Of a stretch of DNA of 64,000 bases, positions 1 to 64,000 are shown piece after piece. The DNA comes from a virus. The stretch spans positions 1-64,000 of the IMG/VR virus record IMGVR_UViG_3300024265_000041, one strand, 5' to 3'. How positions within the stretch are numbered: the first letter of the stretch is position 1; the number at the start of each line of letters is the position of its first letter. The notes under the pieces are model-generated. The model had not been told where the DNA came from. It saw only the letters and a list, made by a program, of their open reading frames with translations, and did no database searches. The translations under genes and the position numbers were made by a program.

Positions 1-46
1 CCCCACAGAACCCCCCACAGAACCCCTCACAGAACCCCTCACAGAA
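1..46. repeat. Tandem 12-bp repeat
   Basis: Three full copies (11-22, 23-34, 35-46) and one partial copy (1-10) of a unit close to CCCCTCACAGAA. On the minus strand the array is the in-frame 3' part of a gene and encodes repeats of Gly-Ser-Val-Arg or Gly-Ser-Val-Gly. It continues past the left edge. Confidence 0.9.
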
Positions 47-234
47 TCCCAGGTTTTTAACAATTCAATGGCCTCAGCAATTGAAATTTCAGGCACTTCT
101 AGGGTCAAAGGATTTTTTGGAAACAAGGCTTTTTCTATATCAAACCCCAGTTCCCTCCTTTTCTCTTTACAAAGTTTTCTGATTTCCTTTTCACATGGAG
201 TTGGTAGAATTAAATCTAATAACTTTTTATTCAT
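1..234 (-). CDS. Hypothetical protein with GSVR/GSVG repeats (3' end outside window)
   Basis: Partial gene; 78 codons are visible and the stop lies beyond the left edge. It starts at ATG 234 behind a good AAGGAAAGG ribosome site. The first 60 residues are charged and ordinary (MNKKLLDLILPTPCEKEIRK...), followed by an abrupt four-residue repeat, GSVR GSVR GSVG GSVG, encoded by the 12-bp tandem DNA repeat. Phage proteins with short S-V-containing tandem repeats after a small N-terminal domain are common, but I know of no function for them. A perfect 12-bp palindrome lies 39 nt upstream of the start. The repeat number may vary between relatives by slippage (inference). Confidence 0.75.
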   Translation of the reverse strand, partial: MNKKLLDLILPTPCEKEIRKLCKEKRRELGFDIEKALFPKNPLTLEVPEISIAEAIELLKTWDSVRGSVRGSVGGSVG

Positions 235-272
235 TTCCTTTCCTTTATACGGGTTACGAAAATTCTTAATGG

Positions 273-284
273 GTTTAGCTAAAC
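273..284. promoter_or_regulatory. Palindrome GTTTAGCTAAAC, copy 1
   Basis: Perfect 12-bp palindrome inside a 17-bp word, GTTTAGCTAAACACACC, repeated exactly at 1025-1041. This copy sits 39 nt upstream of the leftward gene starting at 234, a suitable place for an operator. The binding protein is unknown. Confidence 0.45.
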
Positions 285-315
285 ACACCCCCTAAGTACT
301 GTTGAGAGTGATTGT

Positions 316-654
316 TCAATTTGGTTTTACGTGGTATCTAGGGTGCTGATAAATCACACCTTCTCTCTTATCTGCAAACTCAATTTTTACAATACAGTTA
401 TCTAAAATTGGTGTGCCTCCTGTACTCCTTGAATTATAAATTAATATTGGGACTTTATGAGGCCCCATTGAGCGCCCTATTGTACCACAAACGTCATAAA
501 TATCGCCCCAGTCTTCCCCGGTTTCAACATCGCCCCAGTGGAATCTAACTCTCTGATTCCTACAACGTATTGCTTCGAGTAGACTAGCCATTTTTTGACT
601 GGTTTCTTTATGGTAGTAAGTTCCGTTTACTACTCTGTGGTTGTCAATAATCAC
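316..654 (-). CDS. Conserved phage hypothetical protein, 112 aa
   Basis: The start is placed at GTG 654 because AAGGGGA lies 6 nt upstream. A longer reading from 714 would run through the operator-like palindrome at 665-684. The protein is soluble and mixed alpha/beta. Its second half contains GTIGRSMGPHKVPILIYNSR followed by a segment ending in ILDNCIVKIEFADK. I recall similar conserved segments in phage hypothetical proteins but not a function. It is one of several small leftward genes preceded by a TTTCGTAC-type palindrome, so it is probably co-regulated with those at 2507-2782 and 2999-3625. No membrane segment or nuclease motif is visible. Confidence 0.8.
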   Translation of the reverse strand: MIIDNHRVVNGTYYHKETSQKMASLLEAIRCRNQRVRFHWGDVETGEDWGDIYDVCGTIGRSMGPHKVPILIYNSRSTGGTPILDNCIVKIEFADKREGVIYQHPRYHVKPN

Positions 655-664
655 TTTAATCCCC

Positions 665-684
665 TTTCGTACGTTTGTACGAAA
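665..684. promoter_or_regulatory. Operator-like palindrome, site 1
   Basis: TTTCGTACGTTTGTACGAAA: perfect 8-bp arms around a 4-bp spacer. It overlaps the ribosome-site side of the leader of the leftward gene starting at 654. Related sites are at 2795-2814, 3653-3672, 3821-3840 and 53220-53238. Confidence 0.75.
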
Positions 685-1283
685 AATTTGGTACGACTTG
701 AAGGCCTTCCCCACCCCTTACGTTTTCGACGCATACCTTACGGCACGACTTACGCGCGCTTTCAGATCTTAATAATTTCCCCTTGAGACCTTTATGGGTG
801 AATCGAACATTTTAATAGTCTGCATTTAACGGGCGGGACCGCCCGAGCCATTTGTCTCACCAGAGTTACACAAGATTATTGTCTTGATCACAATCATAGA
901 GAATCGAACTCTACTCCCTTCACTATAGTCCTCGGCTAGCGAGCAAGAATTTCACCTGCCTTCACAATAGTCACTATCAAAATGACTATTAAGAAAACTT
1001 GTTATACTCCTCTTTTACTAATGAGTTTAGCTAAACACACCTATGAGAACTGTTTCGAAGCTATCTAATTTAGTTTCTATGATGTGTTTAATTCCTACCC
1101 ACTAGGGTTGGTATTTTATTGGTGGCTATATGTCCACCGCTGGTGCGGTCTGTAATTGAGGCCCGGTTAATTACCTACCTAAAAAACAGTTGCCGCTGTG
1201 TATTTTCTGGGAGACTCTATAGCCTCCTAAAGTTTGAGCATAATTTGGTTTGCCCTCCTTTCAAGATTCTTCATTGTTACTGG
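685..1283. other. 599-bp spacer without a convincing gene
   Basis: No reading frame with a plausible start and ribosome site was found on either strand. It contains a GC-rich hairpin at 830-845 (7-bp arms, 2-nt loop) and a second copy of the GTTTAGCTAAAC palindrome at 1025-1036. Two GAATCGAAC words (791-799 and 901-909) resemble a reversed tRNA T-loop, but no tRNA could be folded. A small hairpin GGTGG...CCACC lies near 1121-1138. It may encode a non-coding RNA, but nothing proves it. Confidence 0.5.
1025..1036. promoter_or_regulatory. Palindrome GTTTAGCTAAAC, copy 2
   Basis: Second exact copy of the palindrome (17-bp shared word 1025-1041). Leftward of it an AAGAGGAG ribosome-site-like string (about 1008-1015) has no start codon at the right distance. 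The copy therefore marks either a non-coding transcript or the remains of a lost gene. Confidence 0.4.
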
Positions 1284-1568
1284 TTAACTGGTCGTCTTGT
1301 TACCTCTAAGGGCGTCAGAGTCACCAAATCCAACTCTTGAATCTTCTATACTTCCGTGGTCATAAACTGCCCAAATTTCATAGACAAAATGATCGCCAAT
1401 TTCAGCTAATTTGTTTACTAATTCATTAGCCGCCTGAATAGGTACCATATCAGAAACTAAGATGCTCCTTTCAGTTATTTTCTCGTTTTCTAGCACCTCA
1501 TTAGAGAACCTAAAAACGTAACACATGCCTCTCTTGTAATAAACTTTTAACCGGTATAATTTAGCCAT
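1284..1568 (-). CDS. Hypothetical protein, 94 aa
   Basis: ATG 1568 is preceded by TAGGAG at an 8-nt distance, so it is preferred over an upstream in-frame TTG at 1778 that would add 70 very basic residues through a repeat-rich spacer. The protein begins MAKLYRLKVYYKRGMCYVFR and has an acidic middle and polar tail. It contains VSDMVPIQAANELVNKLAEI, which looks like an amphipathic helix. No known domain was recognised. It belongs to the left block of small genes. The region upstream carries the 24-bp inverted repeat at 1645-1834, which may control its expression (inference). Confidence 0.75.
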   Translation of the reverse strand: MAKLYRLKVYYKRGMCYVFRFSNEVLENEKITERSILVSDMVPIQAANELVNKLAEIGDHFVYEIWAVYDHGSIEDSRVGFGDSDALRGNKTTS

Positions 1569-1644
1569 TATTTTCGCTCCTACTTGATTTGATGAGCCTA
1601 CCAACACCTTAAAATGTCGTTTTCTTGTAACTTTGCGTGCAAAA

Positions 1645-1834
1645 TGTAAGAAATGTAGTCGATTTAAGCGTTTTTGCCTGTTTTGTGCAGTAAACGCGTT
1701 TTTGGTGAATTTGTGCTTTTTTACGGTAAAAGGCACTGGTTCGACCAATTTAGGTGGCGGTTTCGGTTTCGGGTTCAAGGTTGTTGTAAGATGGTTGTAA
1801 TTGACTGTTTCTTAAATCGACTACATTTCTTACA
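1645..1834. repeat. Perfect 24-bp inverted repeat, arms 142 bp apart
   Basis: Arms 1645-1668 and 1811-1834 are exact reverse complements; the flanking bases do not pair, so the match is exactly 24 bp. Nearby are further paired words: TTTTTGCCTG 1671-1680 against CAGGCAAAAA 1915-1924, direct GTGCAGTAAA at 1685 and 1903, and TACAGTTTG 1831-1839 against CAAACTGTA 1855-1863. Several TTGTAA words also cluster here. The arrangement suggests an origin, a recombination site or a long RNA stem. Confidence 0.85.
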
Positions 1835-1890
1835 GTTTGTTGTAACTGTGACAGCAAACTGTAATTGTCTAACTGCTTGATTTCCCTCAT
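1750..1890 (-). CDS. Possible 46-aa protein (doubtful)
   Basis: ATG 1890 opens a 46-codon frame (MREIKQLDNYSLLSQLQQTV...) of normal, hydrophilic composition ending in a Glu/Thr-rich tail. No ribosome site precedes it, and it overlaps the right arm of the 24-bp inverted repeat. It lies directly upstream of the gene at 1284-1568. It could be a real small gene with a poor start or a chance frame in a repeat-rich spacer. I lean slightly to chance. Confidence 0.25.
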   Translation of the reverse strand: MREIKQLDNYSLLSQLQQTVRNVVDLRNSQLQPSYNNLEPETETAT

Positions 1891-2233
1891 TTTAATGTAA
1901 TAGTGCAGTAAATTCAGGCAAAAACACCTATTTTTACTGTCTCTTGATCTTGATCCCCCTTAACCCTAAAAAACAAAACGCCCGGCGTGTTAAAAAGAAA
2001 AGTGAAAATCTGACCACGCACTGGATCTTAAATCCTATAAAATGTAAAATACCTTACTTTACTAACTATAAACTAATAACAACCTTGAAATATACTCTCA
2101 AAACTACTTCTAAACAAACCTTGATTCTTTACTTCAAAACATATGGTTGTATGAGTAGTATCACTTGAGAGAACCGGCCTCAGCACCGCCCTTCCAACAG
2201 GTAAGAGAGGAAGCGCCGAAACCGCCTCAAACC
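1891..2233. other. AT-rich tract, candidate origin unwinding region
   Basis: No convincing gene. Positions 2030-2140 are very AT-rich and lie next to the repeat cluster at 1640-1925. An AT-rich stretch beside clustered short repeats is the usual form of a replication origin, but no initiator gene or defined iteron set was identified. A GC-richer segment (2160-2233) follows, just past the stop of the small membrane protein gene. Confidence 0.35.
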
Positions 2234-2398
2234 TTATCGCCTAATCCGCCAGATAGCCTTTCTTCTTTCCGCAAATTTTGGGGGGTCAGTTTTGCGCTTA
2301 TACGCTCCGTAAATTCCACACACCATAAGGACCAAAAAAAGAGTAACTAAACAAACAAACCCTATGGTTATGATCAACTCAATAATTAATTCAAACAT
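2234..2398 (-). CDS. Small single-pass membrane protein, 54 aa
   Basis: ATG 2398 with AGAGGA 7 nt upstream; the stop is TAA at 2234. Residues 4-30 form one hydrophobic helix (LIIELIITIGFVCLVTLFLV...). A short basic, proline-containing cytoplasmic tail with two Arg/Lys clusters follows. It is a likely inner-membrane protein with the N-terminus outside by the positive-inside rule. The function is unknown; phage proteins of this form include superinfection-exclusion factors and lysis modulators, but nothing here decides. Its leader contains a 20-bp stem-loop at 2417-2460 and another inverted repeat at 2460-2502, so translation or transcript stability may be structure-controlled. Confidence 0.7.
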   Translation of the reverse strand: MFELIIELIITIGFVCLVTLFLVLMVCGIYGAYKRKTDPPKFAERRKAIWRIRR

Positions 2399-2416
2399 GG
2401 GGTGGTCCTCTTATTG

Positions 2417-2460
2417 ATTAATTGGTTTTAGTAAATCTTGATTTACTGAAATCAACTAAT
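2417..2460. repeat. Long 20-bp stem-loop with CTTG tetraloop
   Basis: Arms 2417-2436 and 2441-2460 pair over 20 positions with one A-C mismatch and two G-T pairs, around a 4-nt loop. It lies 19 nt upstream of the start of the small membrane protein gene. No T-run follows on the minus strand, so it is not a standard terminator. Confidence 0.8.
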
Positions 2461-2502
2461 TTTCGAAACCGCCACCGCCGCCACCGGCAACAGTTTCGAA
2501 AA
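2460..2502. repeat. Inverted repeat TTTTCGAAAC / GTTTCGAAAA
   Basis: Ten-base arms at 2460-2469 and 2493-2502 enclose a GC-rich 23-nt loop made of CCGCCACC-type words. It abuts the stem-loop at 2417-2460 and ends 4 nt before the stop of the gene at 2507-2782. The arms are themselves palindromic (TTTCGAAA), so a dimeric protein could also bind each one. Confidence 0.7.
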
Positions 2503-2506
2503 AGAA

Positions 2507-2782
2507 TCAATGAGACATAAACGTGATAGGGGAATCTGGATTTGAATTTAGAACTTGGTGGGCTTTTAGTTTTAACTCAGCTTCAAGACCACGACTAAAC
2601 CAAATAACTTTTACTTCCCAAGTGGTGCCTTCTGAATGGTTACGCTGTAATGTTTCAAGATCTTGGTTTGCAACCGATAAAATGTCTTTTGAATTTAAAG
2701 TAGCAGGTAATGGGGAAGAGGAAACTAAATCTGATCTATACCCCCCGAAAAATACGCGTCTCTTTATAGTAGCGTTTAACAT
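2507..2782 (-). CDS. Hypothetical protein, 91 aa
   Basis: ATG 2782 with a strong GGAGG six nt upstream. The protein reads MLNATIKRRVFFGGYRSDLV near the start, and the middle is acidic and polar with the aromatic stretch TTWEVKVIWFSRGLEAELKL. No motif was recognised and no membrane segment is present. The operator-like palindrome at 2795-2814 ends 1 nt upstream of the ribosome site. The leader beyond it is the hairpin array at 2823-2954. The gene therefore has one of the most structured 5' regions in the window and is probably tightly regulated. Confidence 0.75.
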   Translation of the reverse strand: MLNATIKRRVFFGGYRSDLVSSSPLPATLNSKDILSVANQDLETLQRNHSEGTTWEVKVIWFSRGLEAELKLKAHQVLNSNPDSPITFMSH

Positions 2783-2794
2783 GATAACCTCCGG

Positions 2795-2814
2795 TTTCGT
2801 ACATTTGTACGAAA
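2795..2814. promoter_or_regulatory. Operator-like palindrome, site 2
   Basis: TTTCGTACATTTGTACGAAA: perfect 8-bp arms, 4-bp spacer. It lies immediately upstream of the GGAGG ribosome site of the leftward gene starting at 2782. Confidence 0.75.
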
Positions 2815-2822
2815 AGTAAAAG

Positions 2823-2954
2823 CGCGCCGCCGATGTAACTGGCGGCGCGTAAAAATCGCCGACTAGTTTTGGGGTCCGGTCGGCGATAGCCAGTAGTGGC
2901 TATTTTATACGCCGGAATACTGAGCGGCGTATAAGATAACCGCCAATGAGGCGG
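2823..2954. repeat. Array of five consecutive hairpins
   Basis: Five non-identical stem-loops stand side by side: 2823-2831/2841-2849 (9 bp, 9-nt loop), 2855-2863/2879-2887 (9 bp), 2886-2892/2897-2903 (7 bp), 2905-2914/2925-2934 (10 bp) and 2940-2944/2950-2954 (5 bp). A weak sixth may lie at 2966-2976. On the minus strand the two leftmost stems are followed by TTTTTA and CTTTTACTTTT, so they could be terminators for the gene at 2999-3625. The others have no such tail. Confidence 0.85.
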
Positions 2955-2998
2955 GAAGGGGCCGCGCCAGTATGGCACGACCTATAGGGGGTATGAGG

Positions 2999-3625
2999 TT
3001 ATGCTGCCTTAACAGAAGGCTTTGCAGGGGTAACAGGCTTTGCGCTAGCCTGTAGTTTCAGGATACAGTCGGCCTGAGCGATGGGCAGTAGGCCAGAGAA
3101 CAACTCGATAATGGTATCTTCGACATTCAATTCTAAGGAGGACATAGATTGTTTGAGAGCGAAAATGCGGTCATCAAATTCAGAACCGGCTAGTTTGGCG
3201 AGGAACTTTGATTTTTCAGTTATGTTCTCGTATCGATTGCCACCGGCTGAATTTGTTGAGTTGTTTTGATTTGCAGCCTTACCTCCCTTAGCTTTTGCTA
3301 TGGCAGTGATTGAGCAAGTATTACCCTTCACTTTGGCGGATAGCTTTTTGTTTTTGTTGAATGCGTATTCACCAGATGCTAATAGACGATTGATGGCAGT
3401 TCTGGACGCGGCGAAATCTGCGGCTTTTTCCTGCTTAGTACCGGCGGATTTGGTGTGGGCTTTATAGACGGCAGTGACAAGATCGGTCGCCTGCTTGATC
3501 GTTGTGCAATGAGAGAAATATTCTGATACTTCGACTTTGAATTTCCTACATTCGAACTGAGTAGAGACGGCGAGCGCGGCGAGCGCTGCCACATGTTCAA
3601 CTAAATTGTATTTTTTAAGTGCCAT
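2999..3625 (-). CDS. Hypothetical protein, 208 aa
   Basis: ATG 3625 with AGGAA about 10 nt upstream, transcribed from the promoter at 3721-3749. The protein is Ala/Lys-rich and helical at the N-terminus (MALKKYNLVEHVAALAALAV). The middle is basic and Asn-rich (about residues 100-135), then comes an acidic helical segment (FDDRIFALKQSMSSLELNVE) and an Ala/Pro/Lys tail. The basic, low-complexity parts would suit a nucleic-acid-binding protein, but no helix-turn-helix is obvious. It is first in the leftward transcript and has an operator-like site in its leader, the usual place for an autoregulated early regulator. That is inference from position only. Confidence 0.8.
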   Translation of the reverse strand: MALKKYNLVEHVAALAALAVSTQFECRKFKVEVSEYFSHCTTIKQATDLVTAVYKAHTKSAGTKQEKAADFAASRTAINRLLASGEYAFNKNKKLSAKVKGNTCSITAIAKAKGGKAANQNNSTNSAGGNRYENITEKSKFLAKLAGSEFDDRIFALKQSMSSLELNVEDTIIELFSGLLPIAQADCILKLQASAKPVTPAKPSVKAA

Positions 3626-3652
3626 GATCTTAGGTTCCTGTTTAGTGTGGTG

Positions 3653-3672
3653 GTTTGTACATCTGTACGAAA
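3653..3672. promoter_or_regulatory. Operator-like palindrome, site 3
   Basis: GTTTGTACATCTGTACGAAA: right arm exact, left arm differs from the consensus at two of eight positions. It lies 28 nt upstream of the start at 3625 and downstream of the promoter at 3721-3749, where a bound protein would block elongation. Confidence 0.6.
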
Positions 3673-3720
3673 CCGAGGGTCAAGACGAAAGATAAAAACA
3701 AACTTACCTTGACGTCACTG

Positions 3721-3749
3721 ATCTTACCAAGATAAGTAGTCTATGTCAA
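3721..3749 (-). promoter_or_regulatory. Leftward sigma70-type promoter
   Basis: On the minus strand TTGACA (3744-3749) is followed after 17 bp by TAAGAT (3721-3726). Transcription would begin near 3714 and read the gene at 2999-3625. The -35 lies in the repeated 13-bp element. Confidence 0.7.
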
Positions 3750-3956
3750 GTACATGTATATAGTCTATGTCAAGTTAGTTTGTATGTATATGATTTATAT
3801 AATGTTATATAGTTGTTAGTTTTCGTACGGTTGTACGAAACTGTTAATAGAGACCCCTACCACATCTTTATTTTCGGTTTTTTGGTACAGAGGTTGCACT
3901 AGGCAGCGCACGAACACCAGAAATATTTGAAATTAATGTTGTGGTCTATGTCAAGT
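3739..3956 (-). repeat. Three copies of the 13-bp element GTCTATGTCAAGT
   Basis: Exact copies at 3739-3751, 3763-3775 and 3944-3956, with a fourth at 54329-54341. Read leftward each is ACTTGACATAGAC, a perfect -35 with a conserved TAGAC extension. Only the first copy here has a good -10. The others may be weaker promoters or binding sites. Confidence 0.75.
3821..3840. promoter_or_regulatory. Operator-like palindrome, site 4
   Basis: TTTCGTACGGTTGTACGAAA: perfect 8-bp arms, 4-bp spacer. It lies in the divergent control region between the leftward and rightward operons, about 70 bp upstream of the leftward promoter. It could act on either direction. Confidence 0.75.
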
Positions 3957-4127
3957 AGGAACGAAACCGGCCTCTCCTCTCAAAATAAGGCTAAAAATGA
4001 CGCTAACCTCTACCGCGACAAGGTCCCAACGAAGATATTACCTTTCTCCGTATCGATATAGGTCGCTTAGAGGTCGCCTGGGTGGGGTGAAAATCGGGGT
4101 GATCTGGCGACCGACAGGCGACTATTA
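3841..4127. other. Spacer in the divergent control region
   Basis: No gene-like frame on either strand. Apart from the third 13-bp element at 3944-3956, nothing distinctive was found. GGCGACC and AGGTCGCCT-type words near 4070-4120 form short complementary pairs of unknown meaning. Confidence 0.5.
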
Positions 4128-4156
4128 TTGACATAGATAAGTATCCATGGCATTTT
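4128..4156 (+). promoter_or_regulatory. Candidate rightward promoter for the structural operon
   Basis: A perfect TTGACA (4128-4133) with the same TAGA extension as the leftward elements. At 17 bp the -10 is CATTTT, matching only three of six bases. The -35 is convincing and the -10 is not, so an activator may be required. It is the only promoter-like signal ahead of the first rightward gene. Confidence 0.45.
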
Positions 4157-4188
4157 AGTGATGGACTTAATACGTCAGTAACGCCTTC

Positions 4189-4216
4189 GGGGAGAAATTG
4201 TAGTACTCCCCAGTTT
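4189..4216 (+). terminator. Leader terminator-like hairpin
   Basis: GGGGAG (4189-4194) pairs with CTCCCC (4206-4211), followed by AGTTTT. It sits between the candidate promoter and the first structural gene, where an intrinsic terminator could be the target of antitermination. The T-run is short. Confidence 0.45.
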
Positions 4217-4248
4217 TACTCAACATTCTTATAAGGAACTTATTTGCT

Positions 4249-4503
4249 ATGAGCCAATGCAAAAAAGTGCCAGTCGCAGATCAAGTGATTAGGCCTAACC
4301 CACTCGCATTATTAATTCATTATTTTTTCACTGGTAACATTTACAGCACAGTTTACATAGTTGATGGCATCCTGAGTTTTGATGCATCTGTTTTTAAGGA
4401 GCATAGGCGAAGAATGAGGATTAATAATGCTCGTCTTTCAGGTATGAGTAAAAAGAAGGCAAGGAAGTTCGTAGACAAATTCGAATTAGCAATACTAGAG
4501 TAG
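4249..4503 (+). CDS. Hypothetical protein, 84 aa, first gene of the structural operon
   Basis: ATG 4249 with AAGGAA about 10 nt upstream. The first half contains a moderately hydrophobic segment (LALLIHYFFTGNIYSTVYIV). The second half is strongly basic with RRRMRINNARLSGMSKKKAR. A basic protein directly upstream of the terminase genes could bind DNA or packaging sites, but no family was recognised. A 67-bp spacer separates it from the next gene. Confidence 0.7.
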   Translation: MSQCKKVPVADQVIRPNPLALLIHYFFTGNIYSTVYIVDGILSFDASVFKEHRRRMRINNARLSGMSKKKARKFVDKFELAILE

Positions 4504-4570
4504 GTTTCTTCTACGCAGTTATTCCTTTAGTTATGATACACTCAAACCATATAAGGGGATTTGAAAACTG

Positions 4571-5107
4571 ATGAGTAAAGAAAAGAAAGCGCCAACGCTA
4601 AACCAGGAAAATGACCCAGGTAAAAATAGGGTTAGGCCTAGCCCTCCTCCTGAAATAGACATTCGTGATTTAGAGAACGCTATACCTTACTCAGTTAATG
4701 AAAGGAAAATAGCAGTAGCCTACTTGGTAAAATGCCAGGAATTTTTAACTAAAGAAGAACACATTATTCTTCAAGATTTAATTCCAAGGCCCCCACCTCC
4801 AAAATCCTTAGAGATAGACCTGAAGAATATGATGCAGGAACAAATGGCTGCGGCGCGCTCCTTAAAAGATCAATTCTTTACCAGGGAAGGTAAATTCAAA
4901 CTGACGGCGGATCCAAAAGAAGCCAGGGAAGCGCTTAGAGGAGCCCAGTTAATTATCGAAGCCGTTTTTAAATTGCAAGATAAAATTGATATAGCAACAA
5001 AACTGTCCGTAATGGAGCAGTCGTTATTGTCTGTTTCTCAGGAGTTGCCTCCCGAGTTACAGGAAAAGTTTTTCGCTCGCGTCGAGCGTATTTTAGGAGA
5101 TAAATAA
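4571..5107 (+). CDS. Putative terminase small subunit
   Basis: The 178-aa protein begins at ATG 4571, with AAGGGGA 12 nt upstream. It is highly helical and charged. The N-terminus is disordered with PRPPPP-type proline clusters, followed by a long helical core (about residues 80-165). Small terminase subunits are typically helical oligomers that recognise the packaging site and lie a little upstream of the large subunit, as this does. No sequence motif proves the assignment; the call rests on size, helical content and place. It could instead be an unrelated packaging accessory protein. Confidence 0.45.
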   Translation: MSKEKKAPTLNQENDPGKNRVRPSPPPEIDIRDLENAIPYSVNERKIAVAYLVKCQEFLTKEEHIILQDLIPRPPPPKSLEIDLKNMMQEQMAAARSLKDQFFTREGKFKLTADPKEAREALRGAQLIIEAVFKLQDKIDIATKLSVMEQSLLSVSQELPPELQEKFFARVERILGDK

Positions 5108-5108
5108 A

Positions 5109-5333
5109 ATGGCTAAAGAACTGGCAGGAAAATTGATGAATAAACTTCACCTTATGTCCGATGAAGAGGCACAGTACGTTAAAGATGTAAACTGTATGAA
5201 CCCTAACTGGTGCACTGCGGGGATGCTGTTAAATCTTCAAGAGATAGAGAAGAGACTGGACCCCCCAAAGTCAATACCAATTGAAGATGAAAATGAGTCC
5301 TTCTTTGCTAAGAAGGGATCAAATAAAAAATAA
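5109..5333 (+). CDS. Hypothetical protein, 74 aa
   Basis: ATG 5109 follows the previous stop by one base and uses AGGAG nine nt upstream, inside the preceding gene, so the two are probably translationally coupled. The protein is acidic and helical and contains NCMNPNWCTAGMLLNLQEIE with two cysteines. It ends in a lysine-rich tail. No family was recognised. It belongs to a set of small genes between the candidate small terminase and the large subunit. Confidence 0.75.
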   Translation: MAKELAGKLMNKLHLMSDEEAQYVKDVNCMNPNWCTAGMLLNLQEIEKRLDPPKSIPIEDENESFFAKKGSNKK

Positions 5334-5347
5334 TCCAATAGTTAATG

Positions 5348-5372
5348 ACCTCCATCTTGGAGGTTGTTTGTT
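5348..5372 (+). terminator. Intrinsic terminator-like hairpin
   Basis: ACCTCCA (5348-5354) pairs with TGGAGGT (5358-5364) over a TCT loop, then TGTTTGTTT. The stem is strong and the T-run interrupted. It could reduce readthrough into the terminase and head genes, or hide the ribosome site at 5375-5380. Confidence 0.5.
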
Positions 5373-5385
5373 TAAGGTGTTTATT

Positions 5386-5565
5386 ATGTCATCATTAGCG
5401 ACAGAACTTGCAAATCTAGAAACCATACGTGGGATTAAAGCAAACAGTATTATAACGTCAGTTTTGAATGAATTTGGGATCTATAATCCAGAGTTACCCA
5501 CCGCGCTTTTAGAAAAGTTAAGAAATGTTTACAGATTTGAGCCGGTTACGAAAGAGGGTAGTTGA
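5386..5565 (+). CDS. Hypothetical protein, 59 aa
   Basis: ATG 5386 with AAGGTG 6 nt upstream is chosen over a further upstream in-frame ATG that would place the terminator-like hairpin inside the gene. The small helical protein begins MSSLATELANLETIRGIKAN. No known domain was recognised. The stop TGA is followed immediately by the GTG start of the next gene, implying coupled translation. Confidence 0.65.
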   Translation: MSSLATELANLETIRGIKANSIITSVLNEFGIYNPELPTALLEKLRNVYRFEPVTKEGS

Positions 5566-5820
5566 GTGAAAGTTTATATTAACGGATTGGAGTTGGAAGG
5601 AGTAAGCAAATTCAAAATTGATAAGGACAGGAAGTCTAATAGATCAAAGTTATTCATAACTGTGTGTGATGAAGATTTTATGTTATTCCTTGATCAATTG
5701 AGTTTAAAATTCGAAGGTGAGGACGCAAAAGTAATCTTGGGGGATACACTCAAAAATTTAAGTCAGGAGGAAGAGAAAGTTTGTAAAGAGTGTCAAAAAT
5801 TAAGAGTAATAGTCTCTTAA
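5566..5820 (+). CDS. Hypothetical protein, 84 aa
   Basis: Starts at GTG 5566 directly after the previous stop and ends in TAA whose last base is the first base of the terminase ATG. The N-terminal half is beta-rich (MKVYINGLELEGVSKFKIDK). The C-terminal half is helical, with a CKECQK motif near the end that has one pair of cysteines, too few for a full zinc site. Function unknown. Confidence 0.7.
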   Translation: MKVYINGLELEGVSKFKIDKDRKSNRSKLFITVCDEDFMLFLDQLSLKFEGEDAKVILGDTLKNLSQEEEKVCKECQKLRVIVS

Positions 5821-7613
5821 TGAGTTCGTCCAGTGACAGGTCAATGCAATTAGCGTTCCTGCAAAGGCTTCGCGCTAATTTTGGGGACACCGCAGAGATA
5901 AACAGAGTAGCAGAGTGGTTGTGTGAGAACACCTCGCTTAAGGGGGACTTATGGTCTTATAAGGACCACGAATACCAAATTGACATAGTAAACTGCAATG
6001 CCAGACGACTTTCTGTGAAAAAGTGCTCGCAGATTGGTGTTTCTGAGGCTTTAATCCGAAAAGTACTGGCTTTTTTGAATATTATGAACAATATTAATGC
6101 AATTTATACTCTCCCTAGTAGCACGTTTGCTAGAAAATTTGTGAAAGGCCGATTCGATCCTGTTATAGAAACATCCAAAATTATGTCTACCAATCTCAAC
6201 ATCAACGTGAACTCAACCGAGCAAAAACAGTTTGGTACGTCGTTCCTTTACATTAATGGGTCTTACGGCCAGCAGAGTGCAATTTCTATCCCTGCTGAGA
6301 TGGTGGTCCAGGATGAAACAGATTTTTGTGACCAAAAAGTTCTTACCACTTACTCTTCTCGTTTACGTCATGCTAAGGACGGCGGGTATCTCTGGGACTT
6401 CTCGACACCCACTGTTGCCGGATACGGGATCTCTAAAAGTTTTGACCTCTCTGACCAACGTTATTACATGTGCAAGTGCAAATGTGGTCATGAAGGGGCT
6501 CCTGACTTCTACAGCGATACGGTTATACCTGGTTATGATGATCCAATTAAAAAGTTTACAAAATCTGTACTTCAGGACCCAAGAGTTAATATCAAAAAGG
6601 CAGTAATGCTATGCCCAAAATGCAGAAATCCTTGGCCATTGGGTGACCCTGACAGACGTCGTTGGGTGACCACCAGACCAAATATTGAGGACCACGCAGG
6701 GTTTCAGGTAAGGCCCTGGGATGTCCCAAAGTTTAATTCTATGCCAGTTATTTTGTCCCAGGCCAACAATTATGATACGCACATGGACTGGGTTAATTTT
6801 GTGTTAGGGGAGGATTACTCTGACTCTAGTAACTCTTTCGTTAGAGAAATTTTAAACAGATGTACCAAGGTTATCCCGATTGTTCCGTCTGAGGATTCGA
6901 CGGTGGGATCTGGATTTTGTATGGGGGTTGATATTGGTAAAACCAGTCATATCACCATAGGTAAAGAAACACCAAAAGGAACGGAGGTTGTTTATGCAGA
7001 AGAGGTTAAAGAAGTGGGTGGTACTGATATTTCTGATAGAATTATTTTTCTCTGTCGTGTGTTTGGTGTACGGAGAGCAGTTATTGACGCAGCTCCAGAT
7101 TTTTCTACAGCAAAACGGGTGGTTTCCGCTATGCCTGAAGGGGTTGCTTATGGTTGCTATTATGTGGATGTTGACCCGAAGAAAATGATAGATATTAGTG
7201 AGAAAGACGGTAGCATATTACATGCCAACAGGACAAAATCATTAAATGAGTTGGCTAGTCTTAGTGCTACTGGGATGTTATTGCTTCCAAAAATGTCTGA
7301 GTCAAGAATAATTAAGGATCATTTAACTAACATGAAAAGAGTTGATCAGAAGAGTAAAAGTCTTGACGGAAAAGTTAGAAGTACCTGGGTACACACCGGC
7401 CCAGATCATTACGGGCACTCATTAAATTACCTGAATATGGCCATTACAACCCTGAGAGACAATATCGGAGTTATACAAAATGCTGTCCTTCCTTCCGTCC
7501 GTAGTGTAAAGTTGTCGAGAGAAAATGACTTAGATGAGCCTCACCATAAGAGACGACTCCTAAGCTCGGAATCAGCAGGTTCCCCATTGGCTCACTATCG
7601 GAGAGATAGGTAA
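5820..7613 (+). CDS. terL: Terminase large subunit (GpA-like)
   Basis: 597-aa packaging motor ATPase and headful/site nuclease. The Walker A equivalent is K67-K-C-S-Q-I-G-V-S-E76, the GpA-type form with no classical lysine at the GK(S/T) position. Walker B is MVVQ followed by D165-E166. Two CxC/CxxC clusters (about residues 217-225 and 264-267) suggest a zinc-binding insert. The nuclease half shows MGVD371, VID423 and GPD529HYGHS, the spaced acidic residues of the RNase H-like nuclease. ATG 5820 overlaps the preceding stop (TAATG); an upstream GTG at 5790 is possible. The portal gene follows at once. Confidence 0.95.
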   Translation: MSSSSDRSMQLAFLQRLRANFGDTAEINRVAEWLCENTSLKGDLWSYKDHEYQIDIVNCNARRLSVKKCSQIGVSEALIRKVLAFLNIMNNINAIYTLPSSTFARKFVKGRFDPVIETSKIMSTNLNINVNSTEQKQFGTSFLYINGSYGQQSAISIPAEMVVQDETDFCDQKVLTTYSSRLRHAKDGGYLWDFSTPTVAGYGISKSFDLSDQRYYMCKCKCGHEGAPDFYSDTVIPGYDDPIKKFTKSVLQDPRVNIKKAVMLCPKCRNPWPLGDPDRRRWVTTRPNIEDHAGFQVRPWDVPKFNSMPVILSQANNYDTHMDWVNFVLGEDYSDSSNSFVREILNRCTKVIPIVPSEDSTVGSGFCMGVDIGKTSHITIGKETPKGTEVVYAEEVKEVGGTDISDRIIFLCRVFGVRRAVIDAAPDFSTAKRVVSAMPEGVAYGCYYVDVDPKKMIDISEKDGSILHANRTKSLNELASLSATGMLLLPKMSESRIIKDHLTNMKRVDQKSKSLDGKVRSTWVHTGPDHYGHSLNYLNMAITTLRDNIGVIQNAVLPSVRSVKLSRENDLDEPHHKRRLLSSESAGSPLAHYRRDR

Positions 7614-9059
7614 ATGGCTAAGGTCCCAGTCAGAAAGGTCGTATCCAAAATAACACCGCCTAATAAGCGTGTCTCTGCGACCCCGGCCACAGGTACCGAT
7701 AAGGGCGTCCTAATTCCATTTGTTGACCGCCGTTCTTTCCTGGAAACCGTAGACCAACTTCGTGCTGCCGGTAATACCTGGGGGGCAATCAGAAAACTCT
7801 CTAAAATTGATGGAGTGTTTTCTGCAGCTGTTCATAACATTGTTCAGGTAGCTATGTCAGGTTATATGTCATGCGCCAGGACTTTAGATGGGAGATTCAG
7901 CCCAGAGGGGACAATCGGCCTTTACTCCCTACTAGCTCAAATAAACACAATCTATGACCACTCAAAAGGATACTCCAGACGCAGGCCAATTAATTCTATC
8001 TTGACAACAATGTTAAGGGAAGTAGTAATTACTGGTGGGGTCGGCGGAGAGTTGGTATTAGATAAAGCACGTTTCCCAGATTATATACACCCAATTAGCC
8101 CGTCAGGGATCGAATGGATTAGCCGAGGGGATGGAACAGTATTTCCCAGACAGCAACCGGCTTCAGGAGACCCTATTGATTTGGATATCCCTACAGTTTG
8201 GTTTGAGTCCTCACATCAAGATACCTTAGAGCTTTATTTTACTTCTATGATGGAAGGTGGGTTATCTGAGGCGTTCTATTTCGATGAGTATGTAAACGAC
8301 ATACGAAGATCGGTAAAGCAAAGCGGAGCAACTAGACTTACTATCGTAATTAGTGCTGAAAAAATTGCCGCCACTGCGCCCCCAGAAGCTCAGGCAGATG
8401 GGGACAAAATGCAGAAATATATGGAGGATACCAGAACAGGTATTGAGTCGGTAGTAGCCGGATTAAATCCAGAAGATGCTCTGGTTATGTATGACACAGC
8501 TAAAGCAGACCATCTTCAATCAGGTCTCGGAGTAAAAACAGATTACGTCCCTCTTCTTAAGACCATCAATGGCCTGTTATCTACCGCGCTCAAAACTCCG
8601 CCATCAATTTTAGGATTACGTGCAGAAGGCAGTCAATCATTAAGCAACACAGAAACATTAGTTTTCTTAAAAACAGCAAGATCTCCTCAGATTCCAGTGG
8701 AAGGAGTGATGGGGAGAGCCCTCACCCTGGCAATGAGACTTTTTGGGTTTGAAGGGTATGTTGAATTCAAATTCAACCCAATTGACATTAGGCCTTCAAA
8801 CGAACTTGAAGCGTTTTTTACGATGAGACAGAACAGAATTTTACAGAAATTAAGTCTAGGTCATATATCAGATGACGAAGCTGCCTGGATGCTAGGGTGT
8901 TTCCCTCGCGTTGAAGGAGCCCCTGAGTTGACTGGGACTATGTTTATGCAACAAAACCAAGTCGGTAACCCAACCCCGAACAGTGATGCAATGGGAAGAA
9001 ATACGCAGTCAGACCAGCCAACCTCTGGTGGTGGTAGCGACAATGAGGAGAGACCCTAA
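7614..9059 (+). CDS. Portal protein
   Basis: 481-aa protein directly downstream of the large terminase, where portals lie in lambda-like phages. Its length is typical. It has a helical C-terminal region (LGHISDDEAAWMLGCFPRVE) of the kind seen in portal proteins, followed by a disordered Asn/Gly/Ser tail. It should form the dodecameric ring through which DNA enters the capsid and to which the terminase docks. The start ATG 7614 adjoins the terminase stop. The gene end overlaps the protease start by one base (TAATG). The assignment rests on order, size and general resemblance. Confidence 0.85.
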   Translation: MAKVPVRKVVSKITPPNKRVSATPATGTDKGVLIPFVDRRSFLETVDQLRAAGNTWGAIRKLSKIDGVFSAAVHNIVQVAMSGYMSCARTLDGRFSPEGTIGLYSLLAQINTIYDHSKGYSRRRPINSILTTMLREVVITGGVGGELVLDKARFPDYIHPISPSGIEWISRGDGTVFPRQQPASGDPIDLDIPTVWFESSHQDTLELYFTSMMEGGLSEAFYFDEYVNDIRRSVKQSGATRLTIVISAEKIAATAPPEAQADGDKMQKYMEDTRTGIESVVAGLNPEDALVMYDTAKADHLQSGLGVKTDYVPLLKTINGLLSTALKTPPSILGLRAEGSQSLSNTETLVFLKTARSPQIPVEGVMGRALTLAMRLFGFEGYVEFKFNPIDIRPSNELEAFFTMRQNRILQKLSLGHISDDEAAWMLGCFPRVEGAPELTGTMFMQQNQVGNPTPNSDAMGRNTQSDQPTSGGGSDNEERP

Positions 9060-10585
9060 TGGATAATCTTAACTGGATACCTAAGACTGCCTGGTTTGGT
9101 ACAGAGCGTTCTTTACAAGACTTAATTTCTGCTACGGAAATGGTAAAAGACTCAATCTCTGTCGAAGGATTGGGCAATACTTTCCGGTTAAATTTTGAAA
9201 ATGGGGCAAAAACTAAGCTTGGGCCTTACGATGACGAAGAAGACGAAAAAAGTTATTTATTAGAAATCCACGGGGAAGTTGCTGTAATTCAAGTTAATGG
9301 GACCATGACAAATAACGATTCCTGGATGAACAGATACTTCGGAATTGTTTCGTATCAGGAAATTAAAGCGGCGATAATTGACGCTGTAAATGAAGAAAGT
9401 GTTAAAAAGATTTTGATAGTTTTTAATTCAGGTGGGGGTCCGGTTGATGGGGTATTTGAGTTATCAGACTTTATTAAAGAGGTGAACACCTTTATAAAGC
9501 CTATCCACTCAATGGCAAGTGGGCTTATGGGTAGCGCAGCTTATTTACTAGGGTCTACAGCTAGAAAAGTACATTCAACAAAGATGTCTACAGTTGGTTC
9601 AATAGGTGTAATAACTGTCCATAAAGAGTATTCAAAACAGCTAAAAGAGGCTGGTATCAAAGTCAATATTATTCGAACTGGAAAATACAAAGCATTGGTA
9701 AATCCGTTTGAGCCTCTATCTAAAGAAGCTGAAAAAGAGCTTCAAGATTACTCAGATAAAATTTACAATATGTTCATTTCTCACGTTGCGATTCAACGTA
9801 ACGCGAGTTTGGAAGAGGTCGATAACAACATGGCTCAAGGCCGAGAATTCCTCGGGGAAGACGCTTTTAAAATAGGACTGGTTGACAATATCACCAATCT
9901 TGATAAGCTTGTTATTGAATTGGATGAGCAGAACGACGCTTCTCACAGAGCAGCAAATTCGGCTTTAGGTGATCCCACTATAGGTGATGAGGACATGAAA
10001 AAGAGAGTAGCTAAACTATCTGCTGAAAATCAAGCTAAGTTAGCGGCTGGAGTTCCAATGACGGAACTGGAGCTAACTGAAGAGGAGCTTCCTGGAAAGG
10101 GAGACGGCAAAACCGAACTGAAGGTTGAAAAATCTAAAGACGATAAACTCGAAATTAAACCTGGGGAAAAAGCATCTGGAGAAGAAGGTGCTTCAGGTGA
10201 AGAAGAAAGTAATTCTGAATCTTCCCCTGATTTGGTTTCTTATCTTAAGGAGCAAAACTCAGAACTGGGCTCTACAAACGCCGAATTAACAGTATCTAAT
10301 AAAGGTTTAGAGACTGAATTATCTACTGTGAAAACTGCTTCTGGTAAATTAGAAAGCATTGTTCGCATGGCAATGGATCGTTTGGCCATCAATTTGGGAA
10401 ATACCGGGGCAGATTATTCTTCGCTTACCGGGTTAGCTTTATGTGAAGCCCACGCGAGACTTAATTCTAAATTCGAAGAGACGTACCCCGTTGGGGGAGT
10501 GGCTTCTCTGAAAGTAGAAGACAAACAGCCTTCTGCTTCCAATCAACACACTTCAGCTGCGGTCGATGCAGCTAAGGTTAACTAA
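9059..10585 (+). CDS. Head maturation protease (S49/ClpP-like) with C-terminal scaffold
   Basis: 508 aa. The N-terminal 290 residues are an SppA/SohB-like serine protease. The nucleophile is S159 in ASGLMGSAAYLLGS and the general base is K211 in RTGKYKALVNPF; their 52-residue separation matches S49 signal peptide peptidases. The C-terminal 200 residues are Glu/Lys/Ser-rich, probably disordered and then helical, like a scaffold domain. As in lambda gpC, the protein probably guides capsid assembly and then cleaves scaffold. ATG 9059 overlaps the portal stop and has GAGGAGAG upstream. Confidence 0.92.
   Translation: MDNLNWIPKTAWFGTERSLQDLISATEMVKDSISVEGLGNTFRLNFENGAKTKLGPYDDEEDEKSYLLEIHGEVAVIQVNGTMTNNDSWMNRYFGIVSYQEIKAAIIDAVNEESVKKILIVFNSGGGPVDGVFELSDFIKEVNTFIKPIHSMASGLMGSAAYLLGSTARKVHSTKMSTVGSIGVITVHKEYSKQLKEAGIKVNIIRTGKYKALVNPFEPLSKEAEKELQDYSDKIYNMFISHVAIQRNASLEEVDNNMAQGREFLGEDAFKIGLVDNITNLDKLVIELDEQNDASHRAANSALGDPTIGDEDMKKRVAKLSAENQAKLAAGVPMTELELTEEELPGKGDGKTELKVEKSKDDKLEIKPGEKASGEEGASGEEESNSESSPDLVSYLKEQNSELGSTNAELTVSNKGLETELSTVKTASGKLESIVRMAMDRLAINLGNTGADYSSLTGLALCEAHARLNSKFEETYPVGGVASLKVEDKQPSASNQHTSAAVDAAKVN
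9995..10585 (+). CDS. Possible nested scaffold protein (Nu3-like)
   Basis: An internal in-frame ATG at 9995 (residue 313 of the protease) has AGGTG about 8 nt upstream. It would give a separate 196-aa acidic scaffold (MKKRVAKLSAENQAKLAAGV...) sharing the C-terminus of the protease. Lambda makes its scaffold Nu3 in the same way inside gene C. The composition and position fit. The ribosome site is moderate, so this is inference. Confidence 0.4.
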   Translation: MKKRVAKLSAENQAKLAAGVPMTELELTEEELPGKGDGKTELKVEKSKDDKLEIKPGEKASGEEGASGEEESNSESSPDLVSYLKEQNSELGSTNAELTVSNKGLETELSTVKTASGKLESIVRMAMDRLAINLGNTGADYSSLTGLALCEAHARLNSKFEETYPVGGVASLKVEDKQPSASNQHTSAAVDAAKVN

Positions 10586-10597
10586 GGGGATATAACC

Positions 10598-11128
10598 ATG
10601 GACTTTAAACGTGACGTGTCTACTTCCTTACCCGTTGGCGCTGTTATTAGCTCCCCGTTAGGTGATACTACAGGGACTAAATTAGTGCAGAACGACGTGA
10701 CTAAGGCGGTAAAATTTCAGAATGGATCGTCTGGTCAAGCGGGAACTTTAGAAGCAGTTCTTTGTGGTGCCGGTGAGACCATTGATGGTTTTGTAACTTC
10801 AGTCGAACCTAATACTGTGAACGATGGTTTTAGTTTTGGCGGTGTTCAAATCCAGGGTCAGGCGTTGGCAGAAGTCGGCACAACAACTGTTGCAGTTAAC
10901 GATCTGGTTGAGATTGAGTCTCAAGCAGCGTTAGGTACTGCAGGGGTTCCAGCTGTCGTCAAACGTGCTGCAGTTGTGGTAAGAAATGACACAATACCAA
11001 ATTGTGCTACAGATACTATCGCACTTTTCGAATCAGAACGAAAAGTTACCAATTGGCGTTGTACTCAGATTCTTACCGGCGACGGTACGACTGCAGGCGA
11101 TTCCATCTTACTTGAACGGGTCATATAG
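10598..11128 (+). CDS. Putative capsid decoration protein
   Basis: 176-aa protein with AAGGGGA upstream of ATG 10598, lying between the protease and the major capsid protein, the lambda gpD position. It is beta-rich and Gly/Val/Thr-rich, with no long helices (SFGGVQIQGQALAEVGTTTV). This suits a trimeric head-stabilising protein, though it is longer than lambda gpD. It ends in a Thr/Gly-rich segment. Part of its length may be an extra surface domain. The family was not identified from sequence alone. Confidence 0.65.
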   Translation: MDFKRDVSTSLPVGAVISSPLGDTTGTKLVQNDVTKAVKFQNGSSGQAGTLEAVLCGAGETIDGFVTSVEPNTVNDGFSFGGVQIQGQALAEVGTTTVAVNDLVEIESQAALGTAGVPAVVKRAAVVVRNDTIPNCATDTIALFESERKVTNWRCTQILTGDGTTAGDSILLERVI

Positions 11129-11138
11129 GAGAACTCAC

Positions 11139-12368
11139 ATGAGCGACGCTCTACTTAAAACAAGGATCCGAGGCATAGATGGAGGGCATGATGTTTCCAT
11201 TGATCTTGATTCTTACAAAGCTGCGGCTGAGTTAAATTTAACTTTGCCACAATATTTAAACTTAAAGTTTGGTAAAAACGTTGACGCCAGTAAATTTGGT
11301 GACGTATTCACCCAACTGTTGGGGTCATGCGGGATGTTTACTAAACATAACCACGCACTTGGGCTGAAACCTCCAACAATGGCAGAAGTTCTAAGTGGGT
11401 CTGTTGATGTTAATCTGGGTGGTGCAATATCTCGTCCAGATGGACAAGATGCATTGTCAGTGTCTGGTCGTTTATTATTCCCAGCTTTAATTTTGGAAAT
11501 GGTGGAAAGTGAGTTGCGTACTGACCATAATGTTTATGCAAGCGTGTTTAACCGCATGGTTGCTTCGACAGTTTCTACCAATACTCCTCGTTACGATCAG
11601 CCAATTATCAACGTTTCTGGCCCTCAGAGTTCTAAGTCTATGCCAATAGCGCAGGGCGCAGAACCTAAGCGAATGATCACTATTTCATTAGCTGACAAAA
11701 CGCTTAGAATGCCTGTTAACTCAATTGGTCTTTCTATCACTGATGAAGCACAACGAGCATCTACCCTGGATCTAGTTGGCATTGTTGTTCGAGAGCAGGC
11801 TCTACAAGAGCGAGCTGATCAGATTGATATTGATATCGGTAATATTGCTACTGGCAACGTCGATGCTGGACCTGATGGTGATGGTGCATTATCTGCCATT
11901 GACTTTAAAGCTGTTTATGACTCTGCTGCGGCTTCTCAAGCTTTCACTCAGAAAGGTTGGGTGAAATTATTGAGAGCTGATTGGAAAAAGATGAATATTG
12001 ACTGGGTAATTGGGGATATAAACGCCTATCTAGCACTTGAGGGGAGAGCTAATAGACCTATCATTACTAACTCCAATACTCATGACGCCGGTCTTAACTC
12101 TTTGCCTACTGCGGCTAACCCTGGGATCCCAGATAATGTCAACTTCTTCATCATTGATGATGAGACAATACTTGGGGGTGCAGATCGTATCTTATGTCTT
12201 GACTCTAGCAAAGCAATTCGAAAGGTTATTTATGTTGGAGCGGCTTATGAGGCTATCCAAGATTTCGTAATGCGTCGAACTACTGAGATGCGATTTGATT
12301 GGTCAGAACGTCATGAGCGTTTAGGGTTTGATTCTGCTTTTAAATTAGTAGATTTTACTAACGCTTAA
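11139..12368 (+). CDS. Major capsid protein
   Basis: 409 aa; ATG 11139 with AGGAG 8 nt upstream. Order, size and a downstream terminator support the call. The N-terminal segment (about residues 1-100) precedes a region resembling the HK97 fold, with a spine-helix-like stretch around LDLVGIVVREQALQERADQI and a C-terminal IYVGAAYEAIQDFVMRRTTE typical of the P/A-domain end of capsid proteins of this group. It forms the icosahedral shell. A strong intrinsic terminator 33 bp after its stop would favour high, separate expression. Confidence 0.85.
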   Translation: MSDALLKTRIRGIDGGHDVSIDLDSYKAAAELNLTLPQYLNLKFGKNVDASKFGDVFTQLLGSCGMFTKHNHALGLKPPTMAEVLSGSVDVNLGGAISRPDGQDALSVSGRLLFPALILEMVESELRTDHNVYASVFNRMVASTVSTNTPRYDQPIINVSGPQSSKSMPIAQGAEPKRMITISLADKTLRMPVNSIGLSITDEAQRASTLDLVGIVVREQALQERADQIDIDIGNIATGNVDAGPDGDGALSAIDFKAVYDSAAASQAFTQKGWVKLLRADWKKMNIDWVIGDINAYLALEGRANRPIITNSNTHDAGLNSLPTAANPGIPDNVNFFIIDDETILGGADRILCLDSSKAIRKVIYVGAAYEAIQDFVMRRTTEMRFDWSERHERLGFDSAFKLVDFTNA

Positions 12369-12400
12369 GATGAGTAAGTAAGAGAAGGAAGTAACGGATA

Positions 12401-12425
12401 AGGGCGGCTGATGCCGCCCTTTTTA
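12401..12425 (+). terminator. Intrinsic terminator after the capsid gene
   Basis: AGGGCGGC (12401-12408) and GCCGCCCT (12413-12420) around TGAT, followed by a run of T to 12424. A clear rho-independent terminator. Probably partial, since the essential neck and tail genes lie downstream without an evident new promoter. Confidence 0.93.
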
Positions 12426-12448
12426 AATCAAATTTTTAGGAGCCAATC

Positions 12449-12964
12449 ATGTTAAAAAAGAAAACTGGAAAAGCAGCTACCACAGATAAAGAATTAGGGG
12501 ATGCTGAGAAAAAAGCGGCTGAGAAAAAAACAGCTGTGGCAGAAAAAGCGGCTGAGAAAAAATTGGCTGAGGAAAAAGCTGCTGAGAAAAAATTGGCTGA
12601 GGAAAAAGCTAAAGAAGCAGAGTTAGAGGAGTCAGAAAAAATACAAGCTGAAGCAGACGCTCAGGCAGAAGCTGAAGAGTTGGCTGCTGAGGGGAAAGCG
12701 GCTGAGAAAAAATTGGCTGAGGAAAAAGCTGCTGAGAAAAAAAGTAGGGCAAGGTCCACAGCGGCCAAAAGAGTCAAGATGAATCCAGGCCCTAAAACAA
12801 AACAAAAAGCTATGAATGTCATAAATCTTGGCAATTTCACTTTATGTTGTAGCGAAACTAAATCCTTGTATAGGCCAAACGTTCTTATCCCTCTTACTAA
12901 AGGGCAGTGTAACGTTTGGGTTCGTTTTCAGATAGACGCCGGGTACTTAGTGGAGAGAAAATAA
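12449..12964 (+). CDS. Lys/Ala/Glu-repeat protein with small C-terminal domain
   Basis: 171 aa; ATG 12449 with TTAGGAG upstream. Residues 1-105 are a highly charged, probably coiled-coil helix containing three copies of AAEKKLAEEK. The DNA of this region repeats a 30-bp unit. Residues 112-171 form a short folded domain (INLGNFTLCCSETKSLYRPN ... GYLVERK). In this position between capsid and adaptor genes it may be a head-surface or internal head protein. No family was recognised. The repeats probably vary in copy number among relatives. Confidence 0.75.
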   Translation: MLKKKTGKAATTDKELGDAEKKAAEKKTAVAEKAAEKKLAEEKAAEKKLAEEKAKEAELEESEKIQAEADAQAEAEELAAEGKAAEKKLAEEKAAEKKSRARSTAAKRVKMNPGPKTKQKAMNVINLGNFTLCCSETKSLYRPNVLIPLTKGQCNVWVRFQIDAGYLVERK

Positions 12965-12967
12965 GTT

Positions 12968-13444
12968 ATGTTACTCATTGGGAGATATACAAACACTGAC
13001 AGAGTTCGAGGTGCCCTCGGATTTACAATAAGTGATGTCCCGGACCTTTATATTAAGGATCGAGAAGTGGAGGAAGAATTATTAATTTCTCTATACGAAT
13101 GGCTCCCAAACCATGAATCTTTATTTACTTCCTGGACCGGTGCTGGGGCAACTGAGGACGAGAAACAATATGCCAGACTGTTGCGAAAGTACAGCACTTA
13201 CATGTGCGCTTTTCATCTATGCAGTGGCTTAGAACTTTTAGCTTTAAAAGAGATAGGAGATTCTAAAGCCACAGCAGGTCGTTTTTCTAATCTAAAGTCT
13301 GATACATTTAGGAAGAGAATCGAAGGTATAGCATTAGCAGCAAGGGCTGATATAGTTGAGGCCCTAGATCTTGCCACATCAGCAACAACAGCTACCATAC
13401 TGGCCTCTGTCCCCCCCGCTATAGACCCTGTAGTTGGTAGCTAA
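12968..13444 (+). CDS. Putative head-tail adaptor (connector) protein
   Basis: 158 aa, mostly helical (KYSTYMCAFHLCSGLELLAL), ending in Thr/Ala-rich sequence. Its place directly after the capsid genes, its size and its helical bundle character match gp6/Ad1-type adaptors, which bind beneath the portal ring and extend the channel to the tail. The start ATG 12968 is three bases past the previous stop. The stop overlaps the next start by one base (TAATG). Confidence 0.6.
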   Translation: MLLIGRYTNTDRVRGALGFTISDVPDLYIKDREVEEELLISLYEWLPNHESLFTSWTGAGATEDEKQYARLLRKYSTYMCAFHLCSGLELLALKEIGDSKATAGRFSNLKSDTFRKRIEGIALAARADIVEALDLATSATTATILASVPPAIDPVVGS

Positions 13445-14334
13445 TGGAACTTAAACTAGCAGCCTCATATTTTGACAAAACCTCAATCGACGTGTACGAC
13501 GATACAGCTGTGGAATGGTCAAACTCACTGATTAAGGGCCAGTTTAAATTAGCTGATGATTTTATTTCTATTTTCAATCGCCCTACTCGACGTAGAATGT
13601 TATTTTTATCCCCAGATGAGTATTCAAAGATTAGTAATTTCTCTTTAATTAGAGAGCCTGAATCAGGTTTTTTATACCTGTTTGGGGAGCCTCAGCACGA
13701 CCTGATGGAATCTTCTTATAGGACTACACTTCCCCTGCATAAAGTAAGATCTCAAACTACAGTTAACCGCAGGGGGACTGTTGGCCCAACAAACGACCCA
13801 GGCGGGTTGGTCGATAGTTTTTTAACTCCTGTTTATGCTGATATTGAGTTGAGGACCTTAACTCAGGAGGGGAGTACAGATAAATCTATTTATACTAAAG
13901 AATTTATGTGGATGCAGAAAGACGCAGACGTTATTAAAGGTGACATTTTATTGTTTGAAGGGATTACGTATAGGGTACTTCAAACATATCTAGATACAGG
14001 GTTTAAAGGAGCTCGCATTACGGATGAGCCAGACTCCAGGGAGAATGTCACTTACCGCAAAAGAATTTCTGATGATACTTATAACAATACGACTGGGGGG
14101 TACACGAAGAATCTCCAGGATTTTGTAATTGCTGTTGAGATACAAGGGAGCAAAGCGGAAGACGATCAGGGGGAAATTGCTTTAGATAAAACTTACACAG
14201 TATTAATTGAGTTTGCAGCTATAGGGTCACCTCCAGAATCTGGAGACTTTATAGTTATCGATACAGAGGACAGAGAAATCATAAAAGTAGAAAGAGAAAA
14301 AAACCTTGCATCATGGAAGGTTGTATTACGATGA
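13444..14334 (+). CDS. Putative neck or head-completion protein
   Basis: 296 aa, starting at ATG 13444 in overlap with the preceding stop. The predicted composition is beta-rich with many short polar segments. It contains GDILLFEGITYRVLQTYLDT and GDFIVIDTEDREIIKVEREK, a repeating style of 'property of the field' beta strands seen in stopper and head-closure proteins. Order suggests a role in sealing the portal after DNA packaging or joining the tail. It is longer than typical stoppers, so it may carry an extra domain. Family not identified. Confidence 0.5.
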   Translation: MELKLAASYFDKTSIDVYDDTAVEWSNSLIKGQFKLADDFISIFNRPTRRRMLFLSPDEYSKISNFSLIREPESGFLYLFGEPQHDLMESSYRTTLPLHKVRSQTTVNRRGTVGPTNDPGGLVDSFLTPVYADIELRTLTQEGSTDKSIYTKEFMWMQKDADVIKGDILLFEGITYRVLQTYLDTGFKGARITDEPDSRENVTYRKRISDDTYNNTTGGYTKNLQDFVIAVEIQGSKAEDDQGEIALDKTYTVLIEFAAIGSPPESGDFIVIDTEDREIIKVEREKNLASWKVVLR

Positions 14335-14822
14335 TAACTGGTATCCAAGAAGAACTAGATAAGATAGAAACCGCAGCTAGATTTGCCTCTGAAGAATACT
14401 ATAAAGCTGGGGTCCGTGTCACATTAATGGCAGCTGTATTTGCCACTAGGCATAGCTCTAGTAATGCTGCATTCAATTGGCATGTAGTTCCTGAAGGAGC
14501 TAGCGCTCAGTATACAGATTTCCATGGGTCTTCCCCGGTAGGGCAATCATTTGAGGGTAGGAGTGTGAGTGGCAACACTGCTGCTATCCAGGTTGTTGCA
14601 GCAGCTTCTTTGGATAGAGAAAACGCAAATATTATTGAAAATATTAAGTTAGTTTCAGTTACTTTTTCTAATCCTGTTGACGATTTAGGTAATGACCTTT
14701 ACACAGCCCAAGCGGGGTTAAGAGAGGTTGAGGATATACTCGTAAGGAGTATCTCAGCTCTCCATGAAGAGGCTTTAAGTGAAGTATTAAAGACTAAGGC
14801 AGGGGACTACATTGGATCTTGA
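14331..14822 (+). CDS. Putative neck/minor tail protein, 163 aa
   Basis: ATG 14331 overlaps the preceding TGA (ATGATAA), which favours it over an upstream in-frame ATG at 14313. The protein has a helical start (MITGIQEELDKIETAARFAS). Its central Ser/Gly/His-rich region is followed by a helical C-terminus. Its rank between the head-completion protein and the tail terminator matches HK97 gp10-type neck proteins, but the sequence similarity is not obvious to me. The end overlaps the next gene by 11 nt. Confidence 0.55.
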   Translation: MITGIQEELDKIETAARFASEEYYKAGVRVTLMAAVFATRHSSSNAAFNWHVVPEGASAQYTDFHGSSPVGQSFEGRSVSGNTAAIQVVAAASLDRENANIIENIKLVSVTFSNPVDDLGNDLYTAQAGLREVEDILVRSISALHEEALSEVLKTKAGDYIGS

Positions 14823-15219
14823 TGTTATAGAACAGACCTTAAATCAGGTTGTCATTGATGGTGCCTGGACCTATGAGAGTATTTTTGGCAATGCCAAAGC
14901 GCGTGAAATGATTAAGGTTGGTGACCCGTTTTTTGAAGTTAATGTAGACATCATAAAAGGGAAACAAAAGTCTCTAGGGCCAGTAGGATCCAGGCTGTGG
15001 CGTAGACGAGGTGTTATGACATTCACTACTTATGTGCCAGTAGGTAGCGGTACCAGAGAGAGTGCAAAGATAGAGCAGGAAATACTAGACACCTTTGAAG
15101 GACAGACATTTACTGGTATAGTGTTTGATGAAACGTCTCATAAACCTATTGGAACTATCGACAAATGGACTCTTAAGTCCTTACGGTTGGGTTTTTATTT
15201 TAATATTACTGGGAGATAA
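14812..15219 (+). CDS. Tail terminator protein
   Basis: 135 aa, starting at TTG 14812 with AGGGGA 5 nt upstream. The pattern RRRGVMTFTTYVPVGSGTRE followed by a helix and TFEGQTFTGIVF is characteristic of tail-terminator (lambda U-like, DUF4128-type) proteins. It should cap the tail tube when the tape-measure length is reached and provide the docking face for the head. It lies immediately before the tail tube gene, as expected. The rare start codon fits low expression, since only one hexamer is needed per particle. Confidence 0.7.
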   Translation: MDLDVIEQTLNQVVIDGAWTYESIFGNAKAREMIKVGDPFFEVNVDIIKGKQKSLGPVGSRLWRRRGVMTFTTYVPVGSGTRESAKIEQEILDTFEGQTFTGIVFDETSHKPIGTIDKWTLKSLRLGFYFNITGR

Positions 15220-15222
15220 GTT

Positions 15223-16413
15223 ATGAGTTTTGGAACTGCGGACCTTAGTAGCCTATGGGCTATCAAAGAGGTAACCTGGGGAGTAACTCCAGGATCAGGA
15301 AACTTAAAGGGCCTTAGGCTATTAAGTGAATCTTTAAACGCTAATTTGGAAACAAAATCATCAGAAGAAATTCGAGCAGATCGCGCTACTGCTGATTTAG
15401 TTCCAGTTGGTCAAAGCGCTGGTGGTGGGTTTGGGTTTGAAATGAGTTTTGGCTCATTCGACGACCTGATAGCTGGGGCGTTATTTAGCTCCTTCTCTGC
15501 TGATGTTGCAATCGTCGGAGTAGCTGGTGATATCTCTACAGTTAACGCTACTGGTAAAATTACTTCTACTACTGCAGGTAAGTTTACTGACTTAGAACTT
15601 GGCCAAAGCTTTAGATTGAAAGGCTTTTCCAACGGTGGTGGTGAGAACAACCTTATTTATAAGATTGTTACCTATACCAGTGATCAGGATATTACTGTTG
15701 TCCCTGTTCCACCTTCGGATGAAACGCCAGCTGGTGTTGCTGCTGAGATACATTCTGAGTCTGTGAAGAACGGTGTCACTCAATCCTCTTTCAGTATTGA
15801 GAGACGGATCCCAGACGCCACTGTGCCTGAGTTCTTTCAATTCGAAGGGTCTGTTCTTCAATCAATGACAATGGATTTTGAAGTTGGGGATATTCTTAAA
15901 GGAGCTTTTGAGTTCCTTTGCAAAGACGGAGACTCAACAACAACTGCTTATACTGGGTTAACTGACGTCCCGGTGCCTACTAGTGACATCTACAATTCAG
16001 TGAACAATCTTAGTAATATTTATATTGATGGCGTGTTGTCAACTCAACAATTTATGAAATTAGGCATGAGTATCGGTAACAACCTTCGAAGCCAGAAAGC
16101 TATTGGAAGTTTACCTGCTATCGGTATTGGGGCTGGATTTATTGACATCACCGGGCCTATCGAAATCTATTTCCAGGACGGGGCTGAATTTACTAAATTC
16201 AAAGCCAACACAGCTTTCTCATTAAGCTTCTCACTTGAGGATGCATCTGGGAACGCTTATGTTTTTTCATTTCCTAAAGTTAAATATGAAAATCTTGTAG
16301 CAAATGCTGAAGGTAGAAGTAGTGATATTATCGCTAAAGGGAATTGGAGAGCTATCATCGACCCTGCTGAGTCAATTATGATTCGCATCGACAAGTTGGA
16401 TTCTTCTTTATAA
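15223..16413 (+). CDS. Major tail (tube) protein
   Basis: 396 aa; ATG 15223 with GGGAG upstream. The N-terminus MSFGTADLSSLWAIKEVTWG and the repeated beta-strand pattern match phage tail tube proteins. Its length is about twice the minimal tube fold, so an extra surface domain is likely (about residues 100-190, rich in Thr/Val/Gly). Hexamers stack to form the non-contractile tube. The gene is followed by a structured spacer and the chaperone pair, the standard order. No sheath gene is present, which supports a siphovirus tail. Confidence 0.85.
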   Translation: MSFGTADLSSLWAIKEVTWGVTPGSGNLKGLRLLSESLNANLETKSSEEIRADRATADLVPVGQSAGGGFGFEMSFGSFDDLIAGALFSSFSADVAIVGVAGDISTVNATGKITSTTAGKFTDLELGQSFRLKGFSNGGGENNLIYKIVTYTSDQDITVVPVPPSDETPAGVAAEIHSESVKNGVTQSSFSIERRIPDATVPEFFQFEGSVLQSMTMDFEVGDILKGAFEFLCKDGDSTTTAYTGLTDVPVPTSDIYNSVNNLSNIYIDGVLSTQQFMKLGMSIGNNLRSQKAIGSLPAIGIGAGFIDITGPIEIYFQDGAEFTKFKANTAFSLSFSLEDASGNAYVFSFPKVKYENLVANAEGRSSDIIAKGNWRAIIDPAESIMIRIDKLDSSL

Positions 16414-16432
16414 GATCCAAACTTACTGAATA

Positions 16433-16506
16433 GTCGACAGTGAGGTAACTCGTTAAAGGGCTTTTGCCTTTTAGCCCGAGTTGTGGCTCCCTCTCGGGCT
16501 GTCGAC
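16433..16506. repeat. Overlapping inverted repeats downstream of the tail tube gene
   Basis: Outer pair GTCGACAG (16433-16440) and CTGTCGAC (16499-16506). Inner pair AGCCCGAG (16473-16480) and CTCGGGCT (16493-16500). They share bases 16499-16500. No T-run follows. This may set the ratio of tube to chaperone expression by RNA structure or processing. Confidence 0.75.
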
Positions 16507-16549
16507 ACCAAATAAATAGGGGCCACATTATAAATTTTGGAGCCATGTA

Positions 16550-16978
16550 ATGACTAAAGAAACAACTAAAGGATTTAATTTCAATAAAGCATTTCAATCC
16601 GACCCCGATAAAGAAGTTATGGGTGGGTGGACCACTCTCAAAGTAGGCGGAGATGAAATGCAAATCAAACTCGCCAGAACCGGCAATGCTAACTCTCAAA
16701 ACCTTTTGCGAACTCTGTTAAAAGAGAACGAGAGGGCGTTAGAACCTAACGACGACGAAGCAAACAAACTGTTTCTGGAGTTGACTAAGGAAGTTATGGC
16801 TAAATATATTGTCATTGACTGGAAAGACGTCCTGGTCGATGGTAAAAAATTCCCCCACTCAGAATCTAATTGTTTAATTCTTTTAGAATATGTTGACTTT
16901 TACAGGGCGGTGGAGCGGGCGGCTGGAGATTTTAATGTTTTTCGAGCTAAGGTAAACGATAAAATATTAAAAAACTAG
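16550..16978 (+). CDS. Tail assembly chaperone, short form (gpG-like)
   Basis: 142 aa; ATG 16550 with GGAG 8 nt upstream. The protein is soluble, acidic and helical, of the size of lambda gpG. It lies between tail tube and tape measure. It contains MAKYIVIDWKDVLVDGKKFP, similar to tail chaperones of this type. It is expected to coat the tape measure during tail assembly and is absent from the virion. It ends at TAG 16976, directly behind a slippery heptamer. Confidence 0.88.
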   Translation: MTKETTKGFNFNKAFQSDPDKEVMGGWTTLKVGGDEMQIKLARTGNANSQNLLRTLLKENERALEPNDDEANKLFLELTKEVMAKYIVIDWKDVLVDGKKFPHSESNCLILLEYVDFYRAVERAAGDFNVFRAKVNDKILKN

Positions 16979-17295
16979 AAAAAGTTCTTGAGTGGCAACT
17001 TGAAATAGCACCACATTTCAAGAAACTTAAGAAGTTACAGGAGGGTGGGGTCGAGGTTAAAATGCTCGATGACCGCCCATCTACAATCCCTGAAGCTGTT
17101 TACTACTACACTGCGTTTAAACACTTAAGCTCTAGCCGAGGTAGGGGAGACGGGTACTATCAACCGATAACCATAACTGATATTATGAGTTACTGTAATG
17201 GGATGAAGGAAACAGATATAGAAGAATTCCTTAACATCATTAAGCCACTTGATGAAGTTTTTATGGAATTCTACGATAAGAAAAGAGAAAAGTAG
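16550..17295 (+). CDS. Tail assembly chaperone, -1 frameshift fusion (gpGT-like)
   Basis: A -1 shift at 16969-16975 moves reading from the first frame into an open frame that continues from 16975 to TAG 17293, giving a 248-aa fusion (142 + 106). The added part starts LEKVLEWQLEIAPHFKKLKK and includes AVYYYTAFKHLSS and FLNIIKPLDEVFMEFYDKKR. This is the classical two-product arrangement in which the T domain recruits the tube protein to the tape measure. An internal ATG at 17062 has no ribosome site, so the second frame is most likely made only by frameshifting. Confidence 0.85.
16969..16975 (+). promoter_or_regulatory. Slippery site A AAA AAC for -1 frameshift
   Basis: The heptamer AAAAAAC is in phase with the chaperone codons (AAA 16970, AAC 16973) and is followed at once by TAG. 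This fits the X XXY YYZ rule exactly. The adjacent stop would lengthen the pause. Confidence 0.9.
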
Positions 17296-17327
17296 ATCTA
17301 TAACTGAAGTTTCTTAGGAGAAAAGTA

Positions 17328-20300
17328 GTGCCAATTAATTTTAACCTAAAAACTGATAAAGCTGTAAATAATTTAGGTAAGCTGTCTAAAAAATTAACAG
17401 AAGTAAAAGAAAAATTAGGTGCCTTGGATACAGCACTAAAAGATATTTCGGCTGACACAATGGCCAAAAAAGTGACAAAATTATCAACGTCTTTTAAGGA
17501 TATGCAGAAGACATCCTCACAATCAAATTCCCAGTTAAAAAAACAAAAACAAGTAATTTCAGATCTCAAATCAAAAGTATCAAGCCTTACTGTAGAAATG
17601 AAAAGGTTAGAGAGGGCTAAAAAGTCTCAAGTTTCTGTGGGTAAAGAATTGTCCGCATCTGATCTTAAACGAGTAACAGAGCAACAAAGAATTATCCTAT
17701 CAAACAAAAGGTTTATCTCCGGTATACAGGAGACATTAATAGTTGAGAGACAGGCTTTGATTTTGTCTAAAGCATCGTTAGATGCTAGTAACAAGAGAGC
17801 TAAAGTAATAGCTGAGTTTAATGTAGTTCTAGGTAGAAGTAGGAGCATGACCACTGAGCTGACCAATGCAGAAAGACTTGAACTAGCTATAAAGAAAGAA
17901 AACTTAGCATCCACCGAAAAACTAATTCAGTCACAAGCAAGATTAGTTGGAGGGAAACTCAGGGAGACTGAAGTTCAGAGGATCCTGAATGAACAAAAAA
18001 TTAGGGAGGAAGTATTAAAAGCTAAAAATAACAGAACTACATTGAGGGCCATTGCTCTTGCTGAATTAGATTTATCTCTGGCCATTAAAGAAGCAGAAGC
18101 CCATGCTAGAAACGAACGTGGAATTGTCAAAGAAACTAAAGCACTAAACAAAAATACAATTGCTAAACAGAAGGCAACTGTTGCTACTAAAAGCCTCACC
18201 AACTCTATTCAACAAGGAAATGTTCATGCGGCTGAGTTTCGTGCAGGACTTTCTGCTTTAGGGGCTAATTTTGGTATTTTCACCGGTAGCACAATTGTTG
18301 CTGCAGCGACAGTGTTTGCATTCATTAAGTCTATAAGGGAAGCTATAGTAGCAAATGCTGAATTTGATTTCTCCATGGATAGGGCAGAGGCTGTAATGGC
18401 AGCAACTGCCCTTCAATCAATTCAACTCAGGGGAGCAGTAAGAGAGTTGGCTGCTACGACCGTGTTCACTGCAAGGCAAGTATCAGAAGGTTTAATTTTT
18501 TTAGGGCAAGCAGGTCAGTCTGTTAGTGAGTCTCTTTCTTCTCTTGAACCTACTTTGAGAATAGCCCAAATTGGGATGATTGAAGCAGCCCAGGCAGCTG
18601 ACTTAACTACTAACATTATGGCTGCTTTTAACGTCCGAGCAGAAGATATGATATCTACTGTAGACTTATTATCTACGGCGGTAACCAATAGTAATACAAA
18701 CATTGTTCAGTTAGCTCAGGCAATCTCCTTCGTAGGTCCAGCAGCACAGGCTACGGGGACTGATTTAAGAGATACTGCAGTCATCCTGGGTTTCTTTGCA
18801 GATAACGGAGTTAAGGCCTCACGCGCTGGTACAGCGCTTCGTAGAGGTATTGCAAACCTATCAGCTCCGACCAACAAAATTAAACAAGCAATGTTTGAGT
18901 TAGGAATTTCTGCCATTGATCCTACAACTGGTCGAATGAAAAGCATGATTGATATAATCAAAGAATTGAGCGTTAATCAGGCAACTCTGCAGAACGTATT
19001 TGATATTTTTGGTAAGAGAGCCGGACCTGCATTCGCTGCAGCAATCTTAGGTGACTCTGCAGCACTAGACGAATTACATGATAGGACAGAAGACGTTACC
19101 AACGCTACTGCCAGACTAGTTTCCAGGATTGAGGACAATCAAATTTCTAATTATAGGAAGGCTTTGGCTGCTGGTGAGGAAGCATTAATATCATTTGGGG
19201 GGGTACTGTCTGGGGTAGTCGAACCTACTATTGTTGGGATGACTAAGGCTTTTAGAGTAATTAGTTTTGCCCTTGAAGAACTTGAGACACCAATCAGAGT
19301 GGCTGGGTCAGCATTACTTATTTTTGGGTCTATAAAACTTGGAGTTATAGCAACAGGTTGGATAGCTGGAATTTTCGGGTTAACTAAAGCCCTAGTGGCG
19401 TTTAAAGTCCCAATGTTAGCCGCTACCTTAGCAGTTTCTTCGATGTCTCCTGCAGCTGCTTCTGCGGCTTTAAGTATTAGCGGACTAGGACTTGCAATTA
19501 AATCTGCGTTAGGTCCTATTACTATTTTAGCTTCTATAGGTATAGCTTCTTACTTTGCATTGTCATCCACTGAAGCAGAAAGGTTCGCTAAAGTTATTAA
19601 GCCATTAGTATTGGATCTAGATCGACTTAAGAACTCTTTAAACCTTGTCCAGGAATCTGGAATTGAGGGAGCGTACCAAGGAATTGAGAAAGAAGTAGTA
19701 GAGTTATTAAAAACTGTTGAGAAGTTACAAAGATCTCAAGGTCAGACTTTTGGGGAAGAGTTACAAAGTAATCTTAGTAAAGCACAAGAAAATTTAGAGG
19801 CTTTAAAACAGAAGTATGCAGGACTTATTGTTACCCAACTCCAAACTAAATTTTTCCCTAGGTTTGGTCCAACAGACGAGGAAGTTGAAAGAGTTCGTAA
19901 GGCCGGAGAAGAACAGAAAAAATTAGTTGATGCTATGCAGAAACTTTTAAGTGCCACTAAAGGTTTATCTATAGTAGAAAAAACTAGATCCCAAATAAGT
20001 GCTGAAGGAAATACTAAGAGGGAAATGGACGAAGAAAACCAAGCCAGGGAAGATGCAATAATACGCGAGGAGGAGTTAGCTAACGCAATTGAAAGAACAA
20101 ATATACAGATAAATAAATCTGCCGCAGGGACAATATCAGGTCTTGAAAACCAAAGGAAAGCGAACTCTAAGTTACTTGACGAAACTAGGGACTTCTTGTT
20201 AAAAAAACTTGGCATAGAAGAAATAAATATTGAGAAGATCCAGGATCAACTAGCAACTAATTTGAAAAATAAAGAAATACTTTATAGTAAAACGTTTAAA

Positions 20301-22106
20301 AATATTATAAACCTACAGGAAGGATTCCAGAGTCTACTTGCAGAAAGAAGTAAAGGTACAGAAGATAAGCCAGCTGCCTTAGTTGATGTTGCCCAACTTG
20401 AAGATACTCAGAACAGACTAGCTGTACTTTACGATTTTAAGGACTACCAGGATTACCTTGATTTTCTGGAGTCTGGAGCTGCTTTGGAAAAAGAAATTGG
20501 AGATCAGAGAGTAGCTAATGCAAGAGTGGTTGCAGCTAGGTTAAACGCCATACAATTATCTCAGTTGGGAATCAGTTTAGGGGAATTGAAAGATAGAGGT
20601 GACAAGGAATTAGAACTGATCGAACAAAATCAGGATCGATTGCAAGCTAAACTTAAGGCTGGTTATGATGCTAGACTTTTGAGTCTGTCAGATTACATAA
20701 ACTCTGAAGGTAAACTTATAACTCAATCTGGACAAGAAGAAATAAATGTCCTGACCATAAGGCTGTTAGAGCTTAACAGAGTTAGACAAGCACATAATGA
20801 AGAAGCCAAGAAGTTTGAGTCTACTGGTAATATTGAGGCGTGGAAACAAGAAGCTGAAGCGGTGAAAGCTTTAGATGAAAAAATAAGGGAATTGACAAAA
20901 ACAATAGACGGAAACAAACTAGCTACTCAAAACCAATTGGGAGCAATTAATCAGTTGATAGACACTATGGAAAGTAAAGCTATAAAAGCTGCCACTTCAG
21001 CCATAGTAGCTCAGGATGCTCAAATTAATAGAAATAAATTTTTGGCTGAAGGGTTTTTATCAGTTGCTGAAGCTAACGTTAATTATACCATTGCTCAACT
21101 TAATGGATTGAAGGCTACTAGAGGGCTGACTAAGGAGCAAGACGCACAATTAATTAGACTGACAGAGTTAGAAAAAAAGTTAAGGGATAATGCTATTGGA
21201 ATAAATGGGTTAGCAGTAACCTGGGACGCGGCGGCTAACACTATGGCTGGTAAAGCTGTACAGTCAGCCAAATCCATGCAGGGAGCATTTGTTGAGTTCT
21301 TCTTAGATCCAACTAAAGATGGGTTTGACGGATTACTAGATGCATTCTCTAACATGATACTCAAAATGAGTGCTGAAAGAGCTGTTCAAGGTCTATTTAA
21401 TGAGGGAGGGTTGGGGGACTTTTTTACTGAAACATTTGGAAAAATATCTGGGGAAGGCTCTACCGGTGGGACTGAGGAGTCAGTAAGTACTGCCGCCTTG
21501 ACTACAGCAGTTGGGGTAAATACCACAGCACTTGGCGTTCAGACAGCTGCAGAAGGGGTAAGCAGTGCAGCACAAGGAGTAACTAGCACTGCCCTCGGAT
21601 TGACATCTACAGCACTAGGGTTACAGACAACTGCTAATGGACTAAATACTACTGCCCTTGGGATATTAACTACAACTGGTCTCGGACCAAACACTTTGTC
21701 GTTAGGATTGTTGACATCATCGAATGGGATATTGGGTGGGTTTATTAGTGCTAACACTGTAGCGCTTATAGCTAATACTTCTGCTTTAGCAACTTCTGGT
21801 ATAGGAGGGTTTTTTGCTGACGGGGGAAATGTTAAAGGTAATGTCCCAATTATTGTTGGTGAGAAAGGCCCAGAAGTTTTTGTACCAAGTGGGTCTGGAA
21901 CTATAGTGCCTAACAGAGATATAAGTAAAAGCTCTAATGCTAGTTCTGCTGGAAATGTAACCTTCGAAAATACTGTACAAATTATTGGAGATAACTCAAA
22001 TAAAGAAGAGATCAGAATAATGGTTAAGCAGGGAATGGACGAATTAGAATCTAAGATTATTAGGCAACAACAACGAACTCAGAGAACATTAGGAGTCAGG
22101 AGGTAA
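17328..22106 (+). CDS. Tape measure protein
   Basis: 1592 aa, the second largest tail protein class in size, starting at GTG 17328 with TTAGGAG upstream. The N-terminal 300 residues are coiled coil. A TP901-type tape-measure core spans about residues 330-640. Hydrophobic segments lie near 311-337, 660-705 and 727-747. A second helical region runs to about 1300. Residues about 1385-1480 contain a Thr/Leu/Gly-rich repeat with STALGL-type words. The length sets tail length, about 0.15 nm per residue, so roughly 240 nm by the general rule (estimate). It may also form a membrane channel for DNA entry. Confidence 0.95.
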   Translation: MPINFNLKTDKAVNNLGKLSKKLTEVKEKLGALDTALKDISADTMAKKVTKLSTSFKDMQKTSSQSNSQLKKQKQVISDLKSKVSSLTVEMKRLERAKKSQVSVGKELSASDLKRVTEQQRIILSNKRFISGIQETLIVERQALILSKASLDASNKRAKVIAEFNVVLGRSRSMTTELTNAERLELAIKKENLASTEKLIQSQARLVGGKLRETEVQRILNEQKIREEVLKAKNNRTTLRAIALAELDLSLAIKEAEAHARNERGIVKETKALNKNTIAKQKATVATKSLTNSIQQGNVHAAEFRAGLSALGANFGIFTGSTIVAAATVFAFIKSIREAIVANAEFDFSMDRAEAVMAATALQSIQLRGAVRELAATTVFTARQVSEGLIFLGQAGQSVSESLSSLEPTLRIAQIGMIEAAQAADLTTNIMAAFNVRAEDMISTVDLLSTAVTNSNTNIVQLAQAISFVGPAAQATGTDLRDTAVILGFFADNGVKASRAGTALRRGIANLSAPTNKIKQAMFELGISAIDPTTGRMKSMIDIIKELSVNQATLQNVFDIFGKRAGPAFAAAILGDSAALDELHDRTEDVTNATARLVSRIEDNQISNYRKALAAGEEALISFGGVLSGVVEPTIVGMTKAFRVISFALEELETPIRVAGSALLIFGSIKLGVIATGWIAGIFGLTKALVAFKVPMLAATLAVSSMSPAAASAALSISGLGLAIKSALGPITILASIGIASYFALSSTEAERFAKVIKPLVLDLDRLKNSLNLVQESGIEGAYQGIEKEVVELLKTVEKLQRSQGQTFGEELQSNLSKAQENLEALKQKYAGLIVTQLQTKFFPRFGPTDEEVERVRKAGEEQKKLVDAMQKLLSATKGLSIVEKTRSQISAEGNTKREMDEENQAREDAIIREEELANAIERTNIQINKSAAGTISGLENQRKANSKLLDETRDFLLKKLGIEEINIEKIQDQLATNLKNKEILYSKTFKNIINLQEGFQSLLAERSKGTEDKPAALVDVAQLEDTQNRLAVLYDFKDYQDYLDFLESGAALEKEIGDQRVANARVVAARLNAIQLSQLGISLGELKDRGDKELELIEQNQDRLQAKLKAGYDARLLSLSDYINSEGKLITQSGQEEINVLTIRLLELNRVRQAHNEEAKKFESTGNIEAWKQEAEAVKALDEKIRELTKTIDGNKLATQNQLGAINQLIDTMESKAIKAATSAIVAQDAQINRNKFLAEGFLSVAEANVNYTIAQLNGLKATRGLTKEQDAQLIRLTELEKKLRDNAIGINGLAVTWDAAANTMAGKAVQSAKSMQGAFVEFFLDPTKDGFDGLLDAFSNMILKMSAERAVQGLFNEGGLGDFFTETFGKISGEGSTGGTEESVSTAALTTAVGVNTTALGVQTAAEGVSSAAQGVTSTALGLTSTALGLQTTANGLNTTALGILTTTGLGPNTLSLGLLTSSNGILGGFISANTVALIANTSALATSGIGGFFADGGNVKGNVPIIVGEKGPEVFVPSGSGTIVPNRDISKSSNASSAGNVTFENTVQIIGDNSNKEEIRIMVKQGMDELESKIIRQQQRTQRTLGVRR

Positions 22107-22109
22107 ATC

Positions 22110-23081
22110 ATGGTAGCAAAAGTAATCCCATTCCCAATAGCTTTAGCTCCGGTCTCTATGACTGAGAGATTACATGGTAATACAAATGTGTTCTTTTCTG
22201 AGCTTAATAAAATACCAACTACTACCGAAAACCCAGGCGCTAGATGGGGCTTTGATTTAGATTATTCAGAGATTGACGGATACAGTCTTAGGGGCCAGAA
22301 TGTCGGCGCTGCCATTTCTAGATTAAGAGGGCAGGCTGTAAGGATGCACTGTCACTCACTAGCAAGACCTAACACTACAGGATCTCTTGACACCGCTAAT
22401 AAAGTTGGGAATGGGGACTTTTCCCTAGGTGGTAGCGGGTGGAGCAAATCTGAAGGGGCAGGCAGTAAAGTGGGTCTAGAAGGAGGCAGAGCAAGACTTG
22501 ATAAAGGGACCGGTGAGGCTTCAGTTAGTAGGACTATTTCTGTTACTTCTGGTGAGACTTATTCTATGGGGGTCTCAGTATACGAGGGGAGCGGGGATTC
22601 TGTTACCATGACTGTAGGGTCTAGTAATGACACCTTCACTGGAGGGGGAAGACACGCCAGCACTTTTACTGCTAGTGGTTCTTCTATCACTGTTACTGTG
22701 GCTAATAATACAAATAATACGGTCTTATCAGTTGGAGATATTATTGTTGCAAGAGCTGCCACTGTCAGCGGTGCTCAGACAGGGTCAACTATTTTGATTA
22801 CAGGGTTAGGGTCAAGCTCTGATAACGCAATTAACCCTATGGATTGGATTAGTATTAACGGGGAGTTAAAACGCGTGGTAGAGCCCTGCATGAGTAACTC
22901 AGGAAGCGGAAGAGTTACTTTTGAGCCACCACTTAGGGCCTCAGCTCCTAATGGCTCTGCGGTGGTTTTGCATAGCCCATTTGCTAAATTTATTTTAAAT
23001 GGGGAGTCTAGTCCTATGTCAACATCTGCCCCATATTTTACAAGTTACACTCTAAGTTTGTTAGAGGATACTTCCCTATGA
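22110..23081 (+). CDS. Minor tail protein with carbohydrate-binding-like insert
   Basis: 323 aa; ATG 22110 with CAGGAGG upstream. Residues 1-90 and 230-323 look like a distal tail-type scaffold. Residues about 95-230 are a Gly/Ser/Thr-rich beta domain with the pattern N-G-D-F-S-L-G-G-S-G-W found at the start of many carbohydrate-binding modules. The insert may contact host surface sugars at the tail tip (inference). The gene lies between the tape measure and the next minor tail protein and overlaps it by 4 nt. Confidence 0.65.
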   Translation: MVAKVIPFPIALAPVSMTERLHGNTNVFFSELNKIPTTTENPGARWGFDLDYSEIDGYSLRGQNVGAAISRLRGQAVRMHCHSLARPNTTGSLDTANKVGNGDFSLGGSGWSKSEGAGSKVGLEGGRARLDKGTGEASVSRTISVTSGETYSMGVSVYEGSGDSVTMTVGSSNDTFTGGGRHASTFTASGSSITVTVANNTNNTVLSVGDIIVARAATVSGAQTGSTILITGLGSSSDNAINPMDWISINGELKRVVEPCMSNSGSGRVTFEPPLRASAPNGSAVVLHSPFAKFILNGESSPMSTSAPYFTSYTLSLLEDTSL

Positions 23082-23716
23082 GCAGAGGATTATCTGGGGC
23101 TTTATTAACTCATTTTTCAGCAGATCATATCATTTCTATTGTGCTAATAGAGTTGAGTTTTGATAGTGGAACTCAAAGATATCACACAGGGATAGGAGAT
23201 ATTACCTATAGGACTTTTACCTACGTCGGTATTGGCACGCTAGGACAAATAGAACCAATACTTGAAGACCAGGGTATAAAAATGAAAGGAGTAAGAGTAG
23301 CTCTCCAGGGGGTTGATACAACCGTAATAGATTTAACTAGTAATGAAGATATTCAAGGTAGGGCAGCTAGAATTGATGTGGCAGCTTATGACTATGAAAC
23401 TGCAACTATTATTGACGGGTTTGAAATTTTTTCAGGGACTATGGATACCTCTGAAATTACTAGAGGTGAAAATGCTTCTTTGGTTTTAACTTTAGAGTCT
23501 ATAATGTCTCAATTCGATCTTCCAAACGTAAGAAGATTTACCGATGAAGATCACAAGACAAGACATCCTAATGACGAATTTTTTTCCTTATTAGTTACTA
23601 TAAATGAGCAACAAATTGTTTGGGGGGCACAACAAGATGATACTAGTGGGGTCCCAGGGGGAGGGGGAGGTAGAGGGGGAAGATCAGATCAGCATAATCA
23701 AAGAGAGTTTAGATAA
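23078..23716 (+). CDS. Minor tail protein, DUF2163-like
   Basis: 212 aa; ATG 23078 overlaps the previous stop. The opening segment (LLTHFSADHIISIVLIELSF) and the central 'TLGQIEPILEDQGIKMKGVR' resemble minor tail proteins that pair with a cysteine-peptidase-like protein and a J-like tip protein. It ends in a Gly-rich tail (GVPGGGGGRGGRSDQ) that is probably flexible. The role would be in the tail tip base. The assignment is by order and partial resemblance. Confidence 0.6.
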   Translation: MSRGLSGALLTHFSADHIISIVLIELSFDSGTQRYHTGIGDITYRTFTYVGIGTLGQIEPILEDQGIKMKGVRVALQGVDTTVIDLTSNEDIQGRAARIDVAAYDYETATIIDGFEIFSGTMDTSEITRGENASLVLTLESIMSQFDLPNVRRFTDEDHKTRHPNDEFFSLLVTINEQQIVWGAQQDDTSGVPGGGGGRGGRSDQHNQREFR

Positions 23717-23734
23717 CATAATTAGGAGATTACT

Positions 23735-24121
23735 TTGCAAAGACAAACTTCATTATTACTTTACATTACTGCACACCAACATACCAAATTTGAGTGGGGA
23801 GTGAATGATTGTTGTACTTTTTCCTGTAACTGGTTTAAGGAAATCACCGGTAAAAATTTACTCCCACTAGTAGGGGGTGATTACAACGACGAAAAAGGAG
23901 CTATGCTATTATTAGAAAAATTTGGTAGGGATAATGCATCTGCTTTATTTGGGGAGGAAATTCACCCAAGTTTAGCCACCCCCGGAGATATAGTTGAGGC
24001 AGATATGGAATACGGTGAAACTTTAGGGATTTGCTTAGGATTAGATTCAGCATTTATAGGGATTAAAGAACTTATAACAGTAAGAACTCTAGAATGTAAA
24101 CGAGCCTGGAGGGTTAACTAA
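23735..24121 (+). CDS. NlpC/P60-like (DUF6950-type) tail protein
   Basis: 128 aa, start TTG 23735 with TTAGGAG upstream. The key motif is WGVNDCCTF, with the candidate catalytic cysteine C26 or C27. Tail-tip proteins of this type resemble papain-like NlpC/P60 peptidases and may open peptidoglycan during entry. A clear distal catalytic histidine is not seen, so activity is uncertain. The gene is located immediately before the tip attachment protein, with a 1-nt overlap, as lambda K precedes I and J. Confidence 0.65.
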   Translation: MQRQTSLLLYITAHQHTKFEWGVNDCCTFSCNWFKEITGKNLLPLVGGDYNDEKGAMLLLEKFGRDNASALFGEEIHPSLATPGDIVEADMEYGETLGICLGLDSAFIGIKELITVRTLECKRAWRVN

Positions 24122-27100
24122 TGCCACCAGCAGTAGCAGCTGTAGCAACAATAGTTGCAGGGTTCGTTATCAAAAATATAGTCATCTATGTGGTGGTTGT
24201 TCTTTTGATAAACATGGCTGCTGCTAGCTATGCCAGACATCATCAACCTACCTTTTCTGACCCTGCTGATAATCGTAGGTTAGTTTCTAGAAGTAGTGTA
24301 TCTCCAACCATTATTCTGTACGGAGAGAGGAGACTCGGAGGCACTATGGTTTATTGGGCAACCGGAGGGGGCGCAAAGCCTAATGCCCCTCCTAAATCTC
24401 TGTGTATGGTCCTTTGTTTAACTCAACATGAAATTAATAGTATTGGTGATGTTTATCTTGGGGATACTTTGTCAACAGATCCTTCTATCCCTGTAGCTGA
24501 TACTTTTGAGAAATTTACAGGAGCTAGTGGGCAGACTGTAAGCACTACGGTTCAGCAGTATAATGTAAGTGGAGAACCATGGACTACTAGTTTTACTGGG
24601 GACAGTGTTGCTTATTTGGTCATTGTTCTTGATAGCTATGAGGACTGGGATAGGATCCCAGATGTTTCTACTGTATGCCAGGGGTCTAAAATTTATGACC
24701 CAAGAAAAGATAGCACTAATGGAGGGTCTGGATCTCATCGTTACACTGACCCCTCTACATGGGAGTACTCAAATAACCCAGCTTTGATTGCCAGAGATTA
24801 TCTCACTAGGGATGAAGGATTTGGGGAAGACCATATTAAAATTGATGACGCCTTTACTATCGCGTCTGCAAACACATGTGATATTTGGGAAGCTGTACCT
24901 GAAGATGAAGATGGTACAGACATATCTTTTGATTCTGCTAGTAGTGAGATTAGGGACGTTGGGGCTACCCTTCCTGTCTACTCAGTTGGGACTCCAATTT
25001 TGATTTCAGGGTCTTCTAGCAATAATGGAAACCATACAGTCTTAACTAGTACTTCTGCTGTCTTAACAACAACAGGATCCCCGGCAATAGTTACAGAAGC
25101 TGCTGGAAGTTTGGTTGTAGTTTCTGAACGACAACCAAGGTACTCGTGTGATCTTGCCCTCTCACTAACTCAGTCCAGAAAGGAAAATCTTCTTCAAATC
25201 TTGGAGACTATGTATGGAGAAGTAGTTTATGTAGGAGGGGAATGGAAGATCATGGCAGGGGAGTTTACCACTCCTACTTTTACTATAATAGAAGACGACA
25301 TTGTAGGATCCTTTGCAATCGGTAGTAGCACTTCTGCATCAAATTTGTATAACTCTGTATCTGGAACTTACTATGATTCTAAAAGATTTTACCAACAAGT
25401 GAGTTTTAAGCAAAGAGACAATGCTGGGTATGTTTCAAGAGACGGAGGTAGGGAAGTTACCAGGGAAATTAGATTGATTGGTGTCACCGATGAGTACCAA
25501 GCACAACGACTAGCAACATTTGAACTAAATCAATCAGAGCATCAAACCTTAGTTACATTTATTGGTAAACCAAGACTGTTGGATCTGCATGTCAACATGA
25601 TGGTTAAGTTAACTCTAGATAACCCGGCGTGGACTGATAAACCTTTCAGAGTCTTATCATGGGAATTGCAAAAAGATTTAACTGTAAGTATAACTCTAAG
25701 AGATGAAAACTCTGGGGCATGGGATTCTGGGTTAGGTATTTATAATCAAGTTCAATCTCATCTACAATATAACCCTTACATCCCAAGACTTGTAGACGTC
25801 CCTACTAATTTTAGATTTTTTACTGGGGGGAATATAAGCAAAGAGACAGCATTCAAATTATCTACTGATGCTATTAGAGGTGGGTATGGTGCCTATGCGT
25901 TATTAAGATGGGAGGATTCCCCAGACGATCAATTAGCTGGATATAGGATCAAATGGAGAGAGACTTCTTCTTCTGCTGGACTTAGTGATGCTATAGCGGA
26001 AATGGTACCAATTGTCTCTTTTGCTGGTAATGAAAATGACAGTAATCCAGATGCAATTAATGACTCTATCAGAGAAATGGTTGGGGTGTACGGAACCAAT
26101 ACAGATACTTCTGGGATGAGCGGAGCAACGCTGAACCCTTTTGAAAGTGGGATTAAATCTATTAACGTGGCGGGTGACTCTGATAGGGTATTAGACATAA
26201 CAACCCCTGTGGACGAATACCCTACTGATGAGTTTTCTATGGTGACTTTGTTTAGCGTAGCCACGGCTACAGCAGACACAACTATTGTAGGACAATGGGG
26301 CAGTACAGACGCTAAGAAAGGATTCAGATTTGGTACAATGGAGGGCTCTACTAATATTGGGGTCACGGTTTATGATAGTACAGGGACTAAGCGGGAGATC
26401 GATTCTGGGGCTGTTTACGATGGAGATGTTGCCCACATAGCAGTGATATCAAAACGAGATGATAAATTAATTTTAGAAATCGACGGAGCCCCAGTTGGTG
26501 AGTACAATTTTACTGGTGGTGACACTATGAATTGGGACCAGACTGAAGACCTCAAGATTGGAGGAGGATCGGTAGGTGCAGTTCATAATGGACGGTGGAG
26601 TAACGCTTTAGTTACGAATCGACACATGGATGAGTACGAAAGGGAGAACGCTTATAATCTTTGGGCTACTGGAGATGTAGCTATTGGGAAGGCAAACACT
26701 TGGAATCGAGATTCGGTAGGTGAAACTGAACGATCATGGACAAGAAGATTAACAGAAGGGAGAACTTACGATTTTGAATTAGAAGCCTTCAACAAAAAAG
26801 GGTTATACAGTTCCCCAATTGCTTTGATAGGTAAAACTGTACTAGGAGCCACAACCCCTCCTAAAGAATCTATTTTTTTATCAGCAATAGTAACTCCAAT
26901 AGGAAACTTAATGACCCTGAATATTTCTAGTGTAGTTGCCAGAGATTTAGCTTATGTAGAATGGGCGTACAGCACAGTAAATGATAGAGATGATTCAGTT
27001 ATTCAGTACAGCTCTGTCCTAACTGAAATACCATCTGGGGCCCGAGGGTTCCCTAATTACAAAAAAGTTTCACAACTCATAGGGAAAGTTGTTCAGCAAT

Positions 27101-27831
27101 ATCTTGTGTTTACCGGGGTTAATTATGTTTGGGCTAGAATTATTAATTCTTCAGACCAAACAGGAGATTGGAATACTGGGCCAACAGCTGGGTTAGAAGT
27201 AGTAGGAGGGGAACCTGCCTCTGGTATTGTTAACTTAATCCCAACTAATAGAAGGGCTCAAATTAGTGTTTCTGATGGGCACGTTTTCCACCAAACAAAC
27301 GCATCTAACTCTAAGTTAATTCTGGCAGACCATGATATTGCAGAAAACGATTATATGTCATGTAGTGTGTGGGTTGATCGAGAAACTGCAACCGAGTGTA
27401 CTCTGACTGTTGAATTTTTTGACAGTATAGATGATCTGATTGTGACAGACCCACTGTTTGAATTTAACCATACACCAGTACCGGTAGTTCTTACCAGAAC
27501 AGTCCTTGAAGGCATCCTTGTTCCTGTAGGGGCAGTAACGATGCAAATGAGATTAGAAACTGTAGGAGGAACTGTATTGACAGCTAACCCTGTCCTTAAT
27601 GAAGGACTAACCGTATTAAGATTTATTAGCCCGTGGGGGGATAGATTTTTAGACCCAGATGATGATGGAGTTTATTTAGATGTTGGTGATTACCAAAACC
27701 TATTAGATGGACAAGTTGAAGCCCCTGTAGAGGACAGCCCAACAGTAACCACAGCTTCGGGGGGTCCTTTTAAAGACCCAGAGTTAGATGAAGGTGGGTG
27801 GTACGACCGAAAATTCAGTGACCCTCTGTAA
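24121..27831 (+). CDS. Tail tip attachment protein (J-like) with LamG-like insert
   Basis: 1236 aa; ATG 24121 with GGAGGG upstream. Residues 2-37 are strongly hydrophobic. Residues about 40-600 match the general architecture of J-type central tip proteins. A jelly-roll or LamG/concanavalin-like domain occupies about residues 650-850 (TTIVGQWGS, GFRFGT, LILEIDGAPV, KIGGGS). It interrupts a fibronectin-type region (resuming at WTRRLTEGRTYDFELEAFNKKG). The C-terminal part is beta-rich. It likely determines host contact together with the fibres downstream. The inserted domain probably binds a glycan. Confidence 0.85.
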   Translation: MPPAVAAVATIVAGFVIKNIVIYVVVVLLINMAAASYARHHQPTFSDPADNRRLVSRSSVSPTIILYGERRLGGTMVYWATGGGAKPNAPPKSLCMVLCLTQHEINSIGDVYLGDTLSTDPSIPVADTFEKFTGASGQTVSTTVQQYNVSGEPWTTSFTGDSVAYLVIVLDSYEDWDRIPDVSTVCQGSKIYDPRKDSTNGGSGSHRYTDPSTWEYSNNPALIARDYLTRDEGFGEDHIKIDDAFTIASANTCDIWEAVPEDEDGTDISFDSASSEIRDVGATLPVYSVGTPILISGSSSNNGNHTVLTSTSAVLTTTGSPAIVTEAAGSLVVVSERQPRYSCDLALSLTQSRKENLLQILETMYGEVVYVGGEWKIMAGEFTTPTFTIIEDDIVGSFAIGSSTSASNLYNSVSGTYYDSKRFYQQVSFKQRDNAGYVSRDGGREVTREIRLIGVTDEYQAQRLATFELNQSEHQTLVTFIGKPRLLDLHVNMMVKLTLDNPAWTDKPFRVLSWELQKDLTVSITLRDENSGAWDSGLGIYNQVQSHLQYNPYIPRLVDVPTNFRFFTGGNISKETAFKLSTDAIRGGYGAYALLRWEDSPDDQLAGYRIKWRETSSSAGLSDAIAEMVPIVSFAGNENDSNPDAINDSIREMVGVYGTNTDTSGMSGATLNPFESGIKSINVAGDSDRVLDITTPVDEYPTDEFSMVTLFSVATATADTTIVGQWGSTDAKKGFRFGTMEGSTNIGVTVYDSTGTKREIDSGAVYDGDVAHIAVISKRDDKLILEIDGAPVGEYNFTGGDTMNWDQTEDLKIGGGSVGAVHNGRWSNALVTNRHMDEYERENAYNLWATGDVAIGKANTWNRDSVGETERSWTRRLTEGRTYDFELEAFNKKGLYSSPIALIGKTVLGATTPPKESIFLSAIVTPIGNLMTLNISSVVARDLAYVEWAYSTVNDRDDSVIQYSSVLTEIPSGARGFPNYKKVSQLIGKVVQQYLVFTGVNYVWARIINSSDQTGDWNTGPTAGLEVVGGEPASGIVNLIPTNRRAQISVSDGHVFHQTNASNSKLILADHDIAENDYMSCSVWVDRETATECTLTVEFFDSIDDLIVTDPLFEFNHTPVPVVLTRTVLEGILVPVGAVTMQMRLETVGGTVLTANPVLNEGLTVLRFISPWGDRFLDPDDDGVYLDVGDYQNLLDGQVEAPVEDSPTVTTASGGPFKDPELDEGGWYDRKFSDPL

Positions 27832-27886
27832 TTAAATTTGTTACCATCTGAAAATTAATTTAGATTAAAAATTTTAGTAGAGAGAA

Positions 27887-30800
27887 ATGGCAAACAATAG
27901 ACTTCTAACAGACCTAAACCTTGAACCAGGGAACGTAGTTTCTTCTGGCCTGGAGTTGCAAACTAAAGATTGCACTGCTGCAGGGTTTCAGCTTAAATTA
28001 GTATTCTTCGACTCAGGTGAAACTGTCATATCTTCTTTCCTTGGTAATGTGGTTGACCCTCATGACAGTACCTCTGATAACCTATGGCAGAGGTCAGTTA
28101 AAAACAATGTTGGAATTCCTAATAATGCAGTCTATTTAAACATAGGATTTGTTTACACTTCTTTGAGTGTTGCTAATGAAACAGTTGGGTCTCGAAAACC
28201 TACACTGAATAGAGGGGTTAAAGTAGCCCCATTCACTAGACCTTCAAATACTGCTGGCAGCGGGGGGTCTGGTAGTACACCACGGTTTACTGATCATACT
28301 GGATTAAGAAATCACGTAATCGGGGAGGCACGGTTAGTCTTTGTAAAAGGTCTACCAGCTTATGAGTGGGATTCCACTTCCACAGAAAGCGATAATGGGT
28401 GGACAGTTATTAAGCCAGCAACTTTTCTCACCACAGATCCAGGCAGATGGAAAATTACCAGACCAAATACTTTCGAGTATGATTCATCTTGGGATGAAAA
28501 TTGGGTTGATGATTATGTAATAGATGGTGGTGATACTGAAGGCCCAATAGACCACTCTAATAACACTGGCACAGACATGTCTGCTGTTATTCAAGCTCAG
28601 ATTGATTACCTTTCAGATTTAGTTAAGCAGGACCCTTTCTGGGTTGAAAATACTGATATCTCGTTTACAGCTCCTGACAAAATAAATTCTGCAGGTAGCG
28701 AGTTTGGTTCATTTTCTGTTGGAAACACTATTGGTACATTCGGATCTGTTGCTAATAATTTTAGCGCTACTATAACAGCGGTAACTGCAGCCCAAATTAC
28801 TGTAGACACAACATTTCCAGGGAGGCCATTAACTACAGAATCAGCTGGGCCTGAGGTTAGAATTACACGTCTTTTAGCTGATGAAACAACTGGAAGGAGA
28901 CAATTTGTTCGTCTAGTAATTCCTCATCAAGCAAAAATAGCTAATACAGTTTATGTTAAGTCTGGGGTCCAAATTCATACCTCTGAAGTTTTATATAGTC
29001 ATGTGGAAGACGCCGGGGAACAAAATGATACTTACGCCTGGGCTTTTGTTTTCATGTCTGGTTCTCATATTGATCAGTTTAAGTTATGGGGTAGAGGTAA
29101 CTCAGGAATTCTATTAGGAACTGAAAGAATTTTAAATGATATGAAGATCGGTAATATTAGATTATTTAATATTGGTGAAACTTATGTTAGTGAGACTCAA
29201 TCACATATTGGCGTTAGGTTTCAAGGGTTCAATTTCGAGTACAACCACATTCAGGTTGACGGAGGTAACCTAGGGTTTGATTATAAAGCAGTTTCTGATG
29301 TTCGTGCCGTAGCAGCATTGAGCGTAACTGCCTCAACTGCTTTCCGTATAACCGATGGATGCGAACAATTAGACTTGGGGGCTCAAGTTGCTGATAGTCC
29401 AAATTTTCTTGGGGTTCAAATTGATAGTTCTGGTAATCTTAAAGGTAATTTCAGAATGTTTTTCAACGAGGATTCGTTCCCAAGTGAGGGTTGCTTTGAA
29501 TCTGGATATGCGGCTAAGGTTGGGATATTCTCTACGGCTGACCCTGTGGCCAACTGTGATTTAACTTTCCAAATTGCTAATACTCATGCAAGAATTGGAA
29601 CCGATCCAGAATACGGAGGTAACAGTGTTGGGGTATTATTTGGTGCTATTGAAGATAGTTCTACTGTCATCATAATGGCGAATGAATCTTTGCATACTAC
29701 CCAAACTTTACATACAGAATACGCGGCTGAAGCTGACCCTACTTTTACTATATCATCACCTAACTTACAGGTGACTAATGATATTAGAATCCATGGGTCA
29801 GGATCTGTATACGGAGGAACGTCAGGAGGTGCCGGTACAGGCGATCTTGATGATATGTGGTTGGGCATCCGTCCTCCTGGGGTTGGGTACCTTCGAGAAA
29901 CCGAAGGGCAAACTACTTACCAGGGTGTCGATATAGGAGGGGGCGGAATAGGCGGAGGCGGAGGGTTCTCTAATGTTACTTACATTCTAGATAACACAAA
30001 TTCAATTGGGTGGTATCGAGTAGCTCAGGCCCCAACAAATTTTGGGGAAGGAAGCTTTGAGATCAGTGTATCCTATAAGACTGACGCAATTCCTCCAGGT
30101 GCTACTCCCGTACTGCAAAACGCATGGTCAGGGGTTGGTGACGACGACACGTTCCAAGTTACTGCAGTTTATAACTACCCGGCAAGTGCCGATGTTGCTA
30201 GATGCTATGCCATCCCAGCTGATTTTGCAACCCTCACTGCAGCTGCTTCTAAAAACGACACAACATTATCACTTACTTCTGTTACCGGGCTAGCAGTAGA
30301 TGACTATATGACGGTGACAGAGAAGGGGGAATCAAGTTCTCATAAAGTGACGGCTATAGACACGTTAGATGTCGATATAATTCCAGGAATAAATTTTGAT
30401 GCAACAACCTCTGCCGGAGTGTTTGAAGAAGCTGCAATAGGGTCACATGTTGCTGAGGCAACAGTGGTTCGAGGAGACAGTAACAGGAGAAACAAATTTT
30501 CATTCAGCGGCCTAACAGCTAAGACTCGTTATTACTACAAAATTTTCCAAGAGGGAGTGGGGGAAGATGCTGCAGTTTTCACTGGATTTTCTAAAACTAT
30601 GGAAATTGCTAACACTGCTAGAAGTTTCACTTTCTTTGGCGGTTCATGTGCTGCATGGTCGAACTCAAATACGTTTATTTCTATGGCGAAAACTCTTGAT
30701 GCCTTATCTGATGTTGATTTTTTTATCCACACAGGAGACTTAGCTTATCTTGATACTTGGTCAAGTATTGATACAGCTCGTGAAAATTACGACGTAGCTA

Positions 30801-31639
30801 TAGGGGATGATAGACAACGACTTATTTGGAAGACTTACCCTGCTGCTTACATGTTTGATGATCATGATATGGGAACTAATGACGGATATAAAGGGAGCGC
30901 TACTGTAACCTGGGCTCATGACTCATTCAGAGAAAATTGTCCTAACATACCAGAGACAGGATCTGGGTCTCCCTATTACAGTTTCATTAATGGTCGGGTG
31001 CGTTTTATTATGTGCGACAACAGGTCAGAAAGAGACATTAAGACAGCAATTGATAATAGCAGTAAACTAGTTTATTCAGCAGCGCAAAGAACTTGGTTAA
31101 TGGCAGAATTGGATGCCGCAGCGGACGCCAGTCAAATCGTTGTCTGGATGCACAGTTACCCTTTCATTTCCGATGTATCAACCGGGATTGGGTCTGATAA
31201 CTGGCGTAAGTACTCAACTTACAGAGAAGCTTTAGTTGATGACTTCCAGATAAGAGGAACTGGAGGAACCACAGACATGACATTGTCAATGCTTTCTTTA
31301 GGCGGCGATGCTCACATGATGGCATGGAGTAATGGAGTTGGTTATGGGGCAGGAAGTTCAGGTGCGTTCCCTAGCGTCCAAGCAGCCTCTTACCATAGCG
31401 GTGGTTCGCTTAAAGGCGGTCCATGGTCTGATATGCCAACTACTGACGAAGGGGGGTATAGTTGGCCAGATGGGGCTGTTGTAGGGGAAAGGCATTATGG
31501 CGTGTTTACTGTCACTGATTCAGGAGGAGCTACTATCTCAATCAGGTTCAAGGGTTATGCAAGACCTGATCTTACTCTTAATGACCCAGACACTGAGTAC
31601 CTATCAATCGATGAAACGTTTGTAATTACTGTACCTTAA
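27887..31639 (+). CDS. Tail protein with PhoD-like metallophosphatase domain
   Basis: 1250 aa; ATG 27887 behind AGAGAGAA. The N-terminal 150 residues look like a fibre attachment region. The middle (about 200-650) is beta-solenoid-like, with a Gly-rich hinge near 640-705. From about residue 710 a fibronectin-like N-domain and a metallophosphatase follow. Metal-binding motifs are H948-T-G-D951, D991-D-H-D994, M-H1089 and G-G-D1141-A-H1143, the set of PhoD-type phosphodiesterases. All the ligands appear present, so it is probably active. Its substrate could be teichoic-acid-like or other phosphodiester surface polymers (inference). Confidence 0.85.
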   Translation: MANNRLLTDLNLEPGNVVSSGLELQTKDCTAAGFQLKLVFFDSGETVISSFLGNVVDPHDSTSDNLWQRSVKNNVGIPNNAVYLNIGFVYTSLSVANETVGSRKPTLNRGVKVAPFTRPSNTAGSGGSGSTPRFTDHTGLRNHVIGEARLVFVKGLPAYEWDSTSTESDNGWTVIKPATFLTTDPGRWKITRPNTFEYDSSWDENWVDDYVIDGGDTEGPIDHSNNTGTDMSAVIQAQIDYLSDLVKQDPFWVENTDISFTAPDKINSAGSEFGSFSVGNTIGTFGSVANNFSATITAVTAAQITVDTTFPGRPLTTESAGPEVRITRLLADETTGRRQFVRLVIPHQAKIANTVYVKSGVQIHTSEVLYSHVEDAGEQNDTYAWAFVFMSGSHIDQFKLWGRGNSGILLGTERILNDMKIGNIRLFNIGETYVSETQSHIGVRFQGFNFEYNHIQVDGGNLGFDYKAVSDVRAVAALSVTASTAFRITDGCEQLDLGAQVADSPNFLGVQIDSSGNLKGNFRMFFNEDSFPSEGCFESGYAAKVGIFSTADPVANCDLTFQIANTHARIGTDPEYGGNSVGVLFGAIEDSSTVIIMANESLHTTQTLHTEYAAEADPTFTISSPNLQVTNDIRIHGSGSVYGGTSGGAGTGDLDDMWLGIRPPGVGYLRETEGQTTYQGVDIGGGGIGGGGGFSNVTYILDNTNSIGWYRVAQAPTNFGEGSFEISVSYKTDAIPPGATPVLQNAWSGVGDDDTFQVTAVYNYPASADVARCYAIPADFATLTAAASKNDTTLSLTSVTGLAVDDYMTVTEKGESSSHKVTAIDTLDVDIIPGINFDATTSAGVFEEAAIGSHVAEATVVRGDSNRRNKFSFSGLTAKTRYYYKIFQEGVGEDAAVFTGFSKTMEIANTARSFTFFGGSCAAWSNSNTFISMAKTLDALSDVDFFIHTGDLAYLDTWSSIDTARENYDVAIGDDRQRLIWKTYPAAYMFDDHDMGTNDGYKGSATVTWAHDSFRENCPNIPETGSGSPYYSFINGRVRFIMCDNRSERDIKTAIDNSSKLVYSAAQRTWLMAELDAAADASQIVVWMHSYPFISDVSTGIGSDNWRKYSTYREALVDDFQIRGTGGTTDMTLSMLSLGGDAHMMAWSNGVGYGAGSSGAFPSVQAASYHSGGSLKGGPWSDMPTTDEGGYSWPDGAVVGERHYGVFTVTDSGGATISIRFKGYARPDLTLNDPDTEYLSIDETFVITVP

Positions 31640-31652
31640 GGATAATTAGAAT

Positions 31653-34289
31653 ATGGCAGAACCAACCCCAGCCCCGCAGACGTTTAGAATATCGAAGACT
31701 AAAGGTCAGGCGTCAGTCATTACTCATCTATCTGGTGCTGGTATTAATCCAGAAATCACCAAAGTTAGATTAGTTGACGATCCCACTGGCGAGGCAGCGT
31801 ATTTTGAGGTTTACATAGCGTCTCTGCCAGACGCCACAACCCCTCTGTCTATCTCCCTACTGTCCGATAACCTGTTTGATGACAACTGGACTCTACTAGG
31901 ACAAAAGACTGCAGGAGCTATACCAGGAGGCGGGGATTCACTTGAATATGAGTTACTGAAGACTTACGACGGAAAAACTAATATCCCTAAAATTTTTGGA
32001 CTCATTAGTACTGACGATTTAGATGTAGGAGATCAGGAAGCTTTCAATGTTATGGAAAATGGAGACGCCCATGTTTATGGAGATTTCTACATTGGAGGGG
32101 TTAAAGTAGACCCGGCTGCAGGCAGTGGAATTACTGACGTTGATCCTATCCTTATCATAAAGGACAGTGATAGTGACAGCACAGTAAGTTTTGGGGTTGG
32201 CTTAACAGGGATTGTCAGATGGGATGACCTGAATGATGTAATAGTAGCTAACCTAGGGTTTGATGAGGCAACCACTAATGATTTTGTAATCGAAAACCTC
32301 TTAGGAAATATTGTACTTGGAAGTGAGACTGTAGTTGAGAACAAAGTTTGGTCTGCAGAGTCTAATCCTACTTATTATTTGTTGGATACTTCTGCAGCTG
32401 CAGTTGACGCGACTAACTCAACCGGAATGATTAAATTCAAGTTTGGTTTAGATGTTGACAATACGACTACGTATGCACAGCTAGGATATAATTCAGCCAC
32501 TGATACTGTTTTTGAAATCACTAACAATCAAGGGTTAATACTGTTAAACGGAGAAGGGAACGAGTTAGAAATAAGTGCCAATGAAATAATTTATAGAGAT
32601 GGAGATCCAAAATTTGTTTTAAAAGATGACGATACTTCTGATGTGTTTAACGCTACCCCAATTTACTCAACCCAGGAGTTAAATTTCAGAGATAGTGTAG
32701 ATGCTGAGGTCGGTATTGTAGGATATGAGGGGTCAGCAGTTCTAAAGGTGACTAACAGAATAGCAATTGGGGGTAGTGTCGCTATAAGAGCTAATAACAC
32801 ATCTTCAAATGAATTATTAATAGCTACAGATTTACAATTTGGTGGAGACTCGGTTCATCACGAAGGAAGTTTCCCTACCAATAATATTTTGGATAATACA
32901 ACTATTACTGATGGGTATGTTCTCACCTGGGATGACACTAACAATTATTGGTATGCAGCAGCCGGAGGTGGAGGAGGGGCAACCCTAGGGGCTAACACTT
33001 TCACTGGTGAGCAAACTATCAATATGGCAAACCCATCTTTACATTTAAAAGATACTGTAGGTAATGGGTACAGAATGGAATGTGACACTGCTCAGTTAGA
33101 TATCGATGAGTTAGACTCAAGTGGTACTTATATTTCAACTCCTTTTAGAATTGATACAGGAGCCCTTAGGCTAAATCTTCAGTCTACAAACATGGAGTGG
33201 AACGGGAACATTGTTTGGAATGCATCTAACTTAGCGAACGTTTCTCAGGCTTCGGCAGAGGCAGGAACTTCTACTACATTCCGTTCATGGTCTCCACAAA
33301 GAGTTAAACAAGCAATTGATGCCCTAGCACCGGGCGGAGGTAATACTGCATTCACGAATGTTGCTAATATTTTTACAGAGGATCAAGAAATCAAAACCAC
33401 TTCACCAGCTTTATTCCTGAATGAAACTGATGCAACTGACAATAATTGGTTATTTACAGTTTCTGCCGGAGTATTTAATGTTGAGAGAAGGACTGATGCT
33501 AATGTTTACGTTTCAACACCACTTAGAATTTCTTTAGCTGCAAAGAGGCTTGAACTAACTAGCACCACTTTGATTTGGGACGGGAACGCAGTTGCTACTG
33601 GTAGCGGTTTTGCTAAAACTAATGTAGGAAATACATTCACCGTAGACCAAACCATATCAACAAGCTCTCCTAAATTAACCTTAACAAATACAGGCAGTAC
33701 AGGAGGATTTATAGATTCTTCAGGTGATCTTGTTAGAGTTAGGAATGAAGGGTCTGGTACAGGAACTAGTATGGTTCAATTAATCCCAGGTAACTCTTCC
33801 TCTTTTGCTTTCCAAGTTGGTAGCGATTTGACTTATAGAGGCGGTGAGGTTTGGCACTCTTTATCTACAGTAATTTCTCAGGCTGATGCAGAAGCAGGGA
33901 CCGCGACAGGCTGCGATGGTTGGTCATCACTTCGGGTAGCACAAGCTGCTACCGCCATCCATACATCTGCTAGGAGACTTAAAACTATAAAAGGAGTAGA
34001 ATATGACCTATTGGATCTGGTTTGCAAAATAGGCAAATTAGGATCAACTCTTTACACATTAAATTCTGACCCTAAGAAAGAACTACGTAGAGGGTTTGTT
34101 CTTGAAGACATAAAAGATTTAATGAAAGGGGTTACCGGGGTTGACGATAAGGGGGAAGATAAATATTTATTTTATACCAGTATGGTATCTCCTCTTTATG
34201 TAGCATTTTCTCAGGAGGTCAAACTTAGAAAGAAGTTAGAGGTAGAAATTGACAAACTTAAATTAGCAATATTTGGAGCCAACAAATGA
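31653..34289 (+). CDS. Tail fibre with C-terminal S74 intramolecular chaperone
   Basis: 878 aa; ATG 31653. A long repetitive beta region (residues about 160-760) with recurring F-T-x-x-Q-T-I-x-words is typical of trimeric fibres. The C-terminal 107 residues are a peptidase S74 chaperone: S772 in TSARRLKTIKG is the self-cleavage serine, and the domain ends in a helical coil (VKLRKKLEVEIDKLKLAIFG). After trimerisation the chaperone is expected to cut itself off. The gene follows the PhoD-type protein and overlaps the next gene by 4 nt. Confidence 0.88.
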   Translation: MAEPTPAPQTFRISKTKGQASVITHLSGAGINPEITKVRLVDDPTGEAAYFEVYIASLPDATTPLSISLLSDNLFDDNWTLLGQKTAGAIPGGGDSLEYELLKTYDGKTNIPKIFGLISTDDLDVGDQEAFNVMENGDAHVYGDFYIGGVKVDPAAGSGITDVDPILIIKDSDSDSTVSFGVGLTGIVRWDDLNDVIVANLGFDEATTNDFVIENLLGNIVLGSETVVENKVWSAESNPTYYLLDTSAAAVDATNSTGMIKFKFGLDVDNTTTYAQLGYNSATDTVFEITNNQGLILLNGEGNELEISANEIIYRDGDPKFVLKDDDTSDVFNATPIYSTQELNFRDSVDAEVGIVGYEGSAVLKVTNRIAIGGSVAIRANNTSSNELLIATDLQFGGDSVHHEGSFPTNNILDNTTITDGYVLTWDDTNNYWYAAAGGGGGATLGANTFTGEQTINMANPSLHLKDTVGNGYRMECDTAQLDIDELDSSGTYISTPFRIDTGALRLNLQSTNMEWNGNIVWNASNLANVSQASAEAGTSTTFRSWSPQRVKQAIDALAPGGGNTAFTNVANIFTEDQEIKTTSPALFLNETDATDNNWLFTVSAGVFNVERRTDANVYVSTPLRISLAAKRLELTSTTLIWDGNAVATGSGFAKTNVGNTFTVDQTISTSSPKLTLTNTGSTGGFIDSSGDLVRVRNEGSGTGTSMVQLIPGNSSSFAFQVGSDLTYRGGEVWHSLSTVISQADAEAGTATGCDGWSSLRVAQAATAIHTSARRLKTIKGVEYDLLDLVCKIGKLGSTLYTLNSDPKKELRRGFVLEDIKDLMKGVTGVDDKGEDKYLFYTSMVSPLYVAFSQEVKLRKKLEVEIDKLKLAIFGANK

Positions 34290-34612
34290 GTGAAACAAAA
34301 GACACAGTAAGAAAACAAATTTTATCTGAGGAGCAATCCTCCTCTATAGGGGACTGCTTATTACAGGTACTTAATAAACCTGGGATAGCGCCCCCTTTAA
34401 CCCCTGAAACTATGGAACAGCATAGACAATGGCAGCAACTTTGTAATGTTGCTATGGCTTTATCTTCACGTCATATGGGCCTCTATCAAAACGAACTTAT
34501 TGAGGGAACTTCTAAAGGGAAGGATTCTAAAAAACCTGGAGTTAAAAAACAGGCTAAGAGAACAGCAGGGACCAGAGGCAATCAAAGAGCTAAATCACAG
34601 GAGAAAAAATAA
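34286..34612 (+). CDS. Hypothetical protein, 108 aa
   Basis: ATG 34286 overlaps the fibre stop (ATGA). The N-terminal 75 residues are helical and polar (MSETKDTVRKQILSEEQSSS ... MALSSRHMGLYQNELI). The C-terminal 30 are strongly basic and probably disordered (SKKPGVKKQAKRTAGTRGNQ). No membrane segment is present. Sitting between fibre and lysis genes it may be a fibre assembly helper or part of the lysis group. Nothing in the sequence decides. Confidence 0.7.
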   Translation: MSETKDTVRKQILSEEQSSSIGDCLLQVLNKPGIAPPLTPETMEQHRQWQQLCNVAMALSSRHMGLYQNELIEGTSKGKDSKKPGVKKQAKRTAGTRGNQRAKSQEKK

Positions 34613-35067
34613 TGTTATTAATACTAAAAAGAGACCCATCAACAGAAACTGAAACCCAAGGGTCCCTTAGTGTTGGTGGTGAAATGTTCGATACCATAGA
34701 GCCTCCCTGGGGTGACAATAAGCCATTTAAGTCATGCTTGCCTGCTGGTAATTACTTGTTGGTACCTCATACAGGTGGAAGGTATAAAAACACTTACTGT
34801 ATGGTTAACGAAAAACTTGGGGTATATCACCTACCAGAAGAAAGAGTTCATAACACTGATCGCTATGCCTGTGTATTTCATGCCGCTAATTGGGCCAGTC
34901 AATTAGAAGGTTGTGTTGCTTTGGGCCTAGGTAAATCAACTGCGTATGACAAGAGAACTTCTATGATTTTACCTATGGTTATTAGGTCTAGGGACGCGGT
35001 TAGGAGGTTTAAAATACTAATGCACAATAACCCTGGTCCTCATTCACTAAGAATTATTGACGGTTAG
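34612..35067 (+). CDS. DUF5675-family protein, candidate lysis enzyme
   Basis: 151 aa; ATG 34612 overlaps the previous stop and has CAGGAG upstream. The profile SCLPAGNYLLVPHTGGRYKN followed by H90-AANWASQLEG-C101-VALG matches the DUF5675 pattern. Its His ... Gly-Cys spacing recalls the active site of L,D-transpeptidase-type enzymes. It lies immediately upstream of the holin-like and spanin genes, where an endolysin would be expected. No classical endolysin is visible in this window, so it is the best candidate, but enzymatic activity of the family is not established to my knowledge. Confidence 0.7.
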   Translation: MLLILKRDPSTETETQGSLSVGGEMFDTIEPPWGDNKPFKSCLPAGNYLLVPHTGGRYKNTYCMVNEKLGVYHLPEERVHNTDRYACVFHAANWASQLEGCVALGLGKSTAYDKRTSMILPMVIRSRDAVRRFKILMHNNPGPHSLRIIDG

Positions 35068-35069
35068 TA

Positions 35070-35393
35070 ATGGAACCTAAATCAGAAGAGAAGGCAGAGG
35101 TTAGGACTTCTGCCGAAATTCAGGACGTTCGTTGGAGGAACCGCCGTCGAATGGCATGGAAAGCATTTAACTTAGCTTCTTTCTTAAGTGTATTTACCAT
35201 TGTTGGAATTTCTTTACTAGTAATTTTTGGCACCCCTGAAAAAATAGAATCCGCCTCAAATAGTTGGGCAGCACTTGGGATAGTGTTTGGTGGTTTGTGG
35301 GGGGTGGTCATGGCTTATATTGGGTCAGCTGCATACTCTGATACCAGAGTAAGCGGAACTCCTAAATCAAAAGGGAAAGAGGAAATTTACTAA
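35070..35393 (+). CDS. Holin-like two-segment membrane protein
   Basis: 107 aa; ATG 35070 with a weak ribosome site. Two hydrophobic helices (about residues 33-53, FNLASFLSVFTIVGISLLVI, and 66-87, WAALGIVFGGLWGVVMAYIG) are separated by a short loop. The N- and C-termini are charged. It lies between the lysis-enzyme candidate and the spanins, and its size and topology fit a class II holin. It could alternatively be an antiholin or accessory membrane protein. Its stop overlaps the Rz start. Confidence 0.65.
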   Translation: MEPKSEEKAEVRTSAEIQDVRWRNRRRMAWKAFNLASFLSVFTIVGISLLVIFGTPEKIESASNSWAALGIVFGGLWGVVMAYIGSAAYSDTRVSGTPKSKGKEEIY

Positions 35394-35854
35394 TGTTTAA
35401 TCTTGGAATTCTAGGTCTTAATAAATTTGCTATAGGGGGGGTTGTCCTTCTAGGTTTGTATGCAGGTTGGCAGAAAATTAAAGTGGTAGGGTTAGAAAAA
35501 GATTTAATTGTAATAACTCAGTCAAGAGATTCATGGAAAGCTTCTGATGCAAAACTCAGAGTAAAAGTAACTCAGGTTGAAGCCTCAGCTAAGAAAGCTA
35601 ATGACTTAAACAATGAGTATTTAAAAACAGTTAGGTTATCTCAACATAACTATCTTGAACTACAACAGGAGCTGAAAAATGTCACACAAAAATCTGAGGA
35701 AATATCTCGCATATTCGCGGAGCATGATTTTGAGTTTTTGCTCATGTCTAAGCCTTCTCTTATGCAGCGTAGGATTCGTAATGGTACTAAGCGGCTGTTC
35801 GAGTCTTTTAAGGCAGAAGGAGACCCCACCGGCACCTCCTCCGGTAATAATTGA
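35393..35854 (+). CDS. Rz: Inner-membrane spanin (Rz-like)
   Basis: 153 aa; ATG 35393 with GAGGAAA upstream. One N-terminal transmembrane helix (about residues 10-26) is followed by a long periplasmic coiled coil (residues 30-105) and a Ser/Gly-rich tail. This is the i-spanin design. It should span the periplasm with the lipoprotein partner encoded in the same DNA at 35679-36113 and fuse the two membranes at lysis. Its gene carries the partner's start in another frame. Confidence 0.88.
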   Translation: MFNLGILGLNKFAIGGVVLLGLYAGWQKIKVVGLEKDLIVITQSRDSWKASDAKLRVKVTQVEASAKKANDLNNEYLKTVRLSQHNYLELQQELKNVTQKSEEISRIFAEHDFEFLLMSKPSLMQRRIRNGTKRLFESFKAEGDPTGTSSGNN

Positions 35855-36113
35855 TCAGAAAGAACTGGTTAGTATTGAGTGTGTACTCCCAGCTGCAGCA
35901 GAAGGGATTAATCCTTATATCACTGATCCTACAGTTATAGAGACTAAGGACGGAAAGGTTTGGGTAGCGTGGACCCCAAAGAATTACGAGTTGCTTTCTA
36001 AAAACTTATCTCAGATAGAGGACGGGTGGGATGCTAGGAACAAGACTATAAAGTACCTTAAGGGATGTATTCTGAGGTCAAGGGAGAAGTTAATGAGTGA
36101 CCCAGATACATAG
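35679..36113 (+). CDS. Rz1: Outer-membrane spanin lipoprotein (Rz1-like), embedded start
   Basis: 144 aa; ATG 35679 with AGGAG 7 nt upstream, lying inside Rz in a different frame and extending 259 nt beyond it. The signal peptide has a basic start (KNLRKYLAYSR), a hydrophobic core and a lipobox LSGC, with the lipidated cysteine at residue 40. A proline-rich segment (TPPAPPPV) follows, as in Rz1. The mature part is longer than usual (over 100 residues), with two more cysteines. It proves a host with an outer membrane. Confidence 0.9.
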   Translation: MSHKNLRKYLAYSRSMILSFCSCLSLLLCSVGFVMVLSGCSSLLRQKETPPAPPPVIIDQKELVSIECVLPAAAEGINPYITDPTVIETKDGKVWVAWTPKNYELLSKNLSQIEDGWDARNKTIKYLKGCILRSREKLMSDPDT

Positions 36114-36146
36114 ACCTTGATAGCATAAGTATGAATTAGTTTTATA

Positions 36147-36176
36147 TTGTGGTATTTTTAATGAGATTAGTATAAA
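36147..36176 (+). promoter_or_regulatory. Candidate promoter after the lysis genes
   Basis: TTGTGG (36147-36152) and TATAAA (36171-36176) with 18-bp spacing, in an 89-bp AT-rich spacer before the gene at 36203. The -10 is good, the -35 weak. Confidence 0.3.
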
Positions 36177-36202
36177 GACTCAAACCGTTTAGGAGAAACA
36201 AA

Positions 36203-36673
36203 ATGACAGATCAAGTTTTCAATATAGCAAAGGGCCGCGTAGCTGAACTTCATAACAAAGTACAAACTAATGAAGTAGCAGCCTCGCAATTGGTAATTAT
36301 CGCAATCGTATCGACTGACACAGATGATTTAATCAGGGATGTCGATGACATAGCAGCGTTACTTGTTTTAGGTAATACTGCTGAAGCTACTAATGGCGGG
36401 TACGCAAGGATCGATTTAGACGATACAGATTTAGATGCGATAGACAATGATGATACTAACAACCGTATGGACGTAAATATCACGGTTGACCCTGTATTCA
36501 GTTCTATTACTGGTGGCGATAACTGGACCCATTTAGTCATTGCTTATGACACTACAGGGTCTGACACTGATGCGAATCTTCTTCCACTGACTATTCATGA
36601 CTTTGTAGTTACTCCGAACGGAGGCGATATTACAGCACAAATCGCTGCAGACGGTTACTTCAGAGCTTCATAA
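36203..36673 (+). CDS. Paralogue A of a three-gene family, 156 aa
   Basis: ATG 36203 with TTAGGAG upstream. The opening (FNIAKGRVAELHNKV) and ending (VVTPNGGDITAQI) recur in the genes at 36748 and 37277. Conserved internal marks are VDDIAALL, NTAEATNGGYAR, PVFSSI..GDNWTHLVIAYD and a Ser/Asp-rich turn. It is beta-rich with no signal peptide. Location after lysis and before the repeat protein suggests a virion surface or fibre accessory protein. Function unknown. Confidence 0.8.
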   Translation: MTDQVFNIAKGRVAELHNKVQTNEVAASQLVIIAIVSTDTDDLIRDVDDIAALLVLGNTAEATNGGYARIDLDDTDLDAIDNDDTNNRMDVNITVDPVFSSITGGDNWTHLVIAYDTTGSDTDANLLPLTIHDFVVTPNGGDITAQIAADGYFRAS

Positions 36674-36696
36674 ATTGATCTATATTTCTAACAAAC

Positions 36697-36727
36697 ATGT
36701 GGGTTTTTATAGGCCCACATAATTTTC
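36697..36727 (+). terminator. Intrinsic terminator-like hairpin
   Basis: ATGTGGG (36697-36703) pairs with CCCACAT (36714-36720), followed by AATTTTC. It lies between the first two paralogues and could grade their expression. Confidence 0.55.
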
Positions 36728-36747
36728 TGGTGGAGGGGCACAAAATA

Positions 36748-37242
36748 ATGGCTAATGATGTTACATTTAATGTAGCTAGAGGCCGAGTAGTGGGGCTGCA
36801 TGAGAGGGTTAGGGCACAAGACCCCACAGGGTCTGTGTTGACAATTATTGCAATTCAATCTACTGAACTCACTGGCACAATTAAGGATGTTGAAACTATA
36901 GCTGAATTACTTGCCTTATCTGGCGTGGATGAGGCAAATAACTCTGGGTATTCTAGGCTAGTTTACACGGATACTACTCTTGCTTCGTTCCCTGTAGTGA
37001 TTGATGATACGTTGGATTTAGTCGAGCTTCCTTTACCTGATCCAGTATTTACTTCAGTTTCAGCCGGTGATGGCCCTGGGGACCTCTGGACTGATATAGT
37101 TATTGCTTATGACAAAACAGGATCTGAAACTGACGCTAATCTTATCCCAATGGTTATATTGACTATCATAAATGGCGTTACCCCGAACGGAGGGGATATT
37201 ACAGTCCAAGCTTCTGGTGGTAACTACTATTTGAACTCGTAG
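36748..37242 (+). CDS. Paralogue B, 164 aa
   Basis: ATG 36748 (GGAGGGG about 10 nt upstream) is preferred over an upstream in-frame ATG at 36697 that lies in a terminator hairpin. The same layout as paralogue A is present: VTFNVARGRVVGLHERVRAQ at the start, SGVDEANNSGYSRLVY in the middle, PDPVFTSVSAGDG..DLWTDIVIAYDKTGS, and GVTPNGGDITVQ at the end. It has an insertion of about 8 residues compared with A and C. It is one of a clear tandem triplication. Confidence 0.85.
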   Translation: MANDVTFNVARGRVVGLHERVRAQDPTGSVLTIIAIQSTELTGTIKDVETIAELLALSGVDEANNSGYSRLVYTDTTLASFPVVIDDTLDLVELPLPDPVFTSVSAGDGPGDLWTDIVIAYDKTGSETDANLIPMVILTIINGVTPNGGDITVQASGGNYYLNS

Positions 37243-37250
37243 GAGGAGTT

Positions 37251-37280
37251 ATGACGGAATTAAGGGGGGCAACTGGGTGA
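37251..37280 (+). CDS. Nine-codon leader ORF (MTELRGATG)
   Basis: ATG 37251 directly behind a strong GGAGGAG, ending at TGA 37278-37280, which overlaps the GTG start of the next gene (37277). This is the layout of a translational-coupling leader peptide rather than a protein gene. Confidence 0.4.
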   Translation: MTELRGATG

Positions 37281-37747
37281 GTGACATATTGTTTAACATA
37301 ACTAGAGGACAAAAGTCTGAATTACATTTAAGGGTAAATGCCAACGACCCTACCAATGCTGTCCTAGTTATTGTTGCTGTAGTATCTACTGACACTCAAG
37401 CTGTACTTGAGGACGTTGATGACCTAACAGAGTTATTAGCTTTATCCAATACTGCTGAAGCAACTAATTCTGGGTATTCAAGGCTAATTTTAACTGACAC
37501 AGATCTAGAAGATATCAGAGTTAACCATACCACTAATACTATGGAGTTAGACCTTACAAATGACCCAGTATTTAGCTCAGTATCAGATGGGGATAACTGG
37601 ACTCATTTAGTTTTTTGTTATGATAGTGACTCCACTAGTGGGTCGGATTCTAATATTATACCAATGACTATGCACGATTTTGTTGTTACCCCAAATGGTG
37701 GGGACATAACGGTTGGGATAGACCCAGTCGGGTATTGTAGGTCATAA
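37277..37747 (+). CDS. Paralogue C, 156 aa
   Basis: GTG 37277 with AAGGGGGG upstream and overlapping the stop of a nine-codon leader. It is closest in layout to paralogue A (FNITRGQKSELHLRVNANDP, VDDLTELLALSNTAEATNSGYSRL, PVFSSVSDGDNWTHLVFCYD, HDFVVTPNGGDITV). It is beta-rich, with no membrane segment. Divergence from A and B shows the duplication is not very recent. Confidence 0.85.
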   Translation: MSDILFNITRGQKSELHLRVNANDPTNAVLVIVAVVSTDTQAVLEDVDDLTELLALSNTAEATNSGYSRLILTDTDLEDIRVNHTTNTMELDLTNDPVFSSVSDGDNWTHLVFCYDSDSTSGSDSNIIPMTMHDFVVTPNGGDITVGIDPVGYCRS

Positions 37748-37760
37748 AGGGTAATATTTA

Positions 37761-40556
37761 ATGGCTACTGCAATAACCTATATAAAGTCAGTTACACAAT
37801 CAGGAAGTGATTCTGATGTTTCTACCCTGAACATTAACGTGCCTGCAGGAAGTGGCGCTTGTTTGGTAGTTTCTATAGCGGCAAAAGACACTAACATAAC
37901 TGTCAATAGCGTGGTATTCAACGGAAGCGAAACCTTTGATGAAGTAGGAGTTTCTAGAAACGGTAACGCTAGTTCTTTTTTATATATATTGAAATCCCCC
38001 TCAATAGATCTAACCGCAGATGTAGTTATTACAATGAGCGATTCCTCAAGACTAGTGACTGGGGTTTCTCTCTATAATGGCGTTGACCCAAATAGCCCAT
38101 TCAACGTAAGTTTTAACGCCCAATCTAACGGCACTGACAACAACCCAAGCCTACAAGTTACCCCTGACGACGGTAATTGGTATGTCGATAGTTTGTGTCA
38201 AGTTTCAGCAGGGCCAGACACTATAGACACCCATTCTCCAGGCACCTTAGTAACCAATCAAGCAGCCATAGGTGGAGGTACAGACACTAGGGTAGGATCC
38301 ATGTACTTTGCTTGTGACGGTACTCAAGTTAGCGCTAGTTACGGTATGTCTGGGTCTGATAACTGGGCTCTCCAAGCTACTGCTTTACGGGTACCTCAGG
38401 TAGCTAACCAAACAGTTTCAACTAACTCAGCATTTGATGCCGATACTATAGAATCTCTTACTCAGAGTTCTAACATAAATATAGCTGTTGCCCAAGTTTT
38501 TGAGACTAATCTTGCACAGCCGATTACTCTAGACAATGGGGCTCAAGGGGTCAATGTATTCCAGGTCACAGAAACTAATTTATCTCAAACCATTACTCCC
38601 TCAACTGGTAACGTAAACATAACTGTTTCTCAGTCCACTGAAAGTGATGCTTCCCAATCTGTAACAGCATTTTCTTCTATACCTATAACGGTAACTCAGG
38701 TCACAGAATCTAATTTAGCTCAGGTGATAACTCCGGTTGTTGGGAATACAAACATTACAGTGTCCCAGATATCAGAAACAGATTTATCTAGAACTCTTAC
38801 TATTTCAGCTGGGAACGTGAATGTGTCTTTGGCTCAATCTGTTGAGACTGACACTTCACAAATAGTAATCCCAGTCCAATCAACTAATGTTTCTGTTCTA
38901 CAGGTTACTGAAACAGATTTATCTCAAATCATTACTCCATTAGCTGGCAATGTTGATGTAACTTTAAACCAAAATTCTGAAACAGATTTATCTCAAACAC
39001 TCACCCCATTAGCTGGCAATGTTGATGTAACTTTAAATCAGATTTCTGAAACAGATTTATCTCAGGTTATTATTCCTATTCAATCAACTGTTGTTGCTGT
39101 TAGTCAAAGTTCTGAAACAAATTCATCTCAAATCATTACTCCATTAGCTGGAAATGTTGATGTAACTTTAAACCAGATTTCTGAAACAGATTTATCTCAA
39201 ACCCTCACCCCACTAGCTGGTAATGTTGATGTAACTTTAAACCAGATTTCTGAAACAGATTTATCTCAAACCCTCACCCCATTAACTGGTAATGTTGATG
39301 TAACTTTAAATCAGAATTTTGAGACAGATTTATCTCAGGTTATTATTCCTATTCAATCAATTGTTGTTGCGGTTAGTCAAAGTTCTGAAACAGATTTATC
39401 TCAAACCCTCACCCCACTAGCTGGTAATGTTGATGTAACTTTAAACCAGATTTCTGAAACAGATTTATCTCAACCCCTCACCCCTACTAGTAACATTAAT
39501 ATTTCTGTTGGTCAGGTTTTAGAAATAGATTTATCTCAGGATATTATCCCACTTGCTGGTAGCGTTGGTGTCACTTTAAGTCAGATTTCTGAAACTGATT
39601 TATCTCAAATCATTACTCCATTAGCTGGTAATGTTGATGTAACTTTAACCCAGAATTTTGAAACAGATTTATCTCAGATTATTACCCCTACTCAATCAAC
39701 TGTTGTTGCTGTTATCCAGGTTTCTGAAACTGACTTATCTCAGGTTATTAACCCATTTGAAGGTAATGTTGATGTTACTTTAAATCAGATTTCTGAAACA
39801 GATTTATCTCAAACTTTCACCTCCACTAGTAGCATTAATATTTCTGTTGGTCAGGGTTTAGAGACAGATTTATCTCAAACCTTCACCCCACTAGCTGGGA
39901 ATGTTGATGTAATTTTAAATCAGGTGTCTGAAACAGATTTATCTCAACCCCTCACCCTACTTGCTGGTAATATTGATATAGGTTTAAATCAGGTGTCTGA
40001 AACAGATACGTCACAGATTATTAACCCAACCCAATCATCTTTTGTTCCCCTTAATCAAATTACTGAAACAGATTTATCTCACGTTATTAACCCACTAGCT
40101 GGGAATGTTGATGTAATTTTAAATCAGGTGTCTGAAACAGATACGTCACAGATTGTTACCCAGGTAAATAACATTGACCTTTCTGTTGGGCAGGTCTCAG
40201 AATCAAATTCATCTCAAATAATTACACCATCTGCTGGCAATGTCGATATCTCTGTAACTCAGGTTGTCGAGGTTGACACTTCTAAGGCTATAGGAGTTTC
40301 AGCAGATGGGGTTATATCTGCTAATCAGGTTTTCGAGACAGATTTAGCCCAGCCAATAACAGTGGTGGTAGGTGGAATTAACATAAATGTTAACTTAGTC
40401 AATGAGATCGATTTGTCACAAGTAGTAACAGTTATACCTAGCAATATCCTTGCTGTAGGTCAGGCTTTAGAAGTAGAACTAGCTCAACCTATATCTCCTC
40501 TTATTTCAAGCTCTAGTCTGTTATATTATCAGACTATAATTAGATTAATGAGATAA
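37761..40556 (+). CDS. Large surface-type protein with about thirty 23-residue repeats
   Basis: 931 aa; ATG 37761. Residues 1-215 form a beta-sandwich-like domain with IVVSIAAKDTNITVNSVVFN-style strands. Residues about 240-915 are about 30 tandem repeats of 23 residues with a consensus near ISETDLSQTLTPLAGNVDV. The final 15 residues are hydrophobic. The central repeats are almost identical in DNA, a sign of recent copy-number change. Proteins with ETD(L/T)-type repeats occur in other phages without known role. A long repetitive rod on the particle or an exported adhesin are options. Confidence 0.85.
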   Translation: MATAITYIKSVTQSGSDSDVSTLNINVPAGSGACLVVSIAAKDTNITVNSVVFNGSETFDEVGVSRNGNASSFLYILKSPSIDLTADVVITMSDSSRLVTGVSLYNGVDPNSPFNVSFNAQSNGTDNNPSLQVTPDDGNWYVDSLCQVSAGPDTIDTHSPGTLVTNQAAIGGGTDTRVGSMYFACDGTQVSASYGMSGSDNWALQATALRVPQVANQTVSTNSAFDADTIESLTQSSNINIAVAQVFETNLAQPITLDNGAQGVNVFQVTETNLSQTITPSTGNVNITVSQSTESDASQSVTAFSSIPITVTQVTESNLAQVITPVVGNTNITVSQISETDLSRTLTISAGNVNVSLAQSVETDTSQIVIPVQSTNVSVLQVTETDLSQIITPLAGNVDVTLNQNSETDLSQTLTPLAGNVDVTLNQISETDLSQVIIPIQSTVVAVSQSSETNSSQIITPLAGNVDVTLNQISETDLSQTLTPLAGNVDVTLNQISETDLSQTLTPLTGNVDVTLNQNFETDLSQVIIPIQSIVVAVSQSSETDLSQTLTPLAGNVDVTLNQISETDLSQPLTPTSNINISVGQVLEIDLSQDIIPLAGSVGVTLSQISETDLSQIITPLAGNVDVTLTQNFETDLSQIITPTQSTVVAVIQVSETDLSQVINPFEGNVDVTLNQISETDLSQTFTSTSSINISVGQGLETDLSQTFTPLAGNVDVILNQVSETDLSQPLTLLAGNIDIGLNQVSETDTSQIINPTQSSFVPLNQITETDLSHVINPLAGNVDVILNQVSETDTSQIVTQVNNIDLSVGQVSESNSSQIITPSAGNVDISVTQVVEVDTSKAIGVSADGVISANQVFETDLAQPITVVVGGININVNLVNEIDLSQVVTVIPSNILAVGQALEVELAQPISPLISSSSLLYYQTIIRLMR
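38494..40494 (+). repeat. Coding tandem repeats of 69 bp
   Basis: About 30 units, each 23 codons. Units between about 38,930 and 39,480 differ at only a few bases, while those at both ends have drifted. This pattern points to expansion from the centre. Confidence 0.85.
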
Positions 40557-40593
40557 GGTTAATATTTAAAAAAACTTAAAAGAGGAGAAAACA

Positions 40594-40914
40594 ATGAGCC
40601 AAAAAATCAAAACAACCATGACTGACGGTAGTGAAGTAACTTCAGATCACAGAGATATTGACCCTGATACCCACCAACAAAAAGGGTATGTGATTTTATC
40701 TCAGGAGGAAAGGGACAAAGGATTTGTCAGGCCTGTTCGTAAGTCTTATGTACACAAACATTGTGGGGCAACAACTATAATAAGTAATTCAATAGCAGAG
40801 ACCTACGCTAGGGATCCTAAATTTTATACAGGAACTTTTTGCTTTCAGTGCAAAACCCATTTTCCTATTGATCAATTTTGGTGGGAAGGAACTAAAGAAA
40901 CATTAGGAACTTAA
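40594..40914 (+). CDS. Conserved phage protein with zinc-binding cysteines
   Basis: 106 aa; ATG 40594 with AAGAGGAG upstream. Motifs: SQEERDKGFVRPVRKSYVHK, HCGATT, AETYARDPKFYTGTFCFQCK and HFPIDQFWW. The cysteines at about 58, 83 and 86 with nearby histidines suggest one zinc site. I recall this as a widespread conserved phage hypothetical with the same FC-x2-C-x2-HFP core. No biochemical role is known to me. No membrane segment is present. Confidence 0.8.
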   Translation: MSQKIKTTMTDGSEVTSDHRDIDPDTHQQKGYVILSQEERDKGFVRPVRKSYVHKHCGATTIISNSIAETYARDPKFYTGTFCFQCKTHFPIDQFWWEGTKETLGT

Positions 40915-40930
40915 TTAATGGAGGTCAGTT

Positions 40931-41344
40931 GTGATAGAACTACTTCAATTACTGCAGGTTATAATAGAGTTGGCAAAATCTTATGGGTATGGCGTAGTCA
41001 CCCTGACAGTTGTGTTAGCTAATTTTTATTTGTTGTTCACCTTAAGGAAGGGGCATAAATCCCTGTTAGAGTCAATTAAGATAGAAACTGAAAATTCTTT
41101 AAAGGCTAACGAAGAATTGTCTTCTGCTATTATTCAATCCATGATTGACATCATTGATGAATCCAGCATAAAAATTACTGAGACAATATTAAATTGTGAA
41201 AAGTACCAAAAGTACAAACAAAAATCACATGCAAAATCTTTAGAAGAAATAATCGACGTTCTTAATGAAATGAACAAAAGTCATTCTGAACTAAGAGGGA
41301 TGTTCGGGGCTTCTTTAATGATAGGTCAAAAGAGGGTTAAATAG
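40931..41344 (+). CDS. Membrane-anchored coiled-coil protein, 137 aa
   Basis: GTG 40931 with GGAGG upstream. One transmembrane helix lies near residues 18-37 (YGVVTLTVVLANFYLLFTLR). The remainder is helical and charged, with heptad-like spacing (IKIETENSLKANEELSSAII). The topology suggests a cytoplasmic or periplasmic rod. It sits in an operon with the 240-aa gene that follows after no gap. Function unknown. Confidence 0.75.
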   Translation: MIELLQLLQVIIELAKSYGYGVVTLTVVLANFYLLFTLRKGHKSLLESIKIETENSLKANEELSSAIIQSMIDIIDESSIKITETILNCEKYQKYKQKSHAKSLEEIIDVLNEMNKSHSELRGMFGASLMIGQKRVK

Positions 41345-42067
41345 ATGTTCGTCCCAAATAATGCTCAGTTCAGAATTCTTTCCAGTTTATGCTTGAGTAA
41401 ATACAAAGAAGCTCAGGCAGCTGCTCTAAATGAGGTCCAATCCAACCTGATGTATAAGTTCCATAATATGACAAAATCTGCATTACTTCTTCAGTATGAT
41501 TTATGGTTCGGGTGGCTGATCCATGTCGACAGATCTTTAGTCAGGAAATCGAAAGACGAACTCTTAAGTAGGGACACATCTAACTCCCTTTTGGTAGCAG
41601 CAGAAACTCTTGAAACTCATAGGTATGAACACATCATAAAACGTGAAAATAAAATATTTTCTAATGATTTTTTGGAAGGTCATTTTGCTGTTAGGAAATT
41701 CTCGTTCGATGCTTTTAGGGTGAACATAAGAAAATCCTCAGGGCAAAAAGTCGGTGATGCTATGTACTCACTCACAAGATCTGTAATGACCATGTTAGAG
41801 AATTCCCTTTATGAACTACAGGAGTTAGATTTCATTTTGTTTGGAGATAAGAGTGAGAAAGCTTTTTTAAGCATCCAGGACTGGGATATGGACCTACTTA
41901 GAACTACAAATAATTGTGTAGTACTGAGAAGAGGTAAGTTATTTTCTGAAGTCTATGGGGTATCTGAGTTTAACCTGAAAAGTTATACATCAGATCAAAC
42001 TCCTAATATTGGATTATTATTAAAAAAACTTGAAGACTTAGAGATATCAGTTATCAACGTAATTTAA
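41345..42067 (+). CDS. Hypothetical protein, 240 aa, last rightward gene
   Basis: ATG 41345 with AGAGGG upstream. The protein is helical and of normal composition (MFVPNNAQFRILSSLCLSKY ... NIGLLLKKLEDLEISVINVI). No signal peptide, zinc or nuclease motif was recognised. It ends exactly where the leftward operon ends (42067/42068) with no terminator between. Its partner upstream is membrane-anchored, so a shared role at the membrane is possible. Confidence 0.8.
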   Translation: MFVPNNAQFRILSSLCLSKYKEAQAAALNEVQSNLMYKFHNMTKSALLLQYDLWFGWLIHVDRSLVRKSKDELLSRDTSNSLLVAAETLETHRYEHIIKRENKIFSNDFLEGHFAVRKFSFDAFRVNIRKSSGQKVGDAMYSLTRSVMTMLENSLYELQELDFILFGDKSEKAFLSIQDWDMDLLRTTNNCVVLRRGKLFSEVYGVSEFNLKSYTSDQTPNIGLLLKKLEDLEISVINVI

Positions 42068-42229
42068 TTAAAGATTCAACCTGTAAGAAATTTCTTTTAA
42101 TGTTTCGTCCTGTCTGACTGACAGAGTTTCTTGCTCTGCTATACTCATAACAAAGTCGTATTCCCATGAAGTGAGGTCTTCAGGGTCATCTAAGAGTTCA
42201 TTGATTACTTCAATCTGATTTTTGTTCAT
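42068..42229 (-). CDS. Small acidic protein, 53 aa
   Basis: ATG 42229 with AAGGAG 6 nt upstream; stop TAA at 42068. The sequence MNKNQIEVINELLDDPEDLT is followed by a helical, acidic remainder. It overlaps the preceding gene by 4 nt (ATGA). It is likely the last gene of the long leftward operon. Function unknown. It abuts the last rightward gene with no spacer. Confidence 0.75.
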   Translation of the reverse strand: MNKNQIEVINELLDDPEDLTSWEYDFVMSIAEQETLSVRQDETLKEISYRLNL

Positions 42230-42405
42230 TTTTGCTCCTTTTTGATAGCTCTTCTACAACGAGAACAGATATTTCCAAAGGCACTAGAAGTCTTACCTTT
42301 AGACATTAATATTTTGTTGCAAAGGCTGTGGTCACCAGGAAATGATCCCTCCCTGTATGCGTGATTAACTTTAGTGGATGGGTGAGGTTGCCAAACTATA
42401 TTCAT
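42226..42405 (-). CDS. Small zinc-ribbon-like protein, 59 aa
   Basis: ATG 42405 with CAGGAG upstream. It contains DHSLC29 and C47SRC50 together with a basic C-terminus (RRAIKKEQK). The H/C and CxxC pairs could bind one zinc ion. Its stop overlaps the following start. Small zinc proteins at the end of phage replication operons are common; their partners are mostly unknown. Confidence 0.75.
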   Translation of the reverse strand: MNIVWQPHPSTKVNHAYREGSFPGDHSLCNKILMSKGKTSSAFGNICSRCRRAIKKEQK

Positions 42406-42417
42406 GATTTCTCCTGG

Positions 42418-42696
42418 TTACCTTTTGTACTGCCATTTGATGGAAGGTTTTAACATGGTGTGCCTTTCGTAAGCGCCCCAGACAGCTCCTCCCATAAACA
42501 TAACTGTATGAGGATTGAACCACCACTTGAATTCTTCTGACATCAAATAGGTAATTATTAGGTCTGGAATTGTTATGCACACGACCATAACCAATAACGA
42601 TTTAATCCTACGTTTAGTGAAAATTTTACGCCAAAAACCTTTTACTTTTATATGCTTTAAGCTCCCCCATCTTAAATCTTTCCAATTTATTTTCAT
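42418..42696 (-). CDS. Membrane protein, 92 aa
   Basis: ATG 42696 with GAGGAAGG upstream. The N-terminal 32 residues are strongly basic. A hydrophobic helix follows at about 33-52 (SLLVMVVCITIPDLIITYLM), and a second at about 62-76. Probably two-pass, with both ends in the cytoplasm. No family was recognised. Confidence 0.75.
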   Translation of the reverse strand: MKINWKDLRWGSLKHIKVKGFWRKIFTKRRIKSLLVMVVCITIPDLIITYLMSEEFKWWFNPHTVMFMGGAVWGAYERHTMLKPSIKWQYKR

Positions 42697-42711
42697 TACT
42701 ACCTTCCTCAG

Positions 42712-42894
42712 TTATTTAATTATCCTGCAACCGCATTTTCTCCTAACGATAGACAACCTCTTTTTCTTATTTTTATCCATTCTAATTTCCCTAGCAATCC
42801 TTTTAGCGCATTCCGGGCAATCGTTGTGGTTGTAATACTCTCCTAAATATTGCCTGCCGCACCCAAAACATGCCTTAGTTACCATCAATGCCAT
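42712..42894 (-). CDS. Zinc-finger-like small protein, 60 aa
   Basis: ATG 42894 lies directly after the sbcC stop (TAAGATG) with GGAGGGG 9 nt upstream. It contains CFGC, CPEC and a terminal CGC, in a basic sequence (RIAREIRMDKNKKKRLSIVR). Two CxxC pairs about 15 residues apart form a typical single zinc ribbon. It may bind nucleic acid or assist the SbcCD nuclease encoded next to it (inference by position). Confidence 0.75.
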   Translation of the reverse strand: MALMVTKACFGCGRQYLGEYYNHNDCPECAKRIAREIRMDKNKKKRLSIVRRKCGCRIIK

Positions 42895-42895
42895 C

Positions 42896-45082
42896 TTATT
42901 GCTCCCCTCCAATAAAAATGACGTTCTGAGCTATCGTCTGCTCTGCCATTCTGTGGGTAACGTACAGTATTTGTTTACCCGTAGCAGCCAGGATACCAGC
43001 GAGCGCCGCTGAGTTCTCTTCGTTCATTTGGGAACTCGCCTCATCCAGCATCAGATAGCTGCTCTGGCCGTAGAAAAGATCACATAGAGCTAACCTCAAA
43101 GCTACCCCCATAATCTCCTGTTGGCAACCAGAGGCCGATTTGACGGAGAATTCTCGACCTTTCTCGACGTAGGAGAATGTACCGTTGTCTTTGAGGCGTA
43201 TTTCAGTTATTTGATCTTCCTGGTTTTGTGTAGTGGAAGAGGCAATTTCGGATGCCCTGGCCAATATGACTCCCCAAATAGACCCGAGGAAGCGAGTTCT
43301 GCTATCGCGTAGGTACTTCTGGAGGTCCTGGGTGAGATTCAATTTTACCTTGACCTGTTTAACCTCCACCTCTTTGTTACGTGCTACGGTGAGCGCGTTG
43401 CCCTTAGCAGTGACATCATATTCGAGTTCGGTATCTTCTCGGGTAACGTCTGCCAAATTTTCTTTGGCGGTTTCGAGGTCGTTCTGACTGTGTCTTAATT
43501 GAGTATAAAATTCATTAACCTCCAATAATGAGGTATTAGCTATGGGCTCCTGCTTGGCAATATCGTCTAGTAATTGATTAATAGATCTTTTAAGTGACTC
43601 TAACTCACTAGTGGCAAGTGTCTGATCGCTAAGGGCCAAATTAAGGTCCTCCCGAACGGTGGTCAGGGTTGCTAATTCATGTTCGGCTACTTCTATTTTG
43701 TCAGAAGAGGGTAGGTCTTTGTATTCTTCTATCTCTTTTTTAAGTTCACTCAGTTGGGCAACGGCTGAATCCAAAGCCTCCTGGGTTCCGTCCCCAGGGT
43801 GTTCTTCAATCAGTTGATCTAAATTCTCTTTAGACTCAGTGTAAGATTTAGATGCTATATCAGTCTCGCCCAGTAAGATTTCTGTACGGGCATTTAGTTT
43901 TTTTATCTCAGTTTCTAAATCTCTTTGATTGAAGTTTTCGTGTTCCCTGTGACAGGTTGGGCACTCACCTTCGTCTAACGCTTTTTCCAATCTGCTAATA
44001 TCCAACTGGATAGATCGGACAGACTCTTTGGCAGTAACATAAATTTTCTCCAAACCGTCTAATTGAGATTGTTCGTTGGCAATTACTATGTCTAGTTCCT
44101 CTGCCAACTTCACATTAGGTTTCCCTGTTATACCTATCCATTCTTCAGTCTCATACAAAGAAATTTCAGCAGAGTCCCGTCTGGGAGCTTTCTTTGCATT
44201 CTCCAAATGGTTCTTAAGAAACTCAGATTCTTTTTTGGTTGCAGCCTGAGCCTGTTCAGCTAAGTCTTTAGGGAACGAGTTCACTTGATCCTTACTCTCT
44301 TCAAATTGTTTTTCTACATCCATCAACCTGATTTTAAGACCTGCCATACAATCTATAGCAAAGTTAACTTTCTCGTTGGATGCCTCAGCTTTACGAATAT
44401 TTTCTTCTAACTCTTTTTTCTTATTACAGGCATTATCAAAAACTTCAGCTGCATCTTTAAGGGTGGAAGCGTGAAGCTCGTGAGCAACCTCTGACTCCTT
44501 CAGCATTTCTTTTAACTGTTCAATACTGAACTCACCGATATCCATCCCTTCAATTTTCCCAGACAGGAAGGTAGCATTTTTACCGGCCTTCTTAATCATC
44601 TTGTCGATGATTGAAATCTTGGCCATGGCCTCAACTTTCTTCTGCAGGTCGGTAGCCCCTATTGTTAGGAGAACGCTGGTCTCCATCTGGCGAGAGTAAG
44701 TGTGGGTGAGGAATTCTTTTACATCTGCCCCGTAAGTATCCTCTACCCAGGAAGTGACTGACGTGCTCCCTGTGGCTATCATCTCCCCAGTTTTTACGTT
44801 AAGAACTTTGGCATCTTTATGGGTACGGATAACTTCAACTTCGGTTCCGTCTTCCGGGGTTATTAAATTTAATGAGACCTTACATGACTTCTCCCCGGTT
44901 GTGATTAACTCAGATTTATCACTACCAATTGCCCTCATGCCATACAAGGCAAAAGCAATTGCTGCTAGTAACGTAGATTTACCTGAGAAGTTTGGCCCAC
45001 GAATGACGTTCATCCCGTCAGTAAAATTTACAGATAAGCTGTTGTGCTTTTTAAAATTGGTTAGTTCTGCTGCTAGTAGCAT
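42896..45082 (-). CDS. sbcC: SbcC-like ATPase of a DNA end-processing complex
   Basis: 728 aa; ATG 45082 with AAGGAGG upstream. Walker A is GPNFSGKST (29-37). Long coiled coils flank a zinc hook CPTC near residue 370. The signature/Walker B region is YLMLDEASS near 675. This is the SbcC/Rad50/T4 gp46 fold, shortened relative to cellular SbcC (about 1000). With the SbcD-like nuclease upstream it should open and resect DNA ends for recombination-dependent replication and degrade host DNA or palindromes. A small membrane gene separates the two partners. Confidence 0.93.
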   Translation of the reverse strand: MLLAAELTNFKKHNSLSVNFTDGMNVIRGPNFSGKSTLLAAIAFALYGMRAIGSDKSELITTGEKSCKVSLNLITPEDGTEVEVIRTHKDAKVLNVKTGEMIATGSTSVTSWVEDTYGADVKEFLTHTYSRQMETSVLLTIGATDLQKKVEAMAKISIIDKMIKKAGKNATFLSGKIEGMDIGEFSIEQLKEMLKESEVAHELHASTLKDAAEVFDNACNKKKELEENIRKAEASNEKVNFAIDCMAGLKIRLMDVEKQFEESKDQVNSFPKDLAEQAQAATKKESEFLKNHLENAKKAPRRDSAEISLYETEEWIGITGKPNVKLAEELDIVIANEQSQLDGLEKIYVTAKESVRSIQLDISRLEKALDEGECPTCHREHENFNQRDLETEIKKLNARTEILLGETDIASKSYTESKENLDQLIEEHPGDGTQEALDSAVAQLSELKKEIEEYKDLPSSDKIEVAEHELATLTTVREDLNLALSDQTLATSELESLKRSINQLLDDIAKQEPIANTSLLEVNEFYTQLRHSQNDLETAKENLADVTREDTELEYDVTAKGNALTVARNKEVEVKQVKVKLNLTQDLQKYLRDSRTRFLGSIWGVILARASEIASSTTQNQEDQITEIRLKDNGTFSYVEKGREFSVKSASGCQQEIMGVALRLALCDLFYGQSSYLMLDEASSQMNEENSAALAGILAATGKQILYVTHRMAEQTIAQNVIFIGGEQ

Positions 45083-45107
45083 CCCTTCATACCTCCTTCT
45101 ATTTTAT

Positions 45108-45383
45108 TTAGTTCAACCTGAGGTCTATGACTACATACTCACAGGTCATTTCAACTCCTGCTCCAAAAACAGGAGTGCTGGCCTTAAACTTAATTGTAGC
45201 TCCAGGTGTGTTATTACATACATCTACCATACTGTTATAGTGGATTATTTTTGAATTCTGACCTGCTTTGTAATACCCAACTAACCAAAGTACTGATACC
45301 ATGAACCCCGCTATTATGAGGCACAGTATTACGAACCTAACTAACTTTTTGACTAACTTCATAACATCTAACTTTATGTCCAC
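45108..45383 (-). CDS. Single-pass membrane protein between sbcC and sbcD, 91 aa
   Basis: Start GTG 45383 with AGGGGA 6 nt upstream. A signal-anchor helix lies at about residues 16-38 (FVILCLIIAGFMVSVLWLVG). A 50-residue polar domain follows, with two cysteines at the outer face (CNN, TCEY) that may form a disulphide in the periplasm. An insertion of a membrane gene between the two SbcCD genes is odd and suggests modular insertion. Function unknown. Confidence 0.75.
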   Translation of the reverse strand: MDIKLDVMKLVKKLVRFVILCLIIAGFMVSVLWLVGYYKAGQNSKIIHYNSMVDVCNNTPGATIKFKASTPVFGAGVEMTCEYVVIDLRLN

Positions 45384-45393
45384 AACCAATCCC

Positions 45394-46452
45394 CTATTCT
45401 ACTTCAGTCAGTATTTCTTCAAAAATCTCTTCCAGGTTTGTACCTTTCAACTCTTTCCTGATGGTGTCTGGCAACGACTCAAGTTCATCGACGTTGATTA
45501 TTTTTTCTTTCTCAACGCTAATGGTCTCTACTGCATTTTTAATTGCGTAGGCGTTTGGGAATTTCTTCCACAGACCAACCATCCATTTTGAAAAGGCCGG
45601 GTATTCTTCTGAAGGTATTTCACCGACTATACGAACGAACTGAGTATTGTCACTAAGGAACCCTTCGTCTAACTCCTCAAAAGGATCTAGTTCCAGGTAG
45701 TGAAGTGCTTCTTCCCAAATTAGATTTTTAGTCATTCCGTTCTCTTGATCATAAGACCAAATATATTTGTCGGCAATGTCAGCGAACCCTGTTGGGTGGT
45801 GGTTGCCTAACATAATAATGCGACCTTTTTTGTAGGTGTTTGAGTTATGCTCATGCCCTATCAAAACATAATCGAATGAGTCCAATAGAACATCACCATC
45901 ATCGTCAGTTAGGTTCAGAGTGGTATCGTTCTTATCCCACGGCATATTATAGTTGCAGTGGAGACATAGGATTTTGACTGTACCATCGTCCATACTGTCT
46001 GCCCTTTCCATAGCTTCTTCTATGGTGCTTTCGAAAAGTTCCTGGTCGCAATGATGAGGGATCATAAATACCATGACATTGTCTATAAGTTCCAGAGAGT
46101 ACCCACCTTTCCCAATTTCGTTTAAAACTATTTCTGAGCAGGAGTCCTGTTCGTCTAACATTTCCTTTATCAACTGAAGAGACCCCTTAATCCCTTCCTG
46201 ATTTTTAAGGTCATGATTACCGGCCAAAACATAATCAAAATTACTGCAAATAGAATACCCCTGAGCTATGGTCATTTCATTATTGCTGTAGGAGTCGAAT
46301 AAGTCCCCACAAAACACAGAAAAGTCGCACTCCTGTGTGGATACTTCGTATGCTAGGTCGTATAACTTTTGTTTCAGCAAACGTCGTGAAGCAAAAGTGG
46401 TGTTCGCATTGAGGGTTTTTCCTAAATGGAAGTCACTGGGGAAGATAATCAT
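45394..46452 (-). CDS. sbcD: SbcD-like nuclease
   Basis: 352 aa; ATG 46452 with GAGGA upstream. Metallophosphoesterase motifs are D7-F-H9, G49-D50-LFD, G78-NHD81, LCLHCN and LIGHEHNSN. This is the Mre11/SbcD/T4 gp47 nuclease. It cuts DNA ends and hairpins in complex with the SbcC-like ATPase encoded next but one. The C-terminal 100 residues hold the probable SbcC-binding part. Length is near that of T4 gp47. Confidence 0.93.
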   Translation of the reverse strand: MIIFPSDFHLGKTLNANTTFASRRLLKQKLYDLAYEVSTQECDFSVFCGDLFDSYSNNEMTIAQGYSICSNFDYVLAGNHDLKNQEGIKGSLQLIKEMLDEQDSCSEIVLNEIGKGGYSLELIDNVMVFMIPHHCDQELFESTIEEAMERADSMDDGTVKILCLHCNYNMPWDKNDTTLNLTDDDGDVLLDSFDYVLIGHEHNSNTYKKGRIIMLGNHHPTGFADIADKYIWSYDQENGMTKNLIWEEALHYLELDPFEELDEGFLSDNTQFVRIVGEIPSEEYPAFSKWMVGLWKKFPNAYAIKNAVETISVEKEKIINVDELESLPDTIRKELKGTNLEEIFEEILTEVE

Positions 46453-46670
46453 TAGTTTTCATCCTCATATTTGTTTACTAATACCTTACCGTGGATATTG
46501 TTTAGAGACCTAACCAAATCATCTTTCTTTTGGCTCTCTCTATGAAGTTTATCAAATTTCTTTTTCTCTTCTACATACTCAGATTTATACATTACAAACA
46601 ACTTTATAGACTCAGACATTAGCCAAACGCTTAAGATAAGTAAAATACTTCCTAAAATAAAATCAATCAT
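46452..46670 (-). CDS. Small membrane protein, 72 aa
   Basis: ATG 46670; weak ribosome site. A signal-anchor helix occupies residues 4-26 (FILGSILLILSVWLMSESIK), followed by a charged coiled segment. Stop overlaps the sbcD start by one base. Another small membrane gene associated with the SbcCD genes. Function unknown. Confidence 0.7.
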   Translation of the reverse strand: MIDFILGSILLILSVWLMSESIKLFVMYKSEYVEEKKKFDKLHRESQKKDDLVRSLNNIHGKVLVNKYEDEN

Positions 46671-46674
46671 GTTG

Positions 46675-46995
46675 TTAATAAATCCAAAGAGACTCAGTTA
46701 GGATCTTAGTTACTTTTTTCAGAGGTGCGCTTTTCTTATTTTTGTTCAACTCTACCAAAGCCTCATGCAAAACTCTTGACTCAGGTTTCGTCAGGCGAAT
46801 ACAGGGGTGTAACTCTTGAGAACCTTTTTTGAAATAGATTTCTAATGATTCTATTTTCTTTTTCCTTTTGTTAATCAGGTACTGCTCTCCCAACCACTTA
46901 GATATGAGAATAAAATCTCGTTTGCTCCCAATAAATATATGATCTTCCCCACAACTTTCTCCCATACCGTTTAGTTTTGCGAATACTTCTAACAT
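46675..46995 (-). CDS. Hypothetical protein, 106 aa
   Basis: ATG 46995 with AAGGT upstream. The protein is basic overall (KRKKKIESLEIYFKKG) with an N-terminal GMGESCGEDHIFIGSKRDFI and a helical C-terminus. No known motif. It overlaps its upstream neighbour by one base. Confidence 0.75.
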   Translation of the reverse strand: MLEVFAKLNGMGESCGEDHIFIGSKRDFILISKWLGEQYLINKRKKKIESLEIYFKKGSQELHPCIRLTKPESRVLHEALVELNKNKKSAPLKKVTKILTESLWIY

Positions 46996-47291
46996 TAGTT
47001 TACCTTGTCTCTTAACTTATTTGACTCGTGGATAGCTATCTCACCCCTAACTGTGGAGCCGTCTTCGTACTGGATATAGGCCTCTTTAACAACACCGTGA
47101 CCACAACATGCGTTCATAACTCCGGGTAGCGTCCCTAAACAGGGGTCATGTCCTTCTGGCGTATTCTTTTCTCCGCACTTACCGCATGACCTTTCTAGGT
47201 AAGTAAATCTAGAAGGTTCCTTAGTATCTAGGTAAACCCACTCACCATTTAAAAATTCAATTTCGTGTCCTCTAAGTTTACTTTTTATCAT
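46995..47291 (-). CDS. Conserved zinc-binding phage protein, 98 aa
   Basis: ATG 47291 with GGAGGG upstream. The conserved core is SCGKCGEKNTPEGHDPCLG followed by LPGVMNACCGHGV, a cysteine-rich metal-binding pattern I recall from many phage hypotheticals. Six cysteines and two histidines could bind two zincs. No function is known to me. It lies beside the RecU-like resolvase. Confidence 0.8.
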   Translation of the reverse strand: MIKSKLRGHEIEFLNGEWVYLDTKEPSRFTYLERSCGKCGEKNTPEGHDPCLGTLPGVMNACCGHGVVKEAYIQYEDGSTVRGEIAIHESNKLRDKVN

Positions 47292-47292
47292 A

Positions 47293-47775
47293 TTACGTGA
47301 CCCTCCTGTTTAAGTAAGCAAGGATCTCTTTCACGTTCTGCTTGGTGTACTTCCTCACGTCAGCTGCATATCTAATATTAGGTTTAACTCTTGGAGTGTA
47401 ATAGGCCTTCATAAGGTCTTTCGCATTCCATAACTCAAGTGAGTAAGTAAGCTCACTGGCGAACAGTATCCAGTAAGAACCTCCAGCTCTGATTTGTTTT
47501 TTAGCCGCTGTCATTTGATGATCTTTGACAGAAGTTTTTAAACAGTCAACTAAACTGCCATGCTTCACTGAGGCTTTACATTCAATTCGATGGTGGTGCC
47601 CAGCTATTAACAGTCCATAGTCAGCAGGGGCCTTCTGTGCAAACCCACGAACTCCAGCAGCTTTTTTATCAGGGTATCGATACATACGGGCATCGCATAA
47701 ACTTTCAATTTCTTTTAGAGCTTCTTGTGTTTTGTCTTCCAGCCGGTTACCCGCTGCCTGAGCCTGATTTCTCAT
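47293..47775 (-). CDS. RecU-like Holliday junction resolvase / PD-(D/E)XK nuclease
   Basis: 160 aa; ATG 47775 with GAGGTAAG upstream. PADYGLLIAG holds D52, and HHRIECKAS holds E65-x-K67, the nuclease core. H86-Q87 in VKDHQMTAAKKQIRAGGSYW matches the conserved HQ-helix of RecU-type enzymes. The position of the first arginine (NR) also fits. It would cut branched recombination intermediates before packaging. The family call is by motif only. Confidence 0.7.
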   Translation of the reverse strand: MRNQAQAAGNRLEDKTQEALKEIESLCDARMYRYPDKKAAGVRGFAQKAPADYGLLIAGHHHRIECKASVKHGSLVDCLKTSVKDHQMTAAKKQIRAGGSYWILFASELTYSLELWNAKDLMKAYYTPRVKPNIRYAADVRKYTKQNVKEILAYLNRRVT

Positions 47776-47778
47776 TAC

Positions 47779-48426
47779 TTACCTCTTAAGGTTTATAAAA
47801 TATTTCCCGTTAATGTGTTTTTGACCAGGAGGTATCCACATCCCTCCGTTACTTCCTCTACTATCTGAACCGGCAGTGTACCCACACTGATTACACACAG
47901 GGTAGTCCCAGCAGGAAGGGTCAGAGGTATTAGATAGACACCCTAAAGGTTCATGTCTTACATTGTGGGACCAGCAAACAGGACAGGTTTTCGTATCCTC
48001 TATCTGATCCCTAGTTACTTCTAATGCACTTGAAGGAAGTAACTTTCTGTGTTTCCTTATCCACCGTTTTGCTATCTTGTTAACAGGACTAGAGAAGAAG
48101 TATTCTTCAGGAACATCCACGACTGTTGTCCCCATTAGGTGGGCGTGATTTAACTCAACAATTACCCCTGGGGAGGTGTCATGACCTTCAAGTTTTAGTA
48201 AATGTAGTTCAGCAGCTAGGTCTAACATGTGAAGGTTTTCTTGTTTCCAATACTTAAACCCTTTTTTGAGTTTATACTCATAAGCTAACTGGTGGAAGTG
48301 TACTATTGGGGAATATACGCCAACAACTCCATCCCTTTTTAATTGCGCGCAATAGGCCTTAGCTAATTGAAATCTTACTTCCATTACTTCCTTAATCCCA
48401 CTGTACGGGTGAGCCACATAGATCAT
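47779..48426 (-). CDS. DUF1937 protein fused to a zinc ribbon
   Basis: 215 aa; ATG 48426 with GAGGGAAG upstream. Residues 1-110 match the DUF1937 pattern: YVAHPYSG, VRFQLAKAYC, YSPIVHFHQLA, W...D...L, and TSPGVIVELNHAHLMG. These resemble nucleoside 2-deoxyribosyltransferase folds, hinting at action on nucleotides. Residues 140-185 add C148-PVC151 and C178-NQC181, a zinc ribbon. The fusion is unusual for the family and could tie the enzyme to nucleic acid. Confidence 0.75.
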   Translation of the reverse strand: MIYVAHPYSGIKEVMEVRFQLAKAYCAQLKRDGVVGVYSPIVHFHQLAYEYKLKKGFKYWKQENLHMLDLAAELHLLKLEGHDTSPGVIVELNHAHLMGTTVVDVPEEYFFSSPVNKIAKRWIRKHRKLLPSSALEVTRDQIEDTKTCPVCWSHNVRHEPLGCLSNTSDPSCWDYPVCNQCGYTAGSDSRGSNGGMWIPPGQKHINGKYFINLKR

Positions 48427-48647
48427 TACACTTCCCTCATGGTTACCTGATTATTGGCTGATTTTTCTACTAAGTAAGGGACTCCTTCAAACCTCATACG
48501 CTGTCCCACTTTGGGTGGGATTGGTATATGCACTTTGGAAGGGTAGTTGATAGTATCACCGTTGAGTTTTATCAATACTAGTTTGTACGCAACATTTCTA
48601 ATCGAAGGTAATTCTGGGTCTAACTCCACTATTTTATCTTTACTCAT
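48426..48647 (-). CDS. Hypothetical protein, 73 aa
   Basis: ATG 48647 with GGAGGAA upstream. A beta-rich small protein with KLVLIKLNGDTINYP and IPIPPKVGQRMRFEGVPYLV, which would fit a small barrel. No motif was recognised. It overlaps the DUF1937 gene start by one base. Confidence 0.75.
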   Translation of the reverse strand: MSKDKIVELDPELPSIRNVAYKLVLIKLNGDTINYPSKVHIPIPPKVGQRMRFEGVPYLVEKSANNQVTMREV

Positions 48648-48676
48648 ATTGATTCCTCCAGATGAATTACCTTTTA

Positions 48677-49435
48677 TTAAAGACCAGCATCACGCCCTGT
48701 GTGGGCTTCCCAAAGAGAGGGGAACTCTAGCCTTACTGTGTGAAGAAAATCTGCGTCAGTGTTAGCAATATCCGTCTTCTGCATCATGTATCTCACGAAA
48801 CCGTAACCGGCCTGTTTCATAGTTTTTCCCTTGTGCTTACCAAAAGGGATAACTTTCATTGCCTGAGGGGTGCCACAAAACTCTGCTAACTCAATATAAT
48901 TCATGTCAAAATATTCACAGTAGTAGTCAACCAATCTGGCCACGCCTAATACATCTGCCATCGCATCATGAGCCCCTGTTAACTCTTCACCAAACGCCTG
49001 TTGGTAAGTGTAACTAAGCTTATGGTTTGTTGCTGTTGGGTTAGCTCTGCGAGCCAAAATTATCGTATCAATCTGGGGGTAATCGATTATTTCTTCCCAC
49101 CCAAGATTAATAGAAACAACGTTATCAAATCTAATATGATTATGACCAGCTATGATGACTAAACGACCTGAGTCCTGAAGACTTTCTACATAGCTTTCTA
49201 ACATCCAAACTATTATGGAAGGATGAGGGTACCCGAGGACCATAGTTTGTGAAATACCATGAACCTTAACTGCTTCTGGATGGATCTTTTTACCTGGGTT
49301 GCTTATGGCATGAACAATAGGTAAGTGGTCTCCTCCATCTATCGATAAGGTTGCAGCAGTTTGAACTGGCAAATCAACTTTTGGTTCAGGTCCTGTTGTT
49401 TCGTAGTCATAAGTTACTAATGCAATTTCTGACAT
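48677..49435 (-). CDS. DnaQ-like (DEDDh) 3'-5' exonuclease
   Basis: 252 aa; ATG 49435 with AGGAGGAG upstream. Motif I is D10-Y-E12-TTG. Motif II contains N99 and D104 in AGHNHIRFDN, and motif III is H156-D-A-M-A-D161. The C-terminal tail has IPFGKHKGKT, typical of a DUF3820-like appendix. It resembles exonuclease I-type DEDDh enzymes. It could proofread, clean up ends, or process recombination tails. Confidence 0.88.
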   Translation of the reverse strand: MSEIALVTYDYETTGPEPKVDLPVQTAATLSIDGGDHLPIVHAISNPGKKIHPEAVKVHGISQTMVLGYPHPSIIVWMLESYVESLQDSGRLVIIAGHNHIRFDNVVSINLGWEEIIDYPQIDTIILARRANPTATNHKLSYTYQQAFGEELTGAHDAMADVLGVARLVDYYCEYFDMNYIELAEFCGTPQAMKVIPFGKHKGKTMKQAGYGFVRYMMQKTDIANTDADFLHTVRLEFPSLWEAHTGRDAGL

Positions 49436-49671
49436 CCTTCTCCTCCTGTGAATTTCTTTTCATTTTTCATGTAATCCAATACGACCTCTAAAACTGAGAT
49501 CAAATTATCTCTTGGTAAGTTACTGCATGAAGAAGGGTAAAAGTTTTTTTCATTTTCACCTTGGATAGGGAATGCCAGGAGGTAAAACCCTGCTTTTTCC
49601 TCATAGATAATATCTAAAGTATCAGATATAGCCCCACCAAGTTCTTTGAGTTCCATTTTAATTTCGTTCAT
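49417..49671 (-). CDS. Hypothetical protein, 84 aa
   Basis: ATG 49671 with AAGGAG 10 nt upstream is chosen over GTG 49680, which is too near that site. A small acidic protein (MNEIKMELKELGGAISDTLD) with IYEEKAGFYLLAFPIQGENE. It overlaps the exonuclease start by 19 nt. No family recognised. Confidence 0.7.
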   Translation of the reverse strand: MNEIKMELKELGGAISDTLDIIYEEKAGFYLLAFPIQGENEKNFYPSSCSNLPRDNLISVLEVVLDYMKNEKKFTGGEGCQKLH

Positions 49672-49700
49672 TTTGAACACACTCCTTAGGTGTTATCCTA

Positions 49701-52700
49701 CTAATCTTTACCTTCTGTTAACACTCTTTCTGAAGTTTCCATAATGGAATCCTCTGTTGGGTTAATTCCTATCTCAACCTGGGAACCCCAATTGATCCCT
49801 ATACTAACATCAGCCTCCATTGGTACTGCATGTCCAGGGGGAGTCAGTGACATTATTTCCGTCATTTCGTTAATGTAAGTCACTACAGTTGATACAGGTA
49901 CCCTGGAAACAAATTCATCGTAAACAGGGGCGATCAATTTTGCTCTAGTACGCTGCATTAATTTAATCCTACGAACTATGCCCAAAACTTTCACTAGAAT
50001 GTCAGCAGCACAACCCTGTATTGTGGCGTTGATAAGCTGACGTTCTGCCCGAGCAACAGTTTGTTTGTTACTAGAAAAAATCTTGGCATCAATATGACGG
50101 CGATTACCAAAGGCGGTTTCGGTGTATCCATGAAGTTTAGCAAACTTGGCAACACTCCTCTGCCAGGGTGTGATGCCTGGGTAGGTTTCCATTACAGCGT
50201 CGAATATCAGGTTAGCTTCTTCAAGGGTAATGATTAGTCGTTCAGATAATGTTAAGGCTCCTCCACCATACCCTATTAGAAAGTTTGTTTCCTTAGCTTT
50301 TGCCTTACGGGTGAAGACACAAAGTTTATGATGTTCTAATTCTGGGTTTTCGTAGTAGTCAACGTAATGGTCGTAGTCTAAATGCAACTTGTTAACTTTA
50401 GAAATGATACCAACAGCAGACTGACTATGTATGTCTCGTCGTTCAGATCCAATGTAACACCCCATCATTGTTTCGTCCTGACACTCACTCGCCATGATCC
50501 TCAACTCTTGTTGAGAGAAATCGATTGCTACTACCACATGAGGTTCTTCCCCTCTCTTTTTCCACCCTGCCCTCTGAGCCGGGAAGCAACTTCTTAGCCT
50601 ACCTCCGTCTTTATAGCCAGAAACCTGCAACAAATTAGGGGTACCTCCAGAGGGTCTTCTAGTTACAGTTCCACAATTCTTAATAGAGGGGTGTAACATT
50701 TTGTCACTTGTGTAAACCCAATTTGGGTAGGGTTTGAAATACAGTCCATTATAAGTTTTATCGGTTTTAATAATACGCAAATAATCTAGGGCCTCTATTC
50801 TCCAATCCCCTTCTTTCATGTCATAAGCCTTGGCTGTATCCATAGCTAAAACATCAGTACCAGGGCTTCCCTTCAAATTATGTGTTGCTCTGAAGCTTTT
50901 AAAATCAGTAATTTTAGAATGTCTTCTAACCGGCAGTCCCATCATGCAATATAGCATTGCCTGCATTTTTTTATAGGAGCCGACTTCGATGTGGGTGCCA
51001 TGTTTGATCGTCTTAGTCGTACCATTCTCAGCCGCTTCCTTATCGATGAGATCTGCACAAAATTCAAGGAATGTCTCATAATTTTCCCCTTTTCTTCCCT
51101 TGAGTTGGTTGGCTGCTGGCCCTAACACTCTAAGGAACTCCCCTGCTAAACTGCTAATCTTCCCAGAGCTGTAAACCCCCTCGATGTAGTCTGCCAATCT
51201 AGAAACAGCCACTGAGACTGGGGGGGTAATCCCAACTATACCACAAACCTTTTCTAACCCTTTAACAGTTGGTAGCCACTTGGTAGAGGATGAGATTACT
51301 TCTTCAGTCGGAGGTACAAAAACACAAGAACCTAAAAGCTTCTCTTTTTCTGAAGCTACCCTGGAGTTTATTTGCTCAAGGTTTAACTTTTTCTCTTCTG
51401 GTTGATCTTTATTTTTAGCCACTAGGTAAGGCTTAACTTCAACTTTAATGAAACTGTCAACCGCTGCTGGGTTTGGTGTATTACAATTTTTCAACAGCAG
51501 CGGTAGTAACTTTCCCATGGCTTCCTCCGCCCCCTCCTTAGAGGACTTCACGTACTCTCGTAACTCTTCTTCATCCAGTGGAGTACCTTCACGTTTCGCT
51601 TCAATCAAAACTCGTTCAGCGTCTGGCTGGTTCGCCACATAGAAATCCCAAGTGCCTTCTATCATCATCTTCAATCTGAGTAAGTCCCAGAGATGGGCAG
51701 TAACAATTGCATCGTCGCAACCGTAAGGGAAAGCGCACTCTTCAGCGGTCAGTTCAGACATGTTAGCTTTATCGCCCAGAGTCTCTAAGAAAGTTTGCTG
51801 TTTGTAGCCTAAAAGTTCTTTACTTAATGATTTCAAATGGGCGCTTAGATTTTCATCTGCATACGCTGACATGATCACGGTATCCATAACTTTCTTTGGA
51901 GAGTACTCACATTCTCGTTCAGTCAACTCGACTTCAAAGGACTCGTTGTGAGCAACCAAAGGCGTACCAGATTTTTCAGCCGCAGCTAAGAATTGACCTA
52001 AAACTCTATTAGGTAAATTGTTAGAATCTTTGTGGCCGGTGGTGACATAGAAACAACTTTCGTAGTTAGCACCGAAGCAAAAGCTGGCTCCCACTGGTAC
52101 CTGCCTCAGTACGTCTACGAAATCTTTGTTCTTACTGGCAATCTGCAATGACTCCTGCCTTACTGGATCAAATGACTCGTAATCGAACGCAACAATTGGA
52201 CCCTCAGCGAACGCCTCAACTGCCTCTTTTAAATCTGCTTCCTCAAAAGTTTCTGAATCTATTAACCATGAGGTCGGGCATAACTCTTCCAGCCGTTCAA
52301 AATAGTCCATGCAATTAGCTTTCTCCAAAACCTCTCGCAAACGATCTTTACTTGGAATTCTCTTGAAGTATTTAATACACCCTTTCTTCTTGGCGAAAGG
52401 TTTCCCCACCCACTCTGGGTGTAAACTAGCCAACGAAAACATGATTTCCCAATCGTGTCTGTTGTCATAAAGTTTTCTTAAATTTCTAGATTCTTCTACT
52501 TCAAGTGATTCTAAAATTAATGAGTAGTCTGAGGTAGCTACACATTTTTGAATTTCCAGCATACCTTCAATTTCGAACTCCCCTAACAAAGAGGTAAACG
52601 CTGCTGACCCCATTCCTTTAATACCTGGGTAACAATCTGACCTATCTCCCACGATTGATTTCTCTAAAGTAATTAACTCTAAAGGGACCCCTTTATGCTC

Positions 52701-53204
52701 ACCGATAATTGGATCACCTTTCAGATGTACCAAAACATTTTTACTGGAAAGTGCAAGTAGGTCAGCGTCGATTGTTTTTACTTCAATTTCCCCAGGAAGG
52801 CAACCACATAACATAGAAATAACATCATCTGCTTCACAGGCAGGTGCCAATATTTGAGTATACCCTAGCGAAGCTAATAGACCTTTGGCCAGTAGCATTA
52901 ACTTGTCGGTTTCGGCGACTGAGACAAGGTCTCTTTTTTTATCGTCAGCTTTCCTCTTCACTTTGTAAGGCGGGTAAATTGCTTTACGTCTAGTGTTATC
53001 GTCGTCCCAACAAGCTAATGTTGACCTGGGATAGACCTCTGACTCTTCTATTGTGTTCAGGATTATAAACTCAATGAAACGACTTAGGCCAAACCCAGCT
53101 GTATTACAGGCTTTACCGTCGTCCCCCATAATAGAATCTTTGTCATTACCTGAATGATATAGGTTAAGCAGTAACCCTCTTATATCTAAGATAACAGTCT
53201 TCAT
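49701..53204 (-). CDS. DNA polymerase I with 5' nuclease, proofreading and polymerase domains
   Basis: 1167 aa; start at ATG 53204 with AGAGGTG upstream, after a palindrome at 53220-53238. Residues 1-290 are a FEN/PIN 5' nuclease (MKTVILDIRGLLLNLYHS; CEADD; TIDADLLAL; GDRSD). Near 345-500 is a 3'-5' exonuclease (DYES, AHNESFE, YGCDDA). From about 600 onward is the family A polymerase: motif A AIDFSQQELRIMASE, motif B KAKETNFLIGYGGG, motif C VYDEF. All three catalytic sites look intact. Many phages encode only exo-polymerase or a separate nuclease, so the three-domain form, like bacterial Pol I, stands out. Confidence 0.93.
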   Translation of the reverse strand: MKTVILDIRGLLLNLYHSGNDKDSIMGDDGKACNTAGFGLSRFIEFIILNTIEESEVYPRSTLACWDDDNTRRKAIYPPYKVKRKADDKKRDLVSVAETDKLMLLAKGLLASLGYTQILAPACEADDVISMLCGCLPGEIEVKTIDADLLALSSKNVLVHLKGDPIIGEHKGVPLELITLEKSIVGDRSDCYPGIKGMGSAAFTSLLGEFEIEGMLEIQKCVATSDYSLILESLEVEESRNLRKLYDNRHDWEIMFSLASLHPEWVGKPFAKKKGCIKYFKRIPSKDRLREVLEKANCMDYFERLEELCPTSWLIDSETFEEADLKEAVEAFAEGPIVAFDYESFDPVRQESLQIASKNKDFVDVLRQVPVGASFCFGANYESCFYVTTGHKDSNNLPNRVLGQFLAAAEKSGTPLVAHNESFEVELTERECEYSPKKVMDTVIMSAYADENLSAHLKSLSKELLGYKQQTFLETLGDKANMSELTAEECAFPYGCDDAIVTAHLWDLLRLKMMIEGTWDFYVANQPDAERVLIEAKREGTPLDEEELREYVKSSKEGAEEAMGKLLPLLLKNCNTPNPAAVDSFIKVEVKPYLVAKNKDQPEEKKLNLEQINSRVASEKEKLLGSCVFVPPTEEVISSSTKWLPTVKGLEKVCGIVGITPPVSVAVSRLADYIEGVYSSGKISSLAGEFLRVLGPAANQLKGRKGENYETFLEFCADLIDKEAAENGTTKTIKHGTHIEVGSYKKMQAMLYCMMGLPVRRHSKITDFKSFRATHNLKGSPGTDVLAMDTAKAYDMKEGDWRIEALDYLRIIKTDKTYNGLYFKPYPNWVYTSDKMLHPSIKNCGTVTRRPSGGTPNLLQVSGYKDGGRLRSCFPAQRAGWKKRGEEPHVVVAIDFSQQELRIMASECQDETMMGCYIGSERRDIHSQSAVGIISKVNKLHLDYDHYVDYYENPELEHHKLCVFTRKAKAKETNFLIGYGGGALTLSERLIITLEEANLIFDAVMETYPGITPWQRSVAKFAKLHGYTETAFGNRRHIDAKIFSSNKQTVARAERQLINATIQGCAADILVKVLGIVRRIKLMQRTRAKLIAPVYDEFVSRVPVSTVVTYINEMTEIMSLTPPGHAVPMEADVSIGINWGSQVEIGINPTEDSIMETSERVLTEGKD

Positions 53205-53219
53205 TCTGCACCTCTTATA

Positions 53220-53238
53220 TCTCGTACTATGTACGAAA
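53220..53238. promoter_or_regulatory. Operator-like palindrome, site 5
   Basis: TCTCGTACTATGTACGAAA: the arms match the left-block palindromes but the spacer is 3 bp. It lies 15 nt upstream of the polymerase start. Confidence 0.5.
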
Positions 53239-53296
53239 TTAATTATTTTTCTAAATGTACTGAGGGGGAATGAGATCCCCCTCTCTCGGTGGTTTC

Positions 53297-54229
53297 TTAA
53301 TCTTCTAATACGTCTTCTAACAGACCCAAACAACTAAACTTCCAAGGGCACCAAGAGTTCTTTCCTTTAGTAATTTTCTTACCAACGGAGACCATGGTGA
53401 CAACCTTGTCAGGGTTAACCCCATACTTGTGTTGAACCTTTACTACATACCCAGAAAAACGCTTCAGGGAGGAAGGCGGAATGCTTAGTAAAACAAACTC
53501 CCCATCAAATTGTCCATCCTTGATTTCAGCTACAGCTTCTAGGTAAGTTTTAGTTTCTACCTCTAGCCCCTGACCAGCTAGCCTACTTCGGAAGCTTTCC
53601 ACCGGGACTCCGGAGGTGTCAGTCACATTGTCATAGCTATAAATAAACTCGTCTGTATCCCCGTCGCATAGCTCTTTAATGATGAACTTTTCTCGTGTCT
53701 GAGTGACGATCATTGGGACTTCTTTTTCGTCTAATGTTTCCCCATCAATCATGAAGCTCTCTCCGTCAAGTTTCATAATATCGAAAGACCCAAACCCTAT
53801 CTCTAACCCACTGAACCCTGCCTGAGCAGCAACAGCCAATGCTCCTCCCTGAACCTGATCTGGGTTATAAGAAGCTATTTGAGTGTGGGCAGAAGGCTGT
53901 GCCATAGAGGTTCCTGTGTGGACTTCTGTTTCGTCGTCAGGGTCAGACTGATCTACATTGGAAATAAGATTATCTTCTTTATCGGAGGGACCAGAGTTTT
54001 CCTCTATTTCCCTCTGGTTAGCCGGAGGGGTTGGAGGTTTCTTTCTTGAGGTGGTACGTGAAGGCGGTTTACTTGCCGCCTTCTTTTTAACTGCAGATTT
54101 TTTGGCGGCTTCAGCTTTTTTGTCAGATGCAGATTTTTTGGCGGCTTCAGCTTTTTTGGCATCTTCAATTTTTTTAGATTCGGCCTTTTCATCGGCTACG
54201 GTGTTAACAGTGGATTTTTTTCTAAGCAT
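53297..54229 (-). CDS. Hypothetical protein with Lys/Ala-rich N-terminus, 310 aa
   Basis: ATG 54229 with CTGGAG upstream, behind its own promoter (54310-54339). Residues 1-60 are Lys/Ala-rich low complexity, residues 60-110 acidic and Ser-rich. The C-terminal 200 residues are folded with beta strands (EVPMIVTQTREKFIIKELCD; KRFSGYVVKVQHKYGVNPDK) and end in NSWCPWKFSCLGLLEDVLED. It sits between the SNF2-type helicase and the polymerase. A single-stranded DNA-binding or clamp-like role is conceivable from position, but no OB-fold evidence is clear. Confidence 0.75.
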   Translation of the reverse strand: MLRKKSTVNTVADEKAESKKIEDAKKAEAAKKSASDKKAEAAKKSAVKKKAASKPPSRTTSRKKPPTPPANQREIEENSGPSDKEDNLISNVDQSDPDDETEVHTGTSMAQPSAHTQIASYNPDQVQGGALAVAAQAGFSGLEIGFGSFDIMKLDGESFMIDGETLDEKEVPMIVTQTREKFIIKELCDGDTDEFIYSYDNVTDTSGVPVESFRSRLAGQGLEVETKTYLEAVAEIKDGQFDGEFVLLSIPPSSLKRFSGYVVKVQHKYGVNPDKVVTMVSVGKKITKGKNSWCPWKFSCLGLLEDVLED

Positions 54230-54309
54230 GGTAATCTCCAGTTATATTAAAGTTTAAATTTACATTTACATTTACATTAGAATGACTAGATATTTCTACC
54301 TAGCAAAAT

Positions 54310-54339
54310 AATATTCCCATAGTGTATTGTCTATGTCAA
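54310..54339 (-). promoter_or_regulatory. Leftward promoter ahead of the 310-aa gene and polymerase
   Basis: TTGACA (54334-54339) on the minus strand with AATATT (54310-54315) after 18 bp. The -35 lies in the fourth copy of the 13-bp element. The three TTTACA units near 54260-54280 form a small repeat in the leader. Confidence 0.65.
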
Positions 54340-54345
54340 GTGTAT

Positions 54346-55941
54346 CTAAAACATGTTACCCCATTCAGGTATCTCTGCTGTTACCCCCTTTTCGTCGAAA
54401 AGTTGTTCATCCTTGAATCCCTTTATGCTGCCTACAGGGTCTACTCCTTCTACCTCAATTTTAAACAGAGTTGTGGTATCGAAAGTAACCTGCCTGTTCT
54501 GGTCGTGTTTTGACAACATTTGATTTCTGGTTTCCACTGAGCATGTCTTCAGAGGGGTAATTAAATAAAAATTTGTAGAGAACGTCTGCCCAATACGGTG
54601 TATCCGGTCACAGGCCTGAGCGAACCTCCCTGGGACCCCTACAGGCTCTGCGAAAATCATGTGGGAGCATTCCTTTTGAAGATTCAACCCAACACCCCCA
54701 CTTAGGTAATTTGATATCAATATCCTGTAATTTGGGTCAGTCTGAAACTTTTTAATCACCTCTGGCTTACTCCCCTTAGTCCCCCCATAAAGGGTTAGAG
54801 GGTTAAAGTGAGAGAATGTCTTCTCCAGGTTCTCAACAGTCATTCTGAAATGACAAAAAATTACTACCTTATGTTTCTCCATGCCAATGTTATTTAACAA
54901 CTCTGCTATAGCCTCAACTGGGGTATTCTTAATTTTATTGTCTGAAAAATTATGCGGGTTCATTACTATCTGCATAAGCTTCTGACGCAGTGAGACTTCC
55001 ATCTCAGCATCAATCATCCTATCCTCAAGTTCTAACAGTCGTTCTTTGGCTAATTTTCGGTAAAGTCTTAAGTGTTCAGTAGATAGATCAATCTGTACTT
55101 CTGAATACAGTTTAGGGGGGAGATCTAGAACATCTGTTTTCTCCACTCTACGAGCCTGGGAATAAAATGTTTGTGAAAGGTAGTCTAAATTTTTGTACCC
55201 TTCTATTTCCTCAAAATCAGAATGAGGATTATAAACAACGTGCATGGCTTCAAAATTCCTCATTGATCCATAGGTTCTTGGGGTTATTAAGGCTATGTAA
55301 CCATATAAATCAATTAACGTATTCTCTGCCGGGGTGCCAGTCATTAACAGTAACGCTGACTCCCCCTCAGGTCCTAAGAATCTTGACACACACTTACTAA
55401 TATTACTCGTCGGGGTTTTCAGTGCCGTTGCCTCGTCAGCTACTAAAACATTAAATCCGTTGTTTTTTAAAAACAAGCACTCCAACAGAGGAATAGACCC
55501 GTTTGCTCTTTGCTTTCTGGTGTAGACCTGATCACGGAATCTGTTATATGACATTAGCAAAACATCTGGAGTACCATCCTCTAACCAACGGTCTCTTTGC
55601 TTCTGTCTCTGCTCAGGGTTACCGTTATATAGTTCAATTTTTAAATAATCATCTATACCAATGAGTACGTCAGAGAATTCATTTCTAAATTGGTGAAGAA
55701 GAGTTGGTGGCATAATACAAACTGCTCTGTTCCCCTCTCCGCAAAAGAAGGATATAAACGCCTGAGCGATTAAAGTTTTACCAGTTCCTTGATCGTCATA
55801 CAGACCGAACCTATCATAACTACAAGCTTGAGATAGTCCTGAAACTTGGTGGTGCTTTGAGTCAAACAAAAGTTCAACCTTCTTTGCCCACGGTGCAGGG
55901 GTTTTTATCCCTGCAGCTTTCATATACTCATCTAAGGTCAT
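54346..55941 (-). CDS. SNF2-type DNA helicase/translocase
   Basis: 531 aa; ATG 55941 overlaps the primase stop (ATGA). Walker A is QGTGKT (51-56), motif II D169-E-A-T, motif III GTPAEN, motif V/VI region SGGVGLNLQKECSHMIFAEP ... QACDRIHRIGQ. This is the SF2/SNF2 core without obvious extra domains. It should move along double-stranded DNA or remodel the replication complex. It is a common component of phage replication modules next to AEP-type primases. Confidence 0.92.
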   Translation of the reverse strand: MTLDEYMKAAGIKTPAPWAKKVELLFDSKHHQVSGLSQACSYDRFGLYDDQGTGKTLIAQAFISFFCGEGNRAVCIMPPTLLHQFRNEFSDVLIGIDDYLKIELYNGNPEQRQKQRDRWLEDGTPDVLLMSYNRFRDQVYTRKQRANGSIPLLECLFLKNNGFNVLVADEATALKTPTSNISKCVSRFLGPEGESALLLMTGTPAENTLIDLYGYIALITPRTYGSMRNFEAMHVVYNPHSDFEEIEGYKNLDYLSQTFYSQARRVEKTDVLDLPPKLYSEVQIDLSTEHLRLYRKLAKERLLELEDRMIDAEMEVSLRQKLMQIVMNPHNFSDNKIKNTPVEAIAELLNNIGMEKHKVVIFCHFRMTVENLEKTFSHFNPLTLYGGTKGSKPEVIKKFQTDPNYRILISNYLSGGVGLNLQKECSHMIFAEPVGVPGRFAQACDRIHRIGQTFSTNFYLITPLKTCSVETRNQMLSKHDQNRQVTFDTTTLFKIEVEGVDPVGSIKGFKDEQLFDEKGVTAEIPEWGNMF

Positions 55942-58799
55942 ACAACTATCTCTGACTCAATAAAGGTTTCTGTCTCAATACCTTTCAATTTAAGTTTAGA
56001 TAGTTCAATAACTACGCATGGCCTTTTATTAGCAAAATCTGGAGATTCAATGCACGTTTGGTTTGTGCTTAAACAGTAGTTTTCTTGATCCACCAGTTTA
56101 ATAAATTGAGATCTGTATTCTATTACTGTCTTGTTCCCCTGAAGTCTGACATACCTAACGTATAACGAATGACAAACTATCATATCTAAATAAAGTTTAT
56201 TCCCTATTCTCAAGTAATGTTCGTCTGGCACTAACCATGTGCCAGCCCCTGACTCCTGGAGAGCCGCCATTTCTGATAAATTATCCATGACTAAATCAAT
56301 TTCAGTTCTAGATTTCTCCATACTTAATTCTTTTGCAATGTGGTCAAGATGACTTATGAACTCATTTCTCAATTTATGGATCTCTTCTGAGATATCTATA
56401 CCAAATTCAGTCAGTGCTTCGTTAAGCAAATCCAGTCCAGAAATGGTTAATTGCAAAGCTATTTTTGGTCTGGTGTCTAACTCTTCAGGCATCACTGACT
56501 CGTAACTGTCAACTAAATGTCTAACGTGGGGACGGGGAGTTTTTAAAGCGTATAACATCATTATTTTTCCCAGCATGACTAGCGAGGGATGATTTCTAGA
56601 AAGGAATTTAAACGTATTCTCCCTGCCCTGCTGCCCCTCTAACTTCATATGAACCATTACCGAACGCTGCTGGAGCGCCGGAGCCATAGGCTGCTGCTCT
56701 GAACACACACACAATGGAGAAGTTATTGGGTAGGCCACCGTTGAAGCTCCAGTTCTCCCTCGTTGTACTGAGGGTCCTTTTTTATTGACCGTCCCCTTAC
56801 GAACAACCTGAGACCCCCAGGCCATTTTCAATATTTCCCCTGCTTTTTCATAAGAAAAAGTAGTTGACATTTTCGACTTGTTGTACTCATCTAAAACGCG
56901 TGGGGTGGTCGTTGTCGAAGATACCAAGTCTAATAAAGCGTAAGGGGTTATGGCTGACAGAGCTGCGGGGCTGTCCCCATTAACATGGTCTACTCCGTGT
57001 AGGAAACTGAATAGTATAGCTGTTTCTGTTTTACCAGACCCAGCGTTACCGTATAACGAGAGTAAAGGAAATTGTTTTCTGCCTTCTGCTCCGGTAATTA
57101 CATGAGTTTTAAAATGGCTAATCATAAACCAACCAAGGATAGCGCCTACAGCATTCATCTCGTTGACATCTAACAAGGACAAGGCTACTTTCTTCAGGTG
57201 GTTCATTTGGTCTAAGTCTGATAGGTTAGGTAATCTTGTTTTTGAAAGTATAGGAGGACACGGGATTGCTCCAACAACGTCGTGGGTACCAGAGACCATG
57301 TACTGATCTAAACTAAACCCAGGCTCTGTGTAAACTAATCTATCTGACCCTGGTGAAGACGGTGTAATACCGCATGTAAAAACTTCCATAATTTCACCAA
57401 CCCCCTCGTCTACGTCGTTGAATAATTTGTGTTTAATTTTTTGAACATCAGCATCAGACCCATAAAAAACTGGAGTTCCCAACCCAGCTATACTTTGGAT
57501 TAATGAGCTTTTACTATTAAATGAATCTTCTGCAACCCTAATGACCTTATTTACCGATCCGTTTTCTATAACTTCAACCTCTACTGCAGTTATTAACGAC
57601 CCATGCTTATCGTCTGTGGACCCCATTTCTATAAATGCTGACCCAGATAGTTTATACAAATTACAAGGTCGAAATACAAAGGTTGAGACTCTTTGAGGTC
57701 CTCTGTAGTACCCATCACTCTCCTCAGAAATCCCTAACTCCCCCTCTCCATCTGCAATTTGACATATCCCTTCAATAGGGCAACCTACACATGGACTCTC
57801 TTCAAAAACAGACTCCATAATTCCACAATTAAATTTGTACCTATCAGCATGACTTATCCCATAACTGACTAAACTTTTTATTTCTTTCCGCCTTTTTGAA
57901 GGGGAGTTGTGTCTGCTGCTTTTGCTGTTATTTGAGAACTCATCTATTACTGAGGATAGATCATTAATTGACTTACCTGAAGCGGAGCAATAAGTCATGA
58001 ACTGCATAATGTAATCATTAAAATGTTTGTCTGGGTTCATCCCAGAGAATGCCGCCATTTGTTTAATACAGTTCGGGTCTTCCCCATTAAGAGATTTAAG
58101 ATCCTCATCTGTAACTCCTATTGCGTTTGCTATTTTCTTATCTTCTTGTACCACCATCCTCCTAGAAGTTTTATACAACCCAGACAACGCATCTGATCTT
58201 AACCCTTTTTCAAATTTAGGAAACTCAGGATTAGGCTTAGGGTTTTTTGAGTAAGTTACATAAGTGTCTGGGGTTAAATCTTTCAAGTCTCCAAGGGATA
58301 CTCTAGTTTTTCTCTTGCCATTGTCTCGAAGTACATTGGCGACCCTCCACATCCTTCCCTTACCTTGACTATACACATTATAATCTAATCCCTCTTCATG
58401 AAAGTGACGAGCTATGCGTTTGTAAATCCTGGGAAGGCTGTCCTTAAACCTGAAGTCTATGAAGAATTCCTGTGGCACTAGGATATGGAACCCCTTCCCT
58501 CCAGAGCAGTAAATTTTTATATACCTTTCTGGAACCCCATAATTTATCAATTTATTAACTATTTTAATGGCAGAGTCTATTGATATTTCCAAATGACCCT
58601 GACAGTCAATATCAAAATACATTGGCCCTTTATATTTCAATGTTGACTGGTCTGTCTCGTCGCTGACTGGCATGTTCAATTCTAAAACTGAAACGAACAT
58701 TATGTTTTCTTCAGATAATTCCTCTTCGGTCGCGTTGTCTGTCCTTAAAATCCATTTCTCCTGGATATGACCCTCCCCTGCTTTAGTATATCTAATCAT
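55938..58799 (-). CDS. Primase-helicase fusion (archaeo-eukaryotic primase type)
   Basis: 953 aa; ATG 58799 with GGGAGG upstream. Primase motifs are YFD63-I-D65-C, S99-GGKGFH105 and DYNVYSQGKGRMWRV near 138, the AEP signature. A CGIM...SPCVGCPIEGIC cluster near 320-345 is a probable zinc knot. The C-terminal half has a Walker A NAGSGKTETA near 590 and VLDEYN near 645, a helicase ATPase related to the P-loop of DUF927-type proteins. The protein would both prime and unwind at the phage fork. No separate replicative helicase was found in this window. Confidence 0.88.
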   Translation of the reverse strand: MIRYTKAGEGHIQEKWILRTDNATEEELSEENIMFVSVLELNMPVSDETDQSTLKYKGPMYFDIDCQGHLEISIDSAIKIVNKLINYGVPERYIKIYCSGGKGFHILVPQEFFIDFRFKDSLPRIYKRIARHFHEEGLDYNVYSQGKGRMWRVANVLRDNGKRKTRVSLGDLKDLTPDTYVTYSKNPKPNPEFPKFEKGLRSDALSGLYKTSRRMVVQEDKKIANAIGVTDEDLKSLNGEDPNCIKQMAAFSGMNPDKHFNDYIMQFMTYCSASGKSINDLSSVIDEFSNNSKSSRHNSPSKRRKEIKSLVSYGISHADRYKFNCGIMESVFEESPCVGCPIEGICQIADGEGELGISEESDGYYRGPQRVSTFVFRPCNLYKLSGSAFIEMGSTDDKHGSLITAVEVEVIENGSVNKVIRVAEDSFNSKSSLIQSIAGLGTPVFYGSDADVQKIKHKLFNDVDEGVGEIMEVFTCGITPSSPGSDRLVYTEPGFSLDQYMVSGTHDVVGAIPCPPILSKTRLPNLSDLDQMNHLKKVALSLLDVNEMNAVGAILGWFMISHFKTHVITGAEGRKQFPLLSLYGNAGSGKTETAILFSFLHGVDHVNGDSPAALSAITPYALLDLVSSTTTTPRVLDEYNKSKMSTTFSYEKAGEILKMAWGSQVVRKGTVNKKGPSVQRGRTGASTVAYPITSPLCVCSEQQPMAPALQQRSVMVHMKLEGQQGRENTFKFLSRNHPSLVMLGKIMMLYALKTPRPHVRHLVDSYESVMPEELDTRPKIALQLTISGLDLLNEALTEFGIDISEEIHKLRNEFISHLDHIAKELSMEKSRTEIDLVMDNLSEMAALQESGAGTWLVPDEHYLRIGNKLYLDMIVCHSLYVRYVRLQGNKTVIEYRSQFIKLVDQENYCLSTNQTCIESPDFANKRPCVVIELSKLKLKGIETETFIESEIVV

Positions 58800-59188
58800 G
58801 GACGGCCTCCCTTTTTTATGGACTGAAATAAATTCTTATCTTTAACCAGATACTTTTTCTTAATAGAAGAGAGGGTAGCAACTACAAAATCTTTTTCCAC
58901 TTTAAAAACAAACTCTGGAGACAGACCATTCCATCTTTTATTAAGAACTACTGGGATGGATGGGGTAAGTGTTACCCCACATGAGAGCGACACCATACGT
59001 AAACCACCCTGGTAAATACTCCCCTTGCTATCTATCACTGTCCAATGAACTGATCCGTTAGAGATCGTAAAATGGTCTAAAGTTACTAGGTCTATAAGTG
59101 TAGGATCTTTACTGGTAGAATTAGGCTCTCTCCCAATAAATATGGGGGACCCAACCTCAAGTACTATCCTGATGGTTTTTTTATTCAT
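58796..59188 (-). CDS. Hypothetical protein, 130 aa
   Basis: ATG 59188; poor ribosome site. Overlaps the primase start by 4 nt. A beta-rich sequence (MNKKTIRIVLEVGSPIFIGR), with LDHFTISNGSVHWTVIDSKG and a basic C-terminus. No family was recognised. Tight coupling to the primase gene suggests a helper in replication. Confidence 0.75.
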   Translation of the reverse strand: MNKKTIRIVLEVGSPIFIGREPNSTSKDPTLIDLVTLDHFTISNGSVHWTVIDSKGSIYQGGLRMVSLSCGVTLTPSIPVVLNKRWNGLSPEFVFKVEKDFVVATLSSIKKKYLVKDKNLFQSIKKGGRP

Positions 59189-59205
59189 TAAATAATTCTG
59201 ACTAT

Positions 59206-59448
59206 TTACATCGTTATTTCTTTATCGCTAAGTTTTTTAAGAATAATACCCCCTATGGAACTTCTTTTCATATACTTAACAATGAATACTATGTCTTCAT
59301 TTTCTTCCAGCCCCTTCAACATAGTCTTAGTTGCCTGAACGTTAATTTCATCCAAAACTAACAGCCCACCTACCGCCATTTGGTTGTATTGCAGTGGGAG
59401 TTTTGAAAGATCTGTACAAAACTTTGTTTCTTTATGTTTTCTTGGCAT
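59206..59448 (-). CDS. Hypothetical protein, 80 aa
   Basis: ATG 59448 with CAGGAG upstream. A small protein, basic at the N-terminus, with LLVLDEINVQATKTMLKGLE and a Gly/Ile-rich middle. No motif was recognised. Confidence 0.75.
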   Translation of the reverse strand: MPRKHKETKFCTDLSKLPLQYNQMAVGGLLVLDEINVQATKTMLKGLEENEDIVFIVKYMKRSSIGGIILKKLSDKEITM

Positions 59449-59467
59449 TTCTTACTCCTGGTAATAA

Positions 59468-59920
59468 CTACAAACTAGCCACCCCTGCCTTATTTAATAA
59501 GTAGGAGAGTACATGTAAGTCGCTCTTTAAACTTTGAACTTTCTTTAGAATTAAATTATGATTGACATTAAAAATATCCGAAACTTCCTTAGTAGTAAAC
59601 AGGACATCCTTAAACCTCATTATTATCAACCCTTTTGGTATAATGCAATTGCTATTGTAAGACCCTACGAAGTCTATGTTGTGAGTTGAGATAGGGAATT
59701 TCCTAGTTTTTCTAGTAATAAAAACATTACCTGTCCTAGAATATAAAAACTTATTACAGTCTATAAGCCTCTCTAACCCTTCGCTCAACCCTACTACTTC
59801 TGATCCTCCAGCATACCCCCCTAAGTTTGGTTGCAGGTCATAAAAGTACATAGCTACCATACTTCTAAATTGCATTTCTAAAATGCTACAATCTACCAGG
59901 GTATCTGAGGGAGATTTCAT
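59468..59920 (-). CDS. Hypothetical protein with helix-turn-helix-like C-terminus, 150 aa
   Basis: ATG 59920 with AAAGGT upstream is preferred over GTG 59929, which lies too near the site. The C-terminus LFTTKEVSDIFNVNHNLILK resembles a helix-turn-helix of the kind in phage regulators. It could bind DNA and influence early transcription or origin use. It is one candidate among several for the unknown palindrome-binding factor. No family was identified. Confidence 0.7.
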   Translation of the reverse strand: MKSPSDTLVDCSILEMQFRSMVAMYFYDLQPNLGGYAGGSEVVGLSEGLERLIDCNKFLYSRTGNVFITRKTRKFPISTHNIDFVGSYNSNCIIPKGLIIMRFKDVLFTTKEVSDIFNVNHNLILKKVQSLKSDLHVLSYLLNKAGVASL

Positions 59921-60170
59921 CTGAAACACCTTTACTTAAAGTTATTAAATCTGCTGGGTCTAGAGTTTTAGAAAATTCCTTACCGGCCTCTTTAAGAAGA
60001 TCTGCAGCTAGCTTAACATTAGGAGGTATCCCTCCCGGAGTACCGTATATTGCATGACTTATCATTATCACAATATCAGACAGGGGGCACTTGATGCCTT
60101 TGCTTTCTGGCTTGATCATCCTCATCTTTTTTAATCTTGCATACGACTTAAACTGAATCAACTCACCCAC
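59886..60170 (-). CDS. Hypothetical protein, 94 aa
   Basis: Start GTG 60170 with a poor ribosome site, overlapping the previous stop. A helical protein with SKGIKCPLSDIVIMISHAIY and a Gly/Pro segment (YGTPGGIPPN). It overlaps the following start by 35 nt. No domain was recognised. Confidence 0.65.
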   Translation of the reverse strand: MGELIQFKSYARLKKMRMIKPESKGIKCPLSDIVIMISHAIYGTPGGIPPNVKLAADLLKEAGKEFSKTLDPADLITLSKGVSDEISLRYPGRL

Positions 60171-60465
60171 GCTTAACCCCCCATATATTTTTAAGGATTT
60201 CTACGTCCTTTTCCATTTGCTTGCACAGTTCATCATCTCCAGCATCGATAAATATAGTTTTCAATTGTTGTCCTGAGTACTCAGGTTTAACGTTGTCCCC
60301 ATATAGGAAAAAGCAGGTTCTTGAAAACACTAGAGGAGGTAAAAACGGCCCAGCAAGTTTAAGTGAATAGTGGTTAATTAGTGATCTTTTCAGGGTAGAC
60401 AAACGACTATTTGCCCCTTTAAGATCTGGTTTATCTAACCTCAGAGTGAGAGTTATTTTTTTCAT
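60163..60465 (-). CDS. Hypothetical protein, 100 aa
   Basis: ATG 60465 overlaps the HNH gene stop (ATGA). The protein is basic at first (MKKITLTLRLDKPDLKGANS), with an acidic helical end (DDELCKQMEKDVEILKNIWG). No known motif. Possibly an accessory to the nearby nuclease. Confidence 0.75.
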   Translation of the reverse strand: MKKITLTLRLDKPDLKGANSRLSTLKRSLINHYSLKLAGPFLPPLVFSRTCFFLYGDNVKPEYSGQQLKTIFIDAGDDELCKQMEKDVEILKNIWGVKRG

Positions 60466-60986
60466 TCCCTAAGTCTCAGCCATTCTCTTCTGTGACTGTA
60501 AATGGTGTCTATTTTCACACCAAACTTATCAGCAATATCACCTTTATTCTGTAAGTCGTACTCCCCTGAGTCAAGCATGTGGTAGAGTTCTTCAACTTTA
60601 TCTTTAGTCATAATGACTTTACCGTGATTGTCCCCTCTACATGCAGTTAGCTCTTTATACTTCTGAATAGTTACCCACTTTTGATGCCCTGGTCTAACAC
60701 ACCTACTATTACCACAGGTTGGCACCAGAATATGGGACATCGGTTTCGCTACGAAATGGTTAGGCAACCTTGGGGCTCTTGCTTCTAGGTCATCCATATA
60801 TTGATAAACTAAATAGTTAGCAGAAAATTCTTCCTTCATGAATTTTGCTCTGTTAGATATCCTGTTACGCCAGTATTTTGGTTGCTCCCAAATCCAATGC
60901 GCTACTAACCCCTCGCCCATGGTTATCTTGCCCTTTAAGTAGAATTCTAATCTCTTAAGGAATTTAGTTTCTATCAAGTTTTTCAT
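60462..60986 (-). CDS. HNH endonuclease-like protein with C-terminal HTH
   Basis: 174 aa; ATG 60986 with GAGG upstream. The HNH-like core is H85 followed by C91-GNSRC96-VRPGH101, the compact form seen in phage HNH proteins. The C-terminal part NKGDIADKFGVKIDTIYSHR is a helix-turn-helix. It could be a homing endonuclease or a host-DNA nicking enzyme. Its spacing next to replication genes fits either. It is not inserted into another gene. Confidence 0.75.
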   Translation of the reverse strand: MKNLIETKFLKRLEFYLKGKITMGEGLVAHWIWEQPKYWRNRISNRAKFMKEEFSANYLVYQYMDDLEARAPRLPNHFVAKPMSHILVPTCGNSRCVRPGHQKWVTIQKYKELTACRGDNHGKVIMTKDKVEELYHMLDSGEYDLQNKGDIADKFGVKIDTIYSHRREWLRLRE

Positions 60987-60994
60987 TTACGCCT

Positions 60995-61402
60995 CTAAAT
61001 TTGGTACATTAATCCTTCACATGATTTTAAAATGCCTTCCCCTATTTCCCTCAACTCCTCAGAGTCTTCACCACATAGCCAATCTATTTCGTCTTCTTCT
61101 CTGCACAACAAATCAGCGTGACTGTCACCTACTGGCATCCCACAAACTTCCTTCAATAACTCCCCCACCCCTCTCCACCCTAAATACTCAGGCCACTCTT
61201 CAGCAGTCTTGCAGTGGCAACTCGGGTTGAAATTAGTTCCTGATAAAACTACCTTCTGTGATCTTAAATCTAAAATAGTGTATTGGTAGTTAACTAGATA
61301 CACGCCAGAGCTATGAAACTTAGTATCTACTTTATAACGAAGATTCAAAACAAATATAGAACCAAGTTTATCTTGATAGTCTTCGGTAACCGATCTTTTC
61401 AT
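60995..61402 (-). CDS. Hypothetical protein, 135 aa, first of the early operon
   Basis: ATG 61402 with GAGGAAG upstream; it lies 97 nt below the promoter at 61506-61534. The N-terminal part is beta-rich (LGSIFVLNLRYKVDTKFHSS). The C-terminal part is acidic with scattered cysteines (SCHCKTAEEW; WLCGEDSEELREI). First-position early genes in phages often encode host-takeover factors; this is inference from location. Confidence 0.75.
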   Translation of the reverse strand: MKRSVTEDYQDKLGSIFVLNLRYKVDTKFHSSGVYLVNYQYTILDLRSQKVVLSGTNFNPSCHCKTAEEWPEYLGWRGVGELLKEVCGMPVGDSHADLLCREEDEIDWLCGEDSEELREIGEGILKSCEGLMYQI

Positions 61403-61505
61403 AACTTCCTCTATGATTGATTATTTAACAGAGTAAAAGCAATAAAGCTTAAGCTAAATGGTAAATCTCTTACTGTTTTTAATTACCCTGTGTACTTCTA
61501 AGCCC

Positions 61506-61534
61506 AGTATCCTATCGACTGTGGTTTATGTCAA
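61506..61534 (-). promoter_or_regulatory. Leftward promoter of the replication operon
   Basis: TTGACA (61529-61534) on the minus strand with GATACT (61506-61511) after 17 bp. It has the TTGACATA start of the 13-bp element but diverges beyond it. It is the only strong promoter-like site upstream of the replication block, 104 nt before the first start. Confidence 0.7.
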
Positions 61535-61579
61535 CTAAGTCTGGCGTAGCTTTAGGGATTTCCTAATACCCCATTTGTT

Positions 61580-61915
61580 CTAACAGGTTCTTTCTGTTGC
61601 TCTGCATTTTAACAGGCATTCGCTCTCTAACTGGTCAGTACCAACAACTTTAATTATTACGTGGTATACATTGCCCACCACAAGATTCGCAAAAGGATCG
61701 AATATTTTCCTGTAAACCCCATTCGATGCGGTGACATAGGGCAACGTAACAGGCCATGACTCACCAATCAAATCAACTCCGTTACTGTCTGTAATAGTTA
61801 CTGTCACGGTGGCATCGTTAACATAGATTGGGTTTGCTAACGGGTTTGTAACTGTGTGCTGTATTACTGTTGAGTTCCCAGGGGATAACTCATTAGATTC
61901 AGTTGATTCACTCAT
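61580..61915 (-). CDS. Putative structural protein, 111 aa
   Basis: ATG 61915 with AGGAAA upstream. A beta-rich protein (YVNDATVTVTITDSNGVDLI; ASNGVYRKIFDPFANLVVGN) with an Ig-like look and two C-terminal cysteines. It lies after two other structural-type genes on the same strand and before the early promoter. It may be part of a baseplate or surface protein, but no family was recognised. Confidence 0.65.
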   Translation of the reverse strand: MSESTESNELSPGNSTVIQHTVTNPLANPIYVNDATVTVTITDSNGVDLIGESWPVTLPYVTASNGVYRKIFDPFANLVVGNVYHVIIKVVGTDQLESECLLKCRATERTC

Positions 61916-61917
61916 TA

Positions 61918-62124
61918 TTAGTTTCCTGTAATTTCTGTCTCACCGGTTAAACCTGCAGTTACGCTAGCTTCCCCCGTTAGTGCATTTGTTGGTACTGTAT
62001 CAGAGCTATACGCGTAAGTTACTGATAACTCACCCCTAAGGAATCCAATTTGCCTTCTGGAGAAAAACCCTCGTGTGATTATCCTCTGTATCAAACCAAA
62101 CCCACGAGATATTAAATTAGACAT
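61918..62124 (-). CDS. Hypothetical small structural-type protein, 68 aa
   Basis: ATG 62124 overlaps the previous stop (TAATG). A basic amphipathic N-terminus (FGLIQRIITRGFFSRRQIGF) is followed by a Thr/Ala/Gly-rich beta tail (LTGEASVTAGLTGETEITGN). The amphipathic start could associate with membranes. Function unknown. Confidence 0.65.
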   Translation of the reverse strand: MSNLISRGFGLIQRIITRGFFSRRQIGFLRGELSVTYAYSSDTVPTNALTGEASVTAGLTGETEITGN

Positions 62125-64000
62125 TATGTAGCCCTAGTTTTACTTGTTGGAATATCGGCGTCATCCAGGGTGAATGTCATTGCTGCCGTTACGTTGTCAA
62201 TTTTATAATCTGTCCATGTTGTACCTACTTGTGCAGGGCTTCTTAAATCTGACCAAATCATATAAAGTACTTGTGAAGGGGTCATTGCGGATCCGTCAGC
62301 CGCGTAGCTTTCAGTCATTGCTGTTGTCCAGACTCCATTAATAGAATCTAATATCAGATCTAATCTACCACCGTCCGTCCAGTCAGTTTGTAATTCATTT
62401 GTGTCAGCTAAAATTGAAGCTACATCCACGCCTTTAATAGCTCCATCGGTGTTAACTGTTGGGGACCCTGTTAAGTTGTTAACTAACTCCTTGTAAGTTC
62501 CTCTTACCTCCACAGTTGCATCTGCACCGTTTAATGTAACAGTACCTAATTCCCCACTGACCGTAATAACGTCACCAGCCTCTAACCCAGAAAGTGTGAT
62601 CCCACCACTGTAACGCCTAAACTGAATTGTTACAGCTTGCCCTGCTGTTTTTGTGAACGTAGGGGCTGCGGCTCCAGGTACCTTACTATAGCAGTCGTGA
62701 TAATTATAATCCCCTGCAAGAGTTTGAGTTACTGTCCCTCTGAATCCGCAAAAATCAAAGTGCCCTAGCTGAACAGAAATTGAATCTATATCGCAACCCT
62801 CAAAATGCACTTCTTCTGTCCCTGTACATATTCCAGAAACCTCTGAAGCACCTTGGAAATACGTTCCAGAAACACTTTTATTATTTAAGGCGAGCGTCCA
62901 ATGATCACCGAAGAATGAAAAATTATCACTAATCCCTTCCAAGGTAATGATGGATCCGTTTATGGTATGAAAATCTGTAAGTCCGACGCTAGATGAAAGA
63001 GTTAATGCGTCTGCTAATGTTAAAACTGGCCTATCAGCAACGCCGTTAAAGAATGCAACGACCCCCGCTTTCCCAGATAAAGTATTAACCCATATTCTTC
63101 CTAAAGCGTAACCAACAGAATCAAAGTTAGTAACGAAATCAAACCGCAAACGATCAGTAGCAATATTATTTGCGGTTGTAGATAAAAATCTAAATCTTAC
63201 TTTCCCTAAATTAGCACCTGTCCCAGTATATGCGTTAACAGCTCTAATTGTTTCCTCTATTAAGGTTGTACCAACAGCTCCAGGCAATACTAACTCTGTT
63301 TTGAATGCAGCATCACCCCAATGGTAAAATTGAAGTTCTACAGAGTCCAAAATACCACTAACGTACCCTCTCCAGGTGACGTCTGTTGCAACCTGAGTTC
63401 CTCCTAAAGTTACTTCATAATAGAAATCTGTGTTCCCCCCAACAGCGGCAACTTCATGTACAACTCCGTCCTCTTCGTGAGTCGCTTCGAATGTGAGAGT
63501 TTCAGTTCCGGTTGTAATCACTACACCAGTCGCATTGATTGCCCCACCTCCAGAAACCCCTGTCGACAACAGTCCAATTTGAGCTTGGGTTGCAGGGGCT
63601 TTGTCATTTTCATACCCGGTGCCGTCGTAAGTATCTTCAAGATTTCCTGCAGCAGTTGCGCTAATAGTCCCCGCTTCTATGTTATCTATACTTGCCTGAG
63701 TAAGTGCTGCTAACAGGACAGGTGAGCTAGGTAGCATTACATACCCTGATGTTGTGTTGGGAATTCTCTCCCATGGCCTATCGAGAGAAGCAATCTTTGT
63801 CGTACCATCGTAACTGAGAACTAATCTAGCCTGATCTTCCCCAGTGCCTGACATAACAAAAACCATTTGCCCTTCATACGCGTTATCATCTGGGGAAGCT
63901 AAAGTGTTTAAAGTGACTGTTGTTGATGTCCCAGCTTGTGCAAGGCCCTCATTAACATGCGTTCCTCCTGCATCTGCTATAATATTAAATTCGCTAGTCG
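62124..64000 (-). CDS. Large beta-rich structural-type protein (5' end outside window)
   Basis: The frame is open to the right edge, so the start is not in the window; 625 codons are visible. An internal ATG at 63866 is not the start, since coding continues for 44 codons before it. The sequence is Thr/Gly/Val-rich with repeating beta strands and solenoid-like segments (GDYNYHDCYSKVPG; VTLNGADATVEVRGTYKELV). The segment LVLSYDGTTKIASLDRPWER resembles surface proteins of other phages. A tail appendage or baseplate-type protein is likely. Confidence 0.75.
   Translation of the reverse strand, partial: TSEFNIIADAGGTHVNEGLAQAGTSTTVTLNTLASPDDNAYEGQMVFVMSGTGEDQARLVLSYDGTTKIASLDRPWERIPNTTSGYVMLPSSPVLLAALTQASIDNIEAGTISATAAGNLEDTYDGTGYENDKAPATQAQIGLLSTGVSGGGAINATGVVITTGTETLTFEATHEEDGVVHEVAAVGGNTDFYYEVTLGGTQVATDVTWRGYVSGILDSVELQFYHWGDAAFKTELVLPGAVGTTLIEETIRAVNAYTGTGANLGKVRFRFLSTTANNIATDRLRFDFVTNFDSVGYALGRIWVNTLSGKAGVVAFFNGVADRPVLTLADALTLSSSVGLTDFHTINGSIITLEGISDNFSFFGDHWTLALNNKSVSGTYFQGASEVSGICTGTEEVHFEGCDIDSISVQLGHFDFCGFRGTVTQTLAGDYNYHDCYSKVPGAAAPTFTKTAGQAVTIQFRRYSGGITLSGLEAGDVITVSGELGTVTLNGADATVEVRGTYKELVNNLTGSPTVNTDGAIKGVDVASILADTNELQTDWTDGGRLDLILDSINGVWTTAMTESYAADGSAMTPSQVLYMIWSDLRSPAQVGTTWTDYKIDNVTAAMTFTLDDADIPTSKTRAT

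Follow-up and report, generated by a model that had tools for sequence, protein, structure and literature searches.

The tR1 and tL1 elements of phage lambda are leaky terminators that set polarity within the early operons, and REP elements are hairpins that stabilise the 3′ ends of messages. Hairpin-rich RNAs can also act on RNA polymerase itself, as in the processive antitermination mediated by HK022 put and Bacillus EAR. The put RNAs are about 70 nt long and are composed of two stem-loops with bulges and internal loops and conserved bases, and putR follows its promoter at a distance of about 270 nt (PMC9378689). The literature on tandem phage terminators yielded nothing specific. The array characterized here is a row of hairpins packed between two early genes of a tailed phage.

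The window analyzed, 64,000 nucleotides in length, corresponds to the first 64 kb of a virus record of 84,255 bases (G000). Both record ends, window positions 1–50 and G000 84170–84255, are formed by one 12-bp tandem repeat, CACAGAACCCCT, and it is therefore probable that the record covers nearly the whole genome, as a circular or permuted map broken at this repeat. The presence of terminase and portal, DNA polymerase A, SNF2-type helicase and SbcCD-like genes identified a tailed phage, whose genome layout resembles that of the Pseudomonas phages PMBT3 and Lana, with a terminase identity of ~35%. Other repeated sequences were observed in the window, such as 18 copies of a 69-bp tandem repeat at 38901–40142, within a 931-aa ORF that would code for a repetitive protein, and an inverted repeat of 29 bp (1640–1668 and 1811–1839; 97% complementary, 142 nt apart) containing ATGTAAGAAATGTAGTCGATTTAAG.

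The array lies between two minus-strand ORFs, the 208-aa gene (2999–3625), which is the first of the minus-strand early block and has the array 3′ of its stop codon, and the 91-aa gene (2507–2782) downstream of the array. The 208-aa protein matched no PHROGs or Pfam family above the cut-off. Its gene is preceded on the minus strand by a σ70 promoter at 3721–3749 (TTGACA-17-TAAGAT), strong by sequence, and a search of the interval 2999–2782, between the 208-aa and 91-aa genes, revealed no promoter with 9/12 matches. Because the flanking genes are on the minus strand and the only clear promoter reads in that direction into the 208-aa gene, the simplest view of the array is as 3′ UTR of the 208-aa gene and, upon read-through, as leader of the 91-aa gene. 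Four copies of TTGACATAG were found in the divergent spacer, at 3741, 3765 and 3946 on the minus strand and at 4128 on the plus strand, and these are probable –35 boxes of the early and structural-gene promoters; more copies occur on the minus strand at 54331 and at G000 64379.

The initial annotation described five adjacent hairpins at 2823–2954, which was borne out by folding, as both strands fold into exactly that row. H1 (2823–2849, minus) has a 9-bp stem and a 9-nt loop, with arms CGCGCCGCC and GGCGGCGCG, followed by CTTTTACTTTT on the minus strand, and H2 (2855–2887, minus) has a 9-bp stem and a 15-nt loop, with arms ATCGCCGAC and GTCGGCGAT, followed by TTTTAC on the minus strand. H3 (2886–2903), which overlaps H2 by 2 nt and can form on either strand, has a 7-bp stem and a 4-nt loop (ATAGCCA gtag TGGCTAT), with TTTAT next to it on the plus strand and no U-tract on the minus strand. 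Similarly, H4 (2905–2934; TTATACGCCG gaatactgag CGGCGTATAA) can form on either strand with a 10-bp stem and a 10-nt loop; it has a U-tract on neither strand, and as plus-strand RNA its stem is longer and more stable, reaching 14 bp with one G-U pair. H5 (2940–2954, minus) is a weak terminator-like hairpin of 5 bp with a 5-nt loop (CCGCC tcatt GGCGG), followed by TTATCTTAT. To these five, the analysis added H6 (2960–2982, minus; GGTCGTGCCA tac TGGCGCGGCC), whose 10-bp stem, including two G-U pairs, is perfect only in the minus-strand RNA (–16.5 kcal/mol versus –8.5 kcal/mol on the plus strand) and has no U-tract, and a seventh hairpin, the palindrome at 2795–2814. The array stems are GC-rich and the loops are short, except for that of H2. 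The stems had been considered unrelated, which holds only in part, as H1, H2 and H4 have the CGCCG/CGGCG motif in common. On the minus strand, the claim that only two hairpins resemble terminators was roughly correct, the two being H2 and H1, and H5 a weaker third, while on the plus strand a T-run was found at H3 only. G-U pairs were indecisive as a cue to the strand, since H6 points to the minus strand and the outer pairs of H1, H2 and H4 to the plus strand.

The 132-nt array had a folding energy of –69.5 kcal/mol on the plus strand (z –6.35) and –63.3 kcal/mol on the minus strand (z –7.03), and none of 200 shuffles folded as low. Moreover, it was the minimum of a 132-nt window scan over the 84-kb genome (mean –24.5, sd 7.0). 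The array contains four stems of at least 7 bp, a number reached by 0 of 5000 dinucleotide shuffles, among which 4283 had no such stem, 688 had one, 28 had two and a single shuffle had three. No comparable array was found in the relatives (roughly 270 kb of sequence), where no 140-bp stretch exceeded three hairpins of at least 7 bp. Searches for tRNA, tmRNA and Rfam families gave no match. An 80-aa GTG frame on the minus strand (2978–2736) was rejected as a hidden gene, as it lacks a clear ribosome site and runs into the 91-aa gene. Hairpin promoters of the N4 type were also discarded, as no giant virion RNA polymerase was found among the ORFs and the array loops are too long.

Since the cores of H1–H4 are perfect palindromes without G-U pairs, the array could be read at the DNA level, as a replication origin, a packaging site or a series of palindromes bound by proteins; the strand composition flips sign near the control region and the terminase genes are 2–4 kb away. 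Nevertheless, the arms vary in sequence, spacing and loop length, with no common binding site besides CGCCG, the cumulative skew is lowest at the record ends and not at the array, the skew tracks gene direction, and H6 is fully paired only as RNA, so that a DNA-level role was regarded as very improbable. A repeat search of the genome with the full array returned only the self-match, and the other matches corresponded to the neighbouring palindrome at 2795–2814 (TTTCGTAC attt GTACGAAA), which is perfect on either strand and operator-like by sequence. Copies of TTTCGTAC-N4-GTACGAAA with exact arms were found at 665–684, 3821–3840 and G000 83972–83991, and copies with mismatches at 3653–3672 and G000 79758–79777, several of them placed 10–40 nt upstream of minus-strand gene starts. 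In relatives, this region has a different palindrome (AAACTCAGTGG-N2-CCACTGAGTTT in contig L005 and ACCCTTCGACATGTCGAAGGGT in contig L009), as if a phage regulator had changed specificity together with its sites. A second dispersed palindrome of the control regions, GTTTAGCTAAAC, was observed within a 23-bp direct repeat at 267–289 and 1019–1041.

Terminator candidates were ranked over the 84-kb genome by means of a d'Aubenton-Carafa-type score. Among the minus-strand candidates of the whole genome, H1, H2 and H5 ranked second, third and fourth, all inside 132 bp, and the first place went to a strong plus-strand terminator, that at 12402, read in reverse. The scores of the array hairpins were moderate, with d of –11.0 for H5 on the minus strand, about –8 to –18 for H2, and –6.3 to about +21 for H1 depending on the treatment of the one-base spacer before its U-tract; on the plus strand, H3 ranked seventh (d –10.8). 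On the minus strand, a U-tract directly follows the stems of H2, H1 and, weakly, H5, and is absent at H3, H4 and H6. H2 and H1, which have real U-tracts, are the final two hairpins before the 91-aa gene, and the array follows the 208-aa gene immediately and on the same strand, a location at the 3′ end of a transcription unit. In addition, a GCCG/CGGC core (GCCGCC-type) is common to several array stems and to the best terminators of this phage, at 12402 and 54060. When the H4 stem was searched for in IMG/VR by exact match, nine unrelated single hairpins were retrieved, several of them between A/T-runs as in ordinary terminators, and no array.

These observations make it somewhat more probable than the opposite that the array is a stacked, leaky intrinsic terminator (attenuator) combined with a 3′-end stabiliser after the first early gene. 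RNA polymerase from the 3749–3721 promoter would transcribe the 208-aa gene and then, in this order, H6, H5 (weak), H4, H3, H2 (UUUU) and H1 (UUUUACUUUU). H2 or H1 would halt much of the polymerase traffic, and the remaining polymerase would go on to transcribe the 91-aa gene and the small genes that follow it, resulting in graded expression with the downstream genes turned down. H6, H4 and H3, which have no U-run in this direction, probably protect the 3′ end against exonucleases, and H3 may also halt antisense transcription. Several points stand against a stack of terminators: the scores are no more than moderate, H4 is more stable as plus-strand RNA, the array itself is not conserved, one good terminator would have sufficed, and termination alone leaves H3, H4 and H6 unexplained, as they have no T-runs on the coding strand.

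These same three hairpins would fit a pure 3′ mRNA stabiliser or intercistronic processing element, which would block exonucleases and lengthen the life of the first-gene message with no termination. The equivalent gap of PMBT3 and Lana points in the same direction, as a single GC-rich hairpin without a U-run follows the first minus-strand early gene in both phages. However, this comparison is only positional, because no homology between the first genes of these phages and the 208-aa protein could be detected, and H1, H2 and H5 score near the top of all minus-strand terminator candidates genome-wide; a purely stabilising element was thus judged unlikely. The first proteins of PMBT3 and Lana (gp127 in Lana) were accordingly rejected as homologues of the 208-aa protein and retained as positional analogues. 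The hairpin of these two phages has an identical loop (TTGT on the plus strand, ACAA on the minus strand) and changed stems, and one gene (PMBT3) or two genes (Lana) further they have a common terminator, GGCCAGGCACG...CGTGCCTGGCC, with TTTTTT next on the minus strand. A leader hairpin was also observed upstream of the first early gene, at an aligned place in PMBT3, Lana and the Pseudomonas phage UAntarctica (L016 32333–32439, L019 44568–44680 and L029 5888–5975, respectively), with conserved flanks and different stems (AGG...CCTGTATCTAGT in PMBT3 and Lana). The differing stems are an apparent case of compensatory change, and the comparison suggests a wider habit of hairpins with fixed places and freely changing stems around the first early gene.

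The relatives of this phage were surveyed in IMG/VR with the 208-aa protein, the terminase, the portal, the small terminase, the 208/257-aa alignment and the 91-aa protein as queries. Homologues were found only in L005 (also L030), in L009 and in one further contig (L006/L010/L013), and the array was present in none of them. Searches of phage DNA sequences gave no match, and the GTDB genomes supplied one MAG contig (L014), in which the 805 bp upstream of the terminase match are too short to include the region. L005 codes for a 257-aa homologue of the 208-aa protein (29% identical) and stops 47 bp past this gene, and those 47 bp show only a palindrome. L009 kept the gene order, with the small terminase, the divergent spacer, a minus-strand gene of 281 aa and small minus-strand genes; the 281-aa product has only some 10% identity with the 208-aa protein, the equivalence resting on gene order. 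The equivalent spacer (1188–1389 of L009), the one complete spacer among the relatives, has one palindrome and one clean minus-strand terminator, ACCGCTC attc GAGCGGT TTTTTC, and no array. This comparison shows that the position is kept and the array is not.

The initial annotation had related the array to structured non-coding RNAs and to decoy or multi-terminator elements, with no choice between them. The multi-terminator assignment was strengthened by the minus-strand ranking, the L009 terminator and the placement of the promoter only before the first gene, and the non-coding RNA assignment gained nothing, as neither an Rfam family nor an L009 counterpart was found. A structured RNA acting on RNA polymerase or a partner, for example in processive antitermination like that of HK022 put or Bacillus EAR, would suit the position behind a strong early promoter, within an early operon, as well as the several hairpins without U-runs. 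However, cmscan against Rfam, at the gathering score and at E up to 10, detected neither put nor EAR (for put, this is informative only if it is modelled in Rfam), the array stems are simple and perfect, without put-type bulges or internal loops, and the array is absent in L009 and ends in terminator-like hairpins, which makes this role quite unlikely. There is a slightly smaller chance that the hairpins form one functional phage RNA of an undescribed family that would modify RNA polymerase or bind a host RNA-binding factor (antitermination, sponge or anti-decay), the U-tract hairpins only marking its 3′ end.

Sequences on either side of the array could also pair for translational control. The Shine-Dalgarno tract of the 91-aa gene (GAGGTTAT, 2784–2791, minus) is exactly complementary over 8 bp to ATAACCTC at 2995–3002, which contains the stop codon of the 208-aa gene, and a match as good was found in about 0.2% of shuffled or random 30-mers (P about 0.002, found post hoc). 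With such pairing across the array, translation of the first gene would open the second. Besides its post hoc nature, the folding ensemble in a longer context favours pairing with 2955–2959, and inspection of L009 by eye revealed no equivalent, so that this coupling has a very low probability.

If the array is a graded terminator stack, the phage would set the ratio between its first early protein and the downstream genes by RNA hairpins alone, in a compact part for transcription control. Like lambda tR1 and tL1, it is placed after the first early gene behind a strong promoter, with no second promoter seen here; in contrast to them, neither an antiterminator protein nor a nut-like site was identified. 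The hairpins without U-runs between co-directional genes recall REP elements, which differ from the array in that the latter has U-tract hairpins alongside and no copies elsewhere in the genome. HK022 put and Bacillus EAR are likewise hairpin-rich RNAs found in operon leaders or intergenic regions, and they differ from the array in the lack of any sequence or Rfam match and, for put, in being formed by two bulged stem-loops. Tandem or stacked intrinsic (Rho-independent) terminators at phage gene ends have the GC-rich hairpins and T-tracts, the direction of the flanking genes and the placement at the end of a unit in common with the array, but they comprise one or two hairpins, whereas the array has five to six, half of them without a U-run. 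The function of the locus is probably familiar and ordinary, as is each hairpin type alone, and what is unusual compared with these systems is the packed row of six hairpins.
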